Virus record (IMG/VR): IMGVR_UViG_3300027687_000008 | Location: 1-61,489 of that record | DNA from: a virus | Strand: one strand, 5' to 3' | DNA length: 61,489 nucleotides | Part shown: positions 1-61,489 of the stretch, one piece after another | Layout: every line of letters starts with the position of its first letter | Position numbering within the stretch: position 1 is the first letter of the stretch | The notes under the pieces: model-generated | Told to the model about the DNA's origin: nothing | Database searches by the model: none | The model's input: the letters and a program-made list of their open reading frames with translations, nothing else | Program-made: the position numbers and the translations under genes

Positions 1-2588
1 AAGGATCAACTACAAGCGTAAGCGATCCAAGAGGATTTGATGCAGGCGATGCAGGTAAAGGTGCATTAGTTGACGGATCAGTTGTTGATCAAAATAGTGC
101 AAGTGCAAGCATGTTATTCCATAGTTGCACATTTATTACTCCGGGTGTAGATGCACTAACAATTACAAACGGTGTTAGAGTTGAATGGCTGAATAGTTTT
201 ACTTACTTTGCTAACAGAGGCATTTACATGTTACAGGGTTCTGGAAGAACAGCAAAGGATGGAACTACAGTCTACGGTGGCGAACTAAGAACTATTGCTA
301 GTGCAAACGTATATGGAAACAAAGGTATTGAAGCAGATGGTGCTAACTGTTTAGCATACATGGTTAATCATAACTTTGCGTATATTGGTTCAGGTAAAAA
401 TATTACTAACGACAATACAACAACTATACAAGTAAATGAAGTAACTGAATTAAACAATGCTACAGTTTATTTTACAGGACAAGATCAAAAAGGTAACTTT
501 AGAGTTGGAGATAAATTCTTAGTTGACTTAGAAAACGAAAGAACTAGCTTTGATATTGAAAGTATTTTTGCAACAAATTCACAAGTACAAATCCGTAATG
601 GAAATGATACTGTTACACTTAATCAAGGTGTAGTTGCATTAGATAATATTGTTGTACAAGGCAATGTAATTGAAGCAACAAAGTCAGCTATTAATTTTAA
701 TAGTGTAGGAAATATTGTATTCCAAGGAAATGTTATTGCACCAAGTGTTGATATAACAGGAAACTTGTCAGTTGGTGGAGCACTTAATACTATAGGAAAT
801 TCTCCAACAGACACTGTTGATTTTAATACAAACATTAGTCAAAACTTTGAGCCAGGATCAACTGAAGGATTAGTTTTAGGTACTGATGTAAAACGTTGGA
901 AAGAATTACATACAAAAACAGCAATAATTAATAGTATTACTATATCATCACAATCTATTGCTACTAACGAATCTAATGCAGATTTATATATTACTGCAAC
1001 AGGTACAGGTAAAGTTCGTGTAGAAAATTTAGAATTTAAAGATAATAAAATTATTGGTAAGTTTAGTCCGGAAGGCGAATTTATTGTTACTGATTATGAA
1101 CTATCAACACCATCTATTTTTAATGGTAATCAAGCATTTAAAACTCAGTTACCAAGATATACAACAGTGTTTGGTATTCCGGTATTAGGAACATCAACAG
1201 TTAGCGACCTTGCAATTAAACATGCGGCAAATATGTTAGCAAGTTATCTTGACAATGACTATAACGGTGTTGCAGATAACACAGCATTACTTGCAACATT
1301 CTCAAGCGGCTTATATGGTATTGTTGTATATGCTGATGCATCCGAAGAAACTTCATTAGCAAGTACATTTGGTTCGTTTTCAATAAACAGAACATTTGGT
1401 GTTTATCAAAGCGAAATGAATAGTTACTTAGGTGACGGAGTAAACAGTCAAAGAGATTTAGCAAGCGAAAAAATATTAAAAAATATGCTTATTCCTAGAA
1501 TAAGCGGATTGTATACTGCATTAAGTACAACTAGACCAAGCACACTTACAACAGCATTAGATTCAGCACGTGGCGGATATCAAGCAGGTGGTGTTGTAAA
1601 CTATAACTATCCAGCGTTTGCATGGTATACTGATGCTACTGGATTAAATTATAACGATTTATGTTATGAGTATTTGTACTTGTTAACAGCAACTATGGCA
1701 GGTAGTTTATCTTGGAGATCAGGAACTATTACTGCATTGTTTGATCATTACACAAGTAACTTATTATCAAATAACGATGCGGCAGGATTTTCAATAGCAA
1801 ATACTGCTTCGTTCTATTTGCCTATTACAAATAGTCCTTCAATTGATTATTGGACAAGTGTAACAAATAACCTAGGCGGAACAAATAGAGATGTTATACT
1901 TAAACCATCTGGAAATGTAACTATAAGTGCCACAAGTGATTTACAAGTTCCAAAAGGAACAACAGCTCAACGCCCTGCAATACAAGGCGGAATAAGGTAT
2001 AACACTACGTATGGAACACTAGAAGGACTAGAATCTGCTGGTAGTGTTTCCCTTGATGGTATTTACGATACCGATAGAGATACATATTTAAATCTAAGTA
2101 ATAACCAGTTTAACTTTGTTACAGCAGGTCAAACAAATCATACACTTAACGGAACATTAATTGAATCAACTGGATTTAGTAGTGATCATAAATTTAGTAT
2201 CGACGGTAATATAGTATCAAGTGATGAAGTAGACGGTACAAGTACACTTAGATCAAACGGTACTGGATACACTGAAATTGAAAATGTTAAATTTAGAAAC
2301 AGTGAACTTTGGAACTGGAGTAGTGATAACTTTACATTTAATTTAACTAACACTACCGGAAATGCTTTCTTAAAAATTGATAATACAAGCGGTATGGTTG
2401 TGCCACTTGGTACTACTGCACAGCGTCCTGCAGGACCAGAAGTAGGGCATACAAGGTACAATAAACAACTAGAATTCCTTGAAACTTGGAACGGATCTAA
2501 CTGGATTAATGCGGCTGGTGAAGTTGAAAGTATCGAAGCATCTGATGTTGAAGAATTAGCATACGTATTCAACCTTATACTAGACTAA
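1..2588 (+). CDS. Large modular virion/tail-fibre protein, 5' partial
   Basis: The frame is open from base 3, so the gene begins upstream of the window; the first ATG (111) is internal. 861 residues are visible. The first ~40 residues and the following right-handed beta-helix-like part match residues ~370-430 of the next gene, so the two are paralogs. Further on come the FRVGD-type module, then a ~280-residue stretch (nt ~1060-1900) that the paralog lacks and that carries a calcium-type loop DNDYNGVAD (visible residues 417-425). Two GTTAQRP...RYN modules, common in phage fibres, follow at nt ~1950 and ~2410. Likely an exported-surface fibre or adhesin of the tail; the exact virion position is inferred from context only. 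Confidence 0.7.
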   Translation, partial: GSTTSVSDPRGFDAGDAGKGALVDGSVVDQNSASASMLFHSCTFITPGVDALTITNGVRVEWLNSFTYFANRGIYMLQGSGRTAKDGTTVYGGELRTIASANVYGNKGIEADGANCLAYMVNHNFAYIGSGKNITNDNTTTIQVNEVTELNNATVYFTGQDQKGNFRVGDKFLVDLENERTSFDIESIFATNSQVQIRNGNDTVTLNQGVVALDNIVVQGNVIEATKSAINFNSVGNIVFQGNVIAPSVDITGNLSVGGALNTIGNSPTDTVDFNTNISQNFEPGSTEGLVLGTDVKRWKELHTKTAIINSITISSQSIATNESNADLYITATGTGKVRVENLEFKDNKIIGKFSPEGEFIVTDYELSTPSIFNGNQAFKTQLPRYTTVFGIPVLGTSTVSDLAIKHAANMLASYLDNDYNGVADNTALLATFSSGLYGIVVYADASEETSLASTFGSFSINRTFGVYQSEMNSYLGDGVNSQRDLASEKILKNMLIPRISGLYTALSTTRPSTLTTALDSARGGYQAGGVVNYNYPAFAWYTDATGLNYNDLCYEYLYLLTATMAGSLSWRSGTITALFDHYTSNLLSNNDAAGFSIANTASFYLPITNSPSIDYWTSVTNNLGGTNRDVILKPSGNVTISATSDLQVPKGTTAQRPAIQGGIRYNTTYGTLEGLESAGSVSLDGIYDTDRDTYLNLSNNQFNFVTAGQTNHTLNGTLIESTGFSSDHKFSIDGNIVSSDEVDGTSTLRSNGTGYTEIENVKFRNSELWNWSSDNFTFNLTNTTGNAFLKIDNTSGMVVPLGTTAQRPAGPEVGHTRYNKQLEFLETWNGSNWINAAGEVESIEASDVEELAYVFNLILD

Positions 2589-2600
2589 TTTCTTAATACG

Positions 2601-2608
2601 GATAAATA
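2601..2608 (+). promoter_or_regulatory. T4-type late promoter box GATAAATA
   Basis: GATAAATA matches the T4 late -10 box (TATAAATA family, read by the gp55 sigma with gp33). It lies 12 nt after the preceding stop and 119 nt before the start of the next gene, the longest leader in the window. Confidence 0.7.
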
Positions 2609-2611
2609 ATA

Positions 2612-2727
2612 ATAACGCATCAACAAGGGTGGACCAACCCGATGCTGGACAAACTGTGGTTAGCCGGCAAAGAGTGAAAACTGTAAATTTGGCTAGAGGG
2701 ACAGGATCCCCGTATTGAGGAGAGAAG
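2612..2727 (+). ncRNA. Structured 5' leader of the fibre gene
   Basis: Non-coding leader between the late box and the ATG. Four consecutive hairpins can be drawn: GGGT/ACCC (2627-2630 with 2637-2640), GCTGG/CCGGC (2644-2648 with 2664-2668, with an inner AAC/GTT), AGT/ACT closed by a GAAA tetraloop (2673-2682, extended by AAA/TTT at 2669-2671 and 2688-2690), and GGGA/TCCC (2698-2701 with 2707-2710). A GGAGAG ribosome-binding site follows. It is unusually GC-rich and long compared with other leaders here. It could be a cis-regulatory RNA or an mRNA-stabilising leader; I recognise no named family. Confidence 0.4.
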
Positions 2728-5700
2728 ATGGCAATTGGTCGCATATCGGGTCCTCTCTTAAAGGAAAACCTCCTACGTAATGGGACGGATTTAGCTTTTG
2801 AGACAGACCTATTATACTTAGATGTAACAAATCGTCGAATCGGTATTAAAACCACCAATCCACAATACGCACTAGACGTTGCAGGCGTTGCCCGAGTAAC
2901 AGATTTAGAAATTACAAATACTACTTTCCAAGTTGGAAACGTAACTATTAATGGTGCAACAAGCACTATATCAACTTCCGCACAAGAATTTGCTATTGCA
3001 ACTGCTGACAATACTATTGTTGGTAATAGAGTTGTTGTAGGCGATTTAGAACTTAATAACAACTTTATTGAAAATACAAATACAAACGATGATTTGTTTA
3101 TCCGTGCTAACGGCACTGGAGTTATTAACATTGTAGGTAACACAACTGTTACTGGTAATTTACACGCTACAGGAAATATTAGTGCCGACGGAAATATTAC
3201 AATTGGTGATAGTGACACTGACAATATTTTTATTAATGCAGACATTGCAAGTGATATTATGCCTGATGTGCATAACACTTATAACATTGGTACTGCAACA
3301 AAACGTTGGGCAACAGGTAACTTTGCTAACGTAACAACAAACACACTAACAACAAATGACCTAGATTTTGGTGCTATTGATTTGATCAGTATACCAGGAA
3401 ATATTATATATGTAGCAACTAACGGTAGTGATGCTAGAACAGGTACACACCCACAAGATCCAGTTGCAACTATTGCAAAAGGTTTAGAACTTGCTGGCTT
3501 ACATGATACAGTTTACATTTATCCAGGACAATACCAAGAAGCATTTCCATTAGCAGTTCCAACAGGTGTTACAATAAGAGGACACAGTTTACGTGCAGTT
3601 GAAATTTCACCAACAAGTGGAACACAAAGCAACGATGTATTTTTAATGCAAGGCGACACAGCAGTTGAAGATGTTACAATTAAAGATTTTTATTATAATG
3701 CTGGAGCAGTAACAGGACACGCTTTCCGTTTTGCAAACAACTTTAGAGTTTACGAAAGATCACCTTATATTAGAAACGTAAGTGTTATTACAAAAGGTAC
3801 TACTGTTTCCAACACAGATCCAAGAGGCTTTGCGGCCGGCGATGCAGGACGTGGCGCATATTTAGACGGAAGTGTTGCTCATCCTGATTCAAGAGAAGCG
3901 GCGATGTTATTCCACAGTGTAACATTTATTACGCCAAATGCAAGTGGATTAAAAGTTACTAATGGTGCAAGAGTAGAATGGCTAAATTGTTTTACATATT
4001 TTGCAGACAAAGGTATTGAAATACTTGAAGGCGCAACTGGTCTTAAAGGTGATGGTAAAACAAGAATTAAGTACAGCGGCCTAGCAGGAACAACACCTGC
4101 CGCAGGACAAACAATTACATTAAAAGATGCTGACGGAACACAACTAGCACAATCAACTATTGAAAGTGTAGGAACAAACGAAGTTATTATTGACGGTAGA
4201 GCAAACGGATTTATTACCCCATTAAGTAGAGCTAAGAAAACTGTTACAGCAGTAGGCAATGCACAAATAGTTACAACAGGTGCTGTTAAGTATGGTACTG
4301 GTATGGGATTATTTGACGGTACTGACGACAGATTTACATTAACAACAGCAAGTGATTTTGGATTTGGAACTGGTGACTTTAGTGTTGAATGTGTAATTTA
4401 TATTGCAGACGATACTGGAACTGAAAGTAAATTTGATTTTAGAGCAGGATCAGATACAGATAACGCATTACATTTTTATACAGTTGATAGGAAGCCTAAA
4501 GTATACATTGGTAATACTGAAATAATGGCTCCTGATGTTACGTTAATTAATACTACTTACTATCATATCATGGTATCAAGAGTAGGCACTACAATTAAAT
4601 TATTTATAGACGGTGCAGTACAAGCAACAACATCTAATAATACTAACTTAGGAACAACAAAGCCATTAATAATTGGTAACAATTATGCAGGTACACAGGG
4701 ATTTGATGGACGTATTGATGACTTTAGAGTTAGAAAAAGTATTGGTGTAACAAATGCATTTAGTAACCCAACAGCACCTACAGCAGTTGATCAGTATACA
4801 GTTTTAAAATTAGACTTTAACGGTGATAACGGATCACAAATTTTAGTAGACGATGATACATTTATTCAAGACATTGATTTTAGTGCAGGCGGCACAGCAA
4901 CAGGTTTAACATTAATTGATCATTCAGACTTTGGCGGAGAAATTAGAAGTATTGCAAGTGCAAGTGTTTACGGTAACTATGGTATTCATGGCACAGGAAG
5001 CGGATCAGTTGTTTATGCAATTGGTATGAACCTTGCTTATATTGGTACAGGTAAAGATGTAACTAACGACAATACAGCAGTTATACAAGCAAACGAAGTA
5101 GTTGCTAATAGTGATGCAAACGTTTACTTTAGCACAGTTGATCATAAAGGCGACTTTAGAGTTGGAGATTTATTTAGAATTAATCAAGAAACAGGCGAAG
5201 TAACATTTACTAACGCAGAATTCTTGTTTAACAATAACCAAGGTATTACATTTACTGATGGTACAAGTACAACTATTATTGACGGAACAAAAATTGAAAG
5301 CGGAAATATTAGAATTAGCGGAAATACTATTAGTAGTACGAGCGGCGACATTAATATTAATAGTTCAACAAGTACAGTTAATTTACAAGACAATGTTAAC
5401 ATTACAGGTAACTTAGATGTTACTGGCAATGTAACAGTTGGCGGCAACATCACACTTGGTGACGAAGACACCGACACAATTAATATTAATGCTAGAATTG
5501 ATAGTGATATTATACCCAATCTTGATGACACATACAAACTAGGTACTACTTTATTAAACTGGTCAGAAGCAAATATTGGTAAAGTTTACGTTGACGATAT
5601 TATCATTGACAACGATACTATTACTACAACTGCAAGTAACGGCGATATTAATATTACAACTAACGGTGTTGGTCAAGTTATTATTGACAACATTGAACTT

Positions 5701-6444
5701 AGTGGAAATACTGTTGCTAACCCAGGTGGTGATATTGTATTAGATCCGAGTAGTCAAACTGTTAAAATTGACGGTACAGGATCATTAACATTACCTAAGG
5801 GTACAACAGCACAACGTCCAGGATCACCAATAGCAGGTATGCTACGTTATAATACAACTACAAGCGTATTTGAAGCATATACTACTGATTGGAATACACT
5901 AGGTGGTGTATACGATCTTGATAGAGATACTTATATTACACCAGAAATAACACCAGGTGCAGATGACGATACATTACGCTTTTATGCTGGTGGATCACTT
6001 GTAGCTGACGTTACTTCACAAAGATTTGATGCAAAACGGTTAGAAGTTGATGATATTGCTGTACACGGTAGTATATTAGAAACAATTACAACTAATCAAA
6101 ACTTGCTTTTACGTGCAAATGGAAGTGGTTATGTTGCTGTTGAAAACTTTAGTTTTAACGGAAATCAGATAACTAATACTATAGATGGTGCTGTTACTAC
6201 ATTAAAGCAACAAGGTACAGGTTACTTTAAAGTTGATGGTACAGGCGGATTTGTTATTCCAGTTGGTAATAACGCAAACAGACATCCAAGTCCCGAACTA
6301 GGAATGATGCGTTATAACACTGTTGAAGATAGAGTTGAAATATACGATATTGGAAATAACTGGGTTTCAGTTGCAGGTGCCACTGGTGCTGTAACGTTTA
6401 ATGATGCAGAGGAAATTGCGATTAAACTTGCATTAACAATTTAG
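2728..6444 (+). CDS. Large modular virion/tail-fibre protein with LamG-like domain
   Basis: 1238 residues, preceded by GGAGAG. Order of parts: N-terminal fibre segment with an IGIKTTNP motif; pectate-lyase-like right-handed beta-helix (residues ~225-460, beginning ATNGSDARTG and including TIRGHSLRAVEI); a concanavalin/LamG-like domain (residues ~515-680: LFDGTDDRFT, GDFSVECVIY, IKLFIDGAVQA, GRIDDFRVRK); FRVGDLFRINQ module (~810); GTTAQRP/RYNT modules near nt 5800 and a divergent copy near nt 6260. No signal peptide. Paralog of the upstream gene, with the LamG part inserted where that gene has none. Probably a tail-fibre or baseplate-periphery adhesin binding glycans; function inferred from domains, not from a close family match. 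Confidence 0.72.
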   Translation: MAIGRISGPLLKENLLRNGTDLAFETDLLYLDVTNRRIGIKTTNPQYALDVAGVARVTDLEITNTTFQVGNVTINGATSTISTSAQEFAIATADNTIVGNRVVVGDLELNNNFIENTNTNDDLFIRANGTGVINIVGNTTVTGNLHATGNISADGNITIGDSDTDNIFINADIASDIMPDVHNTYNIGTATKRWATGNFANVTTNTLTTNDLDFGAIDLISIPGNIIYVATNGSDARTGTHPQDPVATIAKGLELAGLHDTVYIYPGQYQEAFPLAVPTGVTIRGHSLRAVEISPTSGTQSNDVFLMQGDTAVEDVTIKDFYYNAGAVTGHAFRFANNFRVYERSPYIRNVSVITKGTTVSNTDPRGFAAGDAGRGAYLDGSVAHPDSREAAMLFHSVTFITPNASGLKVTNGARVEWLNCFTYFADKGIEILEGATGLKGDGKTRIKYSGLAGTTPAAGQTITLKDADGTQLAQSTIESVGTNEVIIDGRANGFITPLSRAKKTVTAVGNAQIVTTGAVKYGTGMGLFDGTDDRFTLTTASDFGFGTGDFSVECVIYIADDTGTESKFDFRAGSDTDNALHFYTVDRKPKVYIGNTEIMAPDVTLINTTYYHIMVSRVGTTIKLFIDGAVQATTSNNTNLGTTKPLIIGNNYAGTQGFDGRIDDFRVRKSIGVTNAFSNPTAPTAVDQYTVLKLDFNGDNGSQILVDDDTFIQDIDFSAGGTATGLTLIDHSDFGGEIRSIASASVYGNYGIHGTGSGSVVYAIGMNLAYIGTGKDVTNDNTAVIQANEVVANSDANVYFSTVDHKGDFRVGDLFRINQETGEVTFTNAEFLFNNNQGITFTDGTSTTIIDGTKIESGNIRISGNTISSTSGDININSSTSTVNLQDNVNITGNLDVTGNVTVGGNITLGDEDTDTININARIDSDIIPNLDDTYKLGTTLLNWSEANIGKVYVDDIIIDNDTITTTASNGDINITTNGVGQVIIDNIELSGNTVANPGGDIVLDPSSQTVKIDGTGSLTLPKGTTAQRPGSPIAGMLRYNTTTSVFEAYTTDWNTLGGVYDLDRDTYITPEITPGADDDTLRFYAGGSLVADVTSQRFDAKRLEVDDIAVHGSILETITTNQNLLLRANGSGYVAVENFSFNGNQITNTIDGAVTTLKQQGTGYFKVDGTGGFVIPVGNNANRHPSPELGMMRYNTVEDRVEIYDIGNNWVSVAGATGAVTFNDAEEIAIKLALTI

Positions 6445-6453
6445 GAAAGAAAT

Positions 6454-6783
6454 ATGGCAACTAATTTTAAAAATATTATAGGAAAACAAATTGGTACTGA
6501 AAGAGTAGCAGTGTACACAACACCAGCGGCAACTAGTGCAACAGTTATTGGTATGAACATTGCTAACTTAACAGGAAGTATGGTAAGTGTTGATATTGAA
6601 ATTGGAGACGAAGCAAGTTCCATTGGATATATGATTAAGGGAATGCCTATTCCTCCAAGTACTGCAATGAAGCCAATTGGTAAAGGTGAAAAAATTGTCC
6701 TTGATGCAACTAATACGTTGTATGTTAGATCGGACACAACTGAGTCACTTGATGTGATTCTTAGCTTAGTGGAGATAGTATAA
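6454..6783 (+). CDS. Small beta-rich virion protein
   Basis: 109 residues, start 9 nt after the previous stop with AGGAAAG as ribosome-binding site. The pattern (RVAVYTTPAATSATVIG, then NLTGSMVSVDIEI, then LDATNTLYVRSD) is that of a compact beta-sandwich, and it resembles the 108-residue protein at 17663 in length and order of motifs. Such proteins occur among structural genes of marine T4-like phages and may act as adaptors or decorations on fibres. Its stop overlaps the next start by one base (TAATG), so the two are probably translated together. No enzymatic motif is visible. The role is inferred from position. Confidence 0.5.
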   Translation: MATNFKNIIGKQIGTERVAVYTTPAATSATVIGMNIANLTGSMVSVDIEIGDEASSIGYMIKGMPIPPSTAMKPIGKGEKIVLDATNTLYVRSDTTESLDVILSLVEIV

Positions 6784-7142
6784 TGAGTGATGGTAGCTTA
6801 GGACAAAGTCTTTCAGATATGGTTAACCAAACCGACACAAGGTATTTTTACGGATTACGTAGAACAACCGAAGGTGAACTATTTATTGGTAAAGTTGATC
6901 AATTAAAAAGTCATGATAGTATTGCAATTAATGGCGAAGGCGACCCTGCAGAAAATTACGAAGATTTCCAACAAGGTGAAGACTTTCTTGAAGGTAGAGA
7001 TGTAAACCATAAAAGGGTTTACCTAAATTTAAACTACGAGCAGTTTAGATGGGATAATAGAAACATTAGTTACTATATTGATGATAGCGGAAATTTAGTA
7101 GCACGAATTAATGAGGATTATACATACCCAACTGGAGTATGA
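6783..7142 (+). CDS. Small virion-associated protein of unknown function
   Basis: 119 residues, acidic, soluble, without membrane segment or known motif. Short aromatic-rich patches (TRYFYGLRRTTEGELFIGKVDQL near the N-terminus, ISYYIDDSGNLVARINEDY at the end) suggest beta hairpins. It starts inside the stop of the preceding small gene and is followed at once by a late promoter box, so it closes a three-gene unit with the LamG fibre gene. Position between fibre genes suggests a tail accessory protein or assembly factor; I cannot assign it to a family. Confidence 0.45.
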   Translation: MSDGSLGQSLSDMVNQTDTRYFYGLRRTTEGELFIGKVDQLKSHDSIAINGEGDPAENYEDFQQGEDFLEGRDVNHKRVYLNLNYEQFRWDNRNISYYIDDSGNLVARINEDYTYPTGV

Positions 7143-7149
7143 ATAAATA
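7142..7149 (+). promoter_or_regulatory. T4-type late promoter box AATAAATA
   Basis: Overlaps the stop codon of the previous gene and lies 17 nt before the ATG at 7167; an A-rich ribosome-binding stretch (GGTAAAGAAA) lies between. Confidence 0.6.
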
Positions 7150-7166
7150 CGTAAAAGGTAAAGAAA

Positions 7167-10100
7167 ATGGCAGAATTTAAACTTAGTAGAATTAGATTTA
7201 ACTGGAAGGGTGCTTGGGCCGGTGGTAGTGATTATATCGTTGATGATATGATTGAATACCAAGGTTTTACGTATGTGGCATTAAAAACACATACAGGAGG
7301 AACTTTCTATAATGATGTTGCAGGTACAGATGTTACACCAGCTGAACCAAAATGGATTAAACAATCCGAAGGTAAAGTTTGGAAAAACACTTGGACTGTA
7401 GGCACACATTATTCTATAGGTAACATTGTTAAGTATGGTGCTAGTATTTACGAATGTACTGAATCACATACATCTGCCGCTACGTTTACTTCAGGAACAG
7501 ACGGACTAGTTGCTGACATTGGAAAATGGACATTAGTTGCTGTTTCGTCCGCTGACTGGAAATACAACTGGACTATTAATACATTATATAGAACAAATGA
7601 TCTTGTACGTTATAACGGTAAAGTTTATAAAGCAACTAATCAGCACGTTTCTGCCGCAACTACGCTATTAGGACTTGAAGCTAACCAAGCTGACTGGACT
7701 GTACTATCAGACAGTGATACTTGGAGAGCTACATGGTCAATTGGTACACGATATCGTGTTAATGATATTGTTAGGTACGGTGGTATTGTTTACCAATGTG
7801 CTCAAGGACATACATCAGCAGATTCAATTGCACTTGGCCTAGAAGAAGATCAAGCTAAGTGGGCAGTACAACTAGACGGTATTGAATATGTAACTAAAGT
7901 TTATGTTAATGAACAATCAGGTGCAGAAACTATTCAAGGCATTTGGCAAGCAGGTTATAGATATAAGAAAAACGATATTGTAAAACGTGGTGCAAACTTA
8001 ATGAAGTGTCTAGCTGGACATACTTCAACAACAGGTTCAGCAGGATTTAATACTGATTACGGAACAAGTAAATGGGCAATATATTTGCCAGGTTCAGAAT
8101 ATGAAAATGTTTGGGCAGATAACGTTTACTACCAACCAGGCGATACTGTATTATACGGTGGTTACATTTATAAAGCAGTTACATTTAATACAGCGTTAAA
8201 CCCAAGTTTATATGCAACTGACTGGAATGTTACATTTGAAGGATATAAGTTTAGAGATGACTGGAACGGCGAAGATGGTGCAAGTTCGTTTGTAGATTAT
8301 AAAACAGGCGATCTAATACGTTATTCAGGAAACTTATATATTGCTATTCAAGATAATACAAACTTACAACCTGATGCGTGGCCAGCATATTGGGAATTAG
8401 TTATTGACGGAAGACAATGGCGTGATTACTGGGAAGATAACATTGAGTACTTTAAAGGTGATATGGTTAACTGGGAAGGCTCTACATATACTTGTCTAGC
8501 ATATCATCGTTCAACAGAATCAGCATCAAGACCAGATTTAGATGTAGAACAACCAGATCAAAACTACTGGAAAATTGCAGTACTTGGTACATTAACTAAC
8601 AAGTTAGCAAGAAAAGGTGACTTAAAAACTTTCCAAGATCAAGATTCAACAGCAATTGACACATTACGTTTACCAATTGGTGCATTTGGTCAAGCATTAA
8701 GATCAACTACTGGTATGCCGGATTGGGATACATTAGACTTACAAGCAAAATTATATTATGTTTCACTTAACGGAGTTGATGATGCAACAGGTGGTGGCTC
8801 ATTAAACGCTCCATTTAGAACTGTTGGATTTGCAATGAGTTACTTATTAGCAGATGAACCTAATAGAGTTGGTGAACACGCAAAAGTCCAAGTTATGTCA
8901 GGCGAATTTGCTGAAATACTTCCAATTAGTATTCCAAGTAAAGTTGCACTAGTAGGCGCAGAACTTAGAACAACTACAATTAGACCAGCAGTACCTACTG
9001 AAGATGTTGTATTAGGTGAAAAAACTTATTTAAACGGTGTACCACAAACACAGATACCATTAATTATTCCATCAGCTAACAGTTTATCAAATATGTTCTA
9101 TGTTAGAAATGGTTGCGGAATTCGAAACTGTACACTAAAAGGATTAACAGGAACACTAGTAGGACCAAATGATTACGGAACAAGCCGTCCAACAGGCGGA
9201 GCATTTGTTTCATTAGATCCAGGTACTGGCCCAGACGATACAAGTGTTTGGATTGCAAACGTAAACAACATGGAATACACACCAACAACTGGTACTTATG
9301 CACCAGCATCAGGTGTAATGACATTGACTCTTCCAACTGCACAATATACACCAGTAGATGGAACAACTTATAATCCATCAACGGGCCAAATGGTATTAGC
9401 ATTTGCGACAGCACACGGATTAGCTGTAGGAGAAGAAATTAGCTTTGCAAATAATAGTTTAACATTTACATGTGCAAAAGACAACTTTGATAGTAATCAT
9501 ACGTACCCAAGAGTTACAGATCCAGCATACGGAGAAAAACGTAAAGTTGTTGCCAAAACAGATAAAACAATTACTGTAAATGTTGGCGTTAACCCAGACG
9601 GTGTTTATGAACATAGATTTATAAGTTCTAGCAATAATTCAATAAGCTGGGCTCATAATATTAAAATTGGAAACACAATTACTATTGATTCAGGAAGTTT
9701 AGTTTGGACTTGTGCAATGGACAGCCATGCAACAGATCATCCTTATCCAAGAACAACAGATCCGTACTACAATAAGAATATTTTAATTACAAATGTAAGT
9801 GGTAATGTTATTACAATGAATATTGGAATAAGTTCTAACACTTCTGCACATTTATTTAAAAGTGCAACAGCAGGTGCTGTTAACTTAAAAAGAATTGCAG
9901 GCGGTAAATCAACATATGTACAAGGTGTTACTACAATTGGTAATAACTGTATTGGAATGAAAATTGACGGTGCATTACACAACGGTGGTAATAAATCAAT
10001 CGTTGCTAACGACTTTACACAAGTACTAAGTGACGGCATTGGCTACTGGGCTACAAATAGAGGACGTTCAGAGCTAGTTAGTGTGTTTACATATTATGCA

Positions 10101-12752
10101 CACATTGGTTACCTAGCAGAAAGCGGTGGTATTTTACGTGCTACTAACGGTAACAACTCATACGGAACATTTGGTAGTGTTGCAGAAGGATTTGACTCAA
10201 CAGAAACTCCACAGTTAGCTACAGTTAACAACCAAAGCGGAGAGGCAACAGTAGACGAAGTTTGGTCAACTGGTACTTCAATACTAGCAATAGCATATAA
10301 AAATACAGGTCAATCATATACACAAGCAACAACATCAACTACACAAGCATCAGGTGTTGGTTTAAATATGATATACGATGAATTTAGACAAGGTGGAATT
10401 TCTAAAATTGATTTACAATTACCAGATGACAGTACAAACGTTGGTGGTAGAGGATTTAAATCTTTTGGTAACTCAGCACAAGGTGGCGATTTATCAAGCG
10501 TTATTTTAGCGGCTTCAGAAGTACGAACTAAAGCACAGCTAGTAGGAATGCGTATTGTTATTACTGAAGGTATTGGTGCAGGACAATATGGATGGATTCA
10601 AAATTATAATCCTTCAACATTTACTGCAACAGTTTATAAAGAATCTACAAATACAGCAGGCTGGGATAATATTATTCCAGGAAAATTAAATGCAACAGCA
10701 TTATCAGAAACTACAGTTTACTTTTACGAGCCAAGAGTTAGTGTGACAAGCCCAATATTTAGTAAGTCAAACACTAGTGTACAAACAGGTGCATTAGACA
10801 TAGGGTATAGTCCAAGTATTGGTATGTGGTATTATGCTCCTAGCGGAACAAACGACTTTTATGTTTCCACAGACGGTGCAGTTTGGACACTTAGAGATTT
10901 ACCAGCATACAGTTTAAACTGGACAGGATTTGCAAAAAATGGTCCAGTTATAGCGGCAGTAGCAGACGGTAGTGACAGACTAGTATATTCAAATGATGGT
11001 ATTAACTTTGATCATTCAACACTTCCTGCAAGTACAACTTGGAAGCATGTTGAAATAGGTGGACCTAGCGGAAATACTATTATGGCACTAGCAACAGGAA
11101 GTGCTAACATTTATAAAAATACACTTGATACTGGCGGCGACTCAACACAAGTTCCATCAGGAAGTTGGACTACAGTAGCTACAGGCGGAAGTGCAACTAC
11201 TTGGGTAGGATTAGCATATGGCGCAGGCAAATGGATTGCAATCGCTGAAGATGGTACTACAGTTATTTCAGCAGATAATGGCGTAACTTGGACTACTGGA
11301 GCGGCAGTAACACCTGCATCACCAGAAGTATACAATGACTTAGTATTTGGTAGTAACTGTTGGATTGCAACAATGGCGCAGTCAGATAGAGTTATTTACA
11401 GTGACACTGGAACTACTTGGTCAGACTCACAACTAGTTGGCGACTCAGGCAGAGAAGATTGGAAAATTGGTTATACACAAGGTGTGTTCTTAGCAGTAAG
11501 TTCTACAGGAACTACAGTAAGTTCAGACAATGGGTACGGTTGGACTGTAAGAGAAGTAACAGGAAACTTAACAGCAGTAGCAGGCGGAATTAGAAATAAC
11601 TTGCCAACATGGGTAGGTTTATCAAGTGCAGGATCAGTAGGTAATATTATTACTGGTGGTGCAACAGCATTTGCTAGAGTTAAAGTTAAAGATGGAAAAT
11701 TAAATCAGTTTAATATTTACAATCCAGGTAGTGGATATATTACTCCACCAACAGTAACAGTTCAAGATCCTGAAGAGTACAGTGAGCCGTATTATATTGT
11801 TGATATTAACAACGGTGCATTACCTCAACCAACATTCTATAATAGAGGTACAGGATACCAAAGTGCGATTGTAACAATAACTGGTAATGGTTTTGGCGAA
11901 GAATTACAAATTGGTAACACTATGAAAATTAGTGGACTAAGTTTAGTTCCAGGACCTGGAGCAAACGTAAGATTTACAGGAAGTGATACAATTTATAGAT
12001 TGGTTAAAGTAACTGCACAAAGTGGAACTGCACCAAACATTGAATTAACATTCCAAATTAGTCCAATATTAGGTCGTGCATTAGCTCCAATACATGGAAC
12101 AGGAGTCACTATACGTGAACGTTATAGTAGCTGTAGACTTACAGGACACGACTTCTTAGACATTGGTACTGGTAACTTTAGTAACACTAACTATCCAGGA
12201 CTTTATGTATTTGGACAAAACGCCGCAAATGAAACAAGACAATCAAATGAAGTTGTTGAATCAAACGGTGGACGAGTATTCTACACAAGTACTGACCAAG
12301 ATGGTAACTACAGAGTTGGTGAACTATTTAGAGTTTCACAGGCACAAGGTGGTGTAACATTAAGTGCAGACTTCTTTGACTTAGAAGGGTTAGATGAGTT
12401 AAGACTTGGTGGAATTAGAGTTGGTGGAACACAGGCTGTTATTAGAGAATTTAGTACTGATAATACTTTTGTTGCTAACTCAGACAATATTATTCCTACA
12501 CAAAGAGCATTAAAACTGTATATTGAAAACAGATTTAATGGTGGTGGATCTAATTTGTTTACAAACAAACTAACAGCAGGTCAGCTAGTATTTGAAGACA
12601 CTACATGGTCAAATACAGCTGGAGTAAATATTCCGGACTCACAAGCTAGTGTATTGGTTGATATGACTATTAACGGACCATTAGGCGGTGGATTAGCGGC
12701 ACTTAATATGTTTATGTCGGGCAGAACTGAACGAGATGACTTTAACGGATAA
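7167..12752 (+). CDS. Giant tail-fibre/adhesin with eight CBM-like repeats, beta-helix and Asp-box propeller
   Basis: 1861 residues. Residues 1-~475 are eight ~55-60-residue repeats of the pattern W..xW...Y..nDiV.Y.G..Y.C...HTS, like chitin-binding CBM5/12 folds. Then a pectate-lyase-like beta-helix (from VYYVSLNGVDDATGG, ~residue 530). Residues ~1230-1490 hold five Asp-box motifs (STDGAVWT, SNDGINF, SADNGVTW, SDTGTTW, SSDNGYGW) typical of sialidase/Ycf48-type propellers; the paralog at 12789 lacks this part. The C-terminal ~280 residues (GHDFLDIGTGNFSNTNYPG, TSTDQDGNYRVGELF) are shared with the paralog. A surface carbohydrate-binding fibre is likely. Catalytic sialidase residues cannot be shown, so binding rather than cleavage is the safer reading. 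Confidence 0.72.
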   Translation: MAEFKLSRIRFNWKGAWAGGSDYIVDDMIEYQGFTYVALKTHTGGTFYNDVAGTDVTPAEPKWIKQSEGKVWKNTWTVGTHYSIGNIVKYGASIYECTESHTSAATFTSGTDGLVADIGKWTLVAVSSADWKYNWTINTLYRTNDLVRYNGKVYKATNQHVSAATTLLGLEANQADWTVLSDSDTWRATWSIGTRYRVNDIVRYGGIVYQCAQGHTSADSIALGLEEDQAKWAVQLDGIEYVTKVYVNEQSGAETIQGIWQAGYRYKKNDIVKRGANLMKCLAGHTSTTGSAGFNTDYGTSKWAIYLPGSEYENVWADNVYYQPGDTVLYGGYIYKAVTFNTALNPSLYATDWNVTFEGYKFRDDWNGEDGASSFVDYKTGDLIRYSGNLYIAIQDNTNLQPDAWPAYWELVIDGRQWRDYWEDNIEYFKGDMVNWEGSTYTCLAYHRSTESASRPDLDVEQPDQNYWKIAVLGTLTNKLARKGDLKTFQDQDSTAIDTLRLPIGAFGQALRSTTGMPDWDTLDLQAKLYYVSLNGVDDATGGGSLNAPFRTVGFAMSYLLADEPNRVGEHAKVQVMSGEFAEILPISIPSKVALVGAELRTTTIRPAVPTEDVVLGEKTYLNGVPQTQIPLIIPSANSLSNMFYVRNGCGIRNCTLKGLTGTLVGPNDYGTSRPTGGAFVSLDPGTGPDDTSVWIANVNNMEYTPTTGTYAPASGVMTLTLPTAQYTPVDGTTYNPSTGQMVLAFATAHGLAVGEEISFANNSLTFTCAKDNFDSNHTYPRVTDPAYGEKRKVVAKTDKTITVNVGVNPDGVYEHRFISSSNNSISWAHNIKIGNTITIDSGSLVWTCAMDSHATDHPYPRTTDPYYNKNILITNVSGNVITMNIGISSNTSAHLFKSATAGAVNLKRIAGGKSTYVQGVTTIGNNCIGMKIDGALHNGGNKSIVANDFTQVLSDGIGYWATNRGRSELVSVFTYYAHIGYLAESGGILRATNGNNSYGTFGSVAEGFDSTETPQLATVNNQSGEATVDEVWSTGTSILAIAYKNTGQSYTQATTSTTQASGVGLNMIYDEFRQGGISKIDLQLPDDSTNVGGRGFKSFGNSAQGGDLSSVILAASEVRTKAQLVGMRIVITEGIGAGQYGWIQNYNPSTFTATVYKESTNTAGWDNIIPGKLNATALSETTVYFYEPRVSVTSPIFSKSNTSVQTGALDIGYSPSIGMWYYAPSGTNDFYVSTDGAVWTLRDLPAYSLNWTGFAKNGPVIAAVADGSDRLVYSNDGINFDHSTLPASTTWKHVEIGGPSGNTIMALATGSANIYKNTLDTGGDSTQVPSGSWTTVATGGSATTWVGLAYGAGKWIAIAEDGTTVISADNGVTWTTGAAVTPASPEVYNDLVFGSNCWIATMAQSDRVIYSDTGTTWSDSQLVGDSGREDWKIGYTQGVFLAVSSTGTTVSSDNGYGWTVREVTGNLTAVAGGIRNNLPTWVGLSSAGSVGNIITGGATAFARVKVKDGKLNQFNIYNPGSGYITPPTVTVQDPEEYSEPYYIVDINNGALPQPTFYNRGTGYQSAIVTITGNGFGEELQIGNTMKISGLSLVPGPGANVRFTGSDTIYRLVKVTAQSGTAPNIELTFQISPILGRALAPIHGTGVTIRERYSSCRLTGHDFLDIGTGNFSNTNYPGLYVFGQNAANETRQSNEVVESNGGRVFYTSTDQDGNYRVGELFRVSQAQGGVTLSADFFDLEGLDELRLGGIRVGGTQAVIREFSTDNTFVANSDNIIPTQRALKLYIENRFNGGGSNLFTNKLTAGQLVFEDTTWSNTAGVNIPDSQASVLVDMTINGPLGGGLAALNMFMSGRTERDDFNG
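7170..8600 (+). repeat. Eight tandem CBM5/12-like protein repeats
   Basis: Coding repeats of about 165-180 nt within the giant fibre gene. Each unit has a leading Trp pair, a Y..NDIV.YGG..Y core and usually HTS, and ends at a second Trp. The DNA of the units has diverged, so this is old duplication. Confidence 0.7.
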
Positions 12753-12753
12753 T

Positions 12754-12761
12754 GATAAATA
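12754..12761 (+). promoter_or_regulatory. T4-type late promoter box GATAAATA
   Basis: Directly after the stop of the giant fibre gene and 27 nt before the ATG at 12789; an ACGGAG ribosome-binding site lies between. Confidence 0.7.
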
Positions 12762-12788
12762 TGTATAATATCAAGAACGGAGCAAAAA

Positions 12789-15700
12789 ATGGCAGAATTT
12801 AAGCTAGGTAGAATTAGATTTATTTGGAAGGACTCGTGGACAACAGGAACGAGTTACCTAAAAGATGACGTAATTAGGTACGGTGGACGTACTTATGTTG
12901 CAATTAAGGGACACACTTCTAGTGCTGATTTCTACACAGACGCGACACACTGGAACTTATTCAGTGATGGTACAAAATGGCAAAGTGATTGGTCAAGTGC
13001 AACTTTTTACAAAATTAATGACATCGTAAGATACGGTGGTATTATTTACATTTGTAATACTGGACACACTGCTCAATCAACACTTGAAGCTGATCAATCA
13101 AAATGGGATCAGTTTGCTACATCAATTGACTGGAAAGATAATTGGGTAGCGGCAACAGTTTATAAAGCAAACGACTTGGTAAAATATGGTGGTAACATTT
13201 ATTTGTGTAACACTGGTCACACTGCCGCGGCTAGTAATGCATTAGGACTTGAACAAGATATTTTAAAATGGGATTTGTTCTCAGAAGGCCAAGATTGGAA
13301 ACAAAATTGGGCGGTATCAACACGTTATAAAATTAACGACATTATTAAGTATGGCGGAACACTTTATGTTTGTAATACTGGTCACACTTCAAATGCTACA
13401 GCCGCAAACGGACTTGAAGCAGATCAATCGAAGTGGGATTATTTAAACAAAGGTTTTGAATACTTAGGTGAATGGACAAACCAAACACGTTATAAAGTTA
13501 ACGACATTGTTATATTTGGTGCAACACTTTATATTGCAACAACTCATCATACATCAGTTGTTACTAATAACGATTCACAATTAGGTACACTACAAGCTGA
13601 TATTGCAAATTGGGAAAAGTTTGTTCCAGGATTAGAATTTGAAAATAGTTGGGATCCATTTGAAAGATATCAACCAGGTGACTTTGTAACTTACGGTGGT
13701 AACCAATATGTTGCTAACGATAACGTATACGGAGAAAATCCAGCATCAAGTTCTAAATATGATCTTGTAACTTCAGGATTTAATAATAGAGGTGACTGGG
13801 GAGATGACTCAACTAACCAAGATTACAGAATTGGTGATGTTGTTAGACTAGGTGGTTATACTTACCTAGCTACTGCTGATAACCAAAACCAACGTCCACC
13901 AAACACTACATATTGGTCAAGATTAAACCAAGGTATTGAATGGAAAAATGGATGGACAAGTGCTACATTATACGATGCAGGTGACACAGTACGTGAAGGC
14001 CTAATCAGTTATATTTGTATTCTTGCACATACATCAAGTGGTACTAATAAACCATCAGCAGATACAGATGGCGATTATTGGAATACACTAGCAAGTGGTG
14101 CTGAAGAATCAGCAATTACTACTGAAGGTGATATACTTTATCGTTCAGGAGCAGGACCTGCAAGATTACCAATTGGTTCAGAAGGCCAAGTATTAAGTGT
14201 AAGTTCATCAGGATTACCTGAATGGAGAGACTTTGGTTTAACTCCAGATGTTTATTATGTTGCAACTAACGGCGCAAATAAAAAATTCCCAACAGGCGGC
14301 GCGACACTCGATCGTCCTTGGAAGTCAATTCGTTACGCATGTGAAGAAATTGAAAAAGGACCTAAGAGTCCTAATGCGGCATCACTGTTAGAAGAAAACA
14401 GAATGTTTATAGCATATGAAACTGCTAAATGGGCTAAGAGACAAATCATTACACAGACATCACCATTCTTTATTGGTTTTGCTTTTGATGAAGCTAAGTT
14501 CCAAAGACTAGCAGGTTTTGCTCTAGACGGTATTGTATTAGATCTTAAAAAAGGTGGAAACGTACATACTGTTAGAGTTGCACAAGCAATGAAAGACCAA
14601 ATAAGTCCAGACTACTTTACAACAGGCGGCGAGGCACAAAACGTTGCGGCACTTAACTTTGTAATTACTCTAGTAGAAGATGTACTAGACAGTGCTACTC
14701 CAGCGGCAGACTATCAAGATTTAGATAGTGTTGCGGCAGGTGATAGATACTTACAAATTAAGGATGCTACAAGAGTTGAAGAAGCAACTGCATTAGCAGA
14801 GTTAACAGCAAGTATGGCTATTATTACTTCAGCTGTTACACTAGGTTCAGGATATACAGTTCCAACAGCAAAGAAAACACACAAAGTTGTCTATGTTAAA
14901 ACAGGAACATATACTGAAGTACTTCCAATTAGAGTTCCAGAACTAGTAGCTATAGTTGGTGACGAACTACGTTCAACAAGAGTTGAACCAGCAGGTGTGC
15001 AAACACAAGCCGCGGATACAACTTATTCACTAGCTGGTATTTTGCACATGAAAAGTATCGTTGATGATATTATTGAAGGTACAGCTATTACAAGACAAAC
15101 TGGTAATACACTTACGCAAAATGTTAGTAAGCCTTGGAGTACTAGTGGTGTATCGACTTATGTTGAAAACTTATGTACAGAACTTTATGATCAAATTGAT
15201 TACTTAGTTAACGGAGCATCAGGCGATAGTACAGCACCATTATATAGAGGTGCAAATTCTAGAGTTGATGATCAAACTAAGTTTGCGGCGGCAAGAATAC
15301 TGCATTTGAACAAAGCGTTCATTGGCGAAGATGTAACAAAATACATTAATGTTAACTATCCGTCATATTCGTTTAACGAAGCAACTTGTAAATCAGACGT
15401 TGCACATTATATTGATGCATTTATATATGACTTAATTAATGCAACAGGCGAAGGTAGTAACTATGCTACACTAACAGCAGGATTAATGTATGGTAACAGT
15501 GTAAACGGTTCTGTATTAGAAAACATGTACTTACTAAGAGATGGTACAGGTATTAGAAATCAAACACTTGGCGGATTAACAGGAACATTAAGTTCAGTAA
15601 ATGCTTACGGAACTAAACGTCCAACAGCAGGAGCATACTGTTCATTGGATCCAGGGTGGGGACCAGATGATGACCGTGTATGGATTACATCACGTTCACC

Positions 15701-17633
15701 ATATGTACAAGGTGTAACAAACTTTGGTACTGGTTGTGTAGGACTAAAAATTGATGGTGCATTGCACAACGGTGGTAACGATTCAATTGTTGCTAACGAC
15801 TTTACACAGATCTTAAGTGATGGTATTGGCGCATGGATTACTAATTTAGGTAGAGCTGAACTTGTTTCAGTGTTCTCATACTACGCACACATTGGTTATC
15901 TAGCTGAAAACGGTGGTAAGATACGTGGTACTAATGGTAACTGTTCATATGGTGACAGAGGTGCAGTATCAGAATACATTGATGTTACTGAGATTCCAAC
16001 AACAGGCGGAGTTAATAACAGAAAAACTGAAGCACAAATTGGTAGAGCATTAACAGACGGAACTGCTATTATTCACTTTGAATATACTAACGCTGGTAAC
16101 AACTACTCAAATTCAACTTACACAATTAGTGGAGATGGATATGGTGCAGTAGTAGCTAACGGTAACTATGTAAATAACGGATTGTTTGAAGTTAGATTAC
16201 GTAACCCAGATGATGGATCTAGTTACAATGAAAAAGATACCAACAGTGATGGCTTACTCAACGATGCTGATTCAATAGGTGGTAGAGGTTACTCTAGCAG
16301 TGAAAATACTGCACAGGCAGGTAATACAACTAGTATTACATTGTCAAACACTGAAACAGCTAACAGTACAAAATACGTTGGTATGAGAGTTGTAATTACA
16401 GCAGGTACAGGTGCAGGACAGTATGGATTTATTAGTGCATACAATTCAGGTACTAAAGTTGCAAGTATTGCTAAAGAAAGTGATAACGCGGCAGGCTGGG
16501 AAACATGGCATCCAACTAACGCTGTTGCATCAACACTTGATGCTACAACAGCATACAGTATTGAGCCAAGAATCCAAGTAGTTGGTGGCGGTGGTTCAAA
16601 CGCACAAGTTAGAGCAAAGGTTACAACTGGTAGAATTACACAGTTCTATATTGTTAATCCAGGTAGCGGTTATACAACTACTCCAACACTAACAATTACA
16701 GACCCAAGTGAAACTACTGAAGTTCCATGGGAATGTAGAATTGGTAACGGTGTACTAGCACAACCTACATGGACATCAAGAGGTATAGACTTTGAAACAG
16801 CTGGCGGAACAGTAAGCGGAGATGGATATGCTGACATTTATCAAGCGGCACAGTTTATGAACGTTTACGGAATGAGTGATATTCCAGTTGAAGGTGCAAA
16901 CTTACAACTAGACGGCGATGATAGATTCTTTAAAATTGTGTTTGTTAGAGAACTTTTAGGTAGTGCAGGTAACTATACTGCTAACTTACAAGTATCACCA
17001 GACTTAGGAGTTGAAACTGCTCCAGAGCATGGTACTAACATTACAATTAGAAAGAGATTTAGTCAAGTAAGATTAACAGGACACGACTTCCTAGATATTG
17101 GTACTGGTAACTTCAGTAACACTAACTATCCAGGAACACCTGTTTATGCTAACGATCCAAGTGACGAAGTTACTGAATCAGGCGGAGGTAGAATATTCTA
17201 CACAAGTACTGACCAAGATGGTAACTTTAGAGTAGGTAGATTGTTCAACGTTGAACAGTCAACAGGATCTGCGAGTTTAAATACAAGTGCATTTAGTTTA
17301 GCAGGACTACAAGAATTGTCATTAGGTGCAGTTGGCTTAGGACAAGGCGGCGCTGTTATTAATGAATTTAGCACAGATGGTACATTTAGTGGTAATTCAG
17401 ATAACGTTGTTCCGACACAAAGAGCAATTATTACATACATCAATTCACAGATTGGTGGAGGTAGTAGCTCTCTGAACGTTAACGCAGTTACAGCAGGTAA
17501 AATAAATATTACTGGTAATACAATAGGTACAACCGATAATAGTCCAATTACTGTAACTACGGGAATGAACTTTAACGGCGGTGTAAGTGGAAGTCCAGTT
17601 GCATTTGCGTTCTTTTTAACAAGTAAAACATAA
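12789..17633 (+). CDS. Giant tail-fibre/adhesin, paralog of the preceding gene
   Basis: 1614 residues. The same plan as the gene at 7167: eight W/Y-rich CBM5/12-like repeats (residues 1-~435), a fibre linker (EGDILYRSG...LPIGSEGQVLSV), beta-helix-like part (VYYVATNGANKKFP, then KVVYVKTGTYTEVLPI), and the shared C-terminus (GHDFLDIGTGNFSNTNYPG; TSTDQDGNFRVG; VVPTQRAIITYI). It lacks the Asp-box propeller but has its own ~180-residue helical insertion (nt ~14360-14850, and another near 15050-15480) with conserved YFTTGG and FAAARI patches. It probably forms a second fibre or a hetero-oligomer with its neighbour. Start supported by ACGGAG upstream. Role by domain content and context. Confidence 0.7.
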   Translation: MAEFKLGRIRFIWKDSWTTGTSYLKDDVIRYGGRTYVAIKGHTSSADFYTDATHWNLFSDGTKWQSDWSSATFYKINDIVRYGGIIYICNTGHTAQSTLEADQSKWDQFATSIDWKDNWVAATVYKANDLVKYGGNIYLCNTGHTAAASNALGLEQDILKWDLFSEGQDWKQNWAVSTRYKINDIIKYGGTLYVCNTGHTSNATAANGLEADQSKWDYLNKGFEYLGEWTNQTRYKVNDIVIFGATLYIATTHHTSVVTNNDSQLGTLQADIANWEKFVPGLEFENSWDPFERYQPGDFVTYGGNQYVANDNVYGENPASSSKYDLVTSGFNNRGDWGDDSTNQDYRIGDVVRLGGYTYLATADNQNQRPPNTTYWSRLNQGIEWKNGWTSATLYDAGDTVREGLISYICILAHTSSGTNKPSADTDGDYWNTLASGAEESAITTEGDILYRSGAGPARLPIGSEGQVLSVSSSGLPEWRDFGLTPDVYYVATNGANKKFPTGGATLDRPWKSIRYACEEIEKGPKSPNAASLLEENRMFIAYETAKWAKRQIITQTSPFFIGFAFDEAKFQRLAGFALDGIVLDLKKGGNVHTVRVAQAMKDQISPDYFTTGGEAQNVAALNFVITLVEDVLDSATPAADYQDLDSVAAGDRYLQIKDATRVEEATALAELTASMAIITSAVTLGSGYTVPTAKKTHKVVYVKTGTYTEVLPIRVPELVAIVGDELRSTRVEPAGVQTQAADTTYSLAGILHMKSIVDDIIEGTAITRQTGNTLTQNVSKPWSTSGVSTYVENLCTELYDQIDYLVNGASGDSTAPLYRGANSRVDDQTKFAAARILHLNKAFIGEDVTKYINVNYPSYSFNEATCKSDVAHYIDAFIYDLINATGEGSNYATLTAGLMYGNSVNGSVLENMYLLRDGTGIRNQTLGGLTGTLSSVNAYGTKRPTAGAYCSLDPGWGPDDDRVWITSRSPYVQGVTNFGTGCVGLKIDGALHNGGNDSIVANDFTQILSDGIGAWITNLGRAELVSVFSYYAHIGYLAENGGKIRGTNGNCSYGDRGAVSEYIDVTEIPTTGGVNNRKTEAQIGRALTDGTAIIHFEYTNAGNNYSNSTYTISGDGYGAVVANGNYVNNGLFEVRLRNPDDGSSYNEKDTNSDGLLNDADSIGGRGYSSSENTAQAGNTTSITLSNTETANSTKYVGMRVVITAGTGAGQYGFISAYNSGTKVASIAKESDNAAGWETWHPTNAVASTLDATTAYSIEPRIQVVGGGGSNAQVRAKVTTGRITQFYIVNPGSGYTTTPTLTITDPSETTEVPWECRIGNGVLAQPTWTSRGIDFETAGGTVSGDGYADIYQAAQFMNVYGMSDIPVEGANLQLDGDDRFFKIVFVRELLGSAGNYTANLQVSPDLGVETAPEHGTNITIRKRFSQVRLTGHDFLDIGTGNFSNTNYPGTPVYANDPSDEVTESGGGRIFYTSTDQDGNFRVGRLFNVEQSTGSASLNTSAFSLAGLQELSLGAVGLGQGGAVINEFSTDGTFSGNSDNVVPTQRAIITYINSQIGGGSSSLNVNAVTAGKINITGNTIGTTDNSPITVTTGMNFNGGVSGSPVAFAFFLTSKT
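12792..14120 (+). repeat. Eight tandem CBM5/12-like protein repeats (second set)
   Basis: Same repeat type as in the neighbouring giant gene. Units 2-4 (for example RYGGIIYICNTGHT and KYGGNIYLCNTGHT) are more alike than the rest, suggesting later unit duplication. Confidence 0.7.
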
Positions 17634-17635
17634 TG

Positions 17636-17643
17636 GCTAAATA
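17636..17643 (+). promoter_or_regulatory. Possible late promoter box, variant GCTAAATA
   Basis: A TAAATA core just after the stop of the fibre gene and 19 nt before the ATG at 17663, with AGGAG between. The two leading bases deviate from NATAAATA, so this is less certain than the others. Confidence 0.4.
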
Positions 17644-17662
17644 CTAACATAGGAGTAATAAA

Positions 17663-17989
17663 ATGGCATCAGGAATATTAGGATCAAGCGATCTTACAGC
17701 AAATACAAATACTACGATCTATACAGTACCTGCTGATACATATAGTGTTGTTACTGTGAACTTTTGTAACAGAGGTTCAAACACAACCAACATTAGATTA
17801 TCAACAAGTACTGGAGATTCACCAGGAGCGGCAGAATACTTAGAGTATGATGTATCCGTTGGTCCAAATGGCGTACTAGAAAGAACTGGTATTGTAATTG
17901 ACGCAACTAAAAAAGTTGTGGTAAGATCGAGTCAGTCATCTGTAACCTCAATGGTTATGGGTATTGAAACAGCCGTACCGGCGGCATAA
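17663..17989 (+). CDS. Small beta-rich virion protein
   Basis: 108 residues, start supported by AGGAG. Pattern DLTANTNTTIYTVPADTYSV then VTVNFCNRG then VIDATKKVVVRSSQS is like the 109-residue protein at 6454, including the VDATxxxxVRS ending, so the two are likely divergent paralogs, each downstream of giant fibre genes. This placement suggests an adaptor, collar or decoration of the fibre. There is no signal peptide, transmembrane part or catalytic motif. The family is not certain. Confidence 0.5.
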   Translation: MASGILGSSDLTANTNTTIYTVPADTYSVVTVNFCNRGSNTTNIRLSTSTGDSPGAAEYLEYDVSVGPNGVLERTGIVIDATKKVVVRSSQSSVTSMVMGIETAVPAA

Positions 17990-18009
17990 CATAAGGATAG
18001 GATAAAGCA

Positions 18010-18459
18010 ATGGGAAGAAGATTATCAGTAGGTTCACCAGGTTTAACTGTCCCTTTTGGAACTACGGCACAAAGAACAGACAATGCTGGAGCAGGAGCAC
18101 TAAGATTTAATACTGAGTTAACAAACTTAGAATTATACAATGGTACTGCTTGGCTACCAGTAGGCGTTCTTAATGGCGTGACAGTAACAACAACATATTC
18201 GGCACAATCAGGACAACAGTTGTTCTGTGACACTAACGGTGGCGGCTTTACAGTTACTTTACCAGGTAGTCCAGCAGTGGGTGATATCGTAAGATTCTTC
18301 GACTTAAGAAAAACTTTTGATTCCAATGCGTTGACACTAGGTAGAAACAGTAAACTAATACAAGGTGATAGTGCAGACTTAACTGTCAATTCAGAAGGCG
18401 CGGCTTTTGATATTGTTTATTCGGGCGATAGCTACGGATGGCGTATCTTTACTGTATAA
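18010..18459 (+). CDS. Small fibre-module virion protein
   Basis: 149 residues. The N-terminus has the GTTAQR...ALRFNTELTNLELYNGTAW module that also occurs in the large fibres at nt ~1950, ~2410 and ~5800; the rest (FTVTLPGSPAVGDIVRFFD ... LGRNSKLIQGDSADLTVN) is beta-rich and typical of capsid- or tail-decorating proteins of marine phages. It lies between small structural genes and the Cys-rich triplet, all on the same strand with gaps of ~20 nt. Likely a minor fibre or tip protein; the exact role is not known. Confidence 0.55.
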   Translation: MGRRLSVGSPGLTVPFGTTAQRTDNAGAGALRFNTELTNLELYNGTAWLPVGVLNGVTVTTTYSAQSGQQLFCDTNGGGFTVTLPGSPAVGDIVRFFDLRKTFDSNALTLGRNSKLIQGDSADLTVNSEGAAFDIVYSGDSYGWRIFTV

Positions 18460-18480
18460 AGAATTATTAAGGAAACGTAG

Positions 18481-19320
18481 ATGGCAACATACAGCAGTTA
18501 TAAGAAGATTACTTCGGAAGGAATACCAGATGGATCTATTACTAGATCTAAGCTGACTCCTGGAGCAGGCGCTTGTCGTAGAACACAATGGGTGTTTAAC
18601 GAGCGTGGTATGCAATGCCATATGTGTGCTAGAAATAGTGGCTGTTGTCAACAGGCAAATGGTAGATGTTGTTACTGGTGTGCACCAGACAATGTTTATA
18701 AAGTAACATTTGAAATCTGGGGCGGTGGCGGCGGTGGTCCAGGACACACATGTTGTAACTGTTGTTCTTTTGCTATTGGCGGAGCAGGTGGTAACTATGC
18801 AATACAAACGGTAGATACTCAACCAGGATGTCAATATAGTGTTTGTGCAGGCGGAAGTTGGCCATGTGGTAAGTCACATACTTGTTCAGCGGGCATGGGT
18901 TGTAAATCCTATGTTAACGGAGCCAATCTAAGTAACTTTTGTGTTACTGGTGCATGTGGCGGTTGGATGTGTAATGGAGACGCATGGGGTCAAAGACATG
19001 CTGTATCAAACTGTGCTAACTGTTTAATTTGTGGAATATTTGGTGCTGACTTCGGAATGATGGGCGGCATGGGTATGAAAGCAGGTACAACAACTTGTAG
19101 ATGTCACGGACAAACAGGTTGGTCAGGAGCGGCCGCAGGTATGGGAGTATACGCAGGTACAACTACTAATGAAGCATGGTGTGCTTGTGGATGTCATATT
19201 GTTTGGCCATCAGGTGGCGGAGTTCCTGGAACATCTAGTTACTGTGGTAACTGGGCAAAATGTTGTTCAGGCGGATCAGGTCAAGGCGGATCTGGCATAG
19301 TAAAGATAACGTTTGTATAA
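18481..19320 (+). CDS. Cysteine-rich glycine-rich virion-type protein (copy 1)
   Basis: 279 residues with 31 cysteines (11%), many as CC, CxC or CxxC pairs, in a Gly-rich background. The N-terminal ~30 residues (ATYSSYKKIT...ITRSKL) resemble fibre attachment segments; then GMQCHMCARNSGCC, RCCYWC, HTCCNCC, a GGGGGG run, CKSYVNG, CGIFGADFGMMG, and the end GGSGQGGSGIVKITFV. No signal peptide. Cytoplasmic phage proteins rarely carry so many Cys, so they may bind metal during folding or form disulphides after release. Likely a fibre-tip or adhesin subunit, inferred from position among fibre genes. First of three tandem paralogs. Confidence 0.6.
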   Translation: MATYSSYKKITSEGIPDGSITRSKLTPGAGACRRTQWVFNERGMQCHMCARNSGCCQQANGRCCYWCAPDNVYKVTFEIWGGGGGGPGHTCCNCCSFAIGGAGGNYAIQTVDTQPGCQYSVCAGGSWPCGKSHTCSAGMGCKSYVNGANLSNFCVTGACGGWMCNGDAWGQRHAVSNCANCLICGIFGADFGMMGGMGMKAGTTTCRCHGQTGWSGAAAGMGVYAGTTTNEAWCACGCHIVWPSGGGVPGTSSYCGNWAKCCSGGSGQGGSGIVKITFV

Positions 19321-19332
19321 GGAAAGAAAATA

Positions 19333-20169
19333 ATGGCAACATACGCAAGTTATAAAACATTAACAGCAGACAACTTCCAAGACAATAGTATTACAGCGGC
19401 TAAACTAGGTGCAGGCGCAGGTAACAAATATTGTGTACAATGGGTTTACAATGAACGTGGCATGTATTGTCAAGCATGTTCAGATGCTGGCGACTGTTGC
19501 GAACAAGCAAATGGTAAGTGTTGTTACTGGACAGTTCCAGCTAACACTTCAAAAGTAGTATTCGAAATTTGGTCAGGTGGAGGCGCAGGTGCAGGTGGTA
19601 CTTGTTGTAGTAACTGTCAGTCTTCAGCAGGTGGATCAGGCGGTAACTACGCAGTAAAAACTATTAGTACGTGTCCAGGTTGTACATATTCAGTATGTGC
19701 AGGAGGATCATGGCCTTGCAGTAAATCACATACTTGTGTAGCAGGTATGGGTTGTAAGAGTTATGTAAACGGACACAATTTAAGTAATTTTTGTACAGTA
19801 GGTGGATGTCCAGGTTGGATGTGTAACGGTGGTGCATGGGGACCAAACCACACACAAACATGTGCAAACTGTTTAATTTGCGGAATTTTTGGAGCAGACT
19901 TTGGAATCATGGGATCAACCGGAGTAACAGGCGGACACGGTGGATGTCAATGTAAATCAGCAGACTGGGGAATGTCAGGATCAGCACCTTTTGTAGGTAA
20001 ACATAGTGCAGGTGCAAACGCAGAAGCGTGGTGTAACTGTGCATGTTATGTTAACTGGCCAGCAGGCGGCGGACAAACAGGACAGAGTTCATATTGTGGT
20101 AACTGGGCAAAATGTTGTTCAGGTGGTAATATGGGCGGATCAGGCATGGTAAGAATAACATTCGCATAG
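19333..20169 (+). CDS. Cysteine-rich glycine-rich virion-type protein (copy 2)
   Basis: 278 residues, 30 cysteines. Same order of motifs as copy 1: GMYCQACSDAGDCC, KCCYW, GTCCSNC, CPGCTYSVC, CKSYVNG, CANCLICGIFGADFG, YCGNWAKCC, and GGSGMVRITFA at the end. It differs by losing a Cys in the CCYWT position, gaining one at CPGC, and by a shorter GGAGAG run. Ribosome-binding site is GGAAAG. Together with its neighbours it may form a heterotrimeric tip or alternative receptor-binding subunits. Function inferred; family unknown to me. Confidence 0.6.
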   Translation: MATYASYKTLTADNFQDNSITAAKLGAGAGNKYCVQWVYNERGMYCQACSDAGDCCEQANGKCCYWTVPANTSKVVFEIWSGGGAGAGGTCCSNCQSSAGGSGGNYAVKTISTCPGCTYSVCAGGSWPCSKSHTCVAGMGCKSYVNGHNLSNFCTVGGCPGWMCNGGAWGPNHTQTCANCLICGIFGADFGIMGSTGVTGGHGGCQCKSADWGMSGSAPFVGKHSAGANAEAWCNCACYVNWPAGGGQTGQSSYCGNWAKCCSGGNMGGSGMVRITFA

Positions 20170-20181
20170 TAAGGATAAGAA

Positions 20182-21021
20182 ATGGCAACATACGCAAGTT
20201 ATAAAAAAGTAGCAAATGACAGCATAACAGACGCATCGATTACCTCAGCAGATATTGCTCATGGTAATGGTAACAACATGGGTGTGCAATGGATCTACAA
20301 CGAACGTGGCATGCAATGTCATCAGTGTGCTAGACAATCAGGTTGTTGTCAGCAAGCAAACGGTAGATGTTGTTACTGGTGTGTACCAGATGGTGCAAGT
20401 ACAGTAACATTTGAAGTTTGGTCAGGCGGAGGCGGTGGCCCAGGCCACACTTGTTGTAACTGTTGTTCATTTTCAATTGGTGGCGCAGGTGGCAATTACG
20501 GGTCTAAGACTGTTGCTACAGCTCCAGGATGTCAGTACAGTGTATGTGCTGGTGGCGCTTGGCCATGTGGTAAGTCACACACTTGTGGTGCAAGCATGGG
20601 TTGTAAAAGTTATGTAAACGGATATAACTTATCGAATTTTTGTACAGTAGGCGGCTGTGGTGGTTGGATGTGTAATGGAGACGCATGGGGTCCAAGACAC
20701 ACTCACTTTGGTTGTGAAAACTGTAATATATGCGGAATTTTTGGAGCAGATTTTGGAATGATGGGATCTACAGGATGGGAGCCAGGACATGGTTACTGTC
20801 ACTGTGTATATCAGTATTCAGGATCAGGACAACCTCCATTAATTGGAAAAATGACAGTATCAGTAACTAACGAAGCATGGTGTAACTGCGGTTGCCACAT
20901 TGAGTGGCCAGCAGGTGGCGGAATGCCAGGCGTTAGTTCATATTGTAATAACTGGGCTAAGTGCTGTGCAGGCGGATCTGGACAAGGCGGCTCAGGCGTT
21001 GTTCGAATAACATTCATGTAA
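20182..21021 (+). CDS. Cysteine-rich glycine-rich virion-type protein (copy 3)
   Basis: 279 residues, 30 cysteines, in register with copies 1 and 2 (GMQCHQCARQSGCC, RCCYWC, HTCCNCC, CQYSVC, CKSYVNG, CGIFGADFGMMG, CNNWAKCC). The Cys just before the QW motif present in copies 1 and 2 is replaced here. Regions of copy-to-copy change are the N-terminal 35 residues and residues ~215-240, which would be the place for binding specificity. It is followed by a late promoter box and the chaperone-like gene, which fits a fibre-tip protein with a dedicated assembly factor. Confidence 0.6.
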   Translation: MATYASYKKVANDSITDASITSADIAHGNGNNMGVQWIYNERGMQCHQCARQSGCCQQANGRCCYWCVPDGASTVTFEVWSGGGGGPGHTCCNCCSFSIGGAGGNYGSKTVATAPGCQYSVCAGGAWPCGKSHTCGASMGCKSYVNGYNLSNFCTVGGCGGWMCNGDAWGPRHTHFGCENCNICGIFGADFGMMGSTGWEPGHGYCHCVYQYSGSGQPPLIGKMTVSVTNEAWCNCGCHIEWPAGGGMPGVSSYCNNWAKCCAGGSGQGGSGVVRITFM

Positions 21022-21023
21022 AT

Positions 21024-21031
21024 GATAAATA
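21024..21031 (+). promoter_or_regulatory. T4-type late promoter box GATAAATA
   Basis: Three nt after the stop of the third Cys-rich gene and 19 nt before the ATG at 21051, with TAGGAG between. Confidence 0.7.
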
Positions 21032-21050
21032 GTTTTAGGAGCTGAATAAC

Positions 21051-21839
21051 ATGAGAAAAATTGAAAAAACATTTACTTACCCAGTTTGGGACGAGTGGAG
21101 AATGAATAGCTTTACGCAAGGAAAAACTGGTACCTTTACTTATAAAGGTCCTGAATTCTTAACGTTTGAAGTGCAAAACGACCCAGCAAGTGTAGACTAC
21201 GGTAAAGAATCTGGTTGGTGTTTATGGACAAAAGCAGATTTAGAACGTCCACATGGTCTAGACATTATGAGAGTAACAGTTGATTGTAAAGAAAATCCTT
21301 TACTATGCGAAATTGGTAATGACGATGGTAAAGACGAACAAGTATTAATGAGACGCCAACGAGAGTGGAAAATTCTTTGGGACGCACCAGATGGATACAT
21401 GGACGTTGAATACACAGATGAATTAGAACCAAGAGATGTTTACGACGAATGGAATATTACTTACAACTTTGACACACAAGAGTTTGTATTAGGAGTTCAT
21501 GATTGGGAAGCAACAGGCACAAATAAAGCCTTAACTTGGCAAGACCTTAGAGATGTAAGAGATGCAGACTTACACGATACAGATGCTAAAGTTGGACAGA
21601 GTGATGCTCCAGAATCTATCCAGGATGGATGGAAAAACTTTAGACAGCAGTTAAGAGATCTACCGTCAGTAATGGAAGCAAGAGGATACGAGCCATGGCA
21701 AGCAGTTATGATGTGGCCAGTACAACCTAAAGATATGCGTGATCCAGATACTTCAAGTGATCCAGAAGATCCGTACAGAGATGGTGCATTTGCTATTGAC
21801 GTAGGAATTGCCGCTCAAAAGGTTGCAGGTAAAAAATAG
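21051..21839 (+). CDS. Tail-fibre assembly chaperone-like protein
   Basis: 262 residues, acidic, rich in Trp and Asp. Residues ~165-205 (LTWQDLRDVRDADLHDTDA ... GWKNFRQQLRDLP) fit the phage tail assembly chaperone pattern in which R..RD..L..tD is followed by W..yRq.LRdlP (Pfam Phage_tail_APC type). The N-terminal ~150 residues (YPVWDEWRMNSFTQG, WCLWTKADLERP) are a separate domain I do not recognise. Single gene under its own late box, directly after the Cys-rich genes and before a terminator, so it probably helps fold or attach those fibres. Family assignment is from pattern only. Confidence 0.55.
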   Translation: MRKIEKTFTYPVWDEWRMNSFTQGKTGTFTYKGPEFLTFEVQNDPASVDYGKESGWCLWTKADLERPHGLDIMRVTVDCKENPLLCEIGNDDGKDEQVLMRRQREWKILWDAPDGYMDVEYTDELEPRDVYDEWNITYNFDTQEFVLGVHDWEATGTNKALTWQDLRDVRDADLHDTDAKVGQSDAPESIQDGWKNFRQQLRDLPSVMEARGYEPWQAVMMWPVQPKDMRDPDTSSDPEDPYRDGAFAIDVGIAAQKVAGKK

Positions 21840-21864
21840 ATTTAGCATTATAAATTAATAAATT

Positions 21865-21887
21865 AAGGGCCACTAGGCCCTTTTTTT
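21865..21887 (+). terminator. Rho-independent terminator
   Basis: Stem AAGGGCC/GGCCCTT with loop ACTA, followed by a run of seven T. It closes the fibre region and separates it from the tailoring island. Confidence 0.85.
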
Positions 21888-21924
21888 ATGACTACCAGAT
21901 CAGCCTCCTGTAAACTGTCCTACC

Positions 21925-21932
21925 AATAAATA
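21925..21932 (+). promoter_or_regulatory. T4-type late promoter box AATAAATA
   Basis: Between the terminator and the TTG start at 21956; AGGAGA follows. It is the only clear promoter for the ten-gene island to 30930. Confidence 0.6.
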
Positions 21933-21955
21933 TTTGTACTATACAGGAGAAAACA

Positions 21956-23017
21956 TTGGAACGCAAAAAAGCATATTTTATCAACGGTGGAGCAGGCAGA
22001 GTTGTCGCAAGTATTCCAGCGTTTGAGAAACTCTACAAAACAGATCAAGACTTTATTATTGTTTGTGAAGGAGGAATGGACTTTTATAAAGGTCATCCGC
22101 AACTACATGAACTAGCATACGACAACTGGCATAAAAACTTGTTTAAAGATTATATTAAAGACAGAGATTGTTATTCACCAGAACCATACAGAGTTTGGGA
22201 ATACTATAATCAAAAGTGTAGTTTAGCACAAGCATTTGATATTGCAATTAATAACGAAGGCGTTAGAGATTTACCTGACCCAACAATACATATGAACAAG
22301 CATGAACTTGTACAAGGTTATAAAGTTGTTGAAGAAATTAAAGCAGTAACAGGTAAAGACAAAGTAGTAGTGTTTCAACCATTTGGTCGTACAGCCGAAA
22401 ACATGGGCGACTTTGTAATTGACGGTACAAGCAGAAGCTTTCATCTAAATGATGTTATACGTATTTGTAAAGATTTACGTGATGACTATGCTGTAATTAT
22501 AATGAGCGAATTTCCTGTAATTATTGAAGAAAATACTAAAGTTCCAGTAGCAGTTCCGCAGATTCCAGATGTAAGAGTATGGTCAAGTGTAATTCAAATT
22601 GCTGATCATTTTATTGGATGTGATAGTTTAGGACAACATATGGCAAAAGCATTAGGGACAACATGTACTAGTGTTATTGGAAGTACATATCCAATTAATA
22701 TTTCTTATCCTAATTCTCCTGACTTTGATATTATTGATCTAGGAGAAGGTAGACGTAAGTTTAGTCCTATTAGACTTACGATGGAAGATTCAATTGAAAG
22801 ATTTAATGACGAAGTTATGGAGTTAGATGATGAAAGTTTTAAGAAAATTATTACAAGTACTCGCAAGCGTTTGGGTAAGCCAAGAAGCTACACCGGAAAC
22901 CACGTTCCACAAGAACAGCAAGGGGAAGTCTGCCCGACTCATGGAGTAGTACATGCAGATGGTGCATCACATGGTAATAAACAACAAGCAAAAATATTAG
23001 GTCATACAGGTCAGTAA
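21956..23017 (+). CDS. GT9-like glycosyltransferase (heptosyltransferase-like)
   Basis: 353 residues with a TTG start (TTGGAACGC), chosen because AGGAGA lies 6 nt upstream and the protein opens with the expected beta strand KKAYFINGGAGRVVASIPAF. The N-terminal Rossmann half and the later VVVFQPFGRTAEN and FIGCDSLGQHMAKALG...SVIGSTYP patterns match the GT9 family (ADP-heptose:LPS heptosyltransferases), where DSg..H..aAl..p contacts the sugar nucleotide. The C-terminal ~45 residues (CPTHGVVHADGASHG) are an odd Cys/His tail. First gene of the island; with HldE, GmhB and HldD nearby, ADP-heptose is a likely donor, but the acceptor is unknown. Confidence 0.6.
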   Translation: MERKKAYFINGGAGRVVASIPAFEKLYKTDQDFIIVCEGGMDFYKGHPQLHELAYDNWHKNLFKDYIKDRDCYSPEPYRVWEYYNQKCSLAQAFDIAINNEGVRDLPDPTIHMNKHELVQGYKVVEEIKAVTGKDKVVVFQPFGRTAENMGDFVIDGTSRSFHLNDVIRICKDLRDDYAVIIMSEFPVIIEENTKVPVAVPQIPDVRVWSSVIQIADHFIGCDSLGQHMAKALGTTCTSVIGSTYPINISYPNSPDFDIIDLGEGRRKFSPIRLTMEDSIERFNDEVMELDDESFKKIITSTRKRLGKPRSYTGNHVPQEQQGEVCPTHGVVHADGASHGNKQQAKILGHTGQ

Positions 23018-23018
23018 A

Positions 23019-23621
23019 ATGAGTGGTCCTAACTTTCCTTCACCTGATAGTTTTTTAAGTGGTATTACCACTATGGTAGAGCCTGATGTACAGAAGCTAC
23101 AAGCACTTGATACATGGGTTGTAGATGACTTGTACTATCCTGGGTACAAAAAGTTCCTAAAGCTGTTTAACGAATCTAGTGAAAGACATGTTGATTATGG
23201 CAATGGAACATTGTATTACAAACGAGATATGAAATATCCTACAGATATTGATCCTATAAAAGAATACTTGTCCTTTATTAAGTTTCAATTACAAAATTTG
23301 CCTATTAGAATAAAAGACTTTCAAAAAGCATGGGGTGTAAAATATCCTCCAGGTGCATATAGCGGATTACACTGTCATCAACCAGGTAGACAACTTACTA
23401 GTGTATTATTTTTAGACACTCCAAAACCAAGTGTAGCATATCCGTTGGCAGGATGTTTAACTACACTTCAACCAGCAGACAGTGAAATTACTTACTTAAC
23501 GCATAATCCTATTGAAGGCAAAATGGTAATTATGGATGGTAAAGTATTTCATGGTTCTTACCCTGCATTAGAAGATAGACATGTATTTGTTGTAGACTTT
23601 GAATATGAAAGTGTAATATAA
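23019..23621 (+). CDS. 2OG-Fe(II) oxygenase-like protein (copy 1)
   Basis: 200 residues, one base after the previous stop. The metal-site pattern of 2-oxoglutarate/Fe(II) oxygenases can be placed: H118 and H120 (SGLHCHQPGRQ), distal H178 (KVFHGSYP) and R187 before the strand VFVVDF, which would bind 2-oxoglutarate. The usual HxD/E is HxH here, so either the third ligand differs or activity is altered. It is a tandem paralog of the next gene. Probable role is hydroxylation of a protein, sugar or small molecule; the substrate is unknown. The gene is coupled to the next one by TAATG. Confidence 0.55.
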   Translation: MSGPNFPSPDSFLSGITTMVEPDVQKLQALDTWVVDDLYYPGYKKFLKLFNESSERHVDYGNGTLYYKRDMKYPTDIDPIKEYLSFIKFQLQNLPIRIKDFQKAWGVKYPPGAYSGLHCHQPGRQLTSVLFLDTPKPSVAYPLAGCLTTLQPADSEITYLTHNPIEGKMVIMDGKVFHGSYPALEDRHVFVVDFEYESVI

Positions 23622-24226
23622 TGGATATAGAAACTTTAGATACTGCATATCAAGGCGATAAAGACTTTTTTTGGTTATGTTATAATGGCCGAATACCTGA
23701 TTATTGGATTAGTAAAGACAAGTATGCAGACTATAATAAATTTTTAGACCTATTTGATAATCCACCAAAGTCGCATGTAGATTACGGTGGTGCAATTATA
23801 CAATATAACGATGATGACTTTTCATATCCGTATAATGTAGACCAACAAGGTATATACTTAGAATGGATTAAAACATCTATAGAAAAGTTTCAATTTAAAA
23901 ACGTAAAATTTAAGAAGTGTTGGTGGCTAACATATCCTGAGAATGCATTTTCGGGATTACACACACATGAAGATAGAGGCCAACGTATAATGACTTGTGT
24001 TATGTTTTTAAACACAATATCAGTGAGTACATTAACACCGTTAAATGGCAAATTAAAAGCAATTACTATGAATCCTGTAACAGGTGAACTAGTTAGTGAT
24101 ATGATAAAATGCATAGCAGGCGATGTAGTAGTAATGGATGGTAAAGTTTATCACGGAGTATACCCTACATTAGAAGAAAGAAAAGTATTTGTAGTTGATT
24201 TTACTTATGATGTAGAACTTAACTAA
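23621..24226 (+). CDS. 2OG-Fe(II) oxygenase-like protein (copy 2)
   Basis: 201 residues, starts in the stop of copy 1 (TAATG). Same plan: H114-T-H116-E-D118 (SGLHTHEDRGQ), distal H178 (KVYHGVYP) and R187 before VFVVDF. Shared HVDYG and DGKV.HG.YP.LE.R.VFVVDF motifs prove common ancestry with the previous gene. As there, the first pair is HxH rather than HxD. The 79-nt gap after this gene (24227-24305) is AT-rich and holds the ribosome-binding site AAAGGA of the carbamoyltransferase but no convincing promoter. Confidence 0.55.
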   Translation: MDIETLDTAYQGDKDFFWLCYNGRIPDYWISKDKYADYNKFLDLFDNPPKSHVDYGGAIIQYNDDDFSYPYNVDQQGIYLEWIKTSIEKFQFKNVKFKKCWWLTYPENAFSGLHTHEDRGQRIMTCVMFLNTISVSTLTPLNGKLKAITMNPVTGELVSDMIKCIAGDVVVMDGKVYHGVYPTLEERKVFVVDFTYDVELN

Positions 24227-24305
24227 TGTTAAAGTTCACATCTTATCAGCAATCAGTGGGATTGCAACTACATACAGTATATAAAGAAATATAAAAGGAA
24301 AACAT

Positions 24306-26135
24306 ATGACACAGTGGATTGGAGCGATTACAAGAGGACACAACGGCGGCGCCGTATTATTAAAAGATGGCGAAATTGTATTTTCAATTGAAGAAGAACG
24401 TTTAACTCGTAAAAAATACGATGGTGGACCTCTTGCCGCAATGATTAAATTCCTTGAGTACACAGACAAATTAGACTATCTTGTAGTAGCACACACACAA
24501 CCGTTAGCAGAGTCAAGCAGAATTGACTTTAGTGGCGGCGATATGTATACTGGGTTAGCAAGAAAGTTAGGATTAATTGATAGACATGACAATGCTTATA
24601 CAGCAGACGGTCAACATAACCATAGACAAGTTATTGATTTAAGCCACATACACCATAAACTACATGCGGCATGTGCATTTTATCGTTCAGGGTTTGAATC
24701 AGCAGTAAGTGTTATTGTTGACGGAGCAGGAACATTTATTCCTATGAACATTAATATGGGTGTGTTTAATGAAGAATATATGTCATGGGAATGTGAAAGT
24801 ATTTTTAATTGTGCATATCCTGATAACTTTAAAACTTTATATAAGCACCAAGGCGGGAATGGACCGTTTCCAGGAACACGTATTCCGTATATTCCATCAG
24901 ATCGCGAAGGCGAAGAAGGATTCCATGAACTTATATTAGATGATAGTGCAGGTATTGTTAAAGCATACGAAGCAGTAACACAATATTGTGGATTTCAACC
25001 TATTGAAGCTGGTAAAACAATGGGGCTTGCTCCGTATGGTAAGAAAAACTTAAATATTCCTCCAATTTATTCAGACGCTAATGGTAGTAAATGGCGTACA
25101 AGTGATAGAAATGTTATTATTCCAACATATCCAAATGCGGCATTAGTTAATGAAGCAAAATATGAATACTTAGAAACATCACAAGACATAGTTGACAGTA
25201 ATACTGACCTAACTACACAAGAAAACCGTAGAGACTTAGCATATGCAGTACAAGAAGGATCACAACAAGAAGTTTTAAACCTTATCTTTAAAGCAGTTGA
25301 AATGTCAGGTAATAAAAATGTAGTACTAAGTGGCGGCTATGCACTTAACTGTGTTGCAAACTATTGGTATCTTGATAAACTAAACAAAGAAAATATTAAG
25401 TTATATGTTGAACCTGTTAGTAATGATGCAGGTACTGCAATGGGTGCGGCTATGTTAGTGTACCATCAAACTACAAAAGACAAAACTGTACGACACTATG
25501 CAGAAACAATTTATGAAGGATTTGAGTATACATACACCGATGCCCAAATTGAAGAAACTGCAAACAAATATGGTGCTTCTATTGTTGATTCTGACAACGA
25601 AAAAGTTGTAGAACTTATTAGAAACAAAAACATTGTAACATTATTCCAAGGTAAGAGTGAAAACGGCCCTCGTGCATTAGGTAATAGAAGTATATTGTTT
25701 GATCCAACATTTGAAGATGGCAAAGATTACGTAAACAACGTAAAACGTAGAGAATACTTTAGACCTTTTGCAGGAAGTATCATGTTAGAACATGCACATG
25801 AATGGTTTGATATGCGTGGGTTAGAACAAACTCCGCATATGATGTATGCAATGGATTGTCAAGAAGGTATTGCAGAAAAGATTCCAAGCATTATTCACGT
25901 TGATGGTACTTGTAGAATTCAAACTGTAACTAAAGAACAGAACAAACACTACTATGAACTTATTGAAGAGTTTTATAAAAAAACTGGCATTCCAATTATT
26001 TTTAATACTAGTTTTAACTTAGGCGGCGAACCACTTGTTGAAACTTTGGATGATGCTGTACGTACACTATATCTCAGTGAAATGGAATATTGTTACTTAC
26101 CTGAGTACGGCAAACTAATTGAAATGAAAAACTAA
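24306..26135 (+). CDS. Carbamoyltransferase, NodU/CmcH family
   Basis: 609 residues, near the usual family length. It transfers a carbamoyl group from carbamoyl phosphate through carbamoyl-adenylate to a hydroxyl on a sugar or other metabolite. Visible signatures: IEEERLTRKK near the N-terminus; H114-I-H116-H117...H120-A-A (the HH..HA metal-binding motif of the Kae1-like domain); VDGAGT; ETMGLAPYG-type GKTMGLAPYG; LSGGYALNCVAN; VSNDAGTAMGAA; GKSENGPRALGNRSIL; and the C-terminal IFNTSFNLGGEPLV. All key motifs look intact. It shares one base with the next gene. The acceptor may be a glycan made with the neighbouring transferase; this is inference. Confidence 0.92.
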   Translation: MTQWIGAITRGHNGGAVLLKDGEIVFSIEEERLTRKKYDGGPLAAMIKFLEYTDKLDYLVVAHTQPLAESSRIDFSGGDMYTGLARKLGLIDRHDNAYTADGQHNHRQVIDLSHIHHKLHAACAFYRSGFESAVSVIVDGAGTFIPMNINMGVFNEEYMSWECESIFNCAYPDNFKTLYKHQGGNGPFPGTRIPYIPSDREGEEGFHELILDDSAGIVKAYEAVTQYCGFQPIEAGKTMGLAPYGKKNLNIPPIYSDANGSKWRTSDRNVIIPTYPNAALVNEAKYEYLETSQDIVDSNTDLTTQENRRDLAYAVQEGSQQEVLNLIFKAVEMSGNKNVVLSGGYALNCVANYWYLDKLNKENIKLYVEPVSNDAGTAMGAAMLVYHQTTKDKTVRHYAETIYEGFEYTYTDAQIEETANKYGASIVDSDNEKVVELIRNKNIVTLFQGKSENGPRALGNRSILFDPTFEDGKDYVNNVKRREYFRPFAGSIMLEHAHEWFDMRGLEQTPHMMYAMDCQEGIAEKIPSIIHVDGTCRIQTVTKEQNKHYYELIEEFYKKTGIPIIFNTSFNLGGEPLVETLDDAVRTLYLSEMEYCYLPEYGKLIEMKN

Positions 26136-26734
26136 TGCTAGTAAACTTATATTCAATTCCAGTATATAAGATTAAATTACCGGAGCATGAGCAAGTACAA
26201 CAAGACTTTGCTGACATACTTGATAAAGAAGAGTATTTTAGTAGAGTCCCTTCTTGGTATAGTCCTGTAGACACTACTTATGGTAACCCTGAGGCTTCAA
26301 ACTTACCATTTAAAACTTTTATTAGATCAGCAATTACAGGGTTAAACGAATATCTTGAAAATTTTAATATAGACTTAACATTAGACTATAGGATTGAGTG
26401 TTGGCTTAACAAATACAAACCTGGGTCTTACCAAGAAGTACATAATCATGTAGGCGTAGCACAGATTAGTTGTGCATATATGATGCATACTCCTAAAGAC
26501 AGTGGTAACTTTGTATTCTACAACAAAGCATATGATTTTTTACATCAGTCAGGTCTTCCATCATTAACTACACAACCATTCAGATACAATAACAGAGTAA
26601 CACCTCCTTTAGAAGAAGGTGATATTGTATTTTTTCCTAGTAACTTAGAGCATTACGTATCTAATAATACTAGCGACCAATTAAGGTCAACAATTAGTGC
26701 AAATTTTGTGCTATCGGAGAAACAAGATGATTAA
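26135..26734 (+). CDS. 2OG-Fe(II) oxygenase-like protein, TIGR02466-like
   Basis: 199 residues. N-terminus NLYSIPVYKIKLP and the layout (YKPGSYQEVHNHVG, then GDIVFFPSNLEHYV, then RSTISANF) fit the TIGR02466-type putative 2-oxoglutarate/Fe(II) oxygenases common in marine phages. Candidate ligands are H103 or H105, distal H173 and R184. The gene starts in the stop of the carbamoyltransferase (TAATG) and overlaps the next gene by 8 nt, so it is translationally coupled on both sides. Substrate unknown. Confidence 0.65.
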   Translation: MLVNLYSIPVYKIKLPEHEQVQQDFADILDKEEYFSRVPSWYSPVDTTYGNPEASNLPFKTFIRSAITGLNEYLENFNIDLTLDYRIECWLNKYKPGSYQEVHNHVGVAQISCAYMMHTPKDSGNFVFYNKAYDFLHQSGLPSLTTQPFRYNNRVTPPLEEGDIVFFPSNLEHYVSNNTSDQLRSTISANFVLSEKQDD

Positions 26735-27446
26735 AAATACAATTAACGAAGAAGAAGCATTTGCTATCAACGAAAATTTAGATACAAGAGTATATAAGTT
26801 TGGAAAAGCTGGCGTACGAGTATTAGTAGTTGATAATTTTTACCAAAATCCTTATCTAGTAAGACAACTTGCATTAGATATTCCAGCATCTGTTAATAGA
26901 CGAATTAGAGGCGGCAATCCTGCACTACGTATTAATGCATTTTATGAATTATCTGGTATGGCACCTATATATAATAGCCTAGCTAAAGAGTTTTTTCCTG
27001 AAGTGATGCTAAATTGGCCGCATGATTACATGCAAAAAAGTTTTATGAACGCAACGTTTATGATTAATGTTATGCAATCTGAAGACTTGCCACCACTTGC
27101 TCCACACCAAGATAATCGTTCAGGCATGAATCTTGCTAGTACAATTTATCTAAACGACGAAAATGAATCTGCTGGAGGCACAAGTTTTTATGAATTTGGC
27201 GGTAAACATTTTTACACAGATGATGTAGTAAACAATGACTTTAATGTTACTATGGATGTTGAAGGTAAAATTCCAGTAACTAGCTATATTACCGATAGCT
27301 CACATGATTGGGAAATGATTGGAATGATTCCAATGTCGTTTAATAGAATGATATTATATAATCAAGCAGTTTTACATACTGCATATGTTAAACCAGGTAC
27401 GTTTGTAAATAATAACTACAGAATGAATCAGCAGTTTTTTATATAG
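26727..27446 (+). CDS. DUF6445-like 2OG-oxygenase-fold protein
   Basis: 239 residues from the ATG at 26727, chosen over an in-frame ATG at 26697 because CGGAGA lies 6 nt upstream and the longer form would read 38 nt into the previous gene. The centre and end resemble the DUF6445 family, often encoded beside tryptophan-halogenase genes in bacteria: APHQDNRSGMNLASTIYLND, GGTSFYEFGG, ILYNQAVLHTAY. A full facial triad can be placed at H127, D129 and H217, with R232 for 2-oxoglutarate. Adjacent to halogenase and oxygenase genes, as in bacterial halogenase clusters. The reaction is unknown; family naming is from memory of the pattern. Confidence 0.55.
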   Translation: MIKNTINEEEAFAINENLDTRVYKFGKAGVRVLVVDNFYQNPYLVRQLALDIPASVNRRIRGGNPALRINAFYELSGMAPIYNSLAKEFFPEVMLNWPHDYMQKSFMNATFMINVMQSEDLPPLAPHQDNRSGMNLASTIYLNDENESAGGTSFYEFGGKHFYTDDVVNNDFNVTMDVEGKIPVTSYITDSSHDWEMIGMIPMSFNRMILYNQAVLHTAYVKPGTFVNNNYRMNQQFFI

Positions 27447-27455
27447 GAGACTAAT

Positions 27456-28037
27456 ATGGATGATAATTTTGACGGAGTTGAAGTATACGACAACGTATAC
27501 CCAATTGATTATTGTAAACAAATAATTAAAAGGTTTGAAGAGCTATCTTCAATGCAAATGACAGCAATACAACAGCAAGGTATTGACCGTAATCAAGACG
27601 AACGCATATATATGGACTGGGCTAATCATAATAGTCATTATCATGCAGATGAAGACTTATGTAAATTCTTTTTTGAAACTCTTAATAAAACTTATTTAGA
27701 AAAGTATAAAACAAAATACGAAAGCCTTGGATTACTATTCCAGCATACAGCAAAGGGCATGAGTGTTCAAAAAACAAAACCACATCAGGGATATCATGCA
27801 TGGCACTGTGAAAATGCAGATGTACCAACAAGTACTCGAGTGTTAGCATATACATTGTACTTAAATGGAGTTGAAGAAGGCGGTGAAACAGAGTTCTTAT
27901 ACCAAGGACACAAGATTAAACCAGCTCCAGGCAGACTAGCTATCTTTCCTACATCGTTTACACATCCACATCGGGGTAATCCTATCTACAAAGGTGTTAA
28001 GTACATTATAAGCGGATGGTATACTTTAGACCACTAG
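27456..28037 (+). CDS. 2OG-Fe(II) oxygenase, prolyl-hydroxylase-like
   Basis: 193 residues, AGGAG upstream. A clear member of the 2-oxoglutarate/Fe(II) oxygenase superfamily: H117-C-E119 (YHAWHCEN), the strand RVLAYTLYLNG followed by EEGGETEF, PAPGRLAIFP, distal H170 (FTHPHRGNP) and K182 before YIISGW. HxE in place of HxD is allowed in the family. Such proteins are frequent in T4-like marine phages. Placed directly before the halogenase (8-nt gap), so a joint oxidative tailoring role is plausible, though the substrate is not known. Confidence 0.8.
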   Translation: MDDNFDGVEVYDNVYPIDYCKQIIKRFEELSSMQMTAIQQQGIDRNQDERIYMDWANHNSHYHADEDLCKFFFETLNKTYLEKYKTKYESLGLLFQHTAKGMSVQKTKPHQGYHAWHCENADVPTSTRVLAYTLYLNGVEEGGETEFLYQGHKIKPAPGRLAIFPTSFTHPHRGNPIYKGVKYIISGWYTLDH

Positions 28038-28044
28038 GAATAAA

Positions 28045-29502
28045 ATGAAAATAGCAGTAGTAGGTGGCGGCACAGCAGGCTTTGTGTCAGCATTAATTTT
28101 AAAAACAAGTTTCCCAAACTTCCAAATTGACGTAATACGTTCTAGTAAGATTGGAACTATTGGTGTTGGTGAAGGATCTACCGAACATTGGTCTACATTT
28201 ATGGATTTTGTTGGCATTCAAACAGGCCACCTTATTAACGAATGTGATGCTAGTTTTAAATCTGGTATTATGTTTGAAGACTGGAGTGAAACTCCGTACT
28301 TACAAAGTGTCCATGAGCCTTATGTTTCTGAACAACTAGGAGCGCCAATTGCATATGCTAAACTAATTGGCGAAAAAGTAAGTGCAAGAGAACTTACCGG
28401 CGAATACCTTTGGAATAACGAAACACCATTTAACAAGTTTATGGATGAACGCCCAAATGACACTGGTGTAGCACAATATCATTTTAATACTGCTAAATTA
28501 AATGACTTTCTAACAAACTTTGCAATAGACAAAGGCATCAATGTTATCGACGATGAAATTATCAATGTAAGTGTATCAGAAAACAACAATGTGTCAACTA
28601 TACAAGGTGAAAAACAAGTATATGAATACGACTTCTATATAGACTGTACAGGATTTAGTCGTTTACTAATTAACGCAGTAGGTGCCGAATGGCAAAGTTA
28701 TAGTAAGTATCTTAAAATGAAAGAAGCTATTGTATTTCCTACAGCTGAAGAGGATCAAATTCCAATTTGGACATTAGCAAAAGCAATGGACGCTGGTTGG
28801 ATGTTTCGTATTCCTGTTCAAGGACGTACAGGCAATGGTTATATTTTTGATAGCGATTTTATTACAGCTGAACAAGCACATACTGAAGTTGAAAAATACT
28901 TAGGTTACGGAGTCGAAGTAGCAAAGCATATTAAATTTGATCCAGGTACATTAGACAAGGCTTGGATAGGTAACGTATGTGCAATTGGATTAAGTCAAAG
29001 TTTTGTAGAGCCTTTAGAAGCTAGTAGCATTGGTAGTAGTATTAATCAAACATTTTTATTAGCACAACGTCTTATAAATTATAATAAAGAAACAACTAAC
29101 AGATATAATCTTGAAGTTACTGCTATTATGGATAACATTAGAGATTTTATTGCCTTACACTACATTACTAAAAGAAGAGATACACCGTTTTGGAAAGCAG
29201 TATCAGAAACACCAATTCCAGACAGTTTAGATCAAAATTTACGCATGTGGAAAGTAAGAATGCCTATTGCTGACGATTTGACCACGCATACCAAAAAAGT
29301 TTTGTTTAACGAATATAACTATACACTAGTAATGCACGGGTTAGAATTATTTGACACTGATAGTATTTTAAAACAGTACGAATCAATTCCACAAGGTGCA
29401 AAAGATCATGTTGAACAGTCAATACAGCACAAATTAGAATTTGATAAAACAAAAACTATTCCTCACAAATTAATGCTTCAGTTATTACGGAGACTGGTGT
29501 GA
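28045..29502 (+). CDS. Flavin-dependent (tryptophan-type) halogenase, divergent
   Basis: 485 residues. FAD-binding GGGTAG at residues 7-12, then GVGEGSTEHW (40-49) and the conserved catalytic-type lysine K72 in ASFKSGIMFEDW. SQSFVEPLEASSIGSS near residue 320 matches the EPLES region with the active-site Glu. The halogenase signature WxWxIP is changed: residues 252-257 read WMFRIP. This enzyme may have altered or lost halogenase activity, or may act on another substrate. No flavin reductase gene is seen in the window, so reduced FAD would come from the host. The last codons overlap the GTG start of the next gene by 4 nt. Confidence 0.85.
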   Translation: MKIAVVGGGTAGFVSALILKTSFPNFQIDVIRSSKIGTIGVGEGSTEHWSTFMDFVGIQTGHLINECDASFKSGIMFEDWSETPYLQSVHEPYVSEQLGAPIAYAKLIGEKVSARELTGEYLWNNETPFNKFMDERPNDTGVAQYHFNTAKLNDFLTNFAIDKGINVIDDEIINVSVSENNNVSTIQGEKQVYEYDFYIDCTGFSRLLINAVGAEWQSYSKYLKMKEAIVFPTAEEDQIPIWTLAKAMDAGWMFRIPVQGRTGNGYIFDSDFITAEQAHTEVEKYLGYGVEVAKHIKFDPGTLDKAWIGNVCAIGLSQSFVEPLEASSIGSSINQTFLLAQRLINYNKETTNRYNLEVTAIMDNIRDFIALHYITKRRDTPFWKAVSETPIPDSLDQNLRMWKVRMPIADDLTTHTKKVLFNEYNYTLVMHGLELFDTDSILKQYESIPQGAKDHVEQSIQHKLEFDKTKTIPHKLMLQLLRRLV

Positions 29503-30365
29503 GAATATTTGCTTTTGGTTGCAGTTTAACACAGTATTTTTATCCTACTTGGGCTGACATTTTAATACATCATTATAAACAAGAAGGAGCCACAGTTGGA
29601 GAGAACTGGGGACGTAGCGGCGCAGGCAATCAATATATCTCAACAAAATTATGGGAAGCACATACTGAACATAATCTAAACAAAGACGATATTATTTTAT
29701 TACAATGGTCAAGTTTTTTTAGAGAAGATAGATTTCATATGGGCAACGGTTGGCATACTCCTGGAAACTTTAGTAAAGTAACGGTTGGACAAGATATTCC
29801 TTTTGTACTTAATAGCTGGCGTTATGAATCTATGTGGCAATGGGCTGACATGGCCTGGGCTACAATGCGTGACTGTGCATTAATAAGCAGTACACACAAA
29901 GCATTAGAAAGCCTAGGATGTAAAGTTATATCAACTGGATTTAGAGAACCTACTGAAGGTTGGGAAGAACTTAGTAAAGAGTTTAATATTAAAAACAAGT
30001 ATTTAGAACTAGAAGATGTAAGAGCTATAATGGAAAAATATAAAGATGATATTAAAACTACATGCCCACCAATACTTAATGCATTAGGTTTTGGTACTGA
30101 TGATGAATTTTTTAACACAAGACCAACTAGTATACCAGATCCAAATCCAGAACTTTTACACTTACATCAACCCGAAGTACATCCACTTACACACGAAGCG
30201 GCAGACTTTGTGCAAGAACATGTATGCAAATTAAATGACAAAACTTTAGCGTTTGTTGACAAATGGAAGCAAACATTGACAGCTGAAGACTCAATAAAAC
30301 TTTATGAATTAGACTGGTTTAACTCAGAAATACATGGCTGGTCAGACGATAGATGGAGACCTTAA
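29499..30365 (+). CDS. SGNH-hydrolase-like protein
   Basis: 288 residues with a GTG start inside the stop of the halogenase (GTGTGA). The N-terminus AFGCSLTQYFYPTWADIL resembles block I of SGNH/GDSL hydrolases with S9 as nucleophile; NWGRSGAGNQYI would be the block with Gly and Asn; HPLTHEA (about residues 228-234) the C-terminal DxxH-like block. The family removes or transfers acyl groups, for example O-acetyl from glycans. Large part of the chain (residues 60-220) is unfamiliar and Trp-rich. Its position between halogenase and GmhB suggests glycan editing. Assignment is moderate. Confidence 0.6.
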   Translation: MRIFAFGCSLTQYFYPTWADILIHHYKQEGATVGENWGRSGAGNQYISTKLWEAHTEHNLNKDDIILLQWSSFFREDRFHMGNGWHTPGNFSKVTVGQDIPFVLNSWRYESMWQWADMAWATMRDCALISSTHKALESLGCKVISTGFREPTEGWEELSKEFNIKNKYLELEDVRAIMEKYKDDIKTTCPPILNALGFGTDDEFFNTRPTSIPDPNPELLHLHQPEVHPLTHEAADFVQEHVCKLNDKTLAFVDKWKQTLTAEDSIKLYELDWFNSEIHGWSDDRWRP

Positions 30366-30366
30366 G

Positions 30367-30930
30367 ATGAGTACCCCTGTAATAGGACTAGACAGAGATG
30401 GAACAATAAATGTAGACATTGGCACGTATGTAACAAAGCCTGAAGATTTTAAACCCATTGAAGGAAGTTTAGAAGCAGTTAAAATGATTCGTAATAAAGG
30501 ATATGATGTAGTTATTCTTACTAATCAAGCAGGTATTATGAAGGGAATTATGGATCCTGTAGATGTTGACATTGTTAATAATTATATGTTAGAGCTACTT
30601 TGGAAAATAGGGTGTAAAAGTATCAACGGATTGTATTATAGCACATCTAATTTAAAAGACGATGTATATGCCAAACCTAATACAGGTATGTTTAAACGGG
30701 CGGCCTCTGAAATTGGTGTTGACTGGAAGAATGGAGTGTATGTAGGTGACAAAATTAGCGATTTAAAAGCGGCTGTTAAAGCAAAAGCAAAGCCCATACT
30801 AGTGCGTACAGGACATGGTGTTGAAACAGCTAAGAAGTTAAATACGTTTGCTAACAAAGACCTAAAAAACCAAACAGAAACGTTCGATAACCTAAGTCAG
30901 TTTGCTCATAGCTTAGTAGATCTAACTTAA
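30367..30930 (+). CDS. gmhB: D,D-heptose 1,7-bisphosphate 7-phosphatase
   Basis: 187 residues from the ATG at 30367, one base after the previous stop; an in-frame ATG at 30334 would overlap the upstream gene by 32 nt and add an unrelated leader. HAD-family motifs: D9 and D11 in GLDRDGTIN (nucleophile and acid/base), LTNQAGI, AKPNTGM and VGDKISDLKAA. Length and order fit GmhB of the ADP-heptose route, which removes the 7-phosphate between the kinase and adenylyltransferase steps of HldE. Lacks an obvious set of four zinc Cys of classical GmhB (only scattered Cys), so a related histidinol-phosphatase-type HAD is the alternative. HldE and HldD on the minus strand support the heptose reading. Confidence 0.78.
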   Translation: MSTPVIGLDRDGTINVDIGTYVTKPEDFKPIEGSLEAVKMIRNKGYDVVILTNQAGIMKGIMDPVDVDIVNNYMLELLWKIGCKSINGLYYSTSNLKDDVYAKPNTGMFKRAASEIGVDWKNGVYVGDKISDLKAAVKAKAKPILVRTGHGVETAKKLNTFANKDLKNQTETFDNLSQFAHSLVDLT

Positions 30931-30957
30931 TTGTACTGTTACATATCTTTGTAAAAC

Positions 30958-30965
30958 GATAAATA
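30958..30965 (+). promoter_or_regulatory. T4-type late promoter box GATAAATA
   Basis: 28 nt after gmhB and 18 nt before the ATG at 30984; TGGAGC lies between. It starts the second structural block. Confidence 0.7.
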
Positions 30966-30983
30966 CAATATGGAGCATGAACA

Positions 30984-31496
30984 ATGAATAAACTTCTGAC
31001 AAATCTTTTTACTAAAGGTGCAAATAACACTATTCATCTGCCAGACAGATCAAGTTTTAGCTATAGAGGTAGCTGGATTGGCGTACAGTATAATACTGTA
31101 GTTGACCAGTTTCACTTAGGTGAATACAGTAGTGCAGTGTATCAAATTACGGTAGAATTTGATTCAAACGAAAAAGAAATTATGCAACTTTCAGTAGTTG
31201 CTAGACCAGATAGAGCTGTTGCAACTATATTTGGACGATCAAGTATTAACCAAGAGTTAGTAAATTTATCTGTTACAGTTGATGCAAGTGTATGTAAAAT
31301 TAATGCTAGTCCAACGTCAAACATTTATGCTGGCGCAAAGTTAATTTTTCATGCTACGTATGCAAAAACTATTCATCAGCTTACTCCTCCTGCGATAGTC
31401 GCAGATGTATCCAGTGTAGAGGAGTCTGGGGTAAATACTTTTGATGCAACAACTACGTATTTCGACAATACAAACATAACATTTGATAAGGTGTAA
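30984..31496 (+). CDS. Beta-rich virion structural protein, unknown
   Basis: 170 residues. Start has TGGAGC upstream. Alternating beta pattern (SSFSYRGSWIGVQYNT, YQITVEFDSNEKEIMQLSV, LVNLSVTVDASV) with a Thr/Asp-rich end; no catalytic motif, membrane segment or coiled coil. It opens the operon 30984-39483 of fibre or baseplate proteins (gaps of 2-14 nt). I do not recognise the family; likely a minor tail component. Confidence 0.5.
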   Translation: MNKLLTNLFTKGANNTIHLPDRSSFSYRGSWIGVQYNTVVDQFHLGEYSSAVYQITVEFDSNEKEIMQLSVVARPDRAVATIFGRSSINQELVNLSVTVDASVCKINASPTSNIYAGAKLIFHATYAKTIHQLTPPAIVADVSSVEESGVNTFDATTTYFDNTNITFDKV

Positions 31497-31501
31497 AAGG
31501 A

Positions 31502-32980
31502 ATGGCAAAATCAACAATTAACTTAGGTACAGCCGCAAACGACGGTACTGGTGATAATCTTAGAGCAGGTGCTACTAAGGTTAATGCTAACGTCGACGAG
31601 CTGTATAACGCTTTAGGCGACGGAACAAATATTAAAGACATTGTAAATTCAAGTTTAGAACTTGATGTGCAAAATGACGATGCAAAGATTAACAAAATAT
31701 CGTTTCATGCCGCAACGTTAAACCAAATGAATGCAATTAGCACAAGTACATATCATGGTGCAATGCTACACGTACATGAAGGCGGAACAGTTTATGTTGC
31801 ACACTCAAGTGCTTGGCGCAAGATGCTATTAGATGCAAGTGCAGGTGCAATTCCTAACTATACAGACCCGTTAAAACCAATTGCATACATCGGAAATATT
31901 AATAGTTTATCAGATGTTGATACAACTTCACAAGCACCACAAGCTGGCAACGTTCTTAAATGGGACGGAGGCAAATGGGCACCTGGAGTTGACGTATCAT
32001 CAGGCGGATCGGCAGTTGATGCTGGCACCCTTGATGGCTTTGACAGCTCGTACTTTACAAACTACAACAATTTAAACAACAAGCCAACTATTCCAACATC
32101 AATTATTAATTTAAGTATTACAGATGGATCAAGTGGACAAGTTTTATCTGCAAACGGTAACGGAACATTTACTTTCATTACACCAGCGGCCGGCGGCCTA
32201 CAAAACATTTATGCAACTGTCGATGCGGACACAGGTACAACTACTGCAAACGCAACAGCAGATACATTAACACTAGCAGGCGGTACTAATATTACAACTA
32301 GTATTGTTGGCGACACTGTAACATTTAACTATAGTGGTGATGCATTATCAGGAGAAGCTAACCAAAACGCTTTCAGTAACGTACAATCTGATTCAGGAAT
32401 AGCACAAGCTGATAGCACAACTGACACACTAACTATTGCAGGTGGTACAAATATTACTACAGCAGTAACAGGTGATACAGTTACAATTAACGGTACAGTT
32501 CCAACGTTTGCAAGTTTATCAGATACAGATTTAACAGGAGCAACAGCAGGTAACGTACTTGTGTATAACGGAACTAATTGGATAGATAGTCCAAATACAT
32601 ACGATATGATTGCATATCCTGCAATAACACTATTAACTGTAACAGCTGATAGTAATAACGGATATAAGTTTAGTCAATACGGCAACACAGAAGATCCAAC
32701 AATTTATGCTTTGGCAGGAGCAACTATTGCATTTAAAATTAACAGTGGAGCAAATCATCCATTCCAAATTGAAACAAGTGGCGGTTCTGCATATGATAAC
32801 GGACTTGTTCATGTTGCATTAGACGGAACAGAATCAACAGGTTCATCAGCACAAGGTAAAGTAAGTGGAACATTATATTGGCAAGTACCAGCTAACATTA
32901 GCGGCAACTATCAATATCAGTGTACAATACATAGCTCGATGCAAGGTACTATTGTAGTTAAAGCATTAAGTGCAATCTAA
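31502..32980 (+). CDS. Fibre-like virion protein with C-terminal cupredoxin domain
   Basis: 492 residues. N-terminus INLGTAANDGTGDNLRAGATKVNANVDELY is a frequent attachment segment of marine phage fibres. Middle: linker NYNNLNNKPTIPTSI and repeats ATADTLTLAGGTNITTSIVGD / STTDTLTIAGGTNITTAVTGD. Residues ~370-490 look like a blue-copper (type I) domain: H419 in NHPFQI, then C474-x2-H477-x2-M480 in YQCTIHSSM, followed by GTIVV. This Cys-His-Met spacing is that of amicyanin. With no signal peptide, the domain would be copper-loaded in the cytoplasm or after release. It may serve as a stable fold on the virion or bind metal. Confidence 0.7.
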   Translation: MAKSTINLGTAANDGTGDNLRAGATKVNANVDELYNALGDGTNIKDIVNSSLELDVQNDDAKINKISFHAATLNQMNAISTSTYHGAMLHVHEGGTVYVAHSSAWRKMLLDASAGAIPNYTDPLKPIAYIGNINSLSDVDTTSQAPQAGNVLKWDGGKWAPGVDVSSGGSAVDAGTLDGFDSSYFTNYNNLNNKPTIPTSIINLSITDGSSGQVLSANGNGTFTFITPAAGGLQNIYATVDADTGTTTANATADTLTLAGGTNITTSIVGDTVTFNYSGDALSGEANQNAFSNVQSDSGIAQADSTTDTLTIAGGTNITTAVTGDTVTINGTVPTFASLSDTDLTGATAGNVLVYNGTNWIDSPNTYDMIAYPAITLLTVTADSNNGYKFSQYGNTEDPTIYALAGATIAFKINSGANHPFQIETSGGSAYDNGLVHVALDGTESTGSSAQGKVSGTLYWQVPANISGNYQYQCTIHSSMQGTIVVKALSAI

Positions 32981-32994
32981 GGAAATAGGAATAA

Positions 32995-33552
32995 ATGGCA
33001 ACAGTAATTAACGATAAATTCCAAGCACAGAACGGATTTGAAAGTCCTAACTTTACAGTTGATACAGCTGGCAAGTTAACTACTCCGGTAATTGACGTTC
33101 AAAGTATTTTGCTCAACGGAACTCCTTTCGTTGCTTATGTTCCTGCGGCAGATGATGCAGGCGATGACACTGGCACACAGGTATCAAATAGTTTTGATAG
33201 CCTTGCTGTAACAGGCGGAGTTTTCAAAGTTAATTACTTGAATAACACAGCATTATCAGTAATTAACGGCACACTAACAATTAATAGTATTGGTGCAACT
33301 CCAGGTAGTATTGACAATGTAGAAATTGGATATAATACACCGTCACAGATTAAAGTACATACAATTGATATGGCATCTAATCCAGACAGTTCAGCATCAA
33401 GTATAAATATGAATGGTGCATCAATTAACGGTGATGTCAGCATTGTAAACAACGTGGTACTAAATAATCAGCCTACTGTAGGCACCCACGCAACAAGTAA
33501 AAGTTATGTAGACGCAACGGCAACAGCCCTTGCAGTAGCATTTGGAGCATAA
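32995..33552 (+). CDS. Small fibre-type virion protein
   Basis: 185 residues, 14 nt after the previous stop with AAGGAAATAGGA upstream. Fibre-like beta pattern with short repeats (FESPNFTVDTAGKLTTPVID, LTINSIGATPGSIDNVEIG) and the C-terminal motif VGTHATSKSYVDATATALA, which is the common trimer-forming end (THxTSKxYVD) of phage fibre proteins. The next gene starts 3 nt later. Probably a short fibre or connector; the exact position in the tail is unknown. Confidence 0.6.
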   Translation: MATVINDKFQAQNGFESPNFTVDTAGKLTTPVIDVQSILLNGTPFVAYVPAADDAGDDTGTQVSNSFDSLAVTGGVFKVNYLNNTALSVINGTLTINSIGATPGSIDNVEIGYNTPSQIKVHTIDMASNPDSSASSINMNGASINGDVSIVNNVVLNNQPTVGTHATSKSYVDATATALAVAFGA

Positions 33553-33555
33553 AGA

Positions 33556-36500
33556 ATGGCTAAGAAAAAGATTTATAATTACAAGTTTTACCCAGGATTA
33601 GGATTAAACGATAACACATATCCAAATGCTTGGGCACTACTTACAACTAACAAAGATTTTATTAAAAAAGAAGTTGCGGCATGGATTTTACAACAAGTAA
33701 ACGATAATGCTACTGGCTTTGTTGGTTATACATATGATTCAGCAAGATGCGAACGTGACACAGGCTACAACATTGATGCTTGGGCTCACGACTTACGTTA
33801 CACAGGTAACGAAGAAACAACAAGAATTTCAAATACATATTGGGAACAAGATGTCGCACAAGTTGATGGCGATAGACAAGCAGAAATTAAAGCAAAAGAA
33901 TTTACACGAGACTTAATTGTTAACCATGTGTTCAATAACAGTCCACAAGGATCTCCATACCAAGGTAATGTTGCACAAATAACTAATAGTGCAACTGGAG
34001 AAAGTGGTGCTGGATCAAGAATTCAAACACTTTCAGGAATTGTTATTAGCGTACTAATTACTGGTACGAGTGCATTACCAACATTTGAGCGTAAAGGATT
34101 AGGACACGTAAGATTTCAAGGTAACTATGATGCTAGTGACTTATTAATTGTTACTAACACAACTAAGACAGAAGTTATCTACAACTTTACAGATGCAACT
34201 AAAGGCGGTAAAGTTACTAGAGTTGATGATGTAACACCAAGAGACTCAAGCGGATATGTACCAAAATATGATAGTACAGATTCCAACGAAAACGCAGATC
34301 CAGACTTTCCAAAATATTTACAAACAACAGATGCTGTTACAATTTTAGATCTTACATGGAACACTGTAGGACAATTAACAACAGACGAATTACAAATCTT
34401 TATTGATTCGCCAGAGCAAAGAACAAGACCATTTGATTTTGGCACAGACGCTATTGAACGTATGCGTATTGCTCCTCCTTTAAGTATGCTTGATGCTGAC
34501 TTTGAGTACGGACTACAGCCTACTAAATGGTCAGCTATTGGTATGATGCGTGGTTATCCAAGTGTATACGAGCTACCAGGAACTGACACCCCAGTGTTAA
34601 CTGTTATTACAGATGCTTCAGCTGGTACAGCAGGAATTGGTGCTTCAAAAATTACAGTTACTACTCAAAGTGCTCACGGATTTTTAGCAGGAATTCCAAT
34701 TACAATTAAAGCACTCGAAGATAGTATTGTAGGTGCGGCACGTGGTGAAGGATCATTTATTATTGATACTATACCATCATCAAATACATTTACATTCTTT
34801 GCTAAAGCAAAAGTTGGAACAACAAGCGGACAAGTACTTTCAACAACGTATACACAGTTACGTAAAGGTGCATTCTACACTGGAGCAAGTGTTGGACAGC
34901 CAGCGTTTAGTGTGTTTAGTAATGGTACAAACGGTACTATGACACTAAGTTTGGCGGCTCAAATTAGTGAAAACAGATTAGCATTTACAGGTGATATACC
35001 AGAAGTTGGTGCACCAATTGTTAACGCGGCATTCCCAACAGGAACACAGGTTACTGCAATTTCAAGTACGCCAGGCGGAACAGCGTTAGCACTAAACTTA
35101 ACACAAGATATTTCTATTGGAAACACAGACATCCAAGTTTCAAGCACAACAGGTATTGTTGCAGGCCAAGCGGCTGACAACGGTAGCGGAGATGCTATTT
35201 TTGTTAACACCGTTGCTGGTACTACAATTAGTATGAGTGGTGCATTTACAAGCACAATTACAAGAAATACAGAAACATACACAGGTGTAACAGGAACACT
35301 TACTGCTCCAGCAGGTACTAATGGAGAGTTTACAATTTCAAGAACCGGCACAGCGTATGCAGTAGATGCAATTTCACAAGCAGGATCAGGATACAAAGCT
35401 GGTGACAGAATATTAGTTGCAGGTAATAATTTAGGTGGTACTACACCTGCACATGATGCAACAATATTAGTTACAACAGTAAATGCAGGAACAGGAGCAG
35501 TTACAGCCGCAACTATTAGTGGAACTGCACTAAGTGGAAGTATTACATATACAGGTCCAACTGCAATACTTACACAAAACGGTGGAACTATAGGGTCAGT
35601 AAACTTTGATATTAACTTTGCAGGCGGCGGATTTACAACAGTAGATATTAACTCACCAAACGATACAACAGGTTATGCAGTTGGCGATAGATTAAGAATT
35701 ACAGGTAGCCAATTATTAGGTGGCACAGGACAAGATGGAAATCAAAATGCTGGCGGTAACGACTTTGTTGCTAAAGTTACAGCAGTTGGCAGTGGCGGTA
35801 GTATTAGCTCATTAGACCCAGATAACGGTGGTTGGAGTATTGGTACACCACCAACTCAAACTAGAAACTATAGCTTTGGTGGATCTAACTTATCATTTAC
35901 AGGTGGATCAGGATCAGCATTTGAATTTGCTATTAACGTAGATAACACCACATATAGTATCCAATATACAGGAGTACCAGGTACAGGTTATACAACAGCA
36001 GATACACTTGTTTGTGCTGGTACTAACTTAGGCGGCGCAAGCCCAGCAAACGATGTATACTTGAGAGTTGTTTCAACAGACGGTGTAGGCGGAATTACTG
36101 ATGTAAGAATAGAAGGTTCAGATGAATCAAGTGTACCAGTAGCATTAAATGCTGGTGTGTTTGAAGGTAAAACTTTAACAGACTTAGCTGGAGCAAGTGC
36201 AACATTTAATATTACAAATAACGGAACAGTATTTGGTCTTGTAACTACAGCAAACGGTACTAATTACCATGTAGGACAAAATTATGTAATAGCAGGTAAC
36301 TTAATTGGCGGATCTACTCCAGCTAATGATGCAACAATTACAATTGATAGTGTTAACGGGTCAACAGGTGCTATTGCTACAGCAAGTGTAACAGGTAGTG
36401 CTCCGGCATTACCAACAGTGTTCACAGGACAAACTGGTAGTAACGTAGCACACGCAGGAACAAGTGGAACATTTAATATTACTAGAACATCAGGTTCATA

Positions 36501-39483
36501 TAGTATTGCTATTAATGCAAGTGGTAGCGGATATGAAATTGGCAACATAATTACTATTCCAGGTAACACATTAGGCGGAGCAACACCGGCACAAGATGCA
36601 ATAGTTATTGTTACAGCTAAAGACGGCAGTGGTGGATTAAGTACAGTTAGTATAACAGGTTCAGGTATTCCAGGTGGAGGACTAAATCTTGTAAGTGGTG
36701 TTACATTAACAGACTTTACAACAACTACTATTGATGCGGCAACAAGTGTAAACTTTGAAGCGTTATCAACTGTTGAAATTTCATGGCCTTACGCACACGG
36801 TATTGTACCAGGCGACACATTTGTTGTTGATGTTAACTCAGATGACGGCGGAACAAACAATCATACACTAGCGGCTGGATCGTTTATTGCTATTAACGTT
36901 CCGACAACTAAGAAAATTAGATATAATACAAGAGCTCCAGGTTCAATATCTGAATTTACAGGAGATAGTACTGAGGATAGAATCCAAGGTAACGTTTACT
37001 TACGCCCAGATAGTTTCTTTATTCACAGACCATATGATGGTGGTGTACAGTTAGGAACAGGTGGACCACAACACGGTGCTCAAGCAATTAGACAAAGTAA
37101 AAAGTATATCAGATACCAATCAGGTAAAGGTATTATGTACACAACTGGTGCTCTATTTGCTCCAAGTTACGACTTAAGAACTGTTACAACTAACGGTACA
37201 GGTATAGGTGCAATCGTTACTATCACAACAGATGATAACGATCACGGTGCTCAAGTTGGTGGTAAAGTTAGACTTATTGGAGTTGAGACAGCAGGATTTA
37301 ACGGCGAATATACTGTTACACAAATTGTTGATGAAAGAACACTACGATGTTTATCAACACGTAGACTAGGTGCTACTACAGCAATCTTAGGATTTGCGGC
37401 ACAGCTAACAGTTGTTGGATGGCATGGCGCTACAGTACGTTCAGGAGTGTTTGATGATCAAAACGGAATTTATTGGGAGTTTGATGGATCTAACATTAGT
37501 GTTGCACAGCGTACAAGTACAAAGCAAATTGCAGGTACTTCGCAAGTTACAGTTGACTCAAACTTAATTACTGGTAATAACACAAGATTTAGAGACCAAT
37601 TAAAAGCTGGAGATAGAGTTGTTATTAAAGGAATGACACACGTTGTAGCAAACGTTGATTCTCAAACACAAATAACAGTAACACCAGACTTTAGAGGTGT
37701 TAACAATATTGCGGCATGTAAGGTTAACTTAATTACAGATAAAAAAGTTTTACAAGAAGAATTTAACTTAGATAGAATGGACGGCACAGGACCAAGTGGA
37801 TACAATATGGATGTTAGGTACATGCAGATGATTGGAATTCAATACAGTTGGTATGGTGCTGGATTTATTGACTGGATGGCACGTGGTGCAGACGGTAACT
37901 TTGTATTCTGTCACAGAATGCGTAACTCAAACGTAAACACAGAAGCGTTTATGCGTTCAGGTAACTTACCTGTGCGTTACGAAGTTACAAACGAAGGAGC
38001 ATTTACTTCACTTAGTGACGATATTGATGCTACACAAACATTTATTCCATTAACAGAATCTAAGTTCTTTCCAGACAGTGGTACAGTGTATATTGATAAC
38101 GAAATTGTTAGCTTTACAACTATTGATCACACACTAAAAAGACTTACAAACATTACAAGAGGAACTTCACTACAGAACTTCCAAGCTGGTTCAACTAGGC
38201 AGTATAACGCAGGTCCGGCAAGTGGACACGCTAATCGAACTGGTGTAATTTTAATTAGTAATACAATTACTCCACTTATATCACACTGGGGTTCAGCATT
38301 TATTACAGACGGCGGCTTTGATGATGATAGAGGTTATATTTTCTCATACACAGAAACAGGTCTAAGCATTAGTACAACTAAACAGACAGCGTTTTTATTA
38401 AGACTAGCACCAAGTGTTAGTAATGCTATTGTTGGAGACTTAGGTGATAGAGAACTACTAAACAGAGCTCAGTTGCTTATGCAAGGTTTAGAGATTACAT
38501 CAGATGGACAAGATCCAACAGATGATTCAAAGATTTACGGCGGTATAGTTATTGAAGGTGTTCTTAATCCACAAAACTATCCACTTAACCCAAATGATAT
38601 TGGTTGGACAGGATTGTCAGGACTAGCACAAGGTGGACAGCCAAGTTTTGCACAGGTTGCATCAGGTGGTTCTACTAACTGGAATAGTGGTGATACAGCA
38701 ACATATAGTACAGCGGCAGTAATGGCTCAGGTTACAACTACAGCACAATTAATGCCATGGTGGTCATTTAGAACTAACAGAAGCTATGCTTATTTTGATC
38801 AAACTTCATGGGAAACAGCTAACTTAGAAGCTGGTGATCAAGTTAATGCTGACGGAGGAGGAAATGAATACTTCCCTGCAGGAACTACAATTCAACAGGT
38901 TGTTGACCAAACAATTTACGGAAGATATCTAGTTTACTTCTCAGGTAATGCAAATTCAAACTCAAGTAACGGTGCTACACAAACATTCCAAAAAGGTGGT
39001 AATGAAGCAAACTCAAGTTTCGTATACTTTACCAAGAGTGTTTGGGATTCAGCAGGAGCTAAACCAGGTACATCATTAGGCGATGCAGGTGGTGCCCCAA
39101 CTAACCAAAGTGATGTTACTTTTCCAGCTTCGTCAAGTGTTTCGAATATTGAAGGACCATTACTATTTGGTACTCTTGAATACTATAAGGTTACGTTTAA
39201 CAATGCATACAATGGTACAGTTAGCCCAGGTGATTTAATTAACTTTGAGTTTAGTCAACCACCATTTGCACAGCCAGGTGAAACTGTGTTCTCATTTATT
39301 GCACAACCTGGAGAAAGATCTACATTGGATCTAAAAGACTTGAAAGAACTTACAAATACTACACTAGGTGGTAGAGGTACTTTCCCAAATGGTCCAGACG
39401 TGCTTGCACTAAACGTATATAAAACGTCAGGTGCGGCAGTAAACGCTAATATTATTATTAAATGGGGTGAAGCACAGGCTTAA
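33556..39483 (+). CDS. Very large tail/baseplate-associated protein with ~100-residue repeats
   Basis: 1975 residues, the largest gene here. The N-terminus (YNYKFYPGLGLNDNTYPNAWALL, then AWILQQV and DIAWAHDLRYTGN-like) is a helical/beta head; residues ~270-330 (FDFGTDAIERMRIAPPLSMLDADFEYGLQPTKW) are reminiscent of baseplate-linked proteins of marine T4-like phages. Residues ~610-1050 contain five repeats of the form SGY..GD.i.i.G..LGG..P..Da.i.V..V......G. The C-terminal third (RDQLKAGDRVVIKGM, DVRYMQMIGIQYSWYGAGFIDWM) is globular. Its stop (39481-39483) overlaps the stop of the convergent cupin gene, both using TTAA. A long tail fibre or baseplate wedge part is likely. Confidence 0.65.
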   Translation: MAKKKIYNYKFYPGLGLNDNTYPNAWALLTTNKDFIKKEVAAWILQQVNDNATGFVGYTYDSARCERDTGYNIDAWAHDLRYTGNEETTRISNTYWEQDVAQVDGDRQAEIKAKEFTRDLIVNHVFNNSPQGSPYQGNVAQITNSATGESGAGSRIQTLSGIVISVLITGTSALPTFERKGLGHVRFQGNYDASDLLIVTNTTKTEVIYNFTDATKGGKVTRVDDVTPRDSSGYVPKYDSTDSNENADPDFPKYLQTTDAVTILDLTWNTVGQLTTDELQIFIDSPEQRTRPFDFGTDAIERMRIAPPLSMLDADFEYGLQPTKWSAIGMMRGYPSVYELPGTDTPVLTVITDASAGTAGIGASKITVTTQSAHGFLAGIPITIKALEDSIVGAARGEGSFIIDTIPSSNTFTFFAKAKVGTTSGQVLSTTYTQLRKGAFYTGASVGQPAFSVFSNGTNGTMTLSLAAQISENRLAFTGDIPEVGAPIVNAAFPTGTQVTAISSTPGGTALALNLTQDISIGNTDIQVSSTTGIVAGQAADNGSGDAIFVNTVAGTTISMSGAFTSTITRNTETYTGVTGTLTAPAGTNGEFTISRTGTAYAVDAISQAGSGYKAGDRILVAGNNLGGTTPAHDATILVTTVNAGTGAVTAATISGTALSGSITYTGPTAILTQNGGTIGSVNFDINFAGGGFTTVDINSPNDTTGYAVGDRLRITGSQLLGGTGQDGNQNAGGNDFVAKVTAVGSGGSISSLDPDNGGWSIGTPPTQTRNYSFGGSNLSFTGGSGSAFEFAINVDNTTYSIQYTGVPGTGYTTADTLVCAGTNLGGASPANDVYLRVVSTDGVGGITDVRIEGSDESSVPVALNAGVFEGKTLTDLAGASATFNITNNGTVFGLVTTANGTNYHVGQNYVIAGNLIGGSTPANDATITIDSVNGSTGAIATASVTGSAPALPTVFTGQTGSNVAHAGTSGTFNITRTSGSYSIAINASGSGYEIGNIITIPGNTLGGATPAQDAIVIVTAKDGSGGLSTVSITGSGIPGGGLNLVSGVTLTDFTTTTIDAATSVNFEALSTVEISWPYAHGIVPGDTFVVDVNSDDGGTNNHTLAAGSFIAINVPTTKKIRYNTRAPGSISEFTGDSTEDRIQGNVYLRPDSFFIHRPYDGGVQLGTGGPQHGAQAIRQSKKYIRYQSGKGIMYTTGALFAPSYDLRTVTTNGTGIGAIVTITTDDNDHGAQVGGKVRLIGVETAGFNGEYTVTQIVDERTLRCLSTRRLGATTAILGFAAQLTVVGWHGATVRSGVFDDQNGIYWEFDGSNISVAQRTSTKQIAGTSQVTVDSNLITGNNTRFRDQLKAGDRVVIKGMTHVVANVDSQTQITVTPDFRGVNNIAACKVNLITDKKVLQEEFNLDRMDGTGPSGYNMDVRYMQMIGIQYSWYGAGFIDWMARGADGNFVFCHRMRNSNVNTEAFMRSGNLPVRYEVTNEGAFTSLSDDIDATQTFIPLTESKFFPDSGTVYIDNEIVSFTTIDHTLKRLTNITRGTSLQNFQAGSTRQYNAGPASGHANRTGVILISNTITPLISHWGSAFITDGGFDDDRGYIFSYTETGLSISTTKQTAFLLRLAPSVSNAIVGDLGDRELLNRAQLLMQGLEITSDGQDPTDDSKIYGGIVIEGVLNPQNYPLNPNDIGWTGLSGLAQGGQPSFAQVASGGSTNWNSGDTATYSTAAVMAQVTTTAQLMPWWSFRTNRSYAYFDQTSWETANLEAGDQVNADGGGNEYFPAGTTIQQVVDQTIYGRYLVYFSGNANSNSSNGATQTFQKGGNEANSSFVYFTKSVWDSAGAKPGTSLGDAGGAPTNQSDVTFPASSSVSNIEGPLLFGTLEYYKVTFNNAYNGTVSPGDLINFEFSQPPFAQPGETVFSFIAQPGERSTLDLKDLKELTNTTLGGRGTFPNGPDVLALNVYKTSGAAVNANIIIKWGEAQA
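35380..36700 (+). repeat. Five degenerate ~90-110-residue protein repeats
   Basis: Within the 1975-residue protein. Each unit has GY..GD/GN, a short strand ending in AGNxLGG, P..D, and a V..V pair with Gly. The second unit is the most altered. Confidence 0.6.
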
Positions 39484-39893
39484 GAGTCTGCTTCGTCCTT
39501 AGTTTCTTCTAATTGAGGCTTTGGCTTTTGACTATCGCCAGGTGCAATTCGATAGTTGTCTTCAACACTATCAGGGGTACTTACTTCGGTAATACTACTT
39601 CCAGGTTCCATACAAACTAATTGATGAGGCATTAGTGGAGGATTTCTCCAAGTCATACCGTCAGTAAGTTCTAATGATTTAAATTCAGCAGTAGTTGTAT
39701 CAACATAGTTTAATAAAAATCTTCCGTTATTAACAAACCATGATTCATCTTTTTCTTTATGGAAGTGCATACTAAACTTAGATCCAACTTTTTCAAACAC
39801 CATAATTTTACCACAGTAGTGTTCGTTAGTTGCCCAGATTAATTCGTATCCCCAGCCTTTGTCTATTTTACCTTCTAGTCTAGTTGGTTGCAT
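39480..39893 (-). CDS. Cupin-fold protein, sugar-phosphate-isomerase-like
   Basis: 137 residues. Single cupin barrel: GKIMVFEKVGSKFSMHFHKEKDESWFV (residues ~28-54) carries the His/Glu metal motif, and NPPLMPHQLV the second His. The sequence resembles mannose-6-phosphate-isomerase-type cupins found in LPS loci and in cyanophages. The start overlaps the 3' end of HldD by 14 nt; the end overlaps the stop of the convergent giant gene by 4 nt. The last ~20 residues are a charged tail. With HldD it forms the unit below the sigma70 promoter at 40728-40756. The substrate is likely a nucleotide sugar or sugar phosphate. Confidence 0.65.
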   Translation of the reverse strand: MQPTRLEGKIDKGWGYELIWATNEHYCGKIMVFEKVGSKFSMHFHKEKDESWFVNNGRFLLNYVDTTTAEFKSLELTDGMTWRNPPLMPHQLVCMEPGSSITEVSTPDSVEDNYRIAPGDSQKPKPQLEETKDEADS

Positions 39894-40710
39894 TAATATA
39901 CTCCTCTATTGTGTGCCAGTGTCTCATAGCTATAGTGTTGTGCAGTTTTTCATTATCTGCACATGTGTATTCTTGGTATTGTCCTTTTAGATGAGTAGGC
40001 ATTGGAATATATTCAATTTTTGCATTATACTTTTTAGCAATAATTTTAGCAACTTCTTCAACGTTGTTTGTTTTGCCTGTTCCTAAGTTATATAATCCAC
40101 ATGCATCTGTTTCGTGCATCATCTTTTCATGGACTACTGCAACATCATGTACACTTACACAATCTCTTTGATATTTGTCACTACCTTCAAATAATTTAAT
40201 TACACCATTGTGTGCGGCTTGCTGTTGGAACTTGCTAACCAAACTCATTTGATCACCTTTATGCCCTTCTCCAGGACCATATACATTGAAGTATCTAAAG
40301 TTTTGTACAAGCATACCAAAGTTTTCGTATCCATTTTCTTTTAAAAACTTATCAATAAGAAATTTACTCCATGCATAAGGAGTTTGTGGATAAACAGGAT
40401 CTGTTTCTTTAAAACTTGTGTTGTTACCATAAACAGCAGAAGTACTTACAAGCTGAATATTAGTATTATAATTTTCGCAAACTTGCATTAATCGTAATGT
40501 AAATTCATAATTATGAGCCCAAACTTTATCTATATCTCTTTCAGTAGTATCTGATATTGCACCACAATGTATTACCCAATCGTATGCTGATACGTCTGGC
40601 ACTACATGTTCAACCCATTCAAAGCCTTCAACTTCGTGACCTTTTTCTGTTAGATAATTGGCAATATAACTACCAATAAATCCTTTATGTCCTGTTACTA
40701 ATACTTTCAT
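39880..40710 (-). CDS. hldD: ADP-L-glycero-D-manno-heptose 6-epimerase-like
   Basis: 276 residues; extended SDR epimerase. NAD(P) motif TGHKGFIG at residues 6-13, catalytic YxxxK at Y112-K116 (PYAWSK), and the HldD-specific stretch RYFNVYGPGEGHKG at 139-152, which closely follows the RYFNVYGPREGHKG motif of bacterial HldD. It inverts C6 of ADP-D,D-heptose to the L,D form. Shorter than the ~310 residues of E. coli HldD. Directly downstream of hldE with a perfect sigma70 promoter in the gap, so it can be expressed separately from the late operon. Confidence 0.85.
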   Translation of the reverse strand: MKVLVTGHKGFIGSYIANYLTEKGHEVEGFEWVEHVVPDVSAYDWVIHCGAISDTTERDIDKVWAHNYEFTLRLMQVCENYNTNIQLVSTSAVYGNNTSFKETDPVYPQTPYAWSKFLIDKFLKENGYENFGMLVQNFRYFNVYGPGEGHKGDQMSLVSKFQQQAAHNGVIKLFEGSDKYQRDCVSVHDVAVVHEKMMHETDACGLYNLGTGKTNNVEEVAKIIAKKYNAKIEYIPMPTHLKGQYQEYTCADNEKLHNTIAMRHWHTIEEYINATN

Positions 40711-40727
40711 TTCTACCTCTTTTTACT

Positions 40728-40756
40728 ATTATACTATCTTTAATTGTTGCTGTCAA
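40728..40756 (-). promoter_or_regulatory. Perfect sigma70 consensus promoter (TTGACA-17-TATAAT)
   Basis: On the minus strand: TTGACA at 40756-40751, 17-nt spacer, TATAAT at 40733-40728. The -35 box and part of the spacer overlap the 3' end of hldE. It points at hldD (start 40710) and the cupin. A host-type promoter suggests early or middle expression. Confidence 0.8.
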
Positions 40757-41888
40757 TCTTTTTAATTGTGCTTGTTGTACTATGTCCTTCAACTGTAGGA
40801 AATATAATAACTTTAGCTAAGTGATTTCCAACTACAGTATCAAATGTATAATCGCCACCTTTTACTATAATATCTGGCTCTAATTTGGTCATTGCTTCCA
40901 AAGGAGTATCTTCATCAAATATAATGACATCATCTACAAAACCAAGCTCTAAGAGCACTTCCTTGCGGGTGGTCTCATCGTTAATGGGTCTTAAATCACC
41001 TTTTAAACGCTTCACACTCGCATCGCTGTTAATGCCCACTATAAGTCTATTTCCTAAGCTGTATGCATGTCTAAGTAGCTTTAAATGGCCTATATGTAAT
41101 ATATCAAACACTCCGTTTGTCCATACAACTACATCTTCTAAGTCGTCTTTTTTAAGAATATATGTACCAGAATGTTTTACACTTTCTGTTGATCCACGTA
41201 CTGCAAGTTTTAATGACTTTCCATAATCATACCCTTGTGTAAGTGCATATACAAACCCTGCTAAGAAACAATCTCCAGCACCTGTAACATCAGATACTTC
41301 AACATTGTCTACCGGTATTTCATATTTTTTACCATCAATCGTAGCAATAACTTCATCGCCTGCATTAGTAGTAATAATGTTACCGTACCAACTATCAAAT
41401 TCTAAAGATTCAAATTCGCTGTAGTTTGGTTTTACTAACCAAGCATTTTCATAATACCAAAAATTTTCCTTAGGATCAACAATTATCTTACAACCAAACG
41501 TATTAATATGTTTTATGATATCTCTTGCTTCGTCTAGTACACCCTTGTTGTAGTCACTTAGTACAACATATTCATACTGAGAAAAATTTGTTGCTAACAC
41601 TTGTTGGAGTACAGCAGTACTGTCAGCTTGTGCGTCATCATCAATACGTGTAATGTAATGTCCGTCACAGATTATTCTTGTTTTTACACTAATCTGCCCA
41701 GGCGTTTCAAACATATCAACGTCAACACCCAAACTTTTTAAATTTTCGTATACAAGTCCTGCGCCACCTCTTGTTTCTTTTTCTTCAATATAAGTTATAA
41801 CAGGTACAGGTGCTTCAGGGCTAATACGTGTTGATGTTCCGTAGATATATTTGTCGATTATTACATCGCCAAGTACTAAAACTTTCAT
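40740..41888 (-). CDS. hldE: Bifunctional heptose-7-phosphate kinase / heptose-1-phosphate adenylyltransferase
   Basis: 382 residues, shorter than the 477 of E. coli HldE but with both halves. N-terminal PfkB/ribokinase kinase: VLGDVIIDKYIYG, RISPEAPVPV, RGGAG, and the catalytic DVTGAGDCF near residue 203. C-terminal nucleotidyltransferase: WTNGVFDILHIGHL (HIGH near residue 266), VGINSDASVKRLKG, ETRKEVL-type RKEVLLEL and KGGDY. It phosphorylates heptose-7-phosphate at C1 and later adds AMP to give ADP-heptose; GmhB works in between. Its start overlaps the end of the upstream halogenase by 4 nt (ATGA). Confidence 0.9.
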   Translation of the reverse strand: MKVLVLGDVIIDKYIYGTSTRISPEAPVPVITYIEEKETRGGAGLVYENLKSLGVDVDMFETPGQISVKTRIICDGHYITRIDDDAQADSTAVLQQVLATNFSQYEYVVLSDYNKGVLDEARDIIKHINTFGCKIIVDPKENFWYYENAWLVKPNYSEFESLEFDSWYGNIITTNAGDEVIATIDGKKYEIPVDNVEVSDVTGAGDCFLAGFVYALTQGYDYGKSLKLAVRGSTESVKHSGTYILKKDDLEDVVVWTNGVFDILHIGHLKLLRHAYSLGNRLIVGINSDASVKRLKGDLRPINDETTRKEVLLELGFVDDVIIFDEDTPLEAMTKLEPDIIVKGGDYTFDTVVGNHLAKVIIFPTVEGHSTTSTIKKIDSNN

Positions 41889-43366
41889 TTCATACCCTTT
41901 ATGTATTGTGTGTTGTCTGGCAAATTTTGAATCCCTTGATCAAAAACTTCAACATGATAACGATACGCACTATCACTAATTTGTACATCGTTATTAAATT
42001 TTAATTCTTTTTGTGCAACCTCAGCTGTTAGTTTGCCAGTACCTGCAAGTACATAACTCCACAACGGCCAACCCGCTCCGCCCTCTGGTCTTGGGAATAA
42101 TGTTGCATTAGGTACTCTGTGTTTACAAACTTCGTGCATAGACTTTACAAAGTCAGTAGCTGTTGCACCGCTGTTAATATACTTCCAAAATTCTGTATCT
42201 TTACGCCCGCATGTATAATGTGCTACTAAAAAGTCCTTCATTGTATCGTATAAATGAGCATTCTTTTTATTATAATCATCTACAGTTCCAATGTTACAGG
42301 TCTCTTCTTTAGTTGCTCCTAAGCAACCAAAAACAAAATGTTTTATCTGTATTATTGTTGTATGAATACTTGTTGCCTCTAATGGTTCTGCAAACGCTCC
42401 AGCTAGGCCAATTGATAATACGTTCTTAATCCAAAGTTTTTCTTGTCTACCACTATCAAATTTAATATGCCTAATTGGGTCAACTTTACGTCCAATTGTT
42501 TGTTCAAGTTCTGCATGTGCTTGATCAGGAGTAACAAAATCATCACAGAATACATAGCCACAACCGCGTCTATGTTTTGTAGGTATTTGCCAACACCAGC
42601 CGTTATTTTGTGCCCAGGCATTAGTTACTGGCTGAATAACTTCATCATCTTCATATGGTAAATGAAACGGTAATGCACTGTTTACAGGTAAATTATCCTT
42701 GTAACTTTTCCATTTGCCGCCAACTGCATTAATTAATATTCTATTAAATCCAGTAGCATCAATAAACATGTCACCTTCTACTGTCTTGCCATTACTTAAT
42801 TTTACTGAAGTAACAAAACCTGTTTCACTATCAAGTTGTACATGCTCTACTTCACTATCAATATGTTCAGCATGTGTAGCAACTTTTTTGAAATATTGCC
42901 CTGCAAGATGTGCATCCATATGATATGCATGATTGCCGTTAACTTGTACAAGTGTATTTTTATTGTGATGTATTTTATAACCAAGTTCTGTTGCAATGTG
43001 TAGTAAATCTTGATCTCTAAAGCCTAAAGCATGTTGAAAAACAATATCACCATGGTCATTACTAGTAGGAGTGCCATCAATAGGACCAATATAAAACTTA
43101 CTAGGATCTTCATTCCAGCCTATATGTTTAATGCCTAACTTAATTGTAGCATCACACTCTTTAATAAAGTCTTGTTCATTACAACCAAGGTCCCACATTT
43201 CATTTTGTATAATAGTTGTAAGAGCACCAGTAGTGCTTTCGCCTACTCCAACTACTCCAACTTTAGTACTTTCAATACAAGTAACTGTATGTTCTGGCTT
43301 AATTTTACTAATTAAAAGTGCCGCAAGCCAACCAGCTGTGCCTCCACCAACAACAACTATTTTCAT
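41885..43366 (-). CDS. Flavin-dependent tryptophan-type halogenase (minus-strand copy A)
   Basis: 493 residues. GGGTAG FAD motif at residues 7-12, GVGESTTGAL, a conserved Lys in CDATIKLGIKHIGW, and the intact halogenase signature WxWxIP (GWCWQIP near residue 256). AGAFAEPLEATSIHTT holds the active-site Glu region. All elements needed for an active flavin halogenase are visible. Substrate may be free or peptidyl Trp or another aromatic. It overlaps hldE (downstream) and the second halogenase (upstream) by 4 nt each, so all are translated from one message. No flavin reductase in the window. Confidence 0.92.
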   Translation of the reverse strand: MKIVVVGGGTAGWLAALLISKIKPEHTVTCIESTKVGVVGVGESTTGALTTIIQNEMWDLGCNEQDFIKECDATIKLGIKHIGWNEDPSKFYIGPIDGTPTSNDHGDIVFQHALGFRDQDLLHIATELGYKIHHNKNTLVQVNGNHAYHMDAHLAGQYFKKVATHAEHIDSEVEHVQLDSETGFVTSVKLSNGKTVEGDMFIDATGFNRILINAVGGKWKSYKDNLPVNSALPFHLPYEDDEVIQPVTNAWAQNNGWCWQIPTKHRRGCGYVFCDDFVTPDQAHAELEQTIGRKVDPIRHIKFDSGRQEKLWIKNVLSIGLAGAFAEPLEATSIHTTIIQIKHFVFGCLGATKEETCNIGTVDDYNKKNAHLYDTMKDFLVAHYTCGRKDTEFWKYINSGATATDFVKSMHEVCKHRVPNATLFPRPEGGAGWPLWSYVLAGTGKLTAEVAQKELKFNNDVQISDSAYRYHVEVFDQGIQNLPDNTQYIKGMK

Positions 43367-44880
43367 AGCATTATATCTCTATCTGTACGACTCATAGCTT
43401 TTGAAAACCAGTCAACACCTAAGTTAGTAGTTTCAATTGCATCAGAGTGTGACATACTAACTATATGTCTTAGGTATTCTTGTTTCATAAACTCTTGTTG
43501 CTGTTCTTCTAGTTCTAATTTTGGTATCCTTGATACATCAGAGTGTGCTGGATATCCCATTTGTATTAACCAAAGTTGCCAATTAGGTGGATGAAATAGT
43601 GTAACTGAATGTACTCTAGAGTAAAAACTTCTTTTAGGATCCTTTAACCAACGTTCATAAAATTTATGTTTGTCTGATTTTACATGTGTTTCTTTTACAA
43701 AATTCCAAAAAGGTGTATCCCATTCAGTATCAGCATAATGACTGTTAATAAAATCAACAGCATCATCATACCAATCCATCATATAATTATTGTAAGCACT
43801 AATTCTCTTGTCATCATACCATTGCTGGGGTATCATTTTTGCAAGTTCTTGAACACCTGTTGTCATACTTGCTAACCCTGTACTCTCTAACGGCTCAATA
43901 AATCCGCCACTTAGGCCAATTGAAACAACATTCTTTTCCCAAAAGTTTTTACTATAATACGGGTTCCAGTCAATAACTTTCATATCTTCTGGTTTGATTC
44001 TTCCATCCCAATGATCGCTAAAATATTGTTTAGCAGTATCAACGTCAGTAATATCTCTATTGAATACCATGCCACTGCCCATGCGTGACTGTGTAGGAAT
44101 TTTCCAAATCCATCCATGGTCTACAGCAGGACAATTTACATATGGTGTACGTTCTTTTTCAATATCTTCATATTCTACATGTCCTGCAACAGCAGTATTT
44201 GTAAATAATCTTCCTTCGCCTAGCAACTCAACTCTGTCTGGCTTTTTTAGTATTGAACCAAAGCCAGTACAATCAATAAAGAAGTCTCCTTTATGTGTTA
44301 GCCCGTTTGCTAATTTTAGTTCAGTAATATATCCTTGGTCGTCTCTAATAACATCTACAACTTCACTTTTAATAATATTCGTGTCTCTTTGACATATTTC
44401 TTGTAAACGTTTTACTAGTTTTCCGCAATCAATGTGATATGCTAGTGTTGTATACGCATGGTGTATGTCAATTTTATTATCCATAGTTGTTTTATAACAG
44501 GGTAAAGCCTGCTCTTGAAAGGTTTCACGCTTGCCTAGATCTGCCCAAACATCGTATTGTGTTATTGCTTGATCAATATATGATTTATTAAGATAAAAAG
44601 GATGCCATACAGTATTGCCTGGCTTCTTCCATCCCGGAAAGTTAATACCAGCCTTATACGTTCCATCTATTTGTGTAAACCAATCTCTTTCATGTAATCC
44701 ACACTCTCTAAGAAAAGAAGGAAAAGTTAATACAGTTGCTTCACCAACACCAATAGGTGTTCCTACTTCTTTATCAATTATTGTTAATGGAACGTCCCAC
44801 ATATTATTTCGAATATATGCGGCTGTTAACCATGCCGCTGACCCACCGCCTACTATTGTAATGTTTTTGATTTGCTTCAT
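43363..44880 (-). CDS. Flavin-dependent tryptophan-type halogenase (minus-strand copy B)
   Basis: 505 residues. FAD motif GGGSAAW, GVGEATVLTFPSFL, Lys in DGTYKAGINFPGW, and intact WxWxIP (GWIWKIP near residue 256); SGGFIEPLESTGLASM gives the EPLES motif in canonical form. It is clearly different from the neighbouring copy, so the two are not a recent duplication and probably have different substrates or sites. Its 5' end overlaps the Nudix gene and its 3' end overlaps copy A by 4 nt. Belongs to the gp14-gp15-led minus operon. Confidence 0.92.
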   Translation of the reverse strand: MKQIKNITIVGGGSAAWLTAAYIRNNMWDVPLTIIDKEVGTPIGVGEATVLTFPSFLRECGLHERDWFTQIDGTYKAGINFPGWKKPGNTVWHPFYLNKSYIDQAITQYDVWADLGKRETFQEQALPCYKTTMDNKIDIHHAYTTLAYHIDCGKLVKRLQEICQRDTNIIKSEVVDVIRDDQGYITELKLANGLTHKGDFFIDCTGFGSILKKPDRVELLGEGRLFTNTAVAGHVEYEDIEKERTPYVNCPAVDHGWIWKIPTQSRMGSGMVFNRDITDVDTAKQYFSDHWDGRIKPEDMKVIDWNPYYSKNFWEKNVVSIGLSGGFIEPLESTGLASMTTGVQELAKMIPQQWYDDKRISAYNNYMMDWYDDAVDFINSHYADTEWDTPFWNFVKETHVKSDKHKFYERWLKDPKRSFYSRVHSVTLFHPPNWQLWLIQMGYPAHSDVSRIPKLELEEQQQEFMKQEYLRHIVSMSHSDAIETTNLGVDWFSKAMSRTDRDIML

Positions 44881-45326
44881 TTTTTATCCTGTTCTAAATA
44901 ATCAATTAGACTAAAAACTGTTTCAAATTTAGTTTGATTGGTTTTGCTTTGTAGTGTATTACGTAATCCCATATGTAATGGTTTGGGCCATCTTCCAAAA
45001 CTAACCCATGCATATCCGTCATGTTCTTCGTTTAACGTTGGAAGGAATTCGTCTTTTAGTATGCACAGATATGTATGAAAACTAAATTTTTCATCTGTAC
45101 TAATAAAAGTTTCTAATGGAATAGTTTTGATTATGTCCGGTAACTCACCGACTTCTTCGTGTATTTCTCTTTGTAGTGCAGGCCACGGAGCTTCGTCCTT
45201 GCCGTTAGTACCGCCTACTAATCCCCATACATGTTTTTGTTTACTTTGTGTGCGATGTAATAATAAAAACCGTTGTGTTTTAAGTGAATAAAACAAGGCA
45301 CCACTGCATATAATTTCTTGACTCAT
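44877..45326 (-). CDS. Nudix hydrolase
   Basis: 149 residues from the ATG at 45326; an upstream in-frame ATG at 45425 would overlap gp15 by 86 nt and adds an unrelated leader. A full Nudix box is present: G39-x5-E45-x7-R53-E54-I55-x-E57-E58-x-G60. The family cleaves nucleoside diphosphates linked to another group (nucleotide sugars, NADH, dinucleotides, mutagenic dNTPs). WGLVGG before the box is usual for the family. Between gp15 and the halogenases, overlapping the latter by 4 nt. It might act on a nucleotide sugar such as ADP-heptose or serve in nucleotide clean-up; undecided. Confidence 0.85.
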   Translation of the reverse strand: MSQEIICSGALFYSLKTQRFLLLHRTQSKQKHVWGLVGGTNGKDEAPWPALQREIHEEVGELPDIIKTIPLETFISTDEKFSFHTYLCILKDEFLPTLNEEHDGYAWVSFGRWPKPLHMGLRNTLQSKTNQTKFETVFSLIDYLEQDKK

Positions 45327-45339
45327 ACAAGTACTTATT

Positions 45340-46845
45340 TTAGAGTGACAGGCGCCAGGTGCCTTTTCGGTATTCGCCTTCGAATGAAAGTATCCATTCT
45401 GTACCAGTCCATCTGTACTGTACACCAGTATTTAGGTTGGTTATGTACTTTGTTTCAGTTCCGGAGTCTGTACTAGCATCAAATACAACGGTCCATTTGG
45501 TTCCATCCCATTCAACAATATCATTTTCACCAGCAACAAAGTCTGATCCGTCTGCATTTTTCCATGCATCTGGACCATCATATGGATCTTTAGAACTACC
45601 ATCACTTGGATCCTGACCAAAATCCATAAGTCCGCCGACATTAGCACTTGTGTTTATAGCACCTAGTAGTAATAATCTTAGTCCTGCCGCTTTAGCAGTA
45701 GTAGGATTATATGTTCTTGGATTAATAATAAAGTCAATTGACCCTGTATTATTTCTACCTGCTGGAGACGATAGCGTTGTATTAGTTGGAATTGTGTCTT
45801 CGTCCCAATCAATTATTAATTGACTTTCGTCTAATGTATTAATAGTTACTGATCCGTTAACGCTTATACTCGTGTCTTCACCTGCTAGTATTTTACGTTG
45901 TAATTGTAACTGTGTAAGACCTGCTCTGTATTGGCCAGGTAATGCTTCAATTAACCTAGTCCAGGTTACTGTACCTGTTTTCCCTCGGTCAATTAATTGT
46001 GCAATATTATTCATAACAATCATGTCGTAGTCTTTGTAAGTAGTAGTACTAACTGAAACATTTAAAGAATCTCGTTGAATACGATCAGTTTGTTTATCCA
46101 TTGCCGCTCTTTCTGCTGGACTATCGGAGTATGCTTTTAGTTCAGGTGTACTAATTCCTAAAGCAACATTACCATTTGATTCGTCAAATATACTCATTAT
46201 AACATTTGTTATAATTCCTAACTTTTTAACCTTAGCAGGCATGTTAATATATATTGGTGTTGTAAAACTAAGTTGTGCAACATCAATTTCGCTTTCTGTT
46301 CCAATAGGAATTGATCTTGAACTAAAACTCATACTTGTCAATTCTACACTAGTTAAACTACTCCAATCAACATAGTTGTCAGTAGTTTGTATTTCTAGAC
46401 TAGGATTAAACAACATTAATAGTTGTTCCATAATTTGTAATTTTTGATCCGTGTTAGTTGACCAAATATCTACGTTAACATTTAATGTATATGGACTAGG
46501 CATAATACGTTCTACTGTATAGTTCTTGCCTTGTGTGTTTAAATATTCGTTACCAGTATCGTCGTATGCTCTTTCTCTGATATGTACTTTGTTAGTATAT
46601 GAACTATCTGAAGTACGAGACCTATCTTGCTCTAATCCTGTAATGTAGACTGCCATACGTGGAGCACTAGGTACTTTGTTTTCTGAATTATCTCTTAGAA
46701 TATGCCCAACTTGACGTGTGATATCTCCGTACATAACAGGCACACGTACTATTTTGTTGTCACCGTCTTTATATGAGAAGTTGCTAAACAGTCTTACTAA
46801 CTGAGTAAGGTATCTTCTTATTTGTCCATCATAAAAATGTTGCAT
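45340..46845 (-). CDS. gp15: Tail completion and sheath stabiliser protein gp15-like, extended
   Basis: 501 residues against 272 in T4. The N-terminal ~250 residues match gp15: FYDGQIRRYLTQLVRLFSNF, then IVRVPVMYGD, SPYTLNVNVDIWS and DQKLQIMEQLLMLFNP. gp15 caps the tail tube and sheath and joins the tail to the neck. The extra C-terminal ~230 residues (LIDRGKTGTVTWTRLIEALP, DIVEWDGTKWTVVFDAS, QYRWTGTEWILSFEG) hold two Trp-rich hairpins and are absent from T4, though longer gp15 forms are known in marine relatives. Shares one base with gp14. The next gene down is the Nudix hydrolase. Confidence 0.85.
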   Translation of the reverse strand: MQHFYDGQIRRYLTQLVRLFSNFSYKDGDNKIVRVPVMYGDITRQVGHILRDNSENKVPSAPRMAVYITGLEQDRSRTSDSSYTNKVHIRERAYDDTGNEYLNTQGKNYTVERIMPSPYTLNVNVDIWSTNTDQKLQIMEQLLMLFNPSLEIQTTDNYVDWSSLTSVELTSMSFSSRSIPIGTESEIDVAQLSFTTPIYINMPAKVKKLGIITNVIMSIFDESNGNVALGISTPELKAYSDSPAERAAMDKQTDRIQRDSLNVSVSTTTYKDYDMIVMNNIAQLIDRGKTGTVTWTRLIEALPGQYRAGLTQLQLQRKILAGEDTSISVNGSVTINTLDESQLIIDWDEDTIPTNTTLSSPAGRNNTGSIDFIINPRTYNPTTAKAAGLRLLLLGAINTSANVGGLMDFGQDPSDGSSKDPYDGPDAWKNADGSDFVAGENDIVEWDGTKWTVVFDASTDSGTETKYITNLNTGVQYRWTGTEWILSFEGEYRKGTWRLSL

Positions 46846-48002
46846 TAATTATCTGCCTTAGGTCTAAGTGCTTTGCCTAATCCCTGTCTTTCTACTACAG
46901 TGTCGCCTGCAATAGTTGATGCATTAGTATTATTAACAAAGCCACTTCTTTGTGTCTGTTTAGTATCAGTATTAGTCATTGTCATACGTACATTATCTTC
47001 CATCTTAACCCATCTTCTTCCGTCGTATCTAAATAATCTATTTGGTAACATATCAATTCTTAAGAAATAATCTCCCTCAACTTGACTAAGTGGGAAACTA
47101 ATACCGCTTCCAAACGCTTCTCCATTAGGTGCTAATCCATCACCAATAATATAACCAGTATAGCCCTCACGCTCTGGTGTTTGGTTAACTCTATCTGCTA
47201 ATTCATTTTGTGTACTTGCATCAAGTTCACTACTATCTGTTGTAACTAATTCAGGCTCACCGTTATCGTCTACTTGTAATGTATACAAATGACTAGTATC
47301 ATAACCTGCTTTAGGAGCATCTGCTTCTGCTTGTGAAATAATAGCATCATTAACTTGCATTTCTCGCTCATATGTACTAAGAACATTACGTAATGTTTGT
47401 GAGCTTCCTTCTTCTGCTGGTAAATCAAGTATCTCTTTAAACTCTTGACTATCAAGAATCTGTTTCATTTTTACACGATATAAATGTGGATACCAAGTTG
47501 GTGAAAATCCTTCGCTTGCTCTGTTAACATCTTCTACTACATAGAAGCGTTTAAGAGCTACACTAAAATCATTAAGTGCATTTTCATCTTTTAAATGAGG
47601 TAATTCAATTACATCACCGGACATAATTTTACGCCCTAGTGTTTTTACACTGTAATTAATTGGTATTGTCATAAAGATGATATCATTTTGTAAGAATAAA
47701 CCAAATTGGCTCATATCAAAATCTACATCTGAAACACTATAAATGCCACGCATTGTATAAATGTCAGGATCGTATTTACGATCTCTGTTTTCCATAAACA
47801 GCATGTCTTGTATATTGGTTTCTTTGACAGCATTATACTGCGGCTGATCAGCCGTAGCAGTTGCATCATCTGGGTTCTTAGGTCCTAAGTACTTGTGTAC
47901 AAAGACGTCGGTACCTCCAACGGTAAACATCTCTGTTATAGTCTTATCTAAGAACGAATAATCTTTCCCTCTTTCGGGTTTGTATAAACTAAGTCTCGGC
48001 AT
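46845..48002 (-). CDS. gp14: Neck protein gp14
   Basis: 385 residues from the ATG at 48002 (start MPRLSLYKPERGKDY). An in-frame ATG at 48053 exists, but the late promoter box at 48011-48018 lies inside that longer form, and the MPRLSLY start agrees with gp14 of cyanophages as I recall them. Conserved patches: TVGGTDVFVHKYLGP, NIQDMLFMENRDRKYDPD, FGLFLQNDIIFMTI, DVIELPHL. gp14 with gp13 forms the neck that joins the filled head to the tail. It heads the minus operon that carries gp15 and the halogenase and heptose genes. Confidence 0.85.
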   Translation of the reverse strand: MPRLSLYKPERGKDYSFLDKTITEMFTVGGTDVFVHKYLGPKNPDDATATADQPQYNAVKETNIQDMLFMENRDRKYDPDIYTMRGIYSVSDVDFDMSQFGLFLQNDIIFMTIPINYSVKTLGRKIMSGDVIELPHLKDENALNDFSVALKRFYVVEDVNRASEGFSPTWYPHLYRVKMKQILDSQEFKEILDLPAEEGSSQTLRNVLSTYEREMQVNDAIISQAEADAPKAGYDTSHLYTLQVDDNGEPELVTTDSSELDASTQNELADRVNQTPEREGYTGYIIGDGLAPNGEAFGSGISFPLSQVEGDYFLRIDMLPNRLFRYDGRRWVKMEDNVRMTMTNTDTKQTQRSGFVNNTNASTIAGDTVVERQGLGKALRPKADN

Positions 48003-48010
48003 AACAATAG

Positions 48011-48018
48011 TATTTATC
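48011..48018 (-). promoter_or_regulatory. T4-type late promoter box GATAAATA (minus strand, gp14 operon)
   Basis: Reads GATAAATA on the minus strand and ends only 8 nt before the gp14 ATG, with no ribosome-binding site between, so the message would be nearly leaderless. It is back to back with the plus-strand box at 48025. Confidence 0.7.
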
Positions 48019-48024
48019 GTAACG

Positions 48025-48032
48025 CATAAATA
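48025..48032 (+). promoter_or_regulatory. T4-type late promoter box CATAAATA (gp13)
   Basis: 19 nt before the gp13 ATG, with CGGAGAAG between. Six nt from the divergent box of gp14. Confidence 0.7.
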
Positions 48033-48051
48033 CAATGTACGGAGAAGATAC

Positions 48052-48813
48052 ATGTCAACAAATATTAATACAAAAAAGCAAGAAGTTTACAAATACGTAG
48101 AACTTAGTCTTGGTGGCGGAATGATCGATATTGAACTCGATCCAGAACACTATGAAAGTGCTCTTAATACAGCATTAACTAGGTTTAGACAGCGTAGTGA
48201 AAACGCTGTTGAAGAATCGTACATCTTTTTGCCTACAGTAATTGATCAAAATGATTACGTATTACCAAACGAAATAATGGAAGTTAAAAAGATTTATAGA
48301 CGTTCAATTGGTTCACGCACAGGTGGCGGCGATGGCGGTACATTATTTGAACCATTTAACATGGCATACACAAATACCTATCTTTTAGCAAGTAGTAATA
48401 TGGGCGGACTTGCAACTTATAATGCATTTGCAGGATATCAAGAATTAGTAGGACGTATGTTTGGATCATTCATTGAATTTAAATGGAACAGATCAAATAA
48501 AAAACTTACAATCTTACAACGTGCTCGTGCAGAAGAAGAATTATTACTAGAGTGTTACAATTACAGACCAGACTTTGAATTATTAGATGACTATATGGCT
48601 GTACAATGGATCAAAGATTACACACTTGCAAAGTGTAAGTACATGCTAGGAGAAGCACGTAGTAAATTTGCTACTATTTCAGGCCCACAAGGTGGTAGCT
48701 CACTTAATGGTGATGCACTAAAAGCTGAAGCACAATCCGAAATGGAAAAACTTGATTCAGAAGTATCACTAGCAATGGCTGGCGGCGTTGGCTACGGCTT
48801 CACAATTGGCTAA
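48052..48813 (+). CDS. gp13: Neck protein gp13
   Basis: 253 residues from the ATG at 48052, set by CGGAGAAG upstream; the frame is open further up to 47980 but that part overlaps gp14 and its promoter. Conserved features of gp13: KKQEVYKYVELSLGGGMIDIELDPEHYE, ALTRFRQRSENA, DYVLPNEIMEVKKIYRR, and YNYRPDFELLDDYMAVQWIKDYTLAKCKYMLGEARSKF. It works with gp14 to stabilise the packaged head and to join the tail. Divergent from gp14, unlike in T4, where 13, 14 and 15 are collinear. Confidence 0.88.
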   Translation: MSTNINTKKQEVYKYVELSLGGGMIDIELDPEHYESALNTALTRFRQRSENAVEESYIFLPTVIDQNDYVLPNEIMEVKKIYRRSIGSRTGGGDGGTLFEPFNMAYTNTYLLASSNMGGLATYNAFAGYQELVGRMFGSFIEFKWNRSNKKLTILQRARAEEELLLECYNYRPDFELLDDYMAVQWIKDYTLAKCKYMLGEARSKFATISGPQGGSSLNGDALKAEAQSEMEKLDSEVSLAMAGGVGYGFTIG

Positions 48814-48821
48814 AATAACAC

Positions 48822-48850
48822 TTGACATCCGATAAATTATAACGTATAAT
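48822..48850 (+). promoter_or_regulatory. Perfect sigma70 consensus promoter (TTGACA-17-TATAAT)
   Basis: TTGACA at 48822-48827, 17-nt spacer, TATAAT at 48845-48850, 23 nt before the ATG of the dNMP kinase. Suggests early transcription by host RNA polymerase of this gene within an otherwise late region. Confidence 0.85.
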
Positions 48851-48873
48851 ATATTATAAATTAAGGATTCATT

Positions 48874-49509
48874 ATGATTATTGGAATTTGTGGACTCATC
48901 AGTTGTGGTAAAGGTACAGTAGCAGACATTCTAGTCGACGAACACAACTTTAAAAAAATTAGTTTTGCAGATAAACTTAAAGATGCAGTATCTTTAATGT
49001 TTGATTGGCCACGTGATATGCTTGAAGGTGAAACCCCAGACAGTCGTTACTGGCGAGAACAAGAAGATAAATTTTGGACAGAAGAAACAGGACGTAGTGT
49101 AACTCCAAGATTAGTACTGCAAGAATTTGGTACTGATTGTATGCGTAATGGGTTCTATGACGGTATTTGGGTAAGTTTTGTAAAAAAGACTATTGTTGAT
49201 AATCCTAATACAAATTTTGTTATTCCTGATGTACGTTTTGAAAATGAAGTAGAAGTTATTAAAGGTATGGGTGGTAAAGTTTGGTGTGTTAAACGTGGGC
49301 CTGATCCTGTATGGTTTAGACAGTACCAAGACTTAGGCATTGAACCAACTGACATACACCCTAGCGAATGGCGCTGGGCAAAAGCATCATTTGAACACAA
49401 TATTTACAATGAAGGAACTATTGAAGATCTTAAAAGTCAGGTAAAAGGTCGCCTTGTTTCCACTTTGCGCCTTGCTTCTGCATCACCCGCTGACAGTTTG
49501 CACAGATAG
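48874..49509 (+). CDS. gp1: Deoxynucleoside monophosphate kinase gp1
   Basis: 211 residues (T4 gp1: 241). P-loop G7-x4-G12-K13-G14-T15, followed by the FADKLKDAVSLMFDWPRDMLEG region, TPRLVLQEFGTD and VIPDVRFENEVE, as in T4-type dNMP kinases, which turn dTMP, dGMP and hydroxymethyl- or normal dCMP-type substrates into diphosphates for phage DNA synthesis. The last ~26 residues are encoded in the stretch that overlaps the convergent HNH gene (49430-49509) and do not look like a conserved part, so the C-terminus was probably remodelled by that gene. Own sigma70 promoter; AAGGA ribosome-binding site. Confidence 0.9.
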   Translation: MIIGICGLISCGKGTVADILVDEHNFKKISFADKLKDAVSLMFDWPRDMLEGETPDSRYWREQEDKFWTEETGRSVTPRLVLQEFGTDCMRNGFYDGIWVSFVKKTIVDNPNTNFVIPDVRFENEVEVIKGMGGKVWCVKRGPDPVWFRQYQDLGIEPTDIHPSEWRWAKASFEHNIYNEGTIEDLKSQVKGRLVSTLRLASASPADSLHR

Positions 49510-49768
49510 TTTTTAAATTACTCCGCAAAGTATTATTAAGATCACCATCAATATGATAAACATTAAACTGTTCTTTATGTTTACTATGATAGCTACATTT
49601 TTCACAAGTATCTAACTGTCTATAACCAGCACGATGCCATTTAGGTATACCCCACATCTTTCTACCATGATGTAAACAAGTATCACACTGCTTACGATAA
49701 AACGTTTTACCGTTCTTTTTATAGTTTACAGCCGCAGGTCTATATCCGCATTCGCATAAAGGTCTCAT
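49430..49768 (-). CDS. HNH homing-type endonuclease with zinc-finger pairs
   Basis: 112 residues. Zinc pairs C5/C7 with C28/C31 and C55/C58 with C89/C92 enclose an HNH core: FNVYHIDGDLNN (H72, D74, N78) and NLKTICANC. Small HNH proteins of this type are free-standing homing endonucleases in T4-like phages. It is convergent with gp1 and overlaps it by 80 nt at the 3' ends. Upstream on the minus strand GGTGAGG and a TAAATA-like stretch lie just before the ATG. Inserted between gp1 and gp18, as homing genes often are beside conserved genes. Confidence 0.8.
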   Translation of the reverse strand: MRPLCECGYRPAAVNYKKNGKTFYRKQCDTCLHHGRKMWGIPKWHRAGYRQLDTCEKCSYHSKHKEQFNVYHIDGDLNNTLRSNLKTICANCQRVMQKQGAKWKQGDLLPDF

Positions 49769-49835
49769 ATTGTATTTACCTCACCTTTGTGGTACCTTTT
49801 TATAGGGGTTTTGCTATATGTTTTTGAAGAAATCA

Positions 49836-49843
49836 TATAAATA
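49836..49843 (+). promoter_or_regulatory. T4 late promoter box TATAAATA (gp18)
   Basis: Exact T4 late consensus, 32 nt before the sheath ATG, with CAGGAG between. The best late box in the window, in front of the most highly expressed tail gene. Confidence 0.85.
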
Positions 49844-49875
49844 CTTTTAACAGTTGTTATAACAGGAGAACTTAA

Positions 49876-52800
49876 ATGGCTTTAATATCACCAGGTGTAC
49901 AAGTTAGCGTAATTGACGAGAGTTTTTACACACCAGCAGAACCAGGTACTACTCCAATGCTTTTTGTTGTTTCAAAACAAGACAAACAAAACGCGGCAGG
50001 AACAGGTACAGCAAGAGGTACAATAAAGGCAAACGCCGGAGTACCATTTTTAATTACATCACAAAGAGATTTATCAGACACGTTCGGAGATCCATACTTC
50101 CAAACAGATGCTAGTAACAATCCAGTAAATGGCGGCGAACTAAACGAATACGGTTTACAAGCGGCATATTCATACTTGGGTGTTAGTAACAGAGCATTTG
50201 TTGTAAGAGCAGATGTTGATCTAGACGAATTGAGTCCAAGTGCAAGTGCTCCAGCGGCAAATCCAGCAAATGGAACATACTGGTTTGACACAGCATTAAC
50301 CAAATACGGAATATTTGAATGGAACGGCAATATCGTAACTGTTACTGGTGGACAGTCATTTACAAATAAAACTCCAATTGTTATTACAAATAAAGTAAAC
50401 CTAGTTGGAGCTGTAAACACAGGTGCTCCTAAAGGTGCAGTAGGCGCAGTAGGCGACTATGCAGTAGTTACAACTACTACTACTAATAAAGTATACTACA
50501 AAAATTCATCAGGTGCATGGGTTAAAGTAGGAACAGCTGATTGGGTCAAAAGTTGGCCAACTGTAACAGGTACAGCAACAGGTACTCATACACTAGGACA
50601 AACTATTGTAATCAACGGAACAACTTTAGCGGCAACTGGAACAACAATTACACAGTATGCGGCTGATATTACAGGCGGCGGTATTACAGGTGTAAGTGCA
50701 AGTGTTGTAGACGGAAAATTACACATCTTTGGTGACGGTTCAAATACAACTGACGGTTCAACAGATGATGACGGTGCGATTGCTATTTCAGCAGGTGCTT
50801 CAGGTACACTACTAGCAGACTTAGGTCTAACAGCAGGAACTTACTATTCACCAGCATACGAAATTGCTCCACATACAGCAGTTCCAGGATTTAAAACAGC
50901 TGATACAAAAACAAGACCTACAGGAAGTGTTTGGTTTAAAACAACTGACGCTAATTTAGGTGTACAAATGAAAGTTAAAGCATTCAATAGTACTACTAAG
51001 TTGTGGGAAGACAAACCAGCTCCTGTTTATAAGACACACCAAGCGGCTATCTTTAATTTAGATAAAACTACTGGTGGACTTGGACTTTCATTAGGTCAAT
51101 TATATGTACAAGCACATACTACTGAAGCAGAAAACGAAGAGTTTGACTTTACAATTTTTGCAAGAAATAGTTCAACAGCAACTTCAATTACATCAAGTGC
51201 AGTAGCTACACAGTTAAGCAGTCAGTCATATGGATTTACAATGTCAGAAAGCATTGTTGCACAAGCGGCTATGTCAACTGGTAAAGCATTAACTATTACA
51301 GCAACAGGCGCGGCAAGTGACGCAGACTTAATTGCAGATGCAATTAACGCGGCAGGCTTTGTTAATATTGTTGCAAGTGTAGATGCAAGTAACAGAGTTA
51401 TTGTCCAGCACAACGATGGCGGAGAAATCCACATTAAAGATACAAACGGTGCATTAGGATTAATTGGCTTTGCGGCATTTAATTATACCACAAAAGCAGG
51501 TACAGCAAACTTATATGCGGCACCAACAGGTGATAGTGTGTACGACTTCCATGCTTCAAACTGGAAGATCTTAACACAAACTGCAAGTGCAAACGCTCCA
51601 ACAGCATTAACAACTGATGGTGCATTATGGTACAACAGTATTGTTGACGAAGTTGATATTATGGTACACAATGGTACTACATGGAAAGGTTACCAAAACG
51701 TTTACGCTTCAGCTGATCCATTAGGGCCAATTGTTAGTGCTACAGAACCAACTACACAACAAGACGGTTCATCTGCATTAGTAACAGGTGACATTTGGGT
51801 ATCAACAGCAGACTTAGAAAACTATCCACAAGTACACAAATATAACGCAGATCTTCAAAAATGGTTAGCATTAGACGAAGGTGATCAAACTTCAGAAGAT
51901 GGTATTTTGTTTTCAGATGCACGTTATGGTACAAGTGGCGGAACAGCTACACTAGCACCAAGCGGAACTATTGCAGAACTGTTAGTTAGTGATCATTTAG
52001 ACACCGACGCACCAGATCCTGCACTATATCCAAAAGGTATGTTGCTTTGGAACTTACGTAGAAGCGGATTTAACGTTAAGAAATTTGTACGTAACAAAGT
52101 AGATGTAACTGCTAAAAATATTAGAATGGGCGATGTGAGTATGGCTACTTACTATCCACATAGATGGGTAACTGAGTCAGCTAACCAAGTTGATGGCGCA
52201 GGTAGCTTTGGACGTAAAGCACAGCGTAAGGTCATTATCCAAGCGTTGCAAGCAATGGTTAATAGTAATCAAGACATTAGAGATGATGAGTCAAGATTAT
52301 TTAACGTAATGGCGGCTCCAGGATATTCAGAACTAATTAATGAAATGGTTGCACTAAACAATGATAGAGGCCTAACAGCATTTATCGTAGGTGACAGTCC
52401 GTTTAGATTAAAAAGCGATGGCACTACACTTAACAACTGGGGTGCAAATACTGCATTAGCTGTTGAAGATAATGATAACGGTGCTGTTACTAGAGACGAA
52501 TATTTAGGTATGTTCTACCCGAGCTTGTTTACAAGTGATAACGCAGGTAACAACGTTGTTGTTCCACCAAGTCACGGTATCCTAAGAACACTAGCATTAA
52601 GCGATCAAGTATCGTTTCCATGGTTTGCTCCAGCAGGAACAAGACGTGGTGGAATTACAAATGCAAGTGCCGCAGGTTACATTGATGCAGAAGGCGAATT
52701 TAAGTCAATTGCATTAAACGAAGGACAGCGTGATACACTTTATGCTAATAACATTAACCCAATTACATTCTTAACAGGAGCAGGACTTGTTAACTTTGGT

Positions 52801-53151
52801 CAAAAGACTAGAGCAAAGAACGCAAGTGCATTAGATAGAATCAACGTAGCAAGACTAGTAATTTACTTGAGATCACAACTTAAGAAACTTGCTAAACCTT
52901 ACATCTTTGAGCCAAATGATAAAATCACACGTGATGAGATCAAGGCACAAGCAGATAGCTTAATGCTAGAGCTAGTATCACAAAGAGCGTTATATGACTT
53001 CCTAGTTGTATGTGATGAGTCTAACAATACTCCAAGTAGAATTGATAGAAACGAGCTGTATTTGGATATTGCTATTGAACCAGTTAAAGCAGTTGAGTTT
53101 ATATACATTCCACTGAGATTGAAAAACACTGGTGAAATTAGTGGACTATAA
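49876..53151 (+). CDS. gp18: Tail sheath protein gp18, enlarged
   Basis: 1091 residues against 659 in T4. The N-terminus (LISPGVQVSVIDESFYTPAEPGTTPMLFV, then DLSDTFGDPYFQTDA and GLQAAYSYLGVSNRAFVVRAD) and the C-terminal ~450 residues (PALYPKGMLLWNLRRSGFNVKKFV, WFAPAGTRRGGI, RINVARLVIYLRSQLKKLAKPYIFEPND, AVEFIYIPLRL) are sheath core. Residues ~140-650 are an inserted, Thr/Ala-rich, beta-type region with two DG..DDDG-like turns, which would lie on the outer surface of the sheath. The sheath contracts to drive the tube through the cell envelope. Under a consensus late box; gp19 follows. Confidence 0.92.
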   Translation: MALISPGVQVSVIDESFYTPAEPGTTPMLFVVSKQDKQNAAGTGTARGTIKANAGVPFLITSQRDLSDTFGDPYFQTDASNNPVNGGELNEYGLQAAYSYLGVSNRAFVVRADVDLDELSPSASAPAANPANGTYWFDTALTKYGIFEWNGNIVTVTGGQSFTNKTPIVITNKVNLVGAVNTGAPKGAVGAVGDYAVVTTTTTNKVYYKNSSGAWVKVGTADWVKSWPTVTGTATGTHTLGQTIVINGTTLAATGTTITQYAADITGGGITGVSASVVDGKLHIFGDGSNTTDGSTDDDGAIAISAGASGTLLADLGLTAGTYYSPAYEIAPHTAVPGFKTADTKTRPTGSVWFKTTDANLGVQMKVKAFNSTTKLWEDKPAPVYKTHQAAIFNLDKTTGGLGLSLGQLYVQAHTTEAENEEFDFTIFARNSSTATSITSSAVATQLSSQSYGFTMSESIVAQAAMSTGKALTITATGAASDADLIADAINAAGFVNIVASVDASNRVIVQHNDGGEIHIKDTNGALGLIGFAAFNYTTKAGTANLYAAPTGDSVYDFHASNWKILTQTASANAPTALTTDGALWYNSIVDEVDIMVHNGTTWKGYQNVYASADPLGPIVSATEPTTQQDGSSALVTGDIWVSTADLENYPQVHKYNADLQKWLALDEGDQTSEDGILFSDARYGTSGGTATLAPSGTIAELLVSDHLDTDAPDPALYPKGMLLWNLRRSGFNVKKFVRNKVDVTAKNIRMGDVSMATYYPHRWVTESANQVDGAGSFGRKAQRKVIIQALQAMVNSNQDIRDDESRLFNVMAAPGYSELINEMVALNNDRGLTAFIVGDSPFRLKSDGTTLNNWGANTALAVEDNDNGAVTRDEYLGMFYPSLFTSDNAGNNVVVPPSHGILRTLALSDQVSFPWFAPAGTRRGGITNASAAGYIDAEGEFKSIALNEGQRDTLYANNINPITFLTGAGLVNFGQKTRAKNASALDRINVARLVIYLRSQLKKLAKPYIFEPNDKITRDEIKAQADSLMLELVSQRALYDFLVVCDESNNTPSRIDRNELYLDIAIEPVKAVEFIYIPLRLKNTGEISGL

Positions 53152-53154
53152 TCA

Positions 53155-53162
53155 GATAAATA
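53155..53162 (+). promoter_or_regulatory. T4-type late promoter box GATAAATA (gp19)
   Basis: 19 nt before the ATG of the tube gene, with AGGAGC between. Confidence 0.7.
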
Positions 53163-53181
53163 AAAGTAACAGGAGCATATA

Positions 53182-53811
53182 ATGGCAATTTCAACACTTT
53201 CAAAATTAACAGTACCACTAGATAGTAACGCAAGTGCATCTAATCAAGGTTTGTTAATGCCCAAACTACAGTATCGCTTTAGAGTGAGCTTAGAGAACTT
53301 TGGTGTATCGAGTCCGTCAACAGAGCTAACAAAACAAGTTATGGACGTAACAAGACCTAACGTTAGTTTTGATCAAATGACGGTTGATATTTACAACTCC
53401 AGAGTTTATCTAGCTGGTAAGCATACTTGGGAACCAATTACAATTAACTTGCGTGAAGATGTTAGCAACAACGTACAGAAAATGGTTGGTGAACAACTTC
53501 AGAAACAGTTTGATTTCTTTGAACAGTCAAGTGCGGCAAGTGGTGCAGACTACAAGTTTGTTACTAGAATTGAAATACTTGACGGTGGTAACGGAGCGAA
53601 TGCGGCAAGCGTATTAGAAACATTTGAACTATACGGTTGTTACTTAGAAAGTACTAACTACAATACACTAAACTATGCAACTTCAGAAGTTGTAACAATA
53701 GCGTTAACAGTTAGATACGACAATGCAATCCAATCACCACAAGGTACTGGTATTGGTACAGCAGTAGGTAGAACTATTAATACTGCTATTACCGGTGGCG
53801 GCGCAATCTAA
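53182..53811 (+). CDS. gp19: Tail tube protein gp19
   Basis: 209 residues (T4 163). Typical tube features: LMPKLQYRFRVSLENFG, LTKQVMDVTRPNVSFDQMTVDIYNSRVYLAGKHTWEPITINLRED, and YLESTNYNTLNYATSEVVTIALTVRYDNA. The protein stacks in hexameric rings to form the inner tube inside the sheath. A Gly-rich tail (GTGIGTAVGRTINTAITGGG) extends it. Own late promoter and followed by a terminator, which fits a strongly expressed single gene. Confidence 0.92.
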   Translation: MAISTLSKLTVPLDSNASASNQGLLMPKLQYRFRVSLENFGVSSPSTELTKQVMDVTRPNVSFDQMTVDIYNSRVYLAGKHTWEPITINLREDVSNNVQKMVGEQLQKQFDFFEQSSAASGADYKFVTRIEILDGGNGANAASVLETFELYGCYLESTNYNTLNYATSEVVTIALTVRYDNAIQSPQGTGIGTAVGRTINTAITGGGAI

Positions 53812-53830
53812 ACTAAACAAAATTTAAATT

Positions 53831-53854
53831 AAGGGGCATTTATGTCCCTTTTTT
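53831..53854 (+). terminator. Rho-independent terminator after gp19
   Basis: Stem GGGGCA/TGTCCC with loop TTTA (with one G-T pair) and a T-run. Confidence 0.8.
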
Positions 53855-53887
53855 ATGACTATATTATCTGCCCACTTTATTCAAAAG

Positions 53888-53895
53888 GATAAATA
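53888..53895 (+). promoter_or_regulatory. T4-type late promoter box GATAAATA, near-leaderless
   Basis: Ends 5 nt before the ATG at 53901; no ribosome-binding site can fit between box and start within the transcript. Confidence 0.7.
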
Positions 53896-53900
53896 TTAGT

Positions 53901-55118
53901 ATGAGCTTTTTAAACGGATTTTTAGACAACGTTGTATCTGGGGCATTGAGTCCAAAAGGCAACCTCGCAGACTATCAACATGGTGCAAGACTGTATGTTG
54001 ACGATAGTCATAGATTAGCACCAAAAGTAAAGTTTCTTTACCACGTTACATTTAATATTAACGCAGAAGCGGCCGCAGTTATTCCGCAACTAAGAGAGAA
54101 ACATTTAAATGAACTTAATATGCTTGTTAAGTCAGTACAGTTACCTGCATATAACATTCAAACAGATGTAAAACATCAGTATAATAGAAAACGAGTTGTA
54201 CAAAAACGTATTGATTATCAACCAGTTCAAATAGTTATGCACGATGATAACATGGGTGTTACTACAGCAATGTGGGAAGCATATTATAGATACTATTATA
54301 GAGACGGTAATTATTCAGCAACTAAACCTGCAGGAGCACCAGAATCTGGATCAGCAATACCTGAATACAATAGAGGGAATGTATTCGGCGGCAACAATGA
54401 TAAACAATACAGATACGGTTTTGATAATGATAGTGGAGCACCATTCTTTGATAGTATTACTATTAGTCAAATGGCTCGAAAGAATTATACCTCGTTTCAA
54501 TTAATTAATCCAATTATATCTGGTTGGCAACACGACACTATGGACAATAGCGTAAGTGATCCTGTGGCAAATACAATGACAGTCGAGTACGAAACTGTGC
54601 ATTATAGTAGAGGCCCAATTGGAAACGGCGGACCTAAAGGTTTTGCAGAAGAACATTATGATAAAACACCAAGTCCAAACTCATTAGCAGGTGGCGGTGC
54701 GGCGAGTCTATTAGGAATAGGCGGCGTACTAGCAGGAGGTATGGGTGTGTTAGATGATATTACAGGCGGCACTGCTAACTTTGGTACAGTCCTAAAAGCG
54801 GCAAATATTTTACAAAATGCAGGCGGATTAAATGCCGCTGGTGTAAAAGGTGAATTATTAGGTAGCGTTGTTAGTAGTATTGGAAAAACAGCAGGCATTG
54901 ATGTAAGTGGAGTTGCAGGGGTTATGACACCCAACGGTGGCGCTGGATCAGGTGCATTAAAAACATTAGGAATAGCGGCGGCAGTAGTAGCTGGCGGTAA
55001 CCTTTTAGCAAACTCGGGAGCATCGGGAGCAGTATCAAGTAAAATAGCTGGTTTAGTAAGTGCTAACGCTCCAACAGGACCTAGAAAAGAAGCACCACAA
55101 TTCGACGGGGGAACATAA
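53901..55118 (+). CDS. gp19-superfamily tail tube/baseplate protein
   Basis: 405 residues. The N-terminal ~250 residues look like a tube-fold relative: KVKFLYHVTFNINAEA, LNMLVKSVQLPAYNIQTDVKHQYNRKRVVQKRIDYQPVQIVMHDDN, TAMWEAYYRYYYRDG, and NTMTVEYETVHYSRG. This is the pattern of gp19/gp54-type proteins, so it may initiate or cap the tube at the baseplate. The C-terminal ~150 residues are Gly/Ala-rich (GGGAASLLGIGGVLAGGMG, AAAVVAGGNLLA), with weakly hydrophobic glycine-zipper-like stretches that could meet membrane or tape measure. Starts immediately after a late box. Confidence 0.7.
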   Translation: MSFLNGFLDNVVSGALSPKGNLADYQHGARLYVDDSHRLAPKVKFLYHVTFNINAEAAAVIPQLREKHLNELNMLVKSVQLPAYNIQTDVKHQYNRKRVVQKRIDYQPVQIVMHDDNMGVTTAMWEAYYRYYYRDGNYSATKPAGAPESGSAIPEYNRGNVFGGNNDKQYRYGFDNDSGAPFFDSITISQMARKNYTSFQLINPIISGWQHDTMDNSVSDPVANTMTVEYETVHYSRGPIGNGGPKGFAEEHYDKTPSPNSLAGGGAASLLGIGGVLAGGMGVLDDITGGTANFGTVLKAANILQNAGGLNAAGVKGELLGSVVSSIGKTAGIDVSGVAGVMTPNGGAGSGALKTLGIAAAVVAGGNLLANSGASGAVSSKIAGLVSANAPTGPRKEAPQFDGGT

Positions 55119-55119
55119 T

Positions 55120-55497
55120 ATGGATAAATTACAATTAAATTTACCAAAAAAAGAAAATAATTCAAGTGCAAGCGATGTAAAAAGATATTTCAATACTTAT
55201 TACCAAAAGCAACTTGCATATCCAAGTAACGAAGTAGATGCTGTAATAGGATTTTTAGAATCAAAAGGTTTTGACAAGTCAGCGGCGCAATCAACTGGCG
55301 CAATCTTACTACAACAAGCAAAAATAGATAATGTTAAGATATTTGAACTATTAGATACATTAGGTAACCTAGACAAACTACAGCTAAGTTATGCTGTTGC
55401 AACTGTACTAAACTTTAATAGACAAAAAATTAGCACACTCGGATTTAGAGTACCTAATACAACTACTCCGTTAGAAGCAAGAAACATAATGGGGTAA
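55120..55497 (+). CDS. Conserved hypothetical protein between tube-like gene and gp4
   Basis: 125 residues from the ATG at 55120 (one base after the previous stop, GGGGGAAC upstream); the frame is open to 55060 but that part lies inside the preceding gene. Helical protein: DVKRYFNTYYQKQLAYPSNEVDAVIGFLESKGFD, then AILLQQAKIDNVKIFELLDTL and LNFNRQKISTLGFR. No enzymatic motif. It is co-transcribed with gp4 (gap 3 nt). A head or tail assembly role is likely from position only; I do not recognise the family. Confidence 0.5.
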   Translation: MDKLQLNLPKKENNSSASDVKRYFNTYYQKQLAYPSNEVDAVIGFLESKGFDKSAAQSTGAILLQQAKIDNVKIFELLDTLGNLDKLQLSYAVATVLNFNRQKISTLGFRVPNTTTPLEARNIMG

Positions 55498-55500
55498 CCC

Positions 55501-55935
55501 ATGGGACGTTTTGCACAAGGTAAATTCGAATCTAAAAATCCAAGCAAATATGTAGGACGTAAAACGCCAACTTATCGTAGTAGTTGGGAATTTGCATTTA
55601 TGAAATTTTGTGACGAAAATCCTTCTATACAAGCATGGGCAAGCGAAGCAGTAAAAATTCCATATAGAAATCCCTTAACAGGTAAACATACAATATATGT
55701 ACCTGATTTTTTCATACAATATAAGACAAAAAAAGGTAAAAATATGGTTGAGCTTATAGAAGTAAAGCCTAATAACCAAACTACTATGGAATCAGCTGGA
55801 AAGTCTAGACATAATCAAGCACACGTAGCATTAAATATGGCAAAGTGGGAAGCCGCAAGGGCATATTGTAAGTCTAAAGGACTTACTTTTAGAGTGGTGA
55901 CAGAAAAGGATATGTTCCACAACGGAAAACGATAA
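55501..55935 (+). CDS. gp4: Head completion protein gp4
   Basis: 144 residues (T4 gp4: 150). Conserved features: YRSSWEFAFMKFCDENPSIQAWASEAVKIPYRNPLTGKHTIYVPDFFI, then VELIEVKP and HNQAHVALNMAKWEAARAYC. This has the form of a PD-(D/E)xK-type nuclease fold (E in SSWE, D in VPDFF, ExK in IEVK), as noted for the gp4 family. It acts at the end of DNA packaging to make the head fit for tail joining. Follows the 125-residue gene by 3 nt and precedes the terminase unit. Confidence 0.85.
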   Translation: MGRFAQGKFESKNPSKYVGRKTPTYRSSWEFAFMKFCDENPSIQAWASEAVKIPYRNPLTGKHTIYVPDFFIQYKTKKGKNMVELIEVKPNNQTTMESAGKSRHNQAHVALNMAKWEAARAYCKSKGLTFRVVTEKDMFHNGKR

Positions 55936-55938
55936 ATA
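55931..55938 (+). promoter_or_regulatory. T4-type late promoter box GATAAATA (gp16)
   Basis: Overlaps the gp4 stop and lies 26 nt before the ATG at 55965. The ribosome-binding site is weak (GTGAG). Confidence 0.65.
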
Positions 55939-55964
55939 ATAGTAGCAGTTAATGTGAGTATATA

Positions 55965-56450
55965 ATGACAAAGAAATTAGAAGAACTTCTTGATTTACCT
56001 GATAGTAAAGAAATTATCAAACAAGATCAGAAAAAAGACAAAAAAGATGTTGTAGCTCAACAGAACGAAACTCTAAGAGACATTGCAGAGTTTGACAAAA
56101 TAGCGGCCGCACTACCAGCAGTAAAAGGCTTAGGTGAAATGGCTGATACAGAGTTAAATGATATTGCTCAAAAAGCAATGGATGCATACGATGATCTAAT
56201 GGATTTGGGCATGAACGTTGAGTCAAGATACTCAGGAAGAGTCTTTGAAGTAGCAGGCGGAATGCTTAAAACATCGCTCGATGCTAAAGTTGCAAAGATG
56301 GATAAGAAACTCAAAATGATTGAACTACAACTTAAGAAAGAAAAGTTAGATAAAGACGGCAGACCAGACGACGAGCTAATACAAGGCGAAGGTTATATAG
56401 TCACAGACCGTAATAGTTTACTCGAAAAACTTAAGAATATGGATAAATAA
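55965..56450 (+). CDS. gp16: Terminase small subunit gp16-like
   Basis: 161 residues, highly charged, helical and coiled-coil-prone. ELLDLPDSKEIIKQDQKKDKKD at the N-terminus, MDAYDDLMDLGMNVESRYSGRVFEVAGGMLKTSLDAKVAKMDKKLKMIELQLKKEKL in the middle, then a flexible end with VTDRNSLLEKL. This fits gp16 of marine T4-like phages in length and layout; gp16 recognises DNA and regulates the gp17 motor. The last codons overlap a further late box. Four genes separate it from gp17, whereas in T4 the two overlap. Confidence 0.75.
   Translation: MTKKLEELLDLPDSKEIIKQDQKKDKKDVVAQQNETLRDIAEFDKIAAALPAVKGLGEMADTELNDIAQKAMDAYDDLMDLGMNVESRYSGRVFEVAGGMLKTSLDAKVAKMDKKLKMIELQLKKEKLDKDGRPDDELIQGEGYIVTDRNSLLEKLKNMDK
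56442..56449 (+). promoter_or_regulatory. T4-type late promoter box GATAAATA
   Basis: Lies inside the last codons of gp16 and 19 nt before the ATG at 56469; AAGGACGGA between. Confidence 0.65.
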
Positions 56451-56468
56451 TTTAATAAGGACGGAAAC

Positions 56469-57023
56469 ATGTTTACAAATTACCTAGCAGAAGCGAAAAA
56501 AATATACGAATTTAACATTGGAATAGCAGGTGAACTACCAGAGAACTGTGCTGATAGTTTAGAAACATGCTTGAATCGTTATAGCGTAGCATCAATGAGC
56601 GCCGGCAAAAAGACGCCAATCCAAGAAAGACCATTAGATTTCCCACAACTCAGTAATTGCGAAGTTACATATTACGAAGCAGGATTAAACTATCCTACTA
56701 CACCACAGGTGTTAAGCGAATATATTGCACAATGTTGCGATATTGACAGAGCTAACATTATTGTACGTAATGTAAATGAGCCACAAGAAATTTACCAGAA
56801 TATCAAAGATGATGGTGCATACGAAATTAAATTAGAAACAGAAGATATGGGCGGAGATTCAGCACAAGACGATGTTGGTGGAAACCGCGTTATGTCACTG
56901 TTAAAAGAACTTGAAACAGCTAGATCAGAGCGTGAAAATGATCCGTTACAAGATGTTAAACCAGGTGAAGGCGCAGATATCACCGACAAGGAAAATACTG
57001 TATCACCAGTAGGGAGCAAATAA
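56469..57023 (+). CDS. Conserved phage protein of unknown function
   Basis: 184 residues. N-terminal ~125 residues form a compact alpha/beta domain (YLAEAKKIYEFNIGIAGELP, LETCLNRYSVASMSAGKKTPIQERPLDFPQL, LNYPTTPQVLSEYIAQCCDI) which I recall as a conserved protein of marine T4-like phages; the rest is acidic and disordered, with a helix ending MSLLKELETARSERE. The strand-helix-strand pattern is ferredoxin-like. Overlaps the next gene by one base. Likely a head or assembly component; role unknown. Confidence 0.5.
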   Translation: MFTNYLAEAKKIYEFNIGIAGELPENCADSLETCLNRYSVASMSAGKKTPIQERPLDFPQLSNCEVTYYEAGLNYPTTPQVLSEYIAQCCDIDRANIIVRNVNEPQEIYQNIKDDGAYEIKLETEDMGGDSAQDDVGGNRVMSLLKELETARSERENDPLQDVKPGEGADITDKENTVSPVGSK

Positions 57024-57796
57024 TGAACCTTAAAGACATGATTGCTAAAATGGACGCTATTGACGCTCCTAGCAAAAAACAAGAATTAAAAGAATCAGCA
57101 TCAATGAATATTTCAATGACAGCAGACGATGCTGGACAAGTTGGACAACTAATGAATATGATGCGTAATGCAGGTATGTCACCAGAAAAAGTTAGTGATA
57201 AACCACTAACACCAAGAATGGATATGGAAAAGCATATGAAAGCATTGGGTGCAATGGACGATGATCCAGAGATTCCAGGTAGAGATGACGTTCCAGGAGA
57301 CCAAGACCTTAAAGCAGGTTTAGGCAAAGCGGCACTAACTGCAATCGGTGGTGGTGTTGGCGGATTGCTTGCCGGACCTCCTGGAGCTGTTGCTGGTGCC
57401 TTAGCTACAGGCGCTTTCGCAGACGATGCTGAAAACGACGACACAAGAATTGAAGGCGATTACGCTAATTCACCAGAAGAAGAATATTCACCACACACTG
57501 ATGTAATCAAAGGTGGAAATGATCTTAACAAATCTAAAAAATCTTATCCAAAAGTAGCAGGCGGAGATAATCCAATGGCACTGGCAAGTAAGATTAAAGA
57601 AGAGCTTTCTACATTATACAAAGAGTACACAGGTAAAGATGTTGTAGAAGGTAAAGGTAGTCCTAAGAGTAAGATGATTGATGTTGAAGATGGCATGAGT
57701 AAAGCTGAATTCTATAAAGAACATCCAACCGCTAGCGAAAACGAATACGACGAGATTAAACAAGAGATTAAAGATCAGGCTGAGGAGAATAACTAA
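57023..57796 (+). CDS. Acidic glycine-zipper protein (long copy)
   Basis: 257 residues. The first ~140 residues match the short protein at 58184: LKDMIAKMDAID, MNISMTADDAGQVGQLMNMMRNAGMSP, DDPEIPGRDDVPGDQDLKAGLG, then a Gly-rich hydrophobic run (AIGGGVGGLLAGPPGAVAGALATGAFA) like a glycine zipper. A charged C-terminal part (ASKIKEELSTLYKEYTGKDVVEG) is unique to this copy. Start in the stop of the previous gene (TAATG). It could insert in membrane or prohead, or act as an internal protein; I cannot choose. Confidence 0.5.
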   Translation: MNLKDMIAKMDAIDAPSKKQELKESASMNISMTADDAGQVGQLMNMMRNAGMSPEKVSDKPLTPRMDMEKHMKALGAMDDDPEIPGRDDVPGDQDLKAGLGKAALTAIGGGVGGLLAGPPGAVAGALATGAFADDAENDDTRIEGDYANSPEEEYSPHTDVIKGGNDLNKSKKSYPKVAGGDNPMALASKIKEELSTLYKEYTGKDVVEGKGSPKSKMIDVEDGMSKAEFYKEHPTASENEYDEIKQEIKDQAEENN

Positions 57797-58182
57797 TGGC
57801 TGGACAAACAAGAGTAAACGGATCAGGACTATCAGTAGCCGCAACAGTTTATAGCCCAGGTGCAACAGCATTTAAAATTATAGTTAAAATTGCAAATGGT
57901 ACAGCAGTTGATCTAAGAGCAGAAGATGATGCATTAGATGAAACAGTAGAGCAAATTTGTAAAGAAATTAATCCTTTAGTGTATATGACTACTAACGACA
58001 ACAGTGGTACAATGACTGTAGTATGTGATTCAAATGCAACTGCTGGTGATTTACAAGCACGTATTAGAACAATCGGAACAGCATCAAACTATCCAACTAG
58101 CACAGTAACAGCAGTTGGACCAAATACAATTGACACAAGTGGTACACTAGTAACAGCGGCCGCAACATTGACAGCTACCTAA
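57796..58182 (+). CDS. Small beta-rich structural-type protein
   Basis: 128 residues, starts in the previous stop (TAATG). Beta pattern TRVNGSGLSVAATVYSPGATAFKIIVKIANGTAVDL, then ALDETVEQICKEINPLVYMTT and a Thr/Ala-rich end. No motif, no membrane span. It lies between the two glycine-zipper genes, so it may be their partner. Looks like a virion decoration or head protein; not a family I recognise. Confidence 0.45.
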   Translation: MAGQTRVNGSGLSVAATVYSPGATAFKIIVKIANGTAVDLRAEDDALDETVEQICKEINPLVYMTTNDNSGTMTVVCDSNATAGDLQARIRTIGTASNYPTSTVTAVGPNTIDTSGTLVTAAATLTAT

Positions 58183-58183
58183 G

Positions 58184-58543
58184 ATGCGTGATTTACTGGA
58201 AAAACTAGATAGTATTAGCACACCAGTTAACGAACAGGCAAGTGTTAACATTAACATGAACGCAGAAACTCCTAACGAAGTTGCTGAACTAATGCAAATA
58301 ATGTCCAACGCAGGCCTAAGTCCTAGTATTGTACCAACAGCAACAACAGATGATCCAAAAATTCCAGGCAAAGATGATGTTGCAGGAGACCAAGATATCA
58401 ATGCAGGATTGGGAGGCAGAATCGGCGGAACAATACTTGGAACAATGGGCGGAACAGCACTTGCTGGCCCATATGGTGGTATCGCAGGCGGCATGGCTGG
58501 TGGCGAAATAGGCGACCGAATTACCGGAGACGGTATAATATAA
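58184..58543 (+). CDS. Acidic glycine-zipper protein (short copy)
   Basis: 119 residues. Aligns with the first half of the gene at 57023: RDLLEKLDSIS, VNINMNAETPNEVAELMQIMSNAGLSP, DDPKIPGKDDVAGDQDINAGLG, then a Gly-rich run (RIGGTILGTMGGTALAGPYGGIAGGMAGG) with GxxxG spacing that can form a membrane-compatible helix hairpin. It lacks the charged C-terminal part. Last gene before a strong terminator. Function unknown. Confidence 0.5.
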   Translation: MRDLLEKLDSISTPVNEQASVNINMNAETPNEVAELMQIMSNAGLSPSIVPTATTDDPKIPGKDDVAGDQDINAGLGGRIGGTILGTMGGTALAGPYGGIAGGMAGGEIGDRITGDGII

Positions 58544-58570
58544 TAATTATAAATTAAAGTCTTAAGTCAC

Positions 58571-58597
58571 ATAGGACCTCCGGGTCCTATTTTTTTG
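58571..58597 (+). terminator. Rho-independent terminator upstream of gp17
   Basis: Perfect 8-bp stem ATAGGACC/GGTCCTAT with a TCCG loop, followed by a T-run. Confidence 0.88.
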
Positions 58598-58605
58598 GTT
58601 AAATA
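58598..58605 (+). promoter_or_regulatory. Late promoter box, variant GTTAAATA (gp17), near-leaderless
   Basis: TAAATA core directly after the terminator, ending 5 nt before the gp17 ATG. Same spacing as the boxes at 53888 and 60190. No ribosome-binding site in the expected transcript. Confidence 0.5.
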
Positions 58606-58610
58606 GTAGT

Positions 58611-60191
58611 ATGAGTACTTCACTAGATGGCGTCTTAATCAAAAAGGCGAATAAAACAGAAACATATACAGATGCACAAATTGAGGATCTTGCTAAATGC
58701 ATGGATCCAATTACAGGGTATCTATATTTTGCAAAGAAATTTGCATTTATTCAGCATCCTGTTCAAGGTAAATTGTTATTTGATCCATTTTCTTACCAAG
58801 TAAGATTATTGAAAAGTTATCACGATCATAGATTTAACGTAAACATGTTGCCTAGACAAACAGGTAAAACTACTACTGCCGCAATATACCTAGCATGGTA
58901 TGCAATGTTTTTTGCAGATCAAACTGTACTAATTGCCGCACACAAATACACAGGCGCACAAGAAATTATGCAACGTATACGTTATGTGTATGAAAGTTGT
59001 CCTGATCATATTAGAGCAGGTGTTACAAACTACAATAAAGGCTCAATGGAATTTGAAAACGGTTCGCGTATTGTTAGTGCAACTACAACAGGTAACACAG
59101 GACGTGGTATGAGTATCTCGTTACTATACTGTGATGAGTTTGCATTTGTTAATCCTAATATTGCAGAAGAGTTTTGGACTTCAATATCTCCTACACTAGC
59201 AACAGGTGGTCGTGCTATTATTACATCAACACCTAACTCGGACGAAGATACGTTTGCTGTTATTTGGAAACAATCACAAGACAAATACGATACACATGGT
59301 AATGAGCAAGAAGTAGGTGTAAACGGATTTCACGGATTTACATGTACTTGGGATGAACATCCTGACAGAGATGAAGCATGGAAAGTTGCTGAGATTGGAC
59401 GTATTGGCGAAGAAAAGTTTAGACGTGAGTATGGTTGTGAGTTTTTAGTATACGACGAAACACTTATTAATAGTATTCATTTATCAACTATGGAAGCACA
59501 AAATCCCTTAATGAATATGGGCCAAACACGTTGGTACGGAACTCCTACAGGCGATCAAAACTATGCTGTTGCACTAGACCCTGCAATGGGTACAGGTGGT
59601 GACTATGCCGCAATACAAGTTTATGAATTACCAAGTTATAAACAGATTGCAGAATGGAGACATAATGAAACTCCTATACCTGCCCAAATTAGAATACTGA
59701 GAGATATTTGTACACACATACTAGACTGTTGCAAAACAACAGGTAGTAACATTTATTGGAGTGTTGAGAATAACTCAATTGGTGAAGCCGCACTTATTGT
59801 TATTAACGATTTTGGTGAAGAAAATATACCCGGGCTATTTGTAAGTGAACCTATGCGTAAAGGACATGTACGCAAGTTCCGCAAAGGGTTTAATACTACA
59901 CATGGTACTAAGATTACAGCATGTAGTCGTTTGAAAACTATGATTGAAAATAAGAAGATAACTATTAATAGTGGCCCATTAATTACAGAACTAAAAAATT
60001 ATGTTGCTACAGGCACTAGTTTTAGAGCAAAGCCAGGAGCCAATGATGACTTAGTTAGTGCTACACTATTAGCACTAAGAATGATGGCAGTTTTAAAAGA
60101 CTGGGATCCACGTATATATAATACCTTTACACAAGCTGAAGGAGAGGAGCAATACGAACCGCCGATGCCAATATTTGTTAGCGGTTATTGA
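58611..60191 (+). CDS. gp17: Terminase large subunit gp17
   Basis: 526 residues (T4 610). ATPase: Walker A LPRQTGKTT near residues 80-88, Walker B SLLYCDEFAFV with D175-E176, and the coupling motif TSTPN. RNase H-like nuclease: D323 in ALDPAMGTGGDYAA, the acidic VENNSIG strand, and D in GANDDLVSATLLALRMM. It drives ATP-fuelled packaging and cuts concatemeric DNA at the portal. It lies after gp16 by four genes, a strong terminator and its own late box. Confidence 0.95.
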   Translation: MSTSLDGVLIKKANKTETYTDAQIEDLAKCMDPITGYLYFAKKFAFIQHPVQGKLLFDPFSYQVRLLKSYHDHRFNVNMLPRQTGKTTTAAIYLAWYAMFFADQTVLIAAHKYTGAQEIMQRIRYVYESCPDHIRAGVTNYNKGSMEFENGSRIVSATTTGNTGRGMSISLLYCDEFAFVNPNIAEEFWTSISPTLATGGRAIITSTPNSDEDTFAVIWKQSQDKYDTHGNEQEVGVNGFHGFTCTWDEHPDRDEAWKVAEIGRIGEEKFRREYGCEFLVYDETLINSIHLSTMEAQNPLMNMGQTRWYGTPTGDQNYAVALDPAMGTGGDYAAIQVYELPSYKQIAEWRHNETPIPAQIRILRDICTHILDCCKTTGSNIYWSVENNSIGEAALIVINDFGEENIPGLFVSEPMRKGHVRKFRKGFNTTHGTKITACSRLKTMIENKKITINSGPLITELKNYVATGTSFRAKPGANDDLVSATLLALRMMAVLKDWDPRIYNTFTQAEGEEQYEPPMPIFVSGY

Positions 60192-60197
60192 TAAATA
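60190..60197 (+). promoter_or_regulatory. T4-type late promoter box GATAAATA, near-leaderless
   Basis: Overlaps the gp17 stop and ends 5 nt before the ATG at 60203. Confidence 0.7.
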
Positions 60198-60202
60198 TTA
60201 AT

Positions 60203-61489
60203 ATGAAAAACCTTGAGACTATAGCAGACGAATTATTTCACAAAATACGTGGACGTTTTCCGAAAATTACAGTAGGGAACGAAGCCGCCGAAGTGGTTAA
60301 TAAACCAAAAGAAGCTAGATTCTTTGAATTTGACTTTGCAAACGGCAAAAAAGTTAGTGTAAGTATTGACCAAAAAGCACTTACAGTAATGTACGGTCAG
60401 AATTTATTTTCAGAAGACGAACATGTACTTAAAAGTAAATGGTTTGACTTTTTAAAAGAATTAAGAGTATTTGCAAAAAAGAGAATGTTGAATTTTGATA
60501 CAAGAGATATAACAAAAACTAACTTAGACAAAAGAGATTATGAGTATCTAAGCACGGAGAAACAAATGAGCGAATCAAAAATGTATGGAACTAGTAGAAC
60601 TAGTTACCAAGATGTAGGAACAGCAAGACTTGTTGTAAAACATGCTGGTCCAGTTAACCACGAAAATGCCGCAGGACGCACACAAAATGTACACAGCATT
60701 TATATTGAAAGTGATGCCGGTGAAAGATTTAAATATCCATTCAGACACTTAAACGGTGCCAGAGCAATGGCTATGCACGTAAGTGAAGGTGGAAACGCAT
60801 ATGATGATTTTGGTAAACATATTACTGGATTATCAGAAGAATTAAACAAACTCCGTAAATTTAAGACATACATGAATCGCTCAAGTGTAATGGCTGAAGG
60901 TTTATCAGGGTATATGGACGTTGTAAATGAAAGACTTGTGGCTGTTAAAAAGACAGTTGAGTCACTACAACGTAAAGCGTATTATACAGAAACATTTACT
61001 AACTTCGAAACAACCGTGCTAGAAGAAGTTCCAGAAGATGTCTCAAATACTTGGATTGATGAACTTACTATTAGACAGTTTAACGAAGAATTAAAAGGCG
61101 TATTTCCATACGTATACAACTTAGTAAAAGAAGCAAACAAAATTGAAGAAGTAGATTTATCTTCATTATCATTAGATGACTATCTAAAAAGATTTGAAGT
61201 AGGTGACACAGTACTTCCAAAAGAAGAAAGCCCAGGACAAGCACCAGGTAAAGTTGTTAAAGTCCAAGACGACAAGTGTATGGTTAAGTTTGCAGACGGT
61301 TCAACAGAAGTATTTACACATGATGAACTAGAAGCTACTGATGCTAAAAACTTACCCGACGTTGATGAAGGTATGGGCGGAGAATATCACTGTAAAGATT
61401 GCGGAGATACACCACATAATCCAACTACAAATTGTTCACATGATGTACACGACGAAAATGGCGATCATTGGGTTGACAATAATGGCAAC
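60203..61489 (+). CDS. Structural-type protein, 3' partial
   Basis: Open from the ATG at 60203 to the end of the window (429 codons, no stop). Soluble, charged, helical. N-terminal ~110 residues (LETIADELFHKIRGRFPKITVGNE, ARFFEFDFANGKKVSVSI, SKWFDFLKELRVFAKKRMLNFD), then YQDVGTARLVVKHAGPVN, FKYPFRHLNGARAMAMHV, and near residue 355 a KOW/SH3-like strand pair (GKVVKVQDDKCMVKFADGS). A Cys/His patch (YHCKDCGD..HNPTTNCSHDVH) ends the visible part. Found after gp17 under a late box; likely an internal or assembly protein. Function unknown. Confidence 0.6.
   Translation, partial: MKNLETIADELFHKIRGRFPKITVGNEAAEVVNKPKEARFFEFDFANGKKVSVSIDQKALTVMYGQNLFSEDEHVLKSKWFDFLKELRVFAKKRMLNFDTRDITKTNLDKRDYEYLSTEKQMSESKMYGTSRTSYQDVGTARLVVKHAGPVNHENAAGRTQNVHSIYIESDAGERFKYPFRHLNGARAMAMHVSEGGNAYDDFGKHITGLSEELNKLRKFKTYMNRSSVMAEGLSGYMDVVNERLVAVKKTVESLQRKAYYTETFTNFETTVLEEVPEDVSNTWIDELTIRQFNEELKGVFPYVYNLVKEANKIEEVDLSSLSLDDYLKRFEVGDTVLPKEESPGQAPGKVVKVQDDKCMVKFADGSTEVFTHDELEATDAKNLPDVDEGMGGEYHCKDCGDTPHNPTTNCSHDVHDENGDHWVDNNGN

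What the first reader, a model, noticed from the sequence alone, without database searches (positions are those of the whole stretch)
32610..32977. Cupredoxin (blue-copper) domain on a tail protein
The last ~120 residues of the 492-residue fibre-like protein carry H419, C474-x2-H477-x2-M480 in a beta-sandwich pattern with YxYxC and GTIVV, the ligand spacing of amicyanin. A type I copper site on a virion would be unexpected; it could bind scarce copper, act in electron transfer at the host surface, or mimic a host electron carrier to find its receptor.
Basis: partly seen in the sequence, partly recalled or inferred. Interest (0 to 1): 0.66.

Follow-up and report, generated by a model that had tools for sequence, protein, structure and literature searches.

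The report
Copper-protein domain on marine phage tails
A baseplate/tail-fibre protein of this marine phage ends in a small domain built like the blue copper proteins that carry electrons in cells, and because the four predicted copper-holding residues are kept in almost every one of the many relatives found on tails of marine phages, these virus particles very probably carry copper, which seems not to have been reported.

Summary
ORF 31502-32980 (492 aa) is a gp9/gp10-like baseplate protein (PHROG 677). Residues ~370-487 form a cupredoxin domain with H419 and C474-x2-H477-x2-M480, the amicyanin ligand spacing. AlphaFold2 models the domain at pLDDT 93.7, and the 50 best PDB matches are all copper cupredoxins. 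Sequence libraries miss it (Pfam Copper-bind 16.9 bits against a cut-off of 21.2).

In two scans whose queries lacked the C/H/M loop, 125 of 126 evaluable distinct copies kept H...C-x2-H-x2-M and the other has one extra loop residue, while the median domain column is only 46% conserved. The same domain sits on gp9 of about 290 cyanophage records, on proximal tail-fibre proteins, inside giant structural proteins, and on a podovirus tail protein. It is distinct from the phage-borne plastocyanin PetE. I found no paper describing it.

Best reading: a mobile, copper-stabilised docking or adhesion module on tail proteins, probably loaded with copper after lysis. Copper binding itself and any electron-transfer or receptor role remain untested. 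The host is unknown; the phage is not a standard cyanophage (terminase nearest PA5oct).

The parts
31502..32980 (+). gp9/gp10-like baseplate wedge / tail-fibre connector protein, 492 aa, bearing the cupredoxin domain
   Evidence: PHROG 677 E=1.8e-94; PF07880 E=8.9e-10
31508..31960 (+). T4 gp9/gp10 N-terminal homology (residues 3-153; the strongest part, residues 3-42, matches T4 gp10 2-41)
32609..32962 (+). cupredoxin domain, residues ~370-487
   Evidence: profile hit E=4e-45; AF2 pLDDT 93.7; Foldseek PDB hits all copper cupredoxins
32756..32758 (+). predicted copper ligand His419 (HPF motif)
   Evidence: 152 of 152 aligned relatives
32921..32923 (+). predicted copper ligand Cys474
   Evidence: 150 of 150
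32930..32932 (+). predicted copper ligand His477
   Evidence: 150 of 150
32939..32941 (+). predicted axial copper ligand Met480
   Evidence: 150 of 150

Best explanation
The C-terminal ~118 residues of a gp9/gp10-like baseplate protein form a cupredoxin domain with an intact type-1 (blue) copper site (His419, Cys474, His477, Met480). It is one copy of a mobile module used on peripheral tail and baseplate proteins of marine tailed phages. Most likely it works as a rigid, metal-stabilised docking or adhesion domain at the tail periphery. The apo-protein would fold and assemble in the copper-poor cytoplasm, and the high-affinity site would pick up Cu from lysate or seawater. Bound Cu would lock the ligand loop and so the exposed end of the domain, which contacts another tail part or the host surface. 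Shown by sequence and prediction: fold, ligand set, ligand conservation, mobility across virion proteins. Inferred: copper occupancy, timing of loading, structural/docking role.
For: AF2 pLDDT 93.7, pTM 0.86 for the domain. The 50 best PDB fold matches are all copper cupredoxins: rusticyanin, amicyanin, plastocyanin, nitrite reductase, laccases. In the model's secondary structure the ligand loop joins the last two strands and His419 precedes the next strand, as in amicyanin. Ligand-blind scans: 125 of 126 evaluable distinct copies have H...C-x2-H-x2-M, and the ligand columns are among the most conserved of the domain (median column 46%; the two apparent misses run off contig ends). Ligand codons vary synonymously (CAT 177/CAC 82; TGT 175/TGC 84), so the residues are held by selection. 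Same ligands in 21 of 22 cyanophage proteins of different architecture. Tail/baseplate context: PHROG 677, PF07880, T4 gp10. Fold matches on proximal tail fibres and other virion proteins.
Against: No metal has been measured. Sequence similarity to known copper proteins is below every curated cut-off (Pfam 16.9 of 21.2 bits; NCBIfam amicyanin 15.6 of 110.2). Query-normalised TM-scores to PDB hits are modest (0.35-0.50). A few copies have a changed ligand loop (S-SKS1, L134, L142, L056) or no ligands at all (L162, L208). The full-length model is poor (pLDDT 41), so exposure at a tail tip is not shown.
Confidence: 0.55

Rival explanations
1. Receptor targeting through copper: the copper-loaded tip is recognised by a host copper- or metal-uptake surface protein, a copper version of the Trojan-horse (iron) proposal for phage tails.
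For: Conserved metal site on tail proteins; iron-binding HxH motifs on phage fibres are already proposed to act this way (PMC11705849); the window protein also carries a conserved H90-x-H92.
Against: The module is placed near the N-terminus or internally in several proteins (P-GSP1, MED4-213, Sf-CH5), not only at distal tips; no receptor known; host of this phage unknown.
Confidence: 0.15
2. Redox or electron-transfer role: the site cycles Cu(I)/Cu(II) at the host surface, or senses redox state to trigger a conformational change in the baseplate.
For: The ligand set is that of electron-transfer cupredoxins.
Against: No electron-transfer partner; the domain is not closely related to the phages' own PetE, which scores 67-78 bits with PF00127 where the virion domain scores below the cut-off or not at all.
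Confidence: 0.1
3. The four residues are kept for folding or for another metal (e.g. Zn), and the domain is a generic beta-sandwich decoration without copper.
For: Two copies without any ligands exist (L162, L208); no copper assay exists; a weak Pfam match to the At5g54830-like domain in two copies.
Against: Cys+2His+Met with conserved 7-residue loop length in a cupredoxin fold is the type-1 copper signature (established knowledge); near-invariance in more than 120 ligand-blind copies.
Confidence: 0.15
4. Captured host plastocyanin (auxiliary metabolic gene) fused by chance to a tail gene.
For: Cyanophages carry petE (PMC3037559).
Against: The petE products are separate 116-134 aa open frames at other positions in the same genomes with strong PF00127 scores; the virion domain is a separate lineage found in hundreds of viral contigs.
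Confidence: 0.03

Closest known systems
Amicyanin / plastocyanin-type cupredoxins (type-1 copper)
   Same: Fold by AF2 and Foldseek; His...Cys-x2-His-x2-Met with amicyanin loop length; GxYxYxCTxHxxMxGxxVV ligand strand and loop
   Different: Domain of a virion protein, with a longer insert between the His and Cys ligands (55 residues here) and sequence scores below the curated cut-offs; no known redox partner
Cyanophage gp9 'baseplate wedge tail fibre connector' (PHROG 677)
   Same: Same architecture: gp9/10-type N-terminus and the same C-terminal domain; ligands conserved
   Different: The annotations do not mention the cupredoxin; the window phage is not a standard cyanophage (terminase nearest PA5oct-like jumbo phages)
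T4 gp9 and gp10
   Same: N-terminal attachment region, residues 3-42
   Different: The C-terminal cupredoxin was not found in any enterobacterial T4-like record
Iron-binding HxH motifs of T4 gp37 and marine phage fibres
   Same: Metal-binding residues on tail proteins
   Different: Different metal site and fold; here a mononuclear Cys/His/His/Met site within one domain
PetE plastocyanin carried by cyanophages
   Same: Cupredoxin superfamily
   Different: Separate small protein with strong PF00127 scores; the virion domain is a different lineage

Membership tests
Type-1 copper cupredoxins (superfamily) | Greek-key beta-sandwich cupredoxin fold | tested here: met
   AF2 pLDDT 93.7; top 50 PDB Foldseek hits all copper cupredoxins, best E=1.8e-6
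Type-1 copper cupredoxins (superfamily) | Two His, one Cys, one (usually Met) axial ligand, the last three in the loop between the last two strands | tested here: met
   H419; C474, H477, M480 between strands 468-474 and 481-487; conserved in relatives
Type-1 copper cupredoxins (superfamily) | Ligands converge geometrically and bind Cu with a ~600 nm band | not testable with these tools
   Model coordinates not released; no experiment
Pfam PF00127 Copper-bind | Score at or above the gathering cut-off (21.2 bits) | tested here: not met
   16.9 bits for the domain alone, 13.1 for the whole protein; a sub-threshold match in 30 of 34 members, best E 0.0013
Amicyanin (NCBIfam TIGR02657, equivalog) | Score at or above the cut-off (110.2 bits) | tested here: not met
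   15.6 bits, residues 462-486 only
PHROG 677 / T4 gp9-gp10 type baseplate protein | gp9/10 N-terminal region and PHROG 677 profile | tested here: met
   PF07880 39.3 bits (cut-off 25); PHROG 677 E=1.8e-94
PHROG 677 / T4 gp9-gp10 type baseplate protein | Presence in the purified virion | not tested
   Virion proteomes of S-SM1, Syn9 and S-PM2 exist (PMC3037559) but their tables could not be read here
Cyanophage PetE plastocyanin | Strong PF00127 match, small stand-alone protein | tested here: not met
   PetE open frames score 67-78 bits in the same genomes; the virion domain is part of a 492-aa protein and below the cut-off

The most novel reading that the evidence does not exclude
Most abundant marine T4-like phages, and some other tailed phages, are copper metalloparticles: each baseplate carries an array of type-1 copper sites, loaded from lysate or seawater after release, and copper occupancy governs adsorption or baseplate triggering, which would link ocean copper to infection.
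Probability: 0.2. Interest if true: 0.85.

Novelty: new variant of a known kind. Interest (0 to 1): 0.62.

Why it matters
Fold and ligand conservation predict that the tails of very common marine phages carry blue-copper sites, a property seemingly missed because the domain falls below the library cut-offs. It is directly testable on existing cyanophage isolates (Syn9, S-SM1, P-RSM4) by metal analysis and spectroscopy. It would extend the idea of metals in phage tails from iron to copper, raise the question of how a cytoplasmically assembled particle gets copper, and offer a possible handle on the poorly understood adsorption of cyanophages.

Tried and rejected
Sequence-only homology to solved copper proteins is inconclusive (best PDB E=0.19 for the single sequence, 0.031 for the profile); the fold search settled it. 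Full-length structure prediction was uninformative (pLDDT 41). Captured PetE was considered and rejected. A cyanophage host for this window was considered: no psbA in nine long relatives and a terminase nearest PA5oct, so the host is left open. Literature searches for a cupredoxin, plastocyanin or type-1 copper on phage tails found no description. The 80 loci were found with a pattern that contains the C/H/M motif, so they are not used as conservation evidence.

Full report
WHAT IS THERE. The ORF at 31502-32980 encodes 492 residues. One small ORF separates it from a 1975-residue virion structural protein downstream (PHROG 5838). It is therefore a peripheral baseplate protein of a contractile-tailed phage.

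FOLD. An alignment of 34 relatives from viral contigs (A1) gave an AlphaFold2 model of residues 352-492 at mean pLDDT 93.7, pTM 0.86. The 50 best PDB matches are all copper cupredoxins: rusticyanin (E=1.8e-6), nitrite reductase, laccases, amicyanin, plastocyanin. Query-normalised TM-scores are modest (0.35-0.50); the target-normalised value for plastocyanin 2plt is 0.60. The C/H/M ligands lie in the loop between the last two strands, and H419 lies just before a strand, as in amicyanin. Coordinates are not released to the session, so ligand distances could not be measured. Sequence libraries alone would miss the domain: Pfam Copper-bind gives 16.9 bits against a cut-off of 21.2 and NCBIfam amicyanin 15.6 against 110.2.

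LIGAND CONSERVATION. Scans seeded partly with the C/H motif gave 103 of 104 copies with C-x2-H-x2-M. To avoid circularity I ran two scans with queries cut before the C/H/M loop. Of 128 distinct copies, 125 have H...C-x2-H-x2-M, one has C-x2-H-x3-M, and two run off their contig ends. In the alignment of these with the cyanophage copies (152 rows), His419 is 152/152 and Cys474, His477 and Met480 are 150/150, against a median column conservation of 46%. The ligand codons vary synonymously, so the residues are held by purifying selection. In 22 annotated cyanophage proteins found by tblastn, 21 hold the exact motif. In a wider set of 179 distinct near-full copies (many found with the motif, so biased) 173 keep it, four have an altered loop length, and two, both internal copies in long proteins (L162, L208), have lost it.

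DISTRIBUTION. tblastn finds the domain in 287 phage records at E<=0.01, nearly all Synechococcus and Prochlorococcus phages, mostly as the C-terminus of gp9. It also lies near the N-terminus of a tail protein of the T7-like podovirus P-GSP1, twice inside 1777-1778-residue proteins of MED4-213 and P-HM1, near the N-terminus of a 1197-residue tail fibre of Sf-CH5, and in a collagen-like P-SSM5 protein. BFVD fold matches include proximal long-tail-fibre subunits (P-SSM2, S-SCSM1) and a virion structural protein of S-TIM5. A scan of 84,980 prokaryote genomes with a related pattern gave only four loci. By their gene content three look like phage (one is a gp9 of the cyanophage type) and one is a collagen-like protein of a Bacteroidetes MAG. 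The patterns used in the two collections were not identical, so the contrast is indicative. The module is distinct from PetE, which appears as separate small open frames with strong PF00127 scores in the same cyanophages.

THE PHAGE. The terminase is nearest PA5oct-like jumbo phages (54%), and relatives of the protein lie on contigs of up to 261,806 bases. No psbA was found in nine long relatives. The host is unknown; a standard T4-like cyanophage is unlikely, although the gp9-type gene is shared with them.

MECHANISM. Shown: cupredoxin fold (predicted), complete ligand set, strong selection on the ligands, placement on virion-type proteins, mobility between them. Inferred: copper binding. A type-1 site has very high copper affinity and the cytoplasm holds almost no free copper (established knowledge), so the particle is probably loaded after lysis. 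The varied placement (C-terminal, internal, near-N-terminal, two copies in one protein) suits a stable docking or adhesion module whose metal fixes its exposed ligand loop, more than an electron carrier with a dedicated partner. A role in receptor targeting, like that proposed for iron-binding HxH motifs (PMC11705849), is possible. Back-of-envelope, from knowledge and not measured here: with T4-like stoichiometry of about 18 copies of gp9 per baseplate, 10^6 such virions per ml would bind about 3e-14 M copper, trivial against total dissolved copper, so any effect would be on the phage itself, not on the copper budget.

NOVELTY. I found no paper in the held library that describes a cupredoxin or type-1 copper site on a phage tail; subscription papers and preprints are not covered. 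Both the fold and the gp9 family are known; their combination on virions, its abundance and its conserved copper ligands appear undescribed. I rate it a new variant of a known kind.

Noticed in passing
window 31769-31777: The same protein carries H90-V-H92 (HxH), kept in every full-length close relative of the clade checked (HVH or HNH) but absent from most cyanophage gp9 proteins. HxH is the motif proposed to bind iron in trimeric phage fibres, so one protein may hold two metal sites.
   Followed up: partly
window 24306-30365: Cluster of metabolic-type genes inside the structural region: carbamoyltransferase, 2OG-Fe(II) oxygenases, DUF6445, tryptophan halogenase (E=2.8e-97), then an unassigned ORF; a HAD-type phosphatase gene follows at 30334-30930.
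   Followed up: no
window 58611-60191: Terminase large subunit closest to PA5oct-like Pseudomonas jumbo phages (54%), although the baseplate genes match cyanophage families.
   Followed up: partly
window 18481-21021: Three consecutive ORFs of 279, 278 and 279 aa in a row, possibly tandem paralogues; the first matches PHROG 4205.
   Followed up: no
L076 (S-SKS1), L134, L142, L056: Variant ligand loops: CTTGGHGGM in S-SKS1 and L134, C-x2-H-x3-M in L142 and L056; these could test how loop length tunes the site.
   Followed up: no
L162 and L208: Internal copies of the domain with no Cys/His/Met ligands, candidates for natural apo-versions.
   Followed up: no
L133:2948-5971: A Bacteroidetes MAG protein of about 1007 aa combines collagen-like repeats with the same domain and ligands: the only likely cellular copy found.
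   Followed up: partly
contigs of L025, L037, L110: A second, weaker copy of the domain lies in a ~5000-residue open frame in these relatives.
   Followed up: no
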